From Spirochaetia bacterium (lineage in GTDB: Bacteria; Spirochaetota; Spirochaetia; PWKH01): a stretch of 34,284 nucleotides of DNA. Below, piece after piece: positions 1 to 34,284 of the stretch (positions within the stretch are counted from its first letter, which is position 1; each line of letters begins with the position of its first letter). The DNA is taken from contig SKXS01000024.1 of NCBI GenBank assembly GCA_007128345.1, positions 1 to 34,284 of the forward strand, read 5' to 3'. The position numbers and the translations under genes were made by a program. The notes beneath the pieces are model-generated. The model did not search any database. It saw only the letters and a program-made list of their open reading frames with translations, and was not told the DNA's origin.

Positions 1-51
1 CTTCCGTGGTATCTCTTAATCACCAAGCGTGGACATACGAGGAGCCATACC

Positions 52-1437
52 ATGATCGAAAGAATCCGAGAGCTGCTGAACAGGGAACCCGCGGAAATTC
101 CAGTAACCGCACAGGGATGGGTGCGCACCAAGCGGGATACGAAGCACGTCACCTTCCTGGAAGTGAATGACGGTTCGTGCCTTAAGAGCCTCCAGGTCAT
201 CATCGACCGGAATTCCAGGGAGGTAACCGATACGCTGAACCGGGTTTCCACAGGCGCCAGCGTCTCCTGCACCGGCAGGCTGGCTGAATCACCGGGGAAG
301 AACCAGAAAGTGGAACTGCACGCTGACACCATTGAGCTCATCGGTGAGGCTCCTCCTGAAAGCTATCCCCTGCAGAAGAAGCGCCACAGCTTTGAATTCC
401 TCAGGGAGATTGCCCACCTGCGTCCCCGCACTAACACCATCGGTGCTGTTGCCAGGGTCCGCAACGCCATGAGCAGGGCTGTGCACACCTTTTTCCAGGA
501 GCGTGATTTCCTGTATATCCACACGCCCATCATCACCACTTCAGACTGCGAGGGCGCCGGCGAGATGTTCCAGGTTACCACCCTGCCCCTGAACCAGGTC
601 CCCATGCGGGAGGGCTCACCAGACTACTCAAGAGACTTTTTCCAGAAGCCTGCAAACCTCACGGTCAGCGGGCAGTTGGAGGCGGAAATTTACGCCCTGG
701 CTATGACCAACGTATACACCTTCGGGCCTACCTTCCGGGCTGAGAACTCCAACACCAGCCGTCACCTCTCAGAATTCTGGATGATTGAACCTGAGATGGC
801 CTTCTGTACCTTGGAGGGAAACATGGAGGTCGCAGAATCCTTTCTCAAGTATGTCTTCTCCCACGTACTGGAGACATGCAGGGAGGATATGGAGTTTTTC
901 AATCAGTGGATCCAGAAGGGAGTCATCGATTCCCTCAGCTCAGTTGCCGAGGGGGTCTTCACCCGGATGACCTACACGGATGCGGTGAAGGAACTCACCG
1001 CCGCCCCGGTTTCCTTTGAGTATCCAGTCAGCTGGGGGGCAGACCTCCAGTCGGAACATGAGAAGTACCTCACTGAACAGGTGTGCAGAGGACCGGTGAT
1101 CGTCACCGACTATCCCAGGGAAATCAAGGCGTTCTACATGCTGCTCAACGACGACGAAAAGACCGTCCGCGCCATGGATGTGCTGGTGCCCAGGCTGGGT
1201 GAGATCATCGGGGGCAGCGAACGTGAGTACCGCTATGACGTGCTTACCCGGCGTATCCTGGAGTCGGGACTTGATCCGAAAGATTACTGGTGGTACCTGG
1301 ACCTTCGGCGATACGGAACGGTACCCCATGCCGGTTTCGGCCTGGGGTTTGAACGCGCCGTGCAGTATGTGACGGGCATGCAGAACATCCGGGACGTGAT
1401 CCCCTTCCCCAGGGCTGTAGGAAGCGCTGAATTTTAA
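52..1437 (+). CDS. asnS: Asparagine--tRNA ligase
   Basis: 461 aa; OB-fold N-terminus ([25 protein letters not shown]), class II aaRS motifs ([55 protein letters not shown]); GAGGAG RBS upstream. Confidence 0.95.
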
Positions 1438-1438
1438 C

Positions 1439-1460
1439 GGGATCCCGCGATGGGGATCCC
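1439..1460. terminator. Possible hairpin between convergent genes
   Basis: GGGATCCC-gcgatg-GGGATCCC, 8-bp stem just after the asnS stop; no clear U-tract. Confidence 0.35.
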
Positions 1461-1469
1461 AAACCGCCC

Positions 1470-1751
1470 TCATCTCTCCTCAATGAAGGAACGCCATACG
1501 ATGTACGCCGTCCTGGCAGTGACGGGTATGCACATCGTATAGAGCACCACAAGGTATACAACCATCTCATGCATGAATGGATCAATGACTCCAGCAGCGG
1601 CTGTCAGGTGTATCACCGCTGAGGCAACCGCAGCTGCTCCGCAGAGAAGCACATCACTGCTGTGCACACTCTCCTTCCTCCATACACGCAGAGCAGCAAG
1701 AGATGCCATGAGAAATCCAAACCACAGCGCGTAGATAAGAAATCTGCTCAT
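1470..1751 (-). CDS. Small multi-spanning membrane protein (93 aa), unknown
   Basis: Several hydrophobic segments (FLIYALWFGFLMASLAAL; VLLCGAAAVASAVIHLTAAAGVI; MVVYLVVLYTMCIPV); 15 bp downstream of the next gene on the same strand. Confidence 0.6.
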   Translation of the reverse strand: MSRFLIYALWFGFLMASLAALRVWRKESVHSSDVLLCGAAAVASAVIHLTAAAGVIDPFMHEMVVYLVVLYTMCIPVTARTAYIVWRSFIEER

Positions 1752-1766
1752 CAGGGATACCCGTCC

Positions 1767-2123
1767 TCAGTGTCCATAGCGGATATAGTACGATCCGATC
1801 CTGAAGGATGTCCCTGCCACCACCCCCAGTCCTGCCAGGGCGCCCGCTGCAGGGCTTACTGCAGCCACAGCGCCTATCGCGGCGGATTTCATCGTGCCCT
1901 CCCAGGTTGGGGTAATGTTTCTGCCCAGGCAGTCCGCCAGGTAGGTCAGGCTGCCAAAAATGGCGCCTCCCAGAAGAGCCTTAAACACCCCGTCACCTTC
2001 GGCATCCTCCATCTCGCACTCAGTCATCTGTTCGCCGGGTACTGAATCAAAGAGTCCCCCATGTGCCCATACGCCCTGTGCTGAAATCAGCAGAACCAGG
2101 ACGACCGTCACCATCTGTTTCAT
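1767..2123 (-). CDS. Secreted Gly/Ala-rich protein (118 aa), unknown
   Basis: Signal peptide MKQMVTVVLVLLISAQGVWA; glycine-rich hydrophobic C-terminal half; GGAGGTG RBS before ATG. Confidence 0.65.
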   Translation of the reverse strand: MKQMVTVVLVLLISAQGVWAHGGLFDSVPGEQMTECEMEDAEGDGVFKALLGGAIFGSLTYLADCLGRNITPTWEGTMKSAAIGAVAAVSPAAGALAGLGVVAGTSFRIGSYYIRYGH

Positions 2124-2147
2124 AGCGCACCTCCGTAACGATTGTAT

Positions 2148-2792
2148 TTACTCCCAGAGGAACGTAATGCCCGACTGCAGCGCCAGCCTCGTCATCTCGG
2201 CGATGGAGCAGGCTCCGGTCTTCCGGGATATCTGTTTTCTGTAGGATTCTACGGTATGATGGGAGAGCTTCAGCTCGTAAGCGATGGACTTGGTGGTTTC
2301 GCCCCGGCTGATGAGTCCCAGGACCTCCCGCTCGCGGACGGTCAGCTGCCTGACATAATTCTTCGCTTCCGTCCGCTCACGGGGATATGATAATCCCTTG
2401 GGCTCCAATTCCCTGCATTCACAGCGGCAGGGCTCAAGGAACTCCCTCACTGATGTGATCATCCGGGCATACTCCTCCGTGCAGTCAATGATCCGTGTGA
2501 TGCCCAGCGAGAGCAGCACAAGTTTCGTCCGCCGTTCAAGAGTACGGGGAGATCCGTAGGCCAGCACATGGGCTTCAGCAGTCAGGCGCATGAGCATCCA
2601 GGATACGCACTGGTCTCGCTCCACCAGCTCAGCCTCGATGCAGTAGACATCAATCCCTGGCATGGGTATGCTGCCCCGAAGGATATCAAGTTCTTCGTAG
2701 GCACAGACCACTGCACAGTTGCATTCACCTTCAAAGAGGTGCATGACCCCTTCCCTCAGCAGATTTGATTTACCGATGATTATTGAGTTCAT
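2148..2792 (-). CDS. LuxR/NarL-family transcriptional regulator with degenerate receiver-like N-terminus
   Basis: C-terminal LuxR HTH (LTVREREVLGLISRGETTKSIAYELKLSHHTVESYRKQISRKTG); N-terminus aligns by eye with REC domains but lacks the acidic residues. Confidence 0.85.
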   Translation of the reverse strand: MNSIIIGKSNLLREGVMHLFEGECNCAVVCAYEELDILRGSIPMPGIDVYCIEAELVERDQCVSWMLMRLTAEAHVLAYGSPRTLERRTKLVLLSLGITRIIDCTEEYARMITSVREFLEPCRCECRELEPKGLSYPRERTEAKNYVRQLTVREREVLGLISRGETTKSIAYELKLSHHTVESYRKQISRKTGACSIAEMTRLALQSGITFLWE

Positions 2793-3087
2793 GCAATAGG
2801 TATTGGGGGATGCGGAATATTTGATTCACCTATGAAGCGACATTTGTATACATTTTTTCACAGGAGATAAACAGCGGAGAAACTCCTGTCCGATGCTGAC
2901 AGGGAAGACTGCAGGCACTACTAAGCATATTCAGCTGATCTGCAATGGCCCTTGCATCCTATACTGACGCATATGCATTTGCTGCATGGGGATTCCTCAA
3001 AGACGCACAGATCCCGTCATCAGAAGTACATTGAGCAGAGTCAATTACAGCAGATAATCACATCAGTTTGTTCCGCACACCAGTATG

Positions 3088-3606
3088 CTAGAGGAAGGTG
3101 ACCAGCTCTTCAAGGGCCTTCCGGTGCTTCTCCGTCTGTTTCTCATACCCGTCCCTCGGGTAGCCCAGGGGAGTGATCGCGAAGACCTCCTCATCCGTAC
3201 CCAGCGAAAGGGCGCTTGTGAGTAGGTTCGGGTCAAATGCGGCAATCCAGCAGGTGCCAACCCCTTCGCTGTCAGCGCAGAGGATCATGTGATCCATAGC
3301 GATGGTGAGATCGGTCTCAAGAGAGTTGTACCCGTCATGCTTTCGTGTCCAGGCATCTGCCCTTCTTCCGGCCACCGCCAATACAGCCGGTGCGTCCTGA
3401 AACCAAGGAGCTTCGTAGCTCTGCTTCACCTGGTCGAGCATATCCTTTGACGTAATGACGAAAAACCGCCACGGCTGACGGTTTGCTGCTGACGGTGCAA
3501 GCCTTCCCGCTTCGAGAATCCGCTTGAGCACATCCCTGGGTATCTTCCGATCAGGGTCGTAGTTCCTCACACTCACACGACTTTTGACGATCTGTACATA
3601 ATCCAT
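3088..3606 (-). CDS. Nitroreductase family protein
   Basis: SVRNYDPDRKIPRDVLKRILEAGRLAPSAANRQPWRFFVI; C-terminal GYPRDG. Confidence 0.9.
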   Translation of the reverse strand: MDYVQIVKSRVSVRNYDPDRKIPRDVLKRILEAGRLAPSAANRQPWRFFVITSKDMLDQVKQSYEAPWFQDAPAVLAVAGRRADAWTRKHDGYNSLETDLTIAMDHMILCADSEGVGTCWIAAFDPNLLTSALSLGTDEEVFAITPLGYPRDGYEKQTEKHRKALEELVTFL

Positions 3607-3637
3607 ACCTTCCCCCTTATGCGTACGGCCGGCGAAC

Positions 3638-4078
3638 TTATTTCAGCACCTGTTCAAGAGCCCGGGCAAATGCTGAGGAGCTTCCGCCGTGCCGCTTTTT
3701 TCTCCGTCCTATACCGTGGGGTTCCGCTTCACGAACCCCTTCCATGAACTGGAGCAGCGAGAGCCGCTCCCTGATATTCTCACTAGTGTAGGTCTTCCCG
3801 GAATCATCGATGCACCATGCACCCTTTCGGATGACCTCTTCCATCAGCCTGACATCCCGGGTGATCACCAGGTCACCCGGCATGACCCTTGATGCAATGT
3901 ACGCATCGCTGCTCCCTTCTTGTATCTCCACCAGCTCCAGTGAAACCAGTTCGTGGCGGGGTATGTCAACCTTCCGGTCAGCTGCAATCCGCACACTGAC
4001 ACCTCTTTGTATCCCTGCTTTACAGGCAATCTCCCGGATCCGCTTCGGGCAACCGTCACCATCCACCCAGATTGTCAC
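3638..4078 (-). CDS. YaiI/YqxD family (DUF188) protein
   Basis: IWVDGDGCPKRIREIACKAG ... PGDLVITRDVRLMEEVIRKGA. Confidence 0.9.
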   Translation of the reverse strand: MTIWVDGDGCPKRIREIACKAGIQRGVSVRIAADRKVDIPRHELVSLELVEIQEGSSDAYIASRVMPGDLVITRDVRLMEEVIRKGAWCIDDSGKTYTSENIRERLSLLQFMEGVREAEPHGIGRRKKRHGGSSSAFARALEQVLK

Positions 4079-5232
4079 TGACTGACCCCCTGCGATGCCA
4101 GGTAGAGCTGACCTGTGCTCTCAATACTGTACCGGCCTATACAGGCGGGAATCACGAAGGACTGCCCCCTGTTTGCCTGGTACACTCGCCTGCCCCCTTC
4201 CCAGGAAATCATCGTCTCCCCGGAAATCACAATACCGATTTCCAGATAATCGGCCCTCTCTATAGTCCATCTGCCTTCGGCACATTCGCGAAGCAGGAAA
4301 TCATCCGCCGCCGCAGGGAAAGCGGGACGCGGATCACCAGCTGATCGGCACGCGGTAAAAGGGACAACCGGCTGCTGGTCTATGGAGAAGACCTCCAGCA
4401 GTTCCCTGACATCTATGTGCTTCTTGGTCAGCCCACCCCGGATTACGTTATCGGAGTTTGCCATAAGCTCCACGGCAAACCCTGAAATGTACGCATGAAG
4501 GTTTCCCGGGGAAAGGAAAATTGCCTCGCCGGGGGAGAGGTCCAGCACCTGGAGATAGATCGGGGAAGCAATGCCGATATCCAGTCCAAAGCGCTGGCTG
4601 AATTCCCGTGCAAGGGCGTAGATGCCGTGATCATCATCCTCTATGACCGACAACAGCTGCACGAATTCCTGGAGCAGACGCTGCCTGAAGCCCTTCGGGG
4701 AACAGAAAAGCCGGCGGACAAATGAGACGCATCCGTCACGGGCAAGGTCCCTGAGCATAGGAAACGGAGAAGCCAGCTTATGAAGTTCCGCATCACTGCG
4801 CAGGCCGCACATAGCCCTGAAGGGAGAGAGGGCGCAGAGAATCTCAGGTTTATGTTGTGCATCCCGGTAGGTACGGTTTGGCGCATCCCTGGGTATGCCC
4901 TCCTGCTCCTCCCGGGCGAATCCCCTGCGCGCCTGCCCGGCATCGGGATGACACTGGATGGAAAGCGGTGCAGCAGCTGCGAGCAGCTTGAAAAGAAAGG
5001 AGATATCATCCCCCATGCCGATCCAGTACCCGGGATCATCCTCTATGCAGGCACGCAGGGACTTGCGCACACCGCCAAGTTCAACCATGCTCATGCCGCC
5101 CGGGTGCGTACCCATCCAGAGTTCAGCGTAAGGGGTTTGTTCCGGATTCTCCAGCCCGAGGAGCCGGGGAATATGAACCGGAGAACCCCATGGGTACTGC
5201 TGGACCGCGGGAATAAGGGTATGCACGTTCAT
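4075..5232 (-). CDS. manA: Mannose-6-phosphate isomerase, class I
   Basis: YPWGS...YAELWMGTHPGG, IQCHPD, HKPEILCAL; start taken as the internal Met (MNVHTLIPAVQQYPWGS) of the 5268 ORF; start uncertain. Confidence 0.88.
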   Translation of the reverse strand: MNVHTLIPAVQQYPWGSPVHIPRLLGLENPEQTPYAELWMGTHPGGMSMVELGGVRKSLRACIEDDPGYWIGMGDDISFLFKLLAAAAPLSIQCHPDAGQARRGFAREEQEGIPRDAPNRTYRDAQHKPEILCALSPFRAMCGLRSDAELHKLASPFPMLRDLARDGCVSFVRRLFCSPKGFRQRLLQEFVQLLSVIEDDDHGIYALAREFSQRFGLDIGIASPIYLQVLDLSPGEAIFLSPGNLHAYISGFAVELMANSDNVIRGGLTKKHIDVRELLEVFSIDQQPVVPFTACRSAGDPRPAFPAAADDFLLRECAEGRWTIERADYLEIGIVISGETMISWEGGRRVYQANRGQSFVIPACIGRYSIESTGQLYLASQGVSQ

Positions 5233-5279
5233 ATCTGCAATAATGGACCAATCATATGGGGATGTCAATGCGAAGCGAG

Positions 5280-5308
5280 TTGAAGAAGAGATTCATTTTC
5301 AATATACT
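5280..5308 (+). promoter_or_regulatory. Candidate sigma70-type promoter of pfp
   Basis: TTGAAG-17 bp-TATACT upstream of pfp. Confidence 0.55.
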
Positions 5309-5340
5309 ACCTGCATTCAACCAGACCAAAGGAGTTGCAT

Positions 5341-6999
5341 ATGGCCTATTCACCCCTTCAGCAGGTACGCTACGGCTACCAACCAAAACTTCCCGGAGTG
5401 CTTCGAGAAGACATCAGGAAGATGACCCCAATGAAGGGGGCAGCCACTGAGTCGGCATCTGACCACTCGGAGATTCGAGAACGGTTTCCCCATACCTACG
5501 GCATGCCCATGGTGCGCTTCGAGCAGGGAGAGAATCCCGATGTTCCGGAAAAACGAAATATCGGTGTGGTGCTCTCCGGCGGGCAGGCGCCGGGAGGGCA
5601 CAATGTCATAGCCGGGCTCTACGATGCGCTGGCAAGCGCCAATCCGGAATCAAAGCTCTACGGATTCATCGGCGGTCCTTCGGGCATTCTCAAGGACGAC
5701 TGCCGTGAGCTCACGGGAGCAGTCATTGACGAGTACCGCAACACAGGTGGATTCGACATCATCGGGTCCGGCAGGACCAAGCTGGAATCCGAAAGCGACT
5801 TTGCGCAGTGCGCCAAGGTCTGCAACGCCCGTTCCATCTGCGCGCTGGTGATCATAGGAGGAGATGATTCAAACACAAATGCTGCAATGCTTGCCGAATA
5901 CTTTGTCCGCAACAAATCAGGCATACAGGTGATCGGGGTGCCCAAGACAATTGACGGAGATCTGAAAAACGAACACATTGAGGCATCCTTCGGATTCGAT
6001 ACCGCCACCAAAACCTATGCGGAGCTCATTGGAAATATCCAGCGTGACGCCAATTCATCCCGCAAGTACTGGCACTTCATTAAGCTCATGGGACGCAGCG
6101 CTTCTCACATATGCCTCGAATGCGCCCTGCTTACCCGTCCTACCATGGCCCTCATATCAGAGGAGGTGGAAGCGAAAAAGCAGACCCTCGGCGACATCGT
6201 ATCCCAGATAACCGACTGCGTGGTCTCCCGCGGCAGGCAAGGGATGCACTTCGGCATCGTCCTGGTTCCCGAAGGGCTCATCGAGTTCATCCCCGAAATG
6301 AAGACCCTCATATCGCGCCTCAATGACCTGCTGGCGCAGGACGGCGGGGAGATATCAGGTATAGAAGATCCTCTACAGCGATGCACCAAGGTAGCGACGC
6401 TGCTCCCGAAAGCAAGCGGATCACTGTTCAGCACTCTGCCCCAGGAAATCCAGATGCAGCTGCTGCTTGACCGTGACCCCCACGGCAATGTGCAGGTATC
6501 CCGTATTGAAACTGAAAAACTCCTCATCCAGATGGTCGCTGACCGGCTCAGGCATCTCAGGCAGGAGGGGATCTATACCGGACCGTTCAGCTCACAGCAC
6601 CACTTCTTCGGCTACGAAGGACGGTGCGCATTCCCGTCAAACTTTGATGCTGACTACTGCTACTCCCTCGGGTATACCGCATTCCTGCTCATTGCATCAG
6701 GCCTTACCGGGTATATATCTTCAGTCACCGGTCTTTCCAAACCCGCAGACAAATGGAATGCAGGGGGAGTTCCCATCACCATGATGATGAATATGGAAAA
6801 GCGTCACGGTTCACAGAAATCTGTAATCAGGAAGGCTCTGGTGGAACTCGACGGCAAGCCCTTTGGGGTGTTTGCAGCATCACGCGATGCCTGGGCTTCG
6901 GGCAACGAATTCCTCTATCCCGGTGCCATCCAGTATTTCGGTCCACCCGAGGTATGCGACCAGCCGTCGGTCACCCTAACCCTGGAACAGGAATCCTGA
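5341..6999 (+). CDS. pfp: Diphosphate--fructose-6-phosphate 1-phosphotransferase (PPi-PFK, long form)
   Basis: [35 protein letters not shown]; start set at ATGGCC after AAGGAG RBS. Confidence 0.93.
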
Positions 7000-7020
7000 A
7001 GCATTCAGGAATTCCGTGCA

Positions 7021-8193
7021 TTATAAGCGGCTCAGAAGCACTGCCTCCAGTTCCCCGGCATCCAGGATGACCGGGGCCTGCTTGCAGTCGGAAGCAGCCG
7101 CGGCGCGTTTCAGCTTCTCTTTGGTAAATCCGTATTCTGAAAGCCTCGGCCTGACAAGCTGCTCCTGCCACCGTGAAAGGGTGTTCAGCAGCATGGGTAT
7201 TCCATCTTCCGCAGTGCATGTGTCACTGCTGCCTGCAAGGGCGCATCCCGCACGGGCATACTTCCGGTAGGTTTCCCCGTCTCTATAGCCGCTTGATTCC
7301 AGCTTCCTGATGCTGGCAGCCGTTATTTCGAACAGCAGCGTGCCGCAGACAATATTGTGGGGAATATCCTGCATTCCTCCCAGAACGCCGGCAACCCCAT
7401 GGACAGCCCCGAGACCAGCGTTTGACAGTGTGATTCCTGAGAGGTATGCGGCAAGGAGCATCTGCGCCCTGAAATCTTCATCAGGCTCATCACGTACAGC
7501 TTTGTCGAACGCCGATCCGGCAAGGCAGAGCCCCTGGAGAGCAAGCGCATCAGTAATGGGATGTGCCCGCACCGAGACATAGGACTCAAGCAGCTGGGTC
7601 ACAGCATCAAGTCCCGATGCGGCTGTCACTGACGGGGGACAGGTGAGTGAGAGCTGCGGGTCAAGGACGGCAATATCAGGTGTGTAGGCTTCATGACGCA
7701 GGGACTTCTTGAAGCTTCCAATCCTGCTGATGACCGCGTTGAACGACGATTCGCTCCCCGTGCCTGCAGTGGTAGGTACCGCACTGAAGTGGACTCGCTT
7801 CCCCGACGGCTTCCGGTCCCCTACCCCTTCCAGGTAGCGCTCCACCCCAAGGGGTTCACACACCATAGCCGAGACGGCCTTAGCCGCGTCAATGACGCTC
7901 CCCCCGCCGACGGCCGTTACGGCCTGGACATGGAATTCCTTGGCTTCCCGCGTGATATCATCCACCAGTTCTACAGAGGGCTCTCCCTTCACCCGATGGA
8001 TCTGGCATGCAATGGAGGCATCCCTGAAAGCCTCTTCTATCCGTGCACGCCATCCTGAGCGGTCAAGGGAAGATCCTCCGGTCAGCAGCGCCGCCCGTTG
8101 AATCCCCATGCTTCCGAGCATCCCAGGAAGCTGCAGCACTCCCTGCGAAGCGCATACAAGCTGCCCTGTACTGTACATACGAAATTCCTTCAT
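7021..8193 (-). CDS. Iron-containing alcohol dehydrogenase family protein
   Basis: AVGGGSVIDAAKAVS, PTTAGTGSE, GLDAVTQLLESY, GLGAVHGVAGVLGG..PHN. Confidence 0.9.
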   Translation of the reverse strand: MKEFRMYSTGQLVCASQGVLQLPGMLGSMGIQRAALLTGGSSLDRSGWRARIEEAFRDASIACQIHRVKGEPSVELVDDITREAKEFHVQAVTAVGGGSVIDAAKAVSAMVCEPLGVERYLEGVGDRKPSGKRVHFSAVPTTAGTGSESSFNAVISRIGSFKKSLRHEAYTPDIAVLDPQLSLTCPPSVTAASGLDAVTQLLESYVSVRAHPITDALALQGLCLAGSAFDKAVRDEPDEDFRAQMLLAAYLSGITLSNAGLGAVHGVAGVLGGMQDIPHNIVCGTLLFEITAASIRKLESSGYRDGETYRKYARAGCALAGSSDTCTAEDGIPMLLNTLSRWQEQLVRPRLSEYGFTKEKLKRAAAASDCKQAPVILDAGELEAVLLSRL

Positions 8194-8197
8194 ACCT

Positions 8198-8524
8198 CTA
8201 TTCCCTTGGAACCCCCGGAATCACGTTCAGCTGAGGATCTGCATTGCGTCGGTAGAGAATGCCTACATTCCCGATTACCGCAACTTCCTCAGCCCCGGTA
8301 CGCCGGGCGAGCTCGCTGAAGATCTCCAGTTTCGACTCCTTGAAGCCAACCCACTTTACCTTGATCAGTTCGCGGCAGCTGAGGCTTTCGTCTGTGCTTG
8401 CTACAACCGGTTCGGTGAGCCCCATCTTCCCGATCATGACCGTGGGGCGTATATGATGCGCCTCACGCATAAGAATTTTCCGCTTTTTACTCGTCATGGT
8501 TTTGCTACTTATACTCCTGGGCAT
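8198..8524 (-). CDS. YhbY-family (CRM domain) RNA-binding protein
   Basis: HIRPTVMIGKMGLTEPVV...LIKVKWVGFKE...IGNVGILYRRN; overlaps the end of the upstream ligase gene. Confidence 0.85.
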   Translation of the reverse strand: MPRSISSKTMTSKKRKILMREAHHIRPTVMIGKMGLTEPVVASTDESLSCRELIKVKWVGFKESKLEIFSELARRTGAEEVAVIGNVGILYRRNADPQLNVIPGVPRE

Positions 8525-10241
8525 ATTTGAATCGTTTGATCTTCTTCGTGGTGGTCATTGCCATGGGCTCCTTGAGCACGTGGACCCTGCTGATGCGCTT
8601 ATAGGGCAGCAGGGACTTGTTCACTTCGTCGATGATCTCGTTGATGCGCTTTTCCACCTGTACATCCAGTTCATCTCCCTGAAATGACTGCTTCATCCGC
8701 TCCATAAATGTCTCGCTCGGATATGCCAGCGCCTGGATGCCCTCAGACTTCTCCTTCTTGTCAAGTTCGTATCCCATCACCAGGATCTGATCAATTTCCT
8801 CATAGAGCTGGAAGAGCTCCTCAATCTCCTCGGGGAATACATTTTTACCACCTTCGGTGACGATCAATGACTTCTTCCTCCCGGTGAGGTAGAGATACCC
8901 GTCACGGTCCTGGTATCCTACATCCCCTGTACGCAGCCATCCGTCCTTATCGAGGATTTCATCAGTATCTTCCTTGTTCTTATAGTATCCCCACATCACC
9001 ATGGGTCCCCGCACGGTTATCTCTCCAATCCCCCGATCATCAGGTTCAAGGATGCGCACCTCCACCTGGGGAAGGGGCAGCCCTACAGAGGATTCCCGGT
9101 AGGCCGTCACGGGGTTGAGAGTCAGGATAGGGGATGTTTCAGTCAGACCGTAGCCCTGGACGAAGTCAATACCCAGCTGGTTGAACATCCTAAAGGTGGA
9201 TGTGGGCAGCGGGCCTCCACCGGAAATGCAGATCCTGTTGGTGTCCAGGGAGATCTTCTTGAGGATGCCGCCGAACATCTTCTTTCCGGGATTGACCTTG
9301 AAGGTCTTCTTGATGAACCCGCTGATGCCCATAAGTCCCCGGATGATCCCGTAGATCACAATGCCCTTCTCCCTGATGCCCCCCATGACCCCCTTGATGA
9401 GCTTATTAAAGAGCATGGGCACCCCAAGGAACATGGTCACATTCCCCTCCTTGAGGTCCTTGAAAATCTGGGAGACAACCAGCTTCTTCCCGAAGACAAG
9501 TTCCGATCCTACGGATATCCCCTCGATGAAAACTGCCAGCATGGTGTAGGAGTGGTGAATCGGCAGCAGCACATAGAATACATCCGTCGGATAGAGGGTC
9601 ATGAGCGCCTGCGCCAGGAAACAGTCACTTGTAATGTTGCGATGGGTGAGCATGACCCCCTTGGGATTCCCGGTAGTTCCCGATGTATAGAGGATTGCCG
9701 CAAGATCAAGCTCTTCGCTCTTAGCGTTTCCATGGGGTTCATGATCCCTGACATCCAAGATGTAGGGCTTCTTGTGTTTTGAAAGGGAGACCTTCTTTGC
9801 CAGGGTGACATGCGTGCCTACCTCGTTGAAGAGCTCCTCATCGACAAAGGCAATCTTTGCATCCGAGTGATCCATGAGGGCATCCATATCCTTCGGCTTC
9901 AGCTGATAGTCCAGGGGAACCACAACACAACCCGCATAGAGCACTGCAAGGTAGGCGATCGCCCATTCAGGGCTGTTCTTACCGGTTACGACGATGCGGT
10001 CACCCTTCTTCGCTCCCGCCTTGGCTAGAAAATTGGCAACCCCGGTAATTGCCTCATGGGCTTCCCGGTAGGTAAGCTCAATTTTCTCCGGGCTGAACGC
10101 GGTAAAGCACCTGTTTTCGGGGTAGCGCTTCACCGTGATATCAAACATCTCCGGTAGTGTCGGCCATTCACCGGTGAATAGGGTACCGCGGTACTCATCG
10201 AGGAATTTCCAAGGTTTTGAGGATTCATACATCTTTGCCAT
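8505..10241 (-). CDS. AMP-dependent synthetase/long-chain acyl-CoA ligase
   Basis: ILYTSGTTGNPKGVMLTHRN, QGYGLTETSP, GWLRTGDVGYQDRDGYLYLTGRKKSLIVTEGGKNVFPEEIE; start set at MAKMYESS after AAGGAGATAGT. Confidence 0.9.
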   Translation of the reverse strand: MAKMYESSKPWKFLDEYRGTLFTGEWPTLPEMFDITVKRYPENRCFTAFSPEKIELTYREAHEAITGVANFLAKAGAKKGDRIVVTGKNSPEWAIAYLAVLYAGCVVVPLDYQLKPKDMDALMDHSDAKIAFVDEELFNEVGTHVTLAKKVSLSKHKKPYILDVRDHEPHGNAKSEELDLAAILYTSGTTGNPKGVMLTHRNITSDCFLAQALMTLYPTDVFYVLLPIHHSYTMLAVFIEGISVGSELVFGKKLVVSQIFKDLKEGNVTMFLGVPMLFNKLIKGVMGGIREKGIVIYGIIRGLMGISGFIKKTFKVNPGKKMFGGILKKISLDTNRICISGGGPLPTSTFRMFNQLGIDFVQGYGLTETSPILTLNPVTAYRESSVGLPLPQVEVRILEPDDRGIGEITVRGPMVMWGYYKNKEDTDEILDKDGWLRTGDVGYQDRDGYLYLTGRKKSLIVTEGGKNVFPEEIEELFQLYEEIDQILVMGYELDKKEKSEGIQALAYPSETFMERMKQSFQGDELDVQVEKRINEIIDEVNKSLLPYKRISRVHVLKEPMAMTTTKKIKRFKYAQEYK

Positions 10242-10346
10242 ACTATCTCCTTGCTGGTAAGAATTGGTACCGCTGCCTGCCGGTGCCTGCACATGGTATT
10301 GGTCCGAGCGGCACTGATGACAGTATACCATACTTCGCATGATGTT

Positions 10347-11231
10347 TCATGCGTACCTGCGGGCAATGGATGTCACTGACGACAGATATCCCCCGCCGAA
10401 CATGCACAGATGGTTGAGCAGATGGTAGAGGTTGTAGATCTCCTTACGCTGCCCATAGCCGTCCTCAAGAGGGAATTCGCTGTGGTAGCCATGGTAGAAC
10501 TCCTGGGGAAACCCTCCGAAGAGTTCGGTCATTGCCACATCCGCTTCCCGATGCCCGTAGGATACCGCAGGATCGATGAGCACCCCCTCCCCATCAGTGG
10601 AAATCAGGTAGTTCCCTCCCCACAAGTCTCCGTGGAGCAGTGATCCCCATGCAGGTTCCACGAGCAGGTCAGGCAGGCGGAGGCAGAGCTTCTCCAGCAG
10701 CTGCAGGTCCCCTCCCTTCAGCAGCCCCTGCGACTGTGCACGTGATACCAGGGGTGCTATGCGGAACCGGGTGAAGAACTCCGCCCATGAATCGCACCAG
10801 GTATTTATCTGCGGGGTCTTCCCGATCAGGTTATCCTGATGGAACCCGAACTTCCGCGATCTTCCTTCCCGGTGCATGCAGGCCAGCGCACGCCCAAGGT
10901 TCCTGAGGCTCTCAGACTGCTTCCTGCCGGGATGGATGTACTCAAGCATGAGTGCTGATGCATCACCCCCATCCACCAGGGCAAAGACCTCCGGCACCCG
11001 GGGTGCGGATGGTACTGAGGCTATAGCCTGGAGTCCCGCGGCTTCAGCCTCCAGCAGCTTCCGGCAATGGTGCACCTTCATGAAGTACCGGTTCTTCCCG
11101 TCAAACCGGTAGGCCGCGCAGATATCGCCCCCGCTGACGGGAGTCAGCTTCACATCCCGCGCCTCTTCGCTGACCGCTTCAGCCGCAGCGCTGATGAGCT
11201 CATTTGCCACCATGCAGCCGCTCCCGAACAA
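10347..11231 (-). CDS. Fructosamine kinase/ketosamine-3-kinase family protein
   Basis: YRFDGKNRYFMKVHH, LLHGDLWGGNYLISTDGEGVLIDPAVSYGHREADVAMTELFGGF. Confidence 0.9.
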   Translation of the reverse strand: MFGSGCMVANELISAAAEAVSEEARDVKLTPVSGGDICAAYRFDGKNRYFMKVHHCRKLLEAEAAGLQAIASVPSAPRVPEVFALVDGGDASALMLEYIHPGRKQSESLRNLGRALACMHREGRSRKFGFHQDNLIGKTPQINTWCDSWAEFFTRFRIAPLVSRAQSQGLLKGGDLQLLEKLCLRLPDLLVEPAWGSLLHGDLWGGNYLISTDGEGVLIDPAVSYGHREADVAMTELFGGFPQEFYHGYHSEFPLEDGYGQRKEIYNLYHLLNHLCMFGGGYLSSVTSIARRYA

Positions 11232-11685
11232 CCTCTAGCAGGCCTCTGCATGAACGCAGAGTGACCGTCACCGCATCGTTAAAACCTTCAGGACCGCCGT
11301 AGTACGGATCCTCAAGGTCTCCAGGACCAAGGGGATCGAAATCCCTGAGCAGATGGACCCTGGCCCGGGATGCCTCGTCAGGTGCATGCTGCATAAGGTA
11401 TCTCCGGTTTTCTTCATCCATGGCTATGATCATATCGTATGAAGCATAGTCCTTGGCGAACTGCCTGCTCACATGTGTTATATGAATCCCCTTCCTGGCT
11501 GCCGCACTGCGCATCCGCGGATCCGCAGGCTCTCCGACATGATAGGCGCAGGTGCCGGATGATTCAACAGACACGCTGCCTTCAAGACCGTACTCACTGA
11601 GCAGCGACCTGCATACCGCTTCTGCAAGGGGAGACCTGCAGATATTTCCCAAACAGACATACATGATTCGCATGAACGAGAGCAT
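11200..11685 (-). CDS. Low-molecular-weight protein tyrosine phosphatase
   Basis: VCLGNICRSPLAEAV signature, DPYYGGPEGF; exact start uncertain (internal Met possible). Confidence 0.92.
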   Translation of the reverse strand: MLSFMRIMYVCLGNICRSPLAEAVCRSLLSEYGLEGSVSVESSGTCAYHVGEPADPRMRSAAARKGIHITHVSRQFAKDYASYDMIIAMDEENRRYLMQHAPDEASRARVHLLRDFDPLGPGDLEDPYYGGPEGFNDAVTVTLRSCRGLLEVVRERLHGGK

Positions 11686-11760
11686 ACCATGCTGCAGGCG
11701 TAAGGGTCAAAGGATACGTGACCTCTTTTCCCTAGCCTGCGAAACAGGTATAATACACCA

Positions 11761-11794
11761 ACCTGCCGCAAGGCGGGCATTACAATCGGCAGGT
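11761..11794 (+). promoter_or_regulatory. Candidate 5' UTR hairpin occluding the folC RBS
   Basis: ACCTGCCG (11761-11768) pairs with CGGCAGGT (11787-11794), 4 nt before ATG; TATAAT at 11749-11754. Confidence 0.45.
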
Positions 11795-11798
11795 AGAT

Positions 11799-13181
11799 AT
11801 GAAATTCAGCAGCCTTGATCACGCATTCACGCATATTGAGTCCTTCACCAACCTGGAGAAAACCCAGCAGTATACCGTACGTACCTACAGGCTCGACCGG
11901 ATGTTCAGCATCCTGGACCACTTTGACCATCCGGAACGCTCGTACCCGGTCATCCATGTTGCCGGATCCAAGGGAAAGGGGTCAACCTGTGCGTTCCTGG
12001 CCAAGGGGCTCAAAGCCCTGGGATACAAAACAGGTCTCTATGCGTCACCCCATGTGTCAACCTATATGGAACGATTTACCCTTGCGGGAACCTTTTTTCC
12101 CCCTGAGGAGGTCCTCAGTACCATAGAATCCATGTTCGCTCACCTGGAGGGATTCACGTTCGCCAAAGAGCGGGGGCTTGAGACACCCACCACCTTTGAA
12201 CTGCTCACCCTGCTTGCGTTCCTCCTGTTCAAGCGCTCCTCGTGCGACTACGCCGTGCTAGAGACCGGATTGGGGGGGAGGCTGGATGCAACCAATGTAG
12301 TCTCCCCCGTGCTGACCGCAATTACCCCGATCGAACTTGAGCATACCCAGATACTCGGATCAACCATCAAGGAAATTGCCCGTGAAAAGGGCGGGATCAT
12401 TAAGGAAGGGGTGCCTGTGGTAATCTCAGCCCAGCACAGCGATGCCAAGAAGGAGCTTCGCAGTATCGCCCAGCAACGCGGCAGCAAAGCATGCTTTCTC
12501 ACTGACCACCTGAGTCGCAGCACCTCCCACTCTTCTCCTGGGGTGAACCACCTGCAGCTCTACTGGTCCGATGACTCCTACGACGAATTTGATCTCCGCA
12601 TGCTCGGCAACTTCCAGGGAGAGAACTGCGCGCTGGCGCTCTTGATGCTTTCTCTGCTGGGATGCATTGCTGATCAGCAGCACAGGAAGCAGGCAATTGC
12701 GGGCATGTCCTCAGCCTATCTTCCGGCAAGGATGGAGCTGATTGAAGGCAGTCCCCCTGTCATTATCGATGGGGCCCATACAGGCAAGTCCGTTGACCGG
12801 CTCATCCATTCCTACCGGGAGATGTATCCTAAGGGCGGGGTGGTCATATTCGGAGCAGTTACGGGAAAGGACCACACCCAGATGGCCGAATCGGTGATCC
12901 GCACATTCGACCGAATCGTGATATCTACCCCGGGAACCTTCAAGCCCAGCAACCCCCTGGAACTCTACGAACTGTTCACCCACATAGCCCACACCCTGGT
13001 AAGTGAAGGCCTCCTTGAAGCGCCTCCCATCATCATCCTGGAAAAGGATCCCCGCTCTGCGTTACTGCGCGCCCGGGGCATGCTCTTTGCCGGTGAAGCC
13101 ATCCTCTGTGCCGGATCGTTCTATATGGCTTCAGAGATCAGAAACTGCATACTTCAGGAGACGGAAACGTGTACGAAGTAG
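11799..13181 (+). CDS. folC: Bifunctional folylpolyglutamate/dihydrofolate synthase
   Basis: VIHVAGSKGKGSTCAFLAKGL, LETGLGGRLDATNV, IIDGAHTGKSVDRL. Confidence 0.92.
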   Translation: MKFSSLDHAFTHIESFTNLEKTQQYTVRTYRLDRMFSILDHFDHPERSYPVIHVAGSKGKGSTCAFLAKGLKALGYKTGLYASPHVSTYMERFTLAGTFFPPEEVLSTIESMFAHLEGFTFAKERGLETPTTFELLTLLAFLLFKRSSCDYAVLETGLGGRLDATNVVSPVLTAITPIELEHTQILGSTIKEIAREKGGIIKEGVPVVISAQHSDAKKELRSIAQQRGSKACFLTDHLSRSTSHSSPGVNHLQLYWSDDSYDEFDLRMLGNFQGENCALALLMLSLLGCIADQQHRKQAIAGMSSAYLPARMELIEGSPPVIIDGAHTGKSVDRLIHSYREMYPKGGVVIFGAVTGKDHTQMAESVIRTFDRIVISTPGTFKPSNPLELYELFTHIAHTLVSEGLLEAPPIIILEKDPRSALLRARGMLFAGEAILCAGSFYMASEIRNCILQETETCTK

Positions 13182-13369
13182 GTGCTGGGAAGCTGTCTGC
13201 CATAACGGAAAACCTCACGCCTGGTGCAGAAGCAGGGAATCACCTTCACATACGCAGACAGCACAATGCAGACGAATCTTCTGCGAATCTTATTTCGAGG
13301 GAGGCGACCAGGGAGGATGGGATGAAATCTTCTCTCATTTTCGATACACAGGCGATTTATGTCACTTAA
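13169..13369 (+). CDS. Putative small ORF between folC and the NFACT gene
   Basis: GTG start preceded by AGGAG, overlaps the folC end by 13 nt and the NFACT start by 11 nt; no recognised family. Confidence 0.35.
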   Translation: MYEVGAGKLSAITENLTPGAEAGNHLHIRRQHNADESSANLISREATREDGMKSSLIFDTQAIYVT

Positions 13370-14792
13370 CTGGAAAGAGATAGACTGCATACTCTCTGAA
13401 CTTCCCCTGGTGAATTCCCGGGTGCAGCAGGTAATTCAGGGAGCCTACCACAGCATTACCCTTGAGCTCTACCATCCTGAAAAAGGACGCTGGCGATGCT
13501 ATATAAGTCTTGCCCAGCAGACTGTCCGGATGCATGAACTCACCTTCCCCCGTACTATGGAGCGCGTTAAGCTCCAGCGGTTTGCTCAGCTGCTTCGTTC
13601 GCATATTGTAGGCGCACGGATAGGTGAAGCAGTCCAGCTGGGAAATGACCGGATCGTCCGCATCATCCTGGAACGGGGAGGAGAAGAGCTGCTGCTCTAC
13701 ATCCGGCTCTGGGGCGGTGCGGGAAACATCATCCTGTGCAGCAGAGACGGGACAATCCTGGACGCATGCTTCCGCCGGCCGAAACGGGGGGAAGTATCAG
13801 GGGAACACTTTAACCCTGAACCCGTCTTATCGGGAAGCGGAAACGGCACCTATGAAGTCAGACCCAGGATCCCCGGTTCCTCCTTCAATGAACAGATTGA
13901 CAGGGAATACTGGAACCGGGAACTCAGCGATCGCTGCCGGAGGCTCTCACAGCGCATCCGGACATTATTGGATGATCAGGAAGCACGGCTGCTGAGCAAA
14001 CTGCATACCCTTGAGCAGCAGCAGCTCACCCAGGACGGCAGCAGGACCAGGGAACTTGCCGATCTTCTGGCTTCGAACATCCACCTTGTGAAAAGCGGCG
14101 ATACACGCATCGAAGTCCATGACTTCTACCACGACAACACCCCGGTCATCATCCCCCTGGATGGGAGACTTGAACCGGGAGCTCAAGTTGAGGCTTACTA
14201 TCGGAGGGCTTCCAGGGAGAAGCGGGCTCTGGAGCATCACCGTGAGGAGGGTGATGCAGCCATACGAGACCTTAGGGAGATCAGGCATCAGCGTGCCGAT
14301 CTTCTCAATGAGGAAGGAACCCTGGAGGAACGGATAGCCCGGATGCAGTCGTTCCTGGCCGCTGAAGCTCCCGCACGACGGAGGGCTGCGGAACCGAAAG
14401 AGATTCCGGGGCTCCAGTTCCGCTCAGGCATCCATCGCATCCTAGTGGGGCGGACTGCCCGGGATAATGAGGAACTCCTGCGTCGGCATACGAGAGGGAA
14501 CGACTGGTGGCTCCACGCGAGGGACTATCCCGGCGCGTATGTGTTTATTAAGGGGGTTGCTGGAAAAAGTGTACCTCTGGAGACACTCCTTGACGCAGCT
14601 GTTTTAGCACTCTACTATTCCAAAGGAAGGCAGGGCGGAAAGGGGGACATCTACTGCACCCAGGTAAAGTATCTCAGACGGGTGAAGCACGGCAAGCCTG
14701 GACAGGTTATCCCCACACAGGAGAAGAACCTGTCGGTTCACCTGGAGCCCGAGAGACTGGAACGGCTGCTGGGAGGTACCCGTGAAGCGTGA
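13359..14792 (+). CDS. NFACT family protein (RqcH/fibronectin-binding-like)
   Basis: NFACT-N (ILERGGEELLLYIRLWGGAGNIILCSRDGTILDACFRRP), coiled coil, NFACT-R (SGIHRILVGRTARDNEELLRRHTRGNDWWLHARDYPGAYVFIKG). Confidence 0.85.
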   Translation: MSLNWKEIDCILSELPLVNSRVQQVIQGAYHSITLELYHPEKGRWRCYISLAQQTVRMHELTFPRTMERVKLQRFAQLLRSHIVGARIGEAVQLGNDRIVRIILERGGEELLLYIRLWGGAGNIILCSRDGTILDACFRRPKRGEVSGEHFNPEPVLSGSGNGTYEVRPRIPGSSFNEQIDREYWNRELSDRCRRLSQRIRTLLDDQEARLLSKLHTLEQQQLTQDGSRTRELADLLASNIHLVKSGDTRIEVHDFYHDNTPVIIPLDGRLEPGAQVEAYYRRASREKRALEHHREEGDAAIRDLREIRHQRADLLNEEGTLEERIARMQSFLAAEAPARRRAAEPKEIPGLQFRSGIHRILVGRTARDNEELLRRHTRGNDWWLHARDYPGAYVFIKGVAGKSVPLETLLDAAVLALYYSKGRQGGKGDIYCTQVKYLRRVKHGKPGQVIPTQEKNLSVHLEPERLERLLGGTREA

Positions 14793-15573
14793 ATCAATCG
14801 GAAGCGATATATTCTTTCCCTCGGATCCAGAAGAGCTGCGCTCAATCATTGATGGTTCTCTGGAGCTGTCATACTCTCCTGCAGGCTCCTGCGGGACGAT
14901 CATCGTACCCCATGGTGAATACGGAGTGACCGCCCCGCTAGCCGGGGCAGCCTGGAAGGCGGCATCCCGACAGCAGGCATCCCTCATTCTTCTCCTGCTC
15001 CCAGTCCACTCTCCGGTGAGTTCCCAAAACGAAGGACTCTGGATACCCTCATTGACTGCCCTCTCCTCCCCGCTTGGGGAAGTGCCGGTTTCCAATCCCC
15101 TCACCAAAACTGCCTGTTTCCGTGAGGATCATCAGTATGTCTGGGAGGAACCCGCACTGGACACTGCCCTCCCCTATATTTCCGTACTTTTCCCCGGCAT
15201 ACCGGTGCTGCCGGTCTTCTGCGCAGGACACACCAGCAGGGTTGCGGCATCGCTGGAAGAGCTGATCTCACATCTCAGCACCCTGAGCGTACTTTTCGTG
15301 GTTTCATCGAATATGTCGGGACATGAACCGCCCGAAACGGCACAGGCGCACCTGGATGCGGCGGTCAGCCTCCTCACTGCTACAGACCGGGCAGAGGGAC
15401 ATGAGCCGCTGCTTGAACCTTGGAGAAGAGGGAGAGTCAGCATGTGCAATCCCGCATCCCTGGAAGCTCTCAGGCGGGGGGTAATGAAGGGCAGATCCTA
15501 TCGTCTGCTGGGACACGCCTGCTCACCCGAGCATCTCGACAGAATAACTGCGTATGCCTCCTTTGCCGGGTGA
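14782..15573 (+). CDS. Divergent MEMO1/AmmeMemoRadiSam system protein B-like
   Basis: PHGEYGVTAPLAGAAW, LLLPVHSP, EEPALDTALPYISVLFPGIPVLPVFCAG, VVSSNMSGH; GGGAGGTACCC-GTG start. Confidence 0.65.
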   Translation: MKRESIGSDIFFPSDPEELRSIIDGSLELSYSPAGSCGTIIVPHGEYGVTAPLAGAAWKAASRQQASLILLLLPVHSPVSSQNEGLWIPSLTALSSPLGEVPVSNPLTKTACFREDHQYVWEEPALDTALPYISVLFPGIPVLPVFCAGHTSRVAASLEELISHLSTLSVLFVVSSNMSGHEPPETAQAHLDAAVSLLTATDRAEGHEPLLEPWRRGRVSMCNPASLEALRRGVMKGRSYRLLGHACSPEHLDRITAYASFAG

Positions 15574-15648
15574 GCCGCTGGACTTTCATCCTGCTTACCG
15601 GTATCTTGGAATCAGCAAACTGGACGCACAAGGAGCTTGTGGACCTGA

Positions 15649-17022
15649 ATGTACTTCGAGACACATACCATTACGGTTGACCAAAAAAGCAAAACCGCCA
15701 TCCCCCTGGGACCTGAATCCATCATCATATCGAGGAGCATGTTCCAGGGAGGCAAGGCCCTGGGGTACATTGCCTCACCGTCCTCGGTCACCCCATGGTT
15801 CTGGCAGGGCATCCAGACACTTGAGGGAAGGCGATGCGTGTATACCGATACCGAGAACCTGCAGCCCCTTACCCTGCTCTTTGACTCCTCCTCTTCCCTT
15901 GCATCCCGGCTGGATCTCCTGGTGCTTCTCATCAGGTCACTGAACCGGGCGCAAACTGAAATACCCGCACCCTGGTTTGCCGAATCATTCATACTGCCTG
16001 CGGTCCGCATCATACCGGGAACCGGTGCCCTGATATTACCGAAGCCGATTACTGAACTCATGGAACAATCCTTCACTGAGCAGGACAAGATTGAAATGCA
16101 CGATGCGTGGATTCGGCCGAGGCTTCCGGCAGGCACAGGCTGGATATTCCAGTGCATTTCCCTGCTGTACCGAATGCTTACGGGAATACCGCCGTTTCTT
16201 GACGATGATGTACGGGAAGTCGGGTATCAGCCTGTCCCCGTCGGCCTGCTCAACCCTGGAGTCGGTTCTCACGCGGCAAAGACCATCAATCTCTGGCTCA
16301 AGGGAGCTAAGGATCTCCCCAGTGCAGAGGACCTGGCTTCATGGATAGAGGCAAATTATGAAGCATTGACCACTGAATCGGTACGGCAGCAGGATCGCGA
16401 TGCGGAGACTGCTCTCAAGGCATACCGGCGTGATCTCGCAAGGAAGGCGAAACGACATGTCTACCTGAGAAAAAAGGGTATGTTTCTGGCTGTCATCTCC
16501 GCTGCGGTGGTCATCAGCGCCGCTTTTCTGATCTCCCACATCATTGAGGCAGCCAAGCCGCCGCCTACTGTCGGGTGGAGTGCCGAAGAGGTGGTCCGGT
16601 ACTACTACCAGCTTCAGGACGAGCTGAAACTGGATGCAATGAATGACATCCTCTCGCGGTCTGCTCGGAAGGTGCGTGAGACCCAGCTGGTGTATCTCCA
16701 TGTGACCAGTTCGGTCCGCAGGGCCTACGGAGGCGACGAACTCATCAGGGCAAGCGATTGGATTGAAGCGGGGAAACCCCAGCTCGGCCCGACCGACATG
16801 GTCTACGGCATTACTGATCTGGACATACAGAGGATGGACGACCTACGCTACCAGGCCTCATACATTTTCTGGCTCCCGGAAGGACAGGAAACCGATCCTG
16901 CTTCAGCGCAGCAGGTCAGGGTGACAGGCGCATACTACCTGGAAGAGCTGGTCCTGGAAAAGCGTACCGACCACTACATCATTGATGACATCATGATCAT
17001 AGAATCCCGCATAGTTTACTGA
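15649..17022 (+). CDS. Possible pseudokinase with single TM and C-terminal extracytoplasmic domain
   Basis: C-lobe-like WIFQCISLLYRMLTGIPPFLDDD and LNPGVGSHAAKTINLWLKGAKDLPSAEDLASWI; TM GMFLAVISAAVVISAAFLISHII; no HRD/DFG seen. Confidence 0.55.
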   Translation: MYFETHTITVDQKSKTAIPLGPESIIISRSMFQGGKALGYIASPSSVTPWFWQGIQTLEGRRCVYTDTENLQPLTLLFDSSSSLASRLDLLVLLIRSLNRAQTEIPAPWFAESFILPAVRIIPGTGALILPKPITELMEQSFTEQDKIEMHDAWIRPRLPAGTGWIFQCISLLYRMLTGIPPFLDDDVREVGYQPVPVGLLNPGVGSHAAKTINLWLKGAKDLPSAEDLASWIEANYEALTTESVRQQDRDAETALKAYRRDLARKAKRHVYLRKKGMFLAVISAAVVISAAFLISHIIEAAKPPPTVGWSAEEVVRYYYQLQDELKLDAMNDILSRSARKVRETQLVYLHVTSSVRRAYGGDELIRASDWIEAGKPQLGPTDMVYGITDLDIQRMDDLRYQASYIFWLPEGQETDPASAQQVRVTGAYYLEELVLEKRTDHYIIDDIMIIESRIVY

Positions 17023-17941
17023 GTGACCGGTCATCATCAGGATGGATCCATACGGTCCGGCTGATGGACCTGAAGAAGGTCATCTGCTGCTTGGCATATC
17101 TGACGGTATGCGCACGTACCTGCTGTTCGGTATCTCGAAGTGAGTATTCGCCGCTGTGCCTGGAGAGGAAGAATTCACGGTAGCCGATGCCCTTCATCGC
17201 CGGCCATGCGCTTGTAGCCCCGCTGCGCATGAGCTGCTGCATCTCACGAACCAGTCCCTGGTCCATCATCATTTTGACCCTCTGCGCAATACGCCGCCGC
17301 AGCTCCTTCGGTTCACGCGTCAGGCCGATGACCACAGGGTCCAGCCGGTCCCGCACACATTCAGGCACGCGGAAGGACGAAAGCGGCCTGCCGCTGCACC
17401 TGCAAACTTCCAAAGCACGGGTAATGCGGTAGGCATCAGCAGGTGCTATCCGTGAAGCAGACTGCGGATCCAGAAGCTCCAATTCCCGGTAGAGCGATGC
17501 CAGTCCGTTGAGCCGCAGTTCCTCCTGAAGACGTGAGCGGACCTCCGCATCTCCCGGAGGGGCTCCAGGAAGGCCGTAGAGAAAATGCTTCAGGTAGTAT
17601 GCGGTACCGCCGGAAATCAGGGGTATATTTCCCCGTGAGGTGATTTCATTGCATAGTCTGTCCGCCAGACGCACAAAATCACCCACGGTGAACTGCTCAT
17701 AGGGTTCCCGTATGTCTATGCAGTGATGAGGAAGCAGTGACTGCTGGTATGGGGATGGTTTGGCAGTCCCGATGTCCAGTCCCCGGTATACCTGAAGTGA
17801 ATCCGCGCTGACAACCTCGCATCCCCGGGAAAACCGTCTGAACAGAAGCTCAGTCTTTCCCACGGCAGTGGGCCCGAAGATCACCACCACCCTGATGCGG
17901 TCGGTTACGTTACTCTTCTTTTTCGAAATGGTACTCAACAC
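16997..17941 (-). CDS. miaA: tRNA dimethylallyltransferase
   Basis: VVIFGPTAVGKTELLFRRF, VVSADSLQVYRGLDIGTAKPS, HHCIDIREPYEQFTVGDF. Confidence 0.95.
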   Translation of the reverse strand: MLSTISKKKSNVTDRIRVVVIFGPTAVGKTELLFRRFSRGCEVVSADSLQVYRGLDIGTAKPSPYQQSLLPHHCIDIREPYEQFTVGDFVRLADRLCNEITSRGNIPLISGGTAYYLKHFLYGLPGAPPGDAEVRSRLQEELRLNGLASLYRELELLDPQSASRIAPADAYRITRALEVCRCSGRPLSSFRVPECVRDRLDPVVIGLTREPKELRRRIAQRVKMMMDQGLVREMQQLMRSGATSAWPAMKGIGYREFFLSRHSGEYSLRDTEQQVRAHTVRYAKQQMTFFRSISRTVWIHPDDDRSLSKLCGIL

Positions 17942-18107
17942 GGTCTTCCAGGACCTGGGTCAGTGCCGTGGAGACGATCTTATCATCATGAAGATCCAGT
18001 TCCTCATCGTAGAACTTAGTTAAAAAGGCTGCACGCTTAATAACCACGCAGGTCTTTTCGTACATATTTCCCTGCTTGTTGATCAGGGTATCCATAGGAA
18101 TTGCCAC
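17910..18107 (-). CDS. rpoZ: Probable DNA-directed RNA polymerase subunit omega
   Basis: 65 aa from GTG after GGAGGTGA: VAIPMDTLINKQGNMYEKTCVVIKRAAFLTKF...DDKIVSTALTQVLEDRVEYHFEKEE; locus order yicC-kinase-this resembles yicC-gmk-rpoZ. Confidence 0.65.
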   Translation of the reverse strand: MAIPMDTLINKQGNMYEKTCVVIKRAAFLTKFYDEELDLHDDKIVSTALTQVLEDRVEYHFEKEE

Positions 18108-18156
18108 AGAATCACCTCCACTGTGCGGTCTCCGACAGTATAGAAAATTTTCCTGA

Positions 18157-18702
18157 TTATGTAAACGCCCCGGTACTGCGTTCACGGTATGCCGAGACAA
18201 TCTGTGAAGCAGCCTCGAACTGATCGCACCGATCGGTATCGATGACCAGGTCCGCCCATCGGTAGTCCGATGTGTCGATGCCGTATATGCGCAGGTAGCG
18301 CTCGGAATCCCGCAGATCCCGTGCTTTGGTCTCCTCCAGCTTACGCAGAAGGTCATTCCCCTCGCGCTTCATGATCCTGGCAGCCCGGGTCTCCAGGGAG
18401 GCATCTAGGTATACGGTGAGGGCTGCATCCGGCACCAGCCAAATTGCCAGCCGTGATCCCAGAACACAGTTTCCGCTGCGGGCCAAGGAGACCTGGCGAT
18501 CGTCCAGCATCCGGTCATAGCGGTCATCCTGCTGGGCACGTTCGGCGAGTTCTTCAAAGGAGATGCCTAAATCGTCGGCGAGGGAACGGAAGGTATAATT
18601 GATCATGACAAACCCAAGCTGTTCAGCCGCAAGGGCGCTAACGGTGGTGTTCCCGCACCCGCTTTTCCCTGATATCGCAATAATTCTCCTGCTATTCGAC
18701 AT
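18157..18702 (-). CDS. Cytidylate kinase-like nucleoside monophosphate kinase with atypical P-loop
   Basis: IIAISGKSGCGNTTVSALAAEQLG; LVPDAALTVYLDASLETRAARIMKRE. Confidence 0.75.
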   Translation of the reverse strand: MSNSRRIIAISGKSGCGNTTVSALAAEQLGFVMINYTFRSLADDLGISFEELAERAQQDDRYDRMLDDRQVSLARSGNCVLGSRLAIWLVPDAALTVYLDASLETRAARIMKREGNDLLRKLEETKARDLRDSERYLRIYGIDTSDYRWADLVIDTDRCDQFEAASQIVSAYRERSTGAFT

Positions 18703-19558
18703 TGCGCAGCTGCTCCCTGATGTTTTCGAGGTGGTCCTTCATGATGACTACAGCCTGGTTCACTTCAGCCATGGTGCTCTTTGATGCTATGGTATTGATC
18801 TCGCGGTTGAGCTCCTGGCAGAGAAAATCAAGGCGCTTTCCCACCGGTCCTTTTGATGCAAGAATGGACTGGAATACATCGAGATGGCTGGCAATCCGCT
18901 TGATCTCCTCATTGACTGAGTACTTTACCAGCATCACCGCAGTCTCTGCAAGGATGCGGTTCTCATCATAGGAGCTGCCCAGCAGTTCCTCAAACCGCTG
19001 CCTGAGCACCTCCTGCACGGACTGCTCAAGCTCACCTGCCTTGTCTGCAACTTTCCGGTATGCCTCGGAAAATCCCTCAAGCTGCTCCTTGATATCCCGC
19101 AGCGTCGCTTCACCCTCCGCTGACCGCATGGCATCATGATCATCTATGAGCTTGAGAAGCAGCGATGTGATCAGCGCCCTGCTGGAATCGGGGAGCTCAC
19201 CCCTGACGGGCTTGAGCACCTCTTCAACCTGGAGAAAGTGATCAAGACGCAGCTGGTCATCCAGACCGACGGCTGCAATGATGTCCCTGAATGCGTCTGC
19301 GTAGCGCTGCAGTGCCTGACGGTCGACGTGAAGTTCCAGGTTGCTTTCCAGCATCCTGAAGCGAATCAATAACTCCACATACCCGCGGGACACCTTCGTC
19401 TTGATGATTCCCCGCAGCTCAGGTTCCATTGCATTGATGGACCCCGGAAGATGCACGTTGATATCCAGATACTTGTTATTGTGCGACTTGAGTTCCAAGG
19501 AGACCTGGAACACATCGTCCTGGTATTCCGTTGATGCATACCCTGTCATGCTCTTCAT
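18692..19558 (-). CDS. yicC: YicC family endoribonuclease
   Basis: MKSMTGYASTEYQDD...LELKSHNNKYLDINVHLP...ITTIASKSTMAEVNQAVVIMKDHLENIREQLRNVE-type C-terminus (read as INTIASKS...). Confidence 0.92.
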   Translation of the reverse strand: MKSMTGYASTEYQDDVFQVSLELKSHNNKYLDINVHLPGSINAMEPELRGIIKTKVSRGYVELLIRFRMLESNLELHVDRQALQRYADAFRDIIAAVGLDDQLRLDHFLQVEEVLKPVRGELPDSSRALITSLLLKLIDDHDAMRSAEGEATLRDIKEQLEGFSEAYRKVADKAGELEQSVQEVLRQRFEELLGSSYDENRILAETAVMLVKYSVNEEIKRIASHLDVFQSILASKGPVGKRLDFLCQELNREINTIASKSTMAEVNQAVVIMKDHLENIREQLRNVE

Positions 19559-19560
19559 TG

Positions 19561-20919
19561 CTATGTTCGCTCCTTTGGTGGAGCAGCTGCAAGAGATGCT
19601 CCGAGACTGCGGTTGTCACCGGCACCCATAGTAATAAACAAATCACCGGGTTTCAAGAACCCCGCAAGGAATATCCGTGCGGTTTCATAGTCAGGGAAAA
19701 ACCGTGAGTCCCTCACCAGGTCTGCCAGGTCAGCCCCGGAAAGCCCGCCTGCCGGAGGTTTCTCCCTGCTGGGCTGGTAGATTTCCTGGATGCATACTGC
19801 ATCTGCCGCACTGAGGGCCTGGGCAAATTCATGAAGAAACGCCTTGGTCCTGGAAACGGTATGGGGAACAAAGTCAACCACCAGCCGTCGACGGGGATAC
19901 CGCTGCCGGAAAGCAGTGAGGGTTGCCTCAATCTCCCGGGGATGGTGCGCATAGTCATCATAAAACAGCACACCGCCGGATTCGCCGATACGCTCGCATC
20001 TCCTCACAGCGCCTGGATACGACGCTATCCCCTGGATGACTTCCAGCAGTTCCTGTCCATTGAGTTCACTGCCCCGGTGCGTCCGCATCCAGGCATTGCA
20101 GGCCAGCAAAGCCCCGAGCCCATCTTCTGCGATATGGTCACCGGGAACTGTGAAGGTGCACTCATGGCCCCAGGGCTCAAACCGGTAGCGGCCTGCCTCC
20201 CGGTCTACCGGGATAACCGCATACTCTGATGAGCCGCCGTAGCTTACGCGGGCTGCGGCGGCGGGTCCGATCTGATTATATGCATCCTCATGGATCACCA
20301 GCGTGCCCGACACCTTGCCGCAAAATTCCCTGAATGCCTGACGATATGCCTCCTGGTCACGATAGCAGTCCACATGATCGTAGTCCACCGAGGTTACCAA
20401 GGCAATCGCCGGGAGGTAGCGCAGAAAATGCCGGCGGTATTCACATGCTTCAATAACCAGCACCTCGGGAGTGCGGCAGAATGTGATCCCCGATACAGTT
20501 CCGGTGAGTGCTGCGGCCTTGACGCCGGCGGCAAGAAATCCCCTGGCTGTCATGACTGCCGAGGTGGTCTTACCGTGACTTCCCGCCACAAAAACCGACG
20601 GGTATTCCCTGGACAGCTCGGCAAGCGCTTCGGGATACGATTGCATGGGGATACCGTATGCTTCGGCCTGTCTGAGCTCACTGCAGGCATCAGGAGCATA
20701 GGCGGGTGAGTAGATAACTCGGTCTATGGATGTATCAATACGGGAGGAAGTAAACCCTTCGTACACCGGGATCCCGGCTTCTGAAAGCTGCTTCCGGGTA
20801 TAGAATGCGGAAAGAAGATCGCTGCCGGATACTTCGCATCCCTGGGTATGCAGAAACAGGGCCAGGTTGGATAATCCGGTCCCGCAGATGCCGATGCAGT
20901 AAACCTTGGCTCTCTCCAT
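19561..20919 (-). CDS. murC: UDP-N-acetylmuramate--L-alanine ligase
   Basis: VYCIGICGTGLSNLALFLHTQGCEVSGSD, VFVAGSHGKTTSAVMTARGF, FYDDYAHHPREIEATLTAF. Confidence 0.92.
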   Translation of the reverse strand: MERAKVYCIGICGTGLSNLALFLHTQGCEVSGSDLLSAFYTRKQLSEAGIPVYEGFTSSRIDTSIDRVIYSPAYAPDACSELRQAEAYGIPMQSYPEALAELSREYPSVFVAGSHGKTTSAVMTARGFLAAGVKAAALTGTVSGITFCRTPEVLVIEACEYRRHFLRYLPAIALVTSVDYDHVDCYRDQEAYRQAFREFCGKVSGTLVIHEDAYNQIGPAAAARVSYGGSSEYAVIPVDREAGRYRFEPWGHECTFTVPGDHIAEDGLGALLACNAWMRTHRGSELNGQELLEVIQGIASYPGAVRRCERIGESGGVLFYDDYAHHPREIEATLTAFRQRYPRRRLVVDFVPHTVSRTKAFLHEFAQALSAADAVCIQEIYQPSREKPPAGGLSGADLADLVRDSRFFPDYETARIFLAGFLKPGDLFITMGAGDNRSLGASLAAAPPKERT

Positions 20920-20942
20920 GATCCTCCCGGTACCTCAAGAAG

Positions 20943-20964
20943 AACGGGACCATCAGGTCCCGTT
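20943..20964 (-). terminator. Intrinsic terminator-like hairpin
   Basis: AACGGGACC-ATCA-GGTCCCGTT, perfect 9-bp stem downstream of the 60-aa minus-strand gene; followed by TTCTTCTT-type run on the minus strand. Confidence 0.65.
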
Positions 20965-20981
20965 ATGTTTCGCGGATGCAG

Positions 20982-21164
20982 CTATGATGCTTTCTTCGTT
21001 CCGTGCTTGAGTGCAGCGCTGCACTGCTTGCAGACTTTCTGTTTCTTACCGCTGATTTCCCGTTCGTGCAGAAGCTTAATTCCCGTTCTGCTGCACACCG
21101 GGCAGGTTCCCCTTCCTTGCTTCTGCAGTTCGCGAATACCGGCTCCCCTATGTGATTTGGCCAT
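20982..21164 (-). CDS. Small basic zinc-ribbon protein (60 aa)
   Basis: MAKSHRGAGIRELQKQGRGTCPVCSRTGIKLLHEREISGKKQKVCKQCSAALKHGTKKAS; CPVC...CKQC; AAGGAG RBS, own promoter and terminator. Confidence 0.8.
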   Translation of the reverse strand: MAKSHRGAGIRELQKQGRGTCPVCSRTGIKLLHEREISGKKQKVCKQCSAALKHGTKKAS

Positions 21165-21201
21165 AACAACTCCTTAGATCAGTACAACATACGTGTGCAT
21201 G

Positions 21202-21230
21202 ACTATAGTAAGCGGAGAAAAAAAAGTCAA
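21202..21230 (-). promoter_or_regulatory. Strong sigma70-type promoter for the zinc-ribbon gene
   Basis: Minus strand TTGACT-17 bp-TATAGT. Confidence 0.65.
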
Positions 21231-21293
21231 GCGGGATGTGCTGATGCGCCGGGGTCTTTACTTTTGCATCTCCAGGTAGTAGCATGCTCAATT

Positions 21294-21611
21294 ATGACAC
21301 CAAAACAAGTACCGGGCATGGAAGACCTTAAGGAACTCATTGAGGTGTTTGCCGAGATTAACAGCTACGATGAGATGAACAAGCTCTTCAGAGAGCTCTT
21401 CACAGTCAAGGAGATCTACGATGTTGCCCTCAGGTGGCGCCTCATGAAGGATCTGTACCGGAAGGTCCCCCAACGCGAAATAGCCCACGACCTGGGCATA
21501 AGCCTGTGCAAGATAACCAGGGGCTCAAAGATTCTGAAGGAAGATACATCGCAGTGCAGGAAAATTATCGGCACACTGCTCAACGGTGATGAGGCAGGCA
21601 CACAGAAGTGA
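21294..21611 (+). CDS. YerC/YecD family TrpR-like protein
   Basis: ELFTVKEIYDVALRWRLMKDLYRKVPQREIAHDLGISLCKITRGSKIL; start trimmed from 21195 because the upstream part lies in the opposite-strand promoter. Confidence 0.85.
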   Translation: MTPKQVPGMEDLKELIEVFAEINSYDEMNKLFRELFTVKEIYDVALRWRLMKDLYRKVPQREIAHDLGISLCKITRGSKILKEDTSQCRKIIGTLLNGDEAGTQK

Positions 21612-21642
21612 TCCCGGCTCATGTGACCGCATTCACGCCTTT

Positions 21643-22758
21643 CTAGAAGGATATACCGCCGGTGATCCGCAGCTTTGGCAGTTCCCCATCATAGGGATCA
21701 TCTCCGGTTTCGTTAAACAGCGGCAGTGCCGTCGCTGGGATCTGAATGGCTGCGTCGGCGGAGATATGGAGCAGTTCAACCCCGACTCCGAGGGAAAAGG
21801 TCCCCCGTGAAGGTTGTATGGCTCCCACCAGGACATCTGACAGATTTTCCAGCTGCTCAGCATAACCGGCCCGCACAGCGATGCGGTTGTAGTCCGTCAG
21901 GTAGAGACCGCCTTCCACCCCCAGCTGGAGCATTCTCCGGTCATCATCGCCGATATGATCGACGTCAAGAGAACCCATGACCCGAAAGGTATTGATTCTC
22001 CCAAACTGGTCGATTCTCCTGCTCCGCAGTCCTATTCCCACGTTGAGGTCGTCGGTGAGTCCGTTGAATGCGGGAAACTCCCGGTCCTGGGACCAGGCCA
22101 TGAAGTCAAAAAGCTTTTCATGGTACGCACCGACTGATACAATGCCGGTATCAAAGAGGATGCCGGCCTTCATGACCAGCACGTCATAGGCATCTCCTTT
22201 GGGCTCGTAGTCGCTGAGCATCAGATCGAGGGCCAAATCGTATATGGCCCCTATGCTCAGGTTATGCTGACCCATGGAGATGTTATCGGTGACACTCTCC
22301 TTTGAGGCCTGGAGGGATACGCCGAAGGAGAGCATGCCGATTCCCATGGCAGCCCCCACGTCGAGAGTATTGACCTTAGTCACTTCGTACGCGCCGTTAT
22401 TGAAGTCGGAGGGATTCATGTAGTAAGTTGAATGCATGCCGACCCCCCATCCGGGGGCAGTAAATACAAAACGGGGAATAAAGATAGGTGTATACTGCTG
22501 TTCCCCAAAGCTTCGGGGATCAGCATAGTCTTCGTACCCCAGAGTAAATCTGAACCTCCTGTCAGGAATGGTATCCAGTCCTGCGGGGTTCATGAACAAT
22601 GTGTTATGGTCATGGGCTACTGCGGTGTAGGCATGAGAAAGTCCGAATGCCCGGGCATCTCCCGGCGAGGTATAGTGTTCATGCCCTGCAAACAGCAATC
22701 CCGGTACAAGCATACAAAACATGGCGCACACCCATGCGCGAACAATTTTTTTAACCAC
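21643..22758 (-). CDS. Outer-membrane beta-barrel-like protein (FadL/UPF0164-like)
   Basis: Signal peptide VVKKIVRAWVCAMFCMLVPGLLFA; GDARAFGLSHAYTAVAHDHNTLFMNPAGL; alternating C-terminal strands; AGGAG-GTG start. Confidence 0.65.
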   Translation of the reverse strand: MVKKIVRAWVCAMFCMLVPGLLFAGHEHYTSPGDARAFGLSHAYTAVAHDHNTLFMNPAGLDTIPDRRFRFTLGYEDYADPRSFGEQQYTPIFIPRFVFTAPGWGVGMHSTYYMNPSDFNNGAYEVTKVNTLDVGAAMGIGMLSFGVSLQASKESVTDNISMGQHNLSIGAIYDLALDLMLSDYEPKGDAYDVLVMKAGILFDTGIVSVGAYHEKLFDFMAWSQDREFPAFNGLTDDLNVGIGLRSRRIDQFGRINTFRVMGSLDVDHIGDDDRRMLQLGVEGGLYLTDYNRIAVRAGYAEQLENLSDVLVGAIQPSRGTFSLGVGVELLHISADAAIQIPATALPLFNETGDDPYDGELPKLRITGGISF

Positions 22759-22836
22759 GTACAACTCCTGATATGTTTGTGCTACCATACATTAAACTAT
22801 TTACTTGATAAAAAGTTACAAAGAAATGTGAGACTG

Positions 22837-23817
22837 TTATGACTGCCGTTTTGCAAGCCTGTGCAGGAGTCTGCTCAGCGATTCCCGCGCATCGCATGCG
22901 GGGAGCCTGGAAAGCTCCCGATTTGCCTGCTGTTCATAGCTGCGGGCTGTCCGCCGGGCCGCATCCACCCCCCCGATCCTATGTATCTCAGCGATAATCT
23001 CGGGAATCTGCCGGTCTCCGGGGACAGCACCATCAAGCATACGCTTCAGCTTTCCGCTGCGGTCCATCTCCAGGGCGCAGATAAGCGGAAGCGTAGCGAT
23101 GCCTACGGTGAGGTCCTTGCCGACATCCTTTCCCATCCGGTTCGGCCTGCCGGTAATATCAAGTATGTCGTCGTGCATCTGGAAGGAGATGCCCAGGTTG
23201 TATCCGAAACGGGACAAGGCCCGCACCTGTCCGGCATCGAGCTTGCCCGCCGATGCCCCCAGGTAGCAGCTCAGTGAAAAGAGGGCGGCCGTCTTCCCAC
23301 CAATGCGCCGTATGTAACGGCTCTTCGGAATAAAGAAGTTTCCTATCTCGCTGTCCTGGTCGATCTCACTCTCGCACAGCTTTGCCATACGGTCTGACAC
23401 CACTTTGCTGTCGTAGGAACGCTTCATATCCTGAGAGAGGAGCGCGAATGCCCTCACCAGGATATAGTCCCCGGCAACCACGGCCTTGCGGTTTCCGATG
23501 CGCCGATGCAGGGTCTCCTCCCCTCTCCTGGCGGAGGCCTCATCAATGATGTCATCGTGGATAAGTGAAGCAGCGTGGACCAGTTCAATGCCTGCAGCCA
23601 GGGCTGTCACTTCCTCCTGCTGGCTGCTGCCGCTGCCCACCCAGGAAGCAAGGATGAGCAGGGCAGGCCTGAGCATCTTGCCCTGCTGGCTTGCAATGTC
23701 CTGGAGATGCGGCCTGATGTACCCGCGGGCTCCTGAAAGGGTTCCTTTGATGTTGACGCGGACGTGTTCAAGCCACTCAGCAAGCAGTGGGTCCTGGTTC
23801 CAGTACTCGTTGCTCAC
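22837..23817 (-). CDS. Polyprenyl diphosphate synthase family protein
   Basis: LIHDDIIDEASARRGEETLHRRIGNRKAVVAGDY; MHDDILDITGRPNRMGKDVGKDLTVGIATLPLI. Confidence 0.93.
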   Translation of the reverse strand: MSNEYWNQDPLLAEWLEHVRVNIKGTLSGARGYIRPHLQDIASQQGKMLRPALLILASWVGSGSSQQEEVTALAAGIELVHAASLIHDDIIDEASARRGEETLHRRIGNRKAVVAGDYILVRAFALLSQDMKRSYDSKVVSDRMAKLCESEIDQDSEIGNFFIPKSRYIRRIGGKTAALFSLSCYLGASAGKLDAGQVRALSRFGYNLGISFQMHDDILDITGRPNRMGKDVGKDLTVGIATLPLICALEMDRSGKLKRMLDGAVPGDRQIPEIIAEIHRIGGVDAARRTARSYEQQANRELSRLPACDARESLSRLLHRLAKRQS

Positions 23818-23824
23818 GATGCAC

Positions 23825-25828
23825 TTAGCCTTTCTTCCTGAATCTCTTCTTTCGGACTACGGGTTCATCCAGGTAGAGGTACGTCTTGTGGGCAAGCCTG
23901 CAGCCGTTCCACCACTTCTTGATCCACGGCATCACCCAGTAGTCCAAGCCGAAGCACTTGCCTGCGCCTCCAAGCATGACGATGGATACCGCAATGTACC
24001 AGAGAATTTCCTGGCTGGCCAACGCGCCCATGAGCAGCATGAGTGAAAGCCCGATGGACGCAATCGCCGCTGGAAAGGTGAAAAGACCGACAAGGAAGGC
24101 CAGGCCTAAGGCAATTTCCCCGAGCACGATGGACACCTGGAAGAAATACGGCGCCTGGGCAACAAAGGTCTCATTTACCCACTGAAAGATTGCCGTAGGT
24201 TCACTCAGCAGGGGCGGAGCATACTGCGCCACCTCACCGCCGCCTGGGGTTGCCATGGTAAGCGCGTCAGTTGCGGCGGTGACCCCTTCTGCCCCGTTCT
24301 CCCAGGGGGTTGAAGTGGTTACAGCTGACACCCCTTCTGCCCCGTTTTCCAAGGGGGTTGAGCTGGTCACAGCTGACACCCCTTCTGCATCGTTGGCTTC
24401 CCAGGTTGCCCCTGCGGTACCGTCAGCACTTCCCCAGTACACCTTTCCCCCGGTTGTGTCGCTAAGCCAGCCTTGGGGAATCTTCTTGGCTCCTTCAATG
24501 AACCACATAACTCCCAAATACATCCTGAGGAAGGTCAGCCAGTAGGACTGGAGCTTGGCAGTAGCAAGTCCTCCTATGAATGATCGTTTGTTCTTTATAT
24601 CCAGGATCTCATGCTGCAGGTAGCGCCACCATCCGTTGATGCCGCAGGTCGTATGCTGGTAGTAGACATTGACCAGATGCTTCAGCCCCATGGCGAATAT
24701 GCCCGACATGGCTATGCCCATGGTGTACGAGACCGCGTAGCGGCCCCCAATGGACACCATGTACCCGTGGAAATTTGACTTGAATGGTTTAGGCTCCTTG
24801 GCACTGAAGCCAAGTTCCTTGCGTATTTCATAGACCATGCTGTCTACGGCGGTGAAAGCGGTCTGTTCAGCGGCCTCAACTGTCTGGGGAAGCGGAAGCT
24901 CATGCTCAATAAACCATACGGCATCGCCTGCCAGGTAGACTCGGTCGTAATCAACGCTCTTCATGTACTCATTGACCCGCTTCCTGGCCATCATTCCTTC
25001 AGCGAGGGGGAGCTTCTGGGCAAAATCGCTGCCCTTGATGCCGCAGGTCCAGATCACCGTATCGGACTTGATAACCGTCTTGTCCTTCAATGTGATGCTC
25101 CCCGGCTCAGCCTTCACAATGAATGAATTGAGCTTGATCTCCACGCCTTTCTTTTTCAGGTACTTCTCTGCCTTCATGCGGGGCTTTTCCGGCCAGGTAT
25201 TGAGGATCTTGCCGAGGCCTTCAACGGTGATAATCTGTATCTCGTCGGGGTCGGCCTTGAACTCCTTACAGAGGACAGGAATCCATTCAATAAGCTCTCC
25301 CACCATCTCAATACCGGTAAATCCTGCTCCTGCAACCACAAAGGTGAGCATCTGCCTGCGGCGCTCAGGGTCCTTCTCGTAGGAAGCCGCACGTACAGTA
25401 TCCTTGATGTGCTCACGTATCTTCAGGGCATCTGCAAGTCCCCACAGCGAGAACGCGTGCTCCTTGATGCCGGGAATGCCAAAGTCAGAGGACTCCGCTC
25501 CGGTACCCATGAGCAGGTAGTCGTAGCCGTAAGTCTCTGTACTTGAGGTGAGCGTCCGCCCCTCAAAGTCAATGGAAACGATGGTATCCTGCACCACCTT
25601 GACCATGCTGCCGGCGAATATCCGGTCAAAGGATATTTTAACCGATTCCTCCGGGACCCTGCCCCCTGCCAGTTCATGGAGCTCCGTCATGAGTACATGG
25701 AACGGATCCTTGTCTATGAGGGTGATCTCCACCCGGTCGCGCATTTTCTTAAACTGTTTGTGCAGCTTCTTTGCCGCGTGCACTCCTGCATATCCCCCGC
25801 CCAGCACAACTATCTGTATTGGTTTCAT
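23825..25828 (-). CDS. Type II NADH dehydrogenase-like FAD oxidoreductase fused to a DoxX-like membrane domain
   Basis: IQIVVLGGGYAGVHAAKKL; VVAGAGFTGIEMVGEL; RVYLAGDAVWF; C-terminal SYWLTFLRMYLGVMWFIEGAKKI and further TM helices; start at MKPIQ. Confidence 0.88.
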   Translation of the reverse strand: MKPIQIVVLGGGYAGVHAAKKLHKQFKKMRDRVEITLIDKDPFHVLMTELHELAGGRVPEESVKISFDRIFAGSMVKVVQDTIVSIDFEGRTLTSSTETYGYDYLLMGTGAESSDFGIPGIKEHAFSLWGLADALKIREHIKDTVRAASYEKDPERRRQMLTFVVAGAGFTGIEMVGELIEWIPVLCKEFKADPDEIQIITVEGLGKILNTWPEKPRMKAEKYLKKKGVEIKLNSFIVKAEPGSITLKDKTVIKSDTVIWTCGIKGSDFAQKLPLAEGMMARKRVNEYMKSVDYDRVYLAGDAVWFIEHELPLPQTVEAAEQTAFTAVDSMVYEIRKELGFSAKEPKPFKSNFHGYMVSIGGRYAVSYTMGIAMSGIFAMGLKHLVNVYYQHTTCGINGWWRYLQHEILDIKNKRSFIGGLATAKLQSYWLTFLRMYLGVMWFIEGAKKIPQGWLSDTTGGKVYWGSADGTAGATWEANDAEGVSAVTSSTPLENGAEGVSAVTTSTPWENGAEGVTAATDALTMATPGGGEVAQYAPPLLSEPTAIFQWVNETFVAQAPYFFQVSIVLGEIALGLAFLVGLFTFPAAIASIGLSLMLLMGALASQEILWYIAVSIVMLGGAGKCFGLDYWVMPWIKKWWNGCRLAHKTYLYLDEPVVRKKRFRKKG
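24279..24392. repeat. 48-bp (16-aa) imperfect tandem repeat within the NDH-2-like gene
   Basis: Two near-identical 48-bp copies (24279-24326, 24327-24374) plus a partial third; encodes (N)GAEGVSAVTTSTPWE-type repeats. Confidence 0.85.
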
Positions 25829-25886
25829 GTATAACTCCATCTCCTAACCTATGCTTTCTATTCCAAAGTATTATTCTATCGCAGGG

Positions 25887-25915
25887 TTGTCAAGACTTAG
25901 CTTTTTCATCATAAT
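25887..25915 (+). promoter_or_regulatory. Candidate promoter of the apbE-like gene (possibly leaderless)
   Basis: TTGTCA-17 bp-CATAAT ending 6 nt before the ATG at 25922. Confidence 0.55.
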
Positions 25916-25921
25916 TATTTC

Positions 25922-27022
25922 ATGAGTAAATATCACATATTACGCAGCATTAATGTATTATTGTTAATAATATTACCATTGTTGTTTATAATTAACTGTT
26001 CTGACAATAAGAATTCACATAATAGTGCTGCTGTTTCACATAATCCGACGGCGAAAAACCACCTTGCGCTGGGCACAGCCTCCCGGGTTACTATTTATGA
26101 CCAGGAACCTGCACGGGCTGAGGAGATTCTCAAGCGTTCGTTTGCCCGGATTGACGATATTGAAGCGTCCATGACCCTCTACAACTCTGGCAGTGAGATC
26201 GCCAGGGTGAACAGGAACGCCGGAGGTCAGTTCACATCAGTTTCTGAGGAGACCTTTTTGGTCATCACCCAAGCCCTGGAGATAGCCGCTCAGACAGGCG
26301 GCGCTTTTGACCCGACCGTGGGGCCCTTGGTGAAGGCTTGGGGGATCGGATCAGACAACCCTATGATACCCGGAGAACAGGAGATGGCCATGCTCCTGGA
26401 CCTTGTGGACTATCGTGAGGTCGAACTCTCCCGTGAGGGCGGGGATTATCTTGTCAGGCTGAAGCGTCCCGACATGATGCTCGACCTCGGCGGCATAGCA
26501 AAAGGGTACGCCGCTGACGCGGTTAAGGAGGTGATCACGGGGATGGGCTCCTCGAGCGCCCTTATCAACCTGGGGGGAAACATTCTCCTGAAAGGAAGCA
26601 AGCCCGACGGCACACCCTGGAGGATAGGAATCCAGGATCCCGATGCAAACCGGGGAGCCTATGTGCTCATCCTTAATCTGACCTCGGGGACGGTGGTCAC
26701 ATCGGGCACGTATGAGCGGTTTTTCTACGATGCATCCGACCAGCGGTTCCACCACATCCTTGATCCGTGGGACGGATATCCCGTTGAAAACGGGCTGGAA
26801 AGCGTCACGATAGTCACTGAGAATTCCGCGTATGCCGACGGACTCTCCACAGGAGTGTTTGTTCTCGGACTCGAGCGGGGATGGGAGCTTGTGGAGTCGC
26901 TTCCGGGGGTGGATGCCGTGTTCATCACCGAGGATCAGAAGATATATATCACGCCGGGGATCACTTCCTATACGCTTTCAAACCAGGAATTCACTATCCG
27001 CAGCACCCTGCAGTCTCCTTGA
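25922..27022 (+). CDS. apbE: FAD:protein FMN transferase (ApbE), predicted lipoprotein
   Basis: Lipobox LLFIINC; LGTASRVTIYD; GAFDPTVGPLVKAWGIG; DLGGIAKGYAADAV; ALINLGGNIL; HHILDPWDGYP. Confidence 0.93.
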   Translation: MSKYHILRSINVLLLIILPLLFIINCSDNKNSHNSAAVSHNPTAKNHLALGTASRVTIYDQEPARAEEILKRSFARIDDIEASMTLYNSGSEIARVNRNAGGQFTSVSEETFLVITQALEIAAQTGGAFDPTVGPLVKAWGIGSDNPMIPGEQEMAMLLDLVDYREVELSREGGDYLVRLKRPDMMLDLGGIAKGYAADAVKEVITGMGSSSALINLGGNILLKGSKPDGTPWRIGIQDPDANRGAYVLILNLTSGTVVTSGTYERFFYDASDQRFHHILDPWDGYPVENGLESVTIVTENSAYADGLSTGVFVLGLERGWELVESLPGVDAVFITEDQKIYITPGITSYTLSNQEFTIRSTLQSP

Positions 27023-27587
27023 AGTACAGCCATGCACCCCATACCGCCGCAGCTGCAGCGGCACTTATGACGGCAGTCAGCTTCCATGGACCTGCAGCCG
27101 CCTCAACTGCGTCGGGACTATCGGTTTCCATGCGTACAAGCAGCGCATCAAGACTGCTTACTATCTGTCCCGGCTTCAGGGAGAGACGGTGCTGGAGAAA
27201 CTGATTATAGTACGAGAACTGCATGCTCAGCAGCATGCCGATCCTTCCCGGGAACCTGGGCTTCCCTGATACCATGAACCGGGACAGATAGATCAAGGCG
27301 ATGAGGGTGAGGGCCTTGCGCAGTCCGATCTCCAGGGCTCCCTGGGTTATCGGGAGGGACCAGAGGGTGAACAGCACCCGTCCATGGGCCTGCAGAAGGT
27401 TAAGCGCCGTTACCGACACTATCATGATGATGTTCGGGAGCATCCGTATTCGCTCGCCCCGTATGATCTGGAGGATCATGAATATGATCACCTGGGCTGC
27501 CAGCGAGCCTACTGATGAATGGAAAACCACTGCAGGAAGCATCACCAGTCCTGCCGCCATGGGGATATTCCTGCTGCTGATCAACAC
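26994..27587 (-). CDS. EcfT/CbiQ-like membrane protein
   Basis: GTG start after AGGAGG, overlapping the Gx stop; GRVLFTLWSLPITQGALEIGLRKALTLIALIYLSRFMV...LPGRIGMLLSMQFSYYNQF. Confidence 0.6.
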   Translation of the reverse strand: MLISSRNIPMAAGLVMLPAVVFHSSVGSLAAQVIIFMILQIIRGERIRMLPNIIMIVSVTALNLLQAHGRVLFTLWSLPITQGALEIGLRKALTLIALIYLSRFMVSGKPRFPGRIGMLLSMQFSYYNQFLQHRLSLKPGQIVSSLDALLVRMETDSPDAVEAAAGPWKLTAVISAAAAAAVWGAWLYFKETAGCCG

Positions 27588-28123
27588 GGCGCCTCCTGAT
27601 CTGCAAGCCACCGGGAGGATCCCGCAAACTGCTCGGCAAACAGGCCCAGGAGGACCGATGTGACCAGCCCCATAATGAGAAACGGCGGGGCGATCAGCCA
27701 CGCACTGCGGCCGAAAAGCAGCACTCCGGCCAGTATAAGCTGTGAGCTGTTGCTCACCGTAGCCCCTGCTACGCTGATACCGACGAAGGTTATCCGCTTC
27801 CCGCAGGTTCGGTAAAGCAGGTACATCACCAGCGCGCTGGAGAGGGTTCCCGCCAGGGAAAAGAGAAAGACATAGGAGACTAATGTGCCGTGGATGATCC
27901 CCTGGCCAAGTACTTTGAGCACCACCAGGAGGGAATACTCCCGGGTATTCAGGGCGATCAGACCGATCATCACAGCCAGATTCGCAAGTCCTATGCGCAC
28001 AAAGGGCATGGGACGCGGGATGAGGTACTCAACTGTAGACAGAAAGAGTGCAAACGCAGCAAGCATGGCAACGGATCTGATACGCAGTTCCGCTCTGCCT
28101 GATGCCCGGTCAGAATGCGACAT
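27581..28123 (-). CDS. Gx transporter family protein (heptaprenyl diphosphate synthase component I family; EetB-like)
   Basis: ALFLSTVEYLIPRPMPFVRIGLANLAVMIGLIAL; GGAGGTG RBS before ATGTCGCATTC. Confidence 0.85.
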   Translation of the reverse strand: MSHSDRASGRAELRIRSVAMLAAFALFLSTVEYLIPRPMPFVRIGLANLAVMIGLIALNTREYSLLVVLKVLGQGIIHGTLVSYVFLFSLAGTLSSALVMYLLYRTCGKRITFVGISVAGATVSNSSQLILAGVLLFGRSAWLIAPPFLIMGLVTSVLLGLFAEQFAGSSRWLADQEAPC

Positions 28124-28493
28124 CGTCCACCTCCCGCTCTCCTGTTTCAATTCCTTCAATGCGGATGAAGACATCGTTGGGCAGGCAGATAATCCACTGC
28201 CCGATCCTGCTGATTGTCTTCATGGATTCGCAGACCTTGTTCCTGCAGGTTGAGTCCGACACATGCACGCCCCCCTGATGGATGGTTACCTCCGTCGGTC
28301 CCAGGGGTCCCGGGATGCTGACGACAGTGTCTGACTCAATTGAGTAGATCCACTGCTGCCCTGAAGCTTCAATGAGCACCTGGGGCGTGCCCTCCCTTGA
28401 TCCGTATACGGAGAATGCGAGCAGCCCTACGGCAATCACCGTGATTCCTATGATACCTGCATCCAGCAGCGTCAGTCGTTTCATCTCGGCCAT
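28110..28493 (-). CDS. NusG domain II-containing protein (EetA-like)
   Basis: N-terminal TM; VTIHQGGVHVSDSTCRNKVCESMKTISRIGQWIICLPNDVFIRIEG. Confidence 0.88.
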   Translation of the reverse strand: MAEMKRLTLLDAGIIGITVIAVGLLAFSVYGSREGTPQVLIEASGQQWIYSIESDTVVSIPGPLGPTEVTIHQGGVHVSDSTCRNKVCESMKTISRIGQWIICLPNDVFIRIEGIETGEREVDDVAF

Positions 28494-28534
28494 GATATAC
28501 TATATTTTTTTGTTTTAATACAGGGGCAGATATA

Positions 28535-28563
28535 TTGCATGACAAAAACAATTAGCTTATAAT
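28535..28563 (+). promoter_or_regulatory. Sigma70-type promoter of the triple FMN-binding protein
   Basis: TTGCAT-17 bp-TATAAT in an AT-rich intergenic region. Confidence 0.65.
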
Positions 28564-28606
28564 TTTGATATAGTATTATCTATATACGTAATCGGAGGAA
28601 TTTACC

Positions 28607-29836
28607 ATGAAGAGACTCATCGCAGTACTCATTGTATTGACAATCGTCCTGGTTTCAGCAAGTGCTGCCGGGACACGCGACGTGTCGCACCTCATCCCTG
28701 TGGAATCTGCAGGATTTGAGGACGGCATCTATTTTGCCCAGGAACCCGGATTCGCGGAACGCAGCGGCTGGAAGTACGTCGTCACCCTTGAAGTGGCAGG
28801 AGGCAGGATCGTATCAGCTGACTGGAACGGGGCGCACCGGAATGCCGGCCTTGACAAAAAGACCCTGGATAAAATGGGCGGCTACCAGATGGTGGCCCGA
28901 GGCGGCGCCATAGACGAATGGTATGTCCAGGCGCAGCGGGTTGAGCAGAAGCTCATAGAAACCCAGGATCTCGCTTCCCTGCCCTACGATGAAGGCGGGT
29001 ACACCGACGCGGTGAGCGGAGTAACCATACATATCAATGAATTTGTGGATTTGGCAGCTGAAGCGCTTGCCCAGGGACCGGTAGGACGCGGACCCCATGC
29101 TGACGGGAGCTACTTTGCCCAGGATCTCCAGTTCCCTGAACGGGGAAGCTGGAAGAGCACCGTCAGGCTCACAGTCATCAACGGATACATCGTTGCAGCC
29201 AACTGGAGCGGAGTCAATCCGCAAGGTGACGACAAGAAGACCGTTGACCGTGCAGGCGGCTACCAGATGGTGGCACGGGGCGGCGCCATCGACGAGTGGT
29301 ACGTCCAGGCAGGACGGGTGGAGGCCCATCTGCTGGAGACACAGGATCCCCGCATCCCCTATGATGAAGGCGGGTACACCGACGCAGTCAGCGGCGTGAC
29401 CATCTATATTAATGATTTTGTCAGACTGGTCCACAAAGCCCTTGAGAAGGGTCCCGTGGGCGCACCTCCCTACGTTGACGGTAGGTACACCGCACAGGAG
29501 GCAGATTTCAACGAGCGGACCGGATGGAAGTCCACTATTGAGATCCTCGTTTCCGGCGGATTCATCGTTGATGTCAACTGGAGCGCAATTCACCGGGACG
29601 GACGTGACAAGAAGACCGTAGACCGTGCCGGAGAGTACCAGATGGTGGCCCGGGGCGGCGCCATAGACGAGTGGTACGTTCAGGCAGGCCGGGTGGAGGC
29701 CCATCTGCTGGAAACACAGAATCCCCACATCCCCCACGATGAGGGCGGGTACACCGATGCAATAAGCGGCGTGACCATCTACATAGATGACTTTGTCAAA
29801 CTCGCAGACAAGGCGCTCGAAGGAGCTCGAAGATAG
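28607..29836 (+). CDS. Secreted protein with three tandem FMN-binding domains
   Basis: Signal peptide MKRLIAVLIVLTIVLVSASA; three repeats each ending YTDA(V/I)SGVTI; cggaggaatttacc RBS. Confidence 0.9.
   Translation: MKRLIAVLIVLTIVLVSASAAGTRDVSHLIPVESAGFEDGIYFAQEPGFAERSGWKYVVTLEVAGGRIVSADWNGAHRNAGLDKKTLDKMGGYQMVARGGAIDEWYVQAQRVEQKLIETQDLASLPYDEGGYTDAVSGVTIHINEFVDLAAEALAQGPVGRGPHADGSYFAQDLQFPERGSWKSTVRLTVINGYIVAANWSGVNPQGDDKKTVDRAGGYQMVARGGAIDEWYVQAGRVEAHLLETQDPRIPYDEGGYTDAVSGVTIYINDFVRLVHKALEKGPVGAPPYVDGRYTAQEADFNERTGWKSTIEILVSGGFIVDVNWSAIHRDGRDKKTVDRAGEYQMVARGGAIDEWYVQAGRVEAHLLETQNPHIPHDEGGYTDAISGVTIYIDDFVKLADKALEGARR
28706..29830 (+). repeat. Three tandem 375-bp domain repeats
   Basis: Putative flavinylated Thr at residues 140, 265, 390 (period 125 aa); copies 2 and 3 near-identical over YQMVARGGAIDEWYVQAGRVEAHLLETQ. 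Confidence 0.85.
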
Positions 29837-29842
29837 CACACC

Positions 29843-29870
29843 AAACGGCCAGGAAGTCACCTGGCCGTTT
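29843..29870 (+). terminator. Intrinsic terminator after the FMN-binding protein gene
   Basis: AAACGGCCAGG-aagtca-CCTGGCCGTTT, 11-bp perfect stem, followed by ccttt. Confidence 0.8.
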
Positions 29871-29914
29871 CCTTTCTGCTTGACCAATACCCCAATGTAT
29901 CCCATGATGCCGGT

Positions 29915-30985
29915 ATGAAACTGTTCACCAAGTTCCGCAGACGCAGGGACGTGACGATCCTCTCCATAGACGGCGGGGGGGTGAGAGGCATCATTCCCAT
30001 CACCGTCCTGCTGGCGCTGCAGCAGGAAATGGAGCTCCAGGACATCAAGCTGCCTCTGTATGCCTGTTTCGACCTGATAGCGGGATCTTCCACCGGAGGC
30101 CTGGTGGCCCTAGGCCTGGCGGCCCCCAATGCGAACCTTCCGAAAGATGATGCTTCACCTGACAGACCGAAGCAGCGGAACCTCCCCGCTCCCATCCTGC
30201 CCGCAATGACATTGGAGAGCATCCTCCATATCTATGAAGCGCGAAGCGGAGACATCTTCCCCCAGGGTCCCCTGAAGGACCTCAGGGCTCTCGCACAGCT
30301 GTTTACCGAGAAGTACCAGGAAGACTCCCTGGAAAATCTGATTTATGAAATTTTCGGCGACCTCTCCATGGCGGATGCTCTGACACCAGCAATGATTACC
30401 TCCTACGAATGTCTTTCCGGAGAACCCTTCCTCTTCACATCCTATGCCGACCACCCCTACCGCATGCGGGAAGCAGCCAGGGCGACCACCGCCGCACCTA
30501 CCTATTTTTCCCCTACGGTCATCAGGTCACCTGAAGACGGGACAAACAGGTGCTTCATAGACGGCGGGGTGGCGGCAAACAATCCCGCGCTCTACGCCTA
30601 CTGCGAGGCCAGGAAGCTCTATCCTGAGGCGATACGGTTTCACATCCTCTCAATCGGCACATCGGGAAGTTCCTTCTCCGTATCCATGGGCAACATTAAG
30701 CGTATGGGAATTCTTGACTGGATTTCTCCTGCAAAGGGTGTTCCCCTGCTCAACGCCTATGCCGCCAGCCAGTACTATACCCAGGAGCATGTGCTGAAGA
30801 ATATTGAGGGGGTGACCTATCACCGTATTGCCGGAAACAAGGGGAATATATCAATTCCTATGGATGACTCCAGCAGGGAGAACATCCTGCGCGTCAAGCG
30901 AACCGCAAGCGCCATTGTCAGGGACCACGAGGAGGTGATCGAAGCGTACTGCAGGCTCTACCTCGCCAACCGACGGCATGCGTGA
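29915..30985 (+). CDS. Patatin-like phospholipase family protein
   Basis: LSIDGGGVRGIIPI; GSSTGG nucleophile motif; FIDGGVAANNPALYA. Confidence 0.92.
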   Translation: MKLFTKFRRRRDVTILSIDGGGVRGIIPITVLLALQQEMELQDIKLPLYACFDLIAGSSTGGLVALGLAAPNANLPKDDASPDRPKQRNLPAPILPAMTLESILHIYEARSGDIFPQGPLKDLRALAQLFTEKYQEDSLENLIYEIFGDLSMADALTPAMITSYECLSGEPFLFTSYADHPYRMREAARATTAAPTYFSPTVIRSPEDGTNRCFIDGGVAANNPALYAYCEARKLYPEAIRFHILSIGTSGSSFSVSMGNIKRMGILDWISPAKGVPLLNAYAASQYYTQEHVLKNIEGVTYHRIAGNKGNISIPMDDSSRENILRVKRTASAIVRDHEEVIEAYCRLYLANRRHA

Positions 30986-31620
30986 ACGACTGCAGCGAGC
31001 CGCTGCGCCTGGGTGCGCATGAAGCGGGAAAAGCCCTTGGGCCGACGGTCTTCACTGTCATCCGAGACAATTTTTACGATTACCAGGGGCACATGACGGC
31101 GCTCACAGACATAGGCAACGGAAAAACTCTCCATATCAACTGCGGCTATGCCGTTCCACGCAGAGCTCCCAAAGAGGCGGGCTTTATCATGGGGGGTAAA
31201 GAACCTGTCTCCCGATGCTATCCCGCAGCCGTCACGGGGCCTCCCGCCTGCCGCATCAGATACCACACGGGCAAGCCGTGCCCCCCACGGATGGGATAGT
31301 GCACTGCGCATGGGAACAGGCTCCCGGGATCCCAATGACGGATTGAGGAAGCTGTCGGCATCTGAAGCCCAATGGGGAATCACCATATCACCTACGGAAA
31401 GTGCAGGGTCTGCTCCACCGCATATGCCCAGGTGGAGCACCGCCTCGGGGGCGCATGCATGGAGGCACTCCTGGATTGAGAGCGCACTGTGCACCTTCCC
31501 GGTTCCAAGGCAGCAGACAAAGAGATCTTCAGCCAGGGAAATCAGGCCCTCACCCACCTCCACGCCTGGCGGCATGAGCCCCTGAAGCTCACCTGCCATA
31601 GCTGCGGTCACGAGAATCAT
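30958..31620 (-). CDS. Nucleoside phosphorylase/nucleosidase family protein (MTAN/futalosine-hydrolase-like)
   Basis: VLHLGICGGADPALSVGDMVIP; GIASGDRFF; AAVDMESFSVAYVCERRHVPLVIVKIVSDDSE. Confidence 0.75.
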   Translation of the reverse strand: MILVTAAMAGELQGLMPPGVEVGEGLISLAEDLFVCCLGTGKVHSALSIQECLHACAPEAVLHLGICGGADPALSVGDMVIPHWASDADSFLNPSLGSREPVPMRSALSHPWGARLARVVSDAAGGRPRDGCGIASGDRFFTPHDKARLFGSSAWNGIAAVDMESFSVAYVCERRHVPLVIVKIVSDDSEDRRPKGFSRFMRTQAQRLAAVVHACRRLAR

Positions 31621-32504
31621 AGGGGTACTTCCAGTTCTTCGAACTCAGCATGCTCAGGAAGTTCGTGGATCATGGGAATAACCCGCTCAAGGAGGATTCC
31701 CTCCCTGCGCGGAACTTCCGACTCCATGCTCACCCGCAGCGCCGCCTGTACCACCTCCGCTGCGTGGAAGGCAGCCTTCGGCAGGGAATTCCCATGCAGT
31801 ATGGATCCGGTCATGACGCTTGCAAAGAGGTCTCCTGTTCCGGGGTATGATGCAGGCACATACGGATGCTCAGTCCGCCAGTGCCTATTGCTTCGGCTGT
31901 CACGGATGTACACGCCGCAGAGATTCTCCCTGCCTTTCACCGGAACGCCGGTCAGCACGGCTTGGGACGGACCCATTCCGGTGAGTCTGCAAAGCCAGTC
32001 AGCCACTTCCTCTTCCGTGAGCAGCGGTCTCCACGGTTCATCCAGCAGCAGTGCCGCCTCGGTCACGTTCGGGGTAATCACGTCTGCCTGGGAAGCAAGC
32101 TCCTTCATCCTGGCTATGAGGCTTCCGTCAACTGGGCCGTAGGGTTCCCCGTCATCTCCGAGCACAGGATCAACGACTACCAGGGTATGTGCATCGGCGC
32201 ACCGGGAGATCAGGCCGGAGACCAGTTCGGTCTGACGGTAGGAACCCAGAAATCCGCTGTACACGCAGGAAAACAGGAGCCCGAGGGAACTCCAGTGATC
32301 TATGATGGCGCCCATCTCCTCAGTGAGGTCCCGGTAGACATAGCCGCTGAATCCGTCGGTCTGGGTTGAGAGCAGCGCAGTCGGCAGCGGACACACCTGT
32401 ATGCCCATAGATGAAAGCACGGGGAGCACTACCGTCAGCGATGCTTTTCCGAATCCTGAGATATCATGCACCGCCGCAAGCCTGGGAATCTCTTTACTGA
32501 TCAT
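31617..32504 (-). CDS. Pyridoxal/pyridoxamine kinase family protein
   Basis: VHDISGFGKASLTVVLPVLSSMGIQVCPLPTALLSTQTDGF; PVLGDDGEPYG; ITPNVTEAALL; YPGTGDLFASVMTG. Confidence 0.9.
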   Translation of the reverse strand: MISKEIPRLAAVHDISGFGKASLTVVLPVLSSMGIQVCPLPTALLSTQTDGFSGYVYRDLTEEMGAIIDHWSSLGLLFSCVYSGFLGSYRQTELVSGLISRCADAHTLVVVDPVLGDDGEPYGPVDGSLIARMKELASQADVITPNVTEAALLLDEPWRPLLTEEEVADWLCRLTGMGPSQAVLTGVPVKGRENLCGVYIRDSRSNRHWRTEHPYVPASYPGTGDLFASVMTGSILHGNSLPKAAFHAAEVVQAALRVSMESEVPRREGILLERVIPMIHELPEHAEFEELEVPL

Positions 32505-32607
32505 ATGCTTCTCTCCATGTGCACGAACGCAGGGTATAATACCACAGATGGTGTACAAAATCATCACCTTCTGGTACGCTTCATGTGGTTATCAACAGGA
32601 GGCATCA

Positions 32608-34284
32608 ATGCATACCATCCGATTGACCGATACCCCGCCTGCCGGCGAATCAGTGCTCGCATCCCTTGATGAGATGATCCTGTCAGCATCCGGCTGGAGG
32701 AAGGTGTTTGCCGCCGACCGCGATGAAGAGAGCATCTCATGGGAGATCACCCGGGAGGACGGCTACCTTGCAGGCCTGGCGGCACTGGTGTTTTCACGGT
32801 TCCTCCGAGAAGCAGATCCTGACGCCCGCATCCTCGTCCTTGCCATGGACGCACGTTTTACCGGCCCGGCCATAGCTGAATACATGTTCCGGGTATTTTC
32901 AGCACTCCAGTGGGAGGTGCGCTGCCTTTCCATAGCCCCTGTACCCGAAGTCATCGCATACCTCACCTCCGATGCTTCGATCAGCGGATGTGCATATATT
33001 TCGGCCAGCCACAATCCGGTGGGGCACAACGGGATGAAATTCATCGCCGCATCGGGGGTCATCGGGGGAAATGACTCTGCCAGGCTCATCAGATCCATGC
33101 GGGATGCCTGTACCAATGCGCATGCCCTGCAGGAGGTGCACACCTGCCTGCATCGTTCAGACAGCACATCCTGGGAGACCGCATGTCATGAGGAATCCGT
33201 ATGGAAGCAGCATGCAGAAGACGCATACCGCCAATTCATCGGCCTTACCGCGTCAGGCAGTTTCTGTACATGCACAGTTGATGATCTCTACAACCGGATC
33301 CGCTCATCGCTGAGCAGATCTCCCATGGGAATCGTCATCGACTTCAACGGGAGCGCGAGGACCCGTTCAATCGACGTGCAGCTGCTTGAAAGCATCGGTA
33401 TCCGCGTGCGTACCATCAATGAGAAACCCAGGCAAATTGCCCATCCAATCATCCCTGAAGGTGAAAACCTCATCCCCTGCGCCCGTGCGCTTGAAGAGGC
33501 CTGGAGGACGGACCCCTCCTTTTCCATGGGGTATCTCCCGGACAACGACGGGGACAGGGGGAACATCGTCATCATTGATGAGGCCACCGGAGAAGCGAAG
33601 CCCGTTGAAGCCCAGGAGCTTTTTGCTCTAGTTACAGTCTCAGAGCTCTCCTACCTGGTCCAGCAGGGGGTCACTGAAGGACTCGCCGTGGTGGTCAACG
33701 GTCCTACCTCCATGCGCATTGACGAGATAGCCCGCTTTTTCAATGCAGAGGTTTTCCGGTCTGAGGTAGGTGAAGCGAACGTTGTCGAACTGGCCCGAAT
33801 AAAACGCAGGGAAGGCTGCATTGTGCGCATCCTTGGGGAAGGGTCCAACGGAGGCAACATCACCCACCCATCGGTGGTTCGGGATCCATTGAACACCCTC
33901 CTCTCCCTGGTTAAGCTGCTTGCCCTGCGGGACACCCCGAACAGCAGGGGACTGGCAGGCATCTGGAGGGATGCCGCCGGCCTCACTGGTCCGTTTCCTC
34001 AGATACACACGCTCCAAGATATACCGGCAACCCTGCCTGCGTACATAACGACAGGAGTAACCGAAGAACGTGCGCTCATGCATCTGTCAACGCGTGACCA
34101 GTCAAGCCTCAAGGCCGAATACGAGCGGCTCTTCCTGGAAGCTTGGGAGAGGGAGCGGGATCTCTTCAGGGAACAGTTCGGCATATGCTCATGGAAAGCG
34201 GTGCAGTATGAAGGCACTGCCGCCCGTGACGGCATTGGGCCGGGCAGCCGATCCCAGGAGGCATCCGGAGGATTGAAAATCATC
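32608..34284 (+). CDS. Phosphohexomutase (phosphoglucomutase/phosphomannomutase family), 3'-truncated by window end
   Basis: My translation from ATG 32608 (caggaggcatca RBS): YISASHNPVGHNGMKF, GYLPDNDGDRGNIVII; frame open to 34284; absent from ORF track because no stop in window. Confidence 0.85.
   Translation, partial: MHTIRLTDTPPAGESVLASLDEMILSASGWRKVFAADRDEESISWEITREDGYLAGLAALVFSRFLREADPDARILVLAMDARFTGPAIAEYMFRVFSALQWEVRCLSIAPVPEVIAYLTSDASISGCAYISASHNPVGHNGMKFIAASGVIGGNDSARLIRSMRDACTNAHALQEVHTCLHRSDSTSWETACHEESVWKQHAEDAYRQFIGLTASGSFCTCTVDDLYNRIRSSLSRSPMGIVIDFNGSARTRSIDVQLLESIGIRVRTINEKPRQIAHPIIPEGENLIPCARALEEAWRTDPSFSMGYLPDNDGDRGNIVIIDEATGEAKPVEAQELFALVTVSELSYLVQQGVTEGLAVVVNGPTSMRIDEIARFFNAEVFRSEVGEANVVELARIKRREGCIVRILGEGSNGGNITHPSVVRDPLNTLLSLVKLLALRDTPNSRGLAGIWRDAAGLTGPFPQIHTLQDIPATLPAYITTGVTEERALMHLSTRDQSSLKAEYERLFLEAWERERDLFREQFGICSWKAVQYEGTAARDGIGPGSRSQEASGGLKII

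Follow-up and report, generated by a model that had tools for sequence, protein, structure and literature searches.

A probable Listeria-type flavin-based extracytosolic electron transfer locus in a diderm spirochaete

Gene content and layout of the locus

The window analysed here, a stretch of 34,284 nucleotides, is contig C77 of a Spirochaetia bacterium assembly (2.26 Mb in 284 contigs, about 90% complete, 4.5% contamination). A first-pass annotation had read part of it as a FLEET-like (flavin-based extracytosolic electron transfer) cluster of seven genes in three transcription units. Gene calls and HMM scans recovered all seven genes in place but divided them into four units, namely the triple FMN-binding protein gene (+ strand), EetA-EetB-EcfT (− strand), ApbE (+ strand) and Ndh2-DmkB (− strand). 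The units form two divergent pairs: the triple-FMN gene is separated from EetA-EetB-EcfT by an A+T-rich intergenic region (28494-28606), and ApbE from Ndh2-DmkB by a second intergenic region (25841-25921), in which a promoter-like sequence lies at 25887-25915 on the + strand. No operator common to these two regions was found, the repeats within 28494-28606 being short and A+T-rich, and an Rfam scan of the window returned neither an FMN nor any other riboswitch. The convergent ApbE and EcfT-like genes overlap by 29 bases, and a terminator-like hairpin with an 11-pair stem (29843-29870, + strand) is located 3' of the triple-FMN gene. Six of the seven families were assigned by HMM, with the Pfam families expected of DmkB, ApbE, EetB, EetA and the FMN_bind protein all matched; the seventh, that of the EcfT-like protein, was assigned by its fold and its natural fusion to EetB.

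Ndh2 (23825-25840, − strand) is a type II NADH dehydrogenase (Pyr_redox_2, 4.9e-34) whose best PDB match is the NDH-2 structure 4nwz (E 5.7e-61). As in FLEET, this NDH-2 homologue carries a C-terminal membrane domain, which is DoxX/DoxD-like (Pfam DoxX match of 0.0015, sub-cutoff) and contains two clear hydrophobic segments (569-587 and 612-630). The protein is conserved across a 15-sequence alignment (A1). After a hydrophobic stretch, residues about 470-550 form an Ala/Ser/Gly-rich repetitive linker with NGAEGVSAVTSSTPLE-like repeats; a linker of this kind, variable in length, is present in most of the aligned spirochaete Ndh2 proteins and is possibly a periplasmic loop. The gene immediately 3' of Ndh2, here and in nearly all spirochaete relatives, encodes the DmkB-like polyprenyl diphosphate synthase (22837-23817, − strand; PF00348, E 2.6e-56; GerC3_HepT-like, 1.5e-59, sub-cutoff), which would supply the isoprenoid tail for DMK.

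The genes flanking the locus were also inspected. A PorV/FadL-like outer-membrane protein (21643-22788, − strand; PorV_fam, 4.9e-8, sub-cutoff) is encoded 49 bp downstream of DmkB, with which the gene could be co-transcribed, and is only loosely associated with the locus. Its L116 homologue is 40% identical and occupies the same position, and no such gene was found at the locus in the other relatives; the protein was therefore rejected for now as an electron exit conduit. Between its gene and a MurC-like one lies that of a Trp-repressor-family regulator (21195-21611, + strand; PF01371, 2.6e-15). At the opposite end, a patatin-like phospholipase (29915-30985, + strand) matched CBASS effector models of NCBIfam (1.2e-49, below cutoff) and PADLOC (6.5e-59). 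It adjoins the FMN gene in L116 too, and no cyclase that could partner it was seen in the neighbouring genes scanned.

The ApbE/FmnB-like FAD:protein FMN transferase (25922-27022, + strand; PF02424, 7.4e-91) is a predicted lipoprotein with the lipobox ...FIINC, as is the corresponding FLEET component. EetB (27581-28174, − strand; PF07456, 4.5e-37), whose start likely lies near 28123, resembles an ECF S-component and is the predicted substrate subunit of an FAD exporter. EetA (28110-28493, − strand; PF07009, 1.4e-19) is a NusG_II-domain protein with one transmembrane segment. Pfam thus upheld the earlier Gx-transporter and NusG_II calls, whereas the EcfT/FmnA-like transmembrane subunit (26994-27587, − strand) had no match in Pfam or NCBIfam and was recognised from its predicted structure. 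An AlphaFold2 model based on 13 relatives in the alignment reached a pLDDT of 81.6, and its ten best PDB fold matches were all ECF/CbiQ (cobalt ECF) transporter chains, with a best E value of only 0.015 at a probability of 1.00. A longer ORF begins at 27701; the GTG at 27587 is the more likely start, since it is preceded by AGGAGG and overlaps the EetB stop codon. EetB and the EcfT-like protein are tied together by their occurrence as one polypeptide of 428-437 aa in L127, L160 and L164. Only these three were counted, as further apparent fusions among short proteins were an artefact of fused rows in the EetB profile. By analogy, we take the two proteins to be most likely the S and T components of an ECF-type exporter of FAD, the pairing of EetB with FmnA/EcfT known from FLEET, rather than electron carriers. 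None of the ECF ATPases (EcfA/EcfA') is encoded within the window. FAD export in Listeria requires both EetB and FmnA, ApbE/FmnB flavinylates PplA there and EetA is dispensable, and eetB homologues exist outside Firmicutes (PMC9973259).

The PplA-like secreted protein (28607-29836, + strand; PF04205, 9.1e-8; NCBIfam PplA, 4.1e-18, below cutoff) had been described as multi-FMN-binding, in agreement with the three tandem FMN_bind repeats of about 120 residues that we found in it, mutually 60-69% identical. Its PDB match is 2kzx (1.2e-31), and its AlphaFold2 model (pLDDT 90.3) consists of three repeated units, matched by Foldseek to 2kzx (5.5e-10) and 3o6u (1.8e-5). Each repeat carries one acceptor motif of the form D-x-x-S-G-V-T (DAVSGVT, DAVSGVT and DAISGVT), which gives three predicted sites where at least two are expected of a PplA-like protein. 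The published flavinylation motif is Dxx[S/T]GA[S/T]-like (PMC10339131), and in the window's motif V takes the place of the usual A. The motifs of relatives vary (AGVS, AGAT, SGVS and others), genuine sites ending in T or S as judged by eye. We read the SGVT sites as probably functional. Among the FMN proteins of L117-L139 and others, most of the Sphaerochaetaceae-like homologues have a serine as acceptor (AGVS) and an alanine in place of the canonical S/T preceding the glycine, which is unusual for ApbE substrates; the acceptors of PplA are Thr143 and Thr265, for which serine can substitute (PMC8906456).

The triple-FMN protein has a Sec signal and no lipobox, unlike the FMN proteins of most relatives, and thus may be a soluble periplasmic carrier; we do not treat the lipoprotein anchor of PplA as essential to function. 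The same feature bears on where the electrons go. A chain that ends in the periplasm, with the triple-FMN protein feeding a soluble acceptor or detoxifying oxidants and no true EET, has slightly less than an even chance in our estimation. In its favour are the missing lipobox, the lack of an outer-membrane conduit linked to the locus and the re-oxidation by oxygen of SaFMN3, a similar triple-FMN protein (PMC10339131). Neither a terminal reductase nor a multihaem cytochrome is tied to the locus. Cytochrome c assembly was likewise not found in the window's genome, which fits the use of flavins in place of haems. On the other hand, Listeria-type chains reduce ferric iron and electrodes, the lipobox is retained by most relatives, and the spirochaete outer membrane could be crossed by free flavins or small mediators. 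The evidence extends to "extracytosolic" transfer, and extracellular transfer in this diderm would go beyond it.

Conservation of the locus and its genomic redox context

Ndh2-like proteins were detected in 99 of the 393 sampled Spirochaetota genomes, the lowest-scoring of them matching the NDH-2 part only. In the regions around 20 Spirochaetota Ndh2 genes, Ndh2 is followed by DmkB almost throughout, and the pair is kept across many Spirochaetia families. The window's full gene order is also present in L071, L074 and L075 and, in the named collection, in L116, L118 (where DmkB falls past the contig end), L120, L124, L126, L129, L137 and L139, some of these genomes being the same as those of the former set; it recurs in Sphaerochaetaceae. 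In L090 and L168 the Ndh2-DmkB pair is accompanied by genes for an FMN protein and MenA, and in Sphaerochaeta halotolerans (L117) by an FMN gene. The closest named relative by Ndh2 is the MAG Spirochaetaceae bacterium CSSed10_181R1 (L116, 70-72% identity), and the window's Ndh2 places beside Sphaerochaetaceae. In an Ndh2 tree of 78 rows, sampled from the best 80 loci, outside which wider exchange is possible, 60 Spirochaetota rows are split from 17 Bacillota rows on one branch with full support. Because of this split, the locus is likely to be old in Spirochaetota, with no recent import into the window's genome. The full order recurs in genomes independent of one another, with protein identities of about 25-60%, which argues that the arrangement is not due to chance. 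Families, synteny and phylogeny are all in line with the original suggestion that this spirochaete has a FLEET-like locus.

The window's ApbE is the sole ApbE found in the genome and hence must also serve RNF and NQR-type complexes; the flavin maturation genes (ApbE and the exporter) are probably common to the window's chain, RNF and NQR. RnfABCDGE-like genes and a second, NqrC-D-E-F-like set are located in the same genome on L092 (C251) and L093 (C166). The NqrC-D-E-F-like set adjoins a 1181-aa ORF resembling, by eye, pyruvate:ferredoxin oxidoreductase, and its NqrF-like protein scored 290 bits against a cutoff of 295. Several candidate redox entry points are thus common to one ApbE in this genome. 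C143 (L003:1486-1881) encodes a further likely ApbE substrate, a small protein of 131 aa that has one FMN_bind domain and a DSLSGAT motif and matched nothing in NCBIfam.

This setting raises the question of whether ApbE, EetB, the EcfT-like protein and EetA are a housekeeping flavinylation module, mainly for RNF/NQR, to which Ndh2, DmkB and the FMN protein are adjacent by chance. Both RnfG and the NqrC-like protein carry FMN motifs, RnfB/C/D/G and an NqrF-like protein are present, and a single ApbE serves the genome. NusG_II (PF07009) is also more widespread than Ndh2, occurring in 226 of the 393 Spirochaetota genomes, and in G358, G326 and G387 EetA-EetB are distant from Ndh2-DmkB-FMN. We nevertheless consider a chance neighbourhood unlikely, as many relatives keep the flavin and Ndh2 halves intermixed in a single constant order, with divergent promoters, and the triple-FMN protein, which needs ApbE, adjoins Ndh2 even where EetA/B are elsewhere. 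In the window's genome, ApbE and EetB do not stand beside rnf or nqr, which are found on C251 and C166 rather than near the locus.

Quinone supply

The first-pass annotation had noted no MenA/DmkA-like prenyltransferase. This is correct for the window but not for the genome, in which MenA is encoded on contig C222, beyond the reach of that annotation. The model closest to the genome's MenA is the DHNA polyprenyltransferase PRK13387 (E 2e-53, sub-cutoff), so that the DMK-synthesis pair of FLEET is represented by DmkB in the window and, on C222, by a MenA whose matches to DHNA polyprenyltransferase models are below the cutoffs. A UbiA-family prenyltransferase was present in all 26 Ndh2-bearing spirochaetes, and 17 of them had a MenA-like protein (more than 170 bits to the MenA of the window's genome).

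Profile searches of the window's genome found neither MqnA/D nor MenB; with the assembly about 90% complete, such gene absences are no proof. MenD gave a match only far below cutoff, on C156; since the ORF beside it is dihydroxyacid-dehydratase-like, we judge this match, from the sequence, to be acetolactate-synthase-like. Among the 26 Ndh2-bearing relatives, MenB was not detected over the cutoff in any, and weak PF02621 matches were obtained in seven. Three of the four matches examined as possible MqnA/D (L228, L229 and L231) are SsuA-type ABC binding proteins, L230 being the fourth. As no DHNA pathway was detected, the quinone pool is probably supplied from outside, with the naphthoate head group scavenged; by analogy with L. 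plantarum (PMC10746273), uptake of DHNA or a related precursor would be the simplest reading. An exchange of quinone precursors was reportedly proposed by Ravcheev and Thiele. The transporters of such an exchange were noted there as still to be annotated (PMC4746308).

A candidate for precursor salvage was identified in relatives. In 8 of the 26 Ndh2-bearing spirochaetes, an MqnP-type UbiA is clustered with UbiD and UbiX, and six of these eight also carry, in or beside the run, genes for an NMT1/SsuA-like binding protein and ABC components; L234 has the binding protein with the ABC genes more distant, and L238 has neither. The module comprises an MqnL-type UbiD, an MqnP-like UbiA, UbiX, the NMT1/SsuA-like binding protein, an ABC ATPase and an ABC permease, as in L239 (5455-10833), and is also represented in L125, L137, L140, L142, L163, L181, L185 and L232-L237. 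The UbiD of G387 scored 659 bits against a cutoff of 496 for the menaquinone decarboxylase model, and in the same genome UbiX was over its cutoff and MqnP, at 275 bits, below. The module adjoins or lies near the Ndh2 loci of L125, L137, L142, L181 and L239, as well as those of the Bacillota L140, L163 and L185, and L129 has similar ABC importer genes beside a MenA-like gene. The module would salvage 1,4-dihydroxy-6-naphthoate or DHNA. It is a tentative proposal, about which we are slightly more doubtful than confident, that quinone head groups obtained by scavenging sustain the flavin chains of spirochaetes and some Clostridia, with the module importing a soluble naphthoate, such as 1,4-dihydroxy-6-naphthoate, for conversion to quinone. 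The window's genome would then be of the MenA (DHNA) type, and the salvage module, if this is true, would fill the unassigned importer role in the exchange of quinone precursors. A literature search, conducted mostly without subscription papers, found no description of the linkage between the module and Ndh2. Given the lack of detectable quinone synthesis, the many Spirochaetia with the locus are predicted to depend on neighbours for the precursor.

The proposed chain and its known counterparts

We regard it as quite probable that this diderm spirochaete has, in the locus, a flavin-based extracytosolic chain of the Listeria type that depends on a quinone precursor and leads into the periplasm. 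Ndh2 would oxidise NADH and reduce a (demethyl)menaquinone in the membrane, the tail of which would come from DmkB and be attached by the MenA/DmkA encoded elsewhere in the genome, while its naphthoate head group would be scavenged. FAD would be exported by EetB and the EcfT-like subunit, powered by ECF ATPases, and the lipoprotein ApbE would split it and flavinylate the triple-FMN protein at its three SGVT threonines with the resulting FMN. The triple-FMN protein would take electrons from the quinol and convey them across the periplasm to a terminal acceptor for which the locus has no gene. The identity of the quinone, the flavinylation and the direction of electron flow are what we infer by analogy with characterised chains. 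NDH-2 enzymes act as NADH oxidases, and reversal to NADH needs ion-gradient input. Inward flow, from an external donor to the FMN protein and the quinone, would thus be unfavourable without such input, and we hold it to be highly improbable, even though flavin and quinone potentials allow reversal and cathodic uptake has been reported for L. plantarum (PMC10701730).

An outward chain from NADH to the periplasm would matter for how these bacteria are viewed. Spirochaetia have long been treated as fermenters, and the conservation of the locus in many of them predicts that electrons are dumped in the periplasm or further out. What is known of flavin-based electron transfer comes mainly from Gram-positive bacteria, and our literature search found, among the papers it covered, none on such a locus in spirochaetes.

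The locus is a spirochaetal version of the known Listeria-type system with some variant traits. The Listeria monocytogenes locus consists of ndh2, dmkA, dmkB, fmnA, fmnB, pplA, eetA and eetB, and all eight functions are present in the window's genome, with MenA/DmkA elsewhere. In contrast to Listeria, the host is a diderm, dmkA lies on another contig, the genes form four units on both strands and the DHNA pathway was not detected in the genome; the FMN protein has an SGVT motif, no lipobox and three FMN domains in place of the two flavin sites. The Bacillota loci (Thermoanaerobacter L158, Caldanaerobacter L171, Clostridium and Fonticella) have an orthologous Ndh2 (about 42-48% identity), placed among the best 80 loci on the opposite side of one tree branch from Spirochaetota, and the same partners. 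They differ in their smaller FMN proteins and, in L158 and L171, in the single-strand order Ndh2-EetA-EetB-DmkB-ApbE-MenA, with dmkA inside the cluster and, in L158, the FMN gene next. L. plantarum likewise performs Ndh2-based EET without quinone synthesis of its own, on exogenous quinones (PMC10746273); its quinone dependence is experimental, whereas the auxotrophy of the window's host is deduced from missing genes. SaFMN3 and CbFMN4 (PMC10339131) share with the window's protein the tandem FMN_bind domains, one covalent-FMN site in each and a position near ApbE, while the domains in the window are longer (about 120 aa, 2kzx type) and their motif has V for A.
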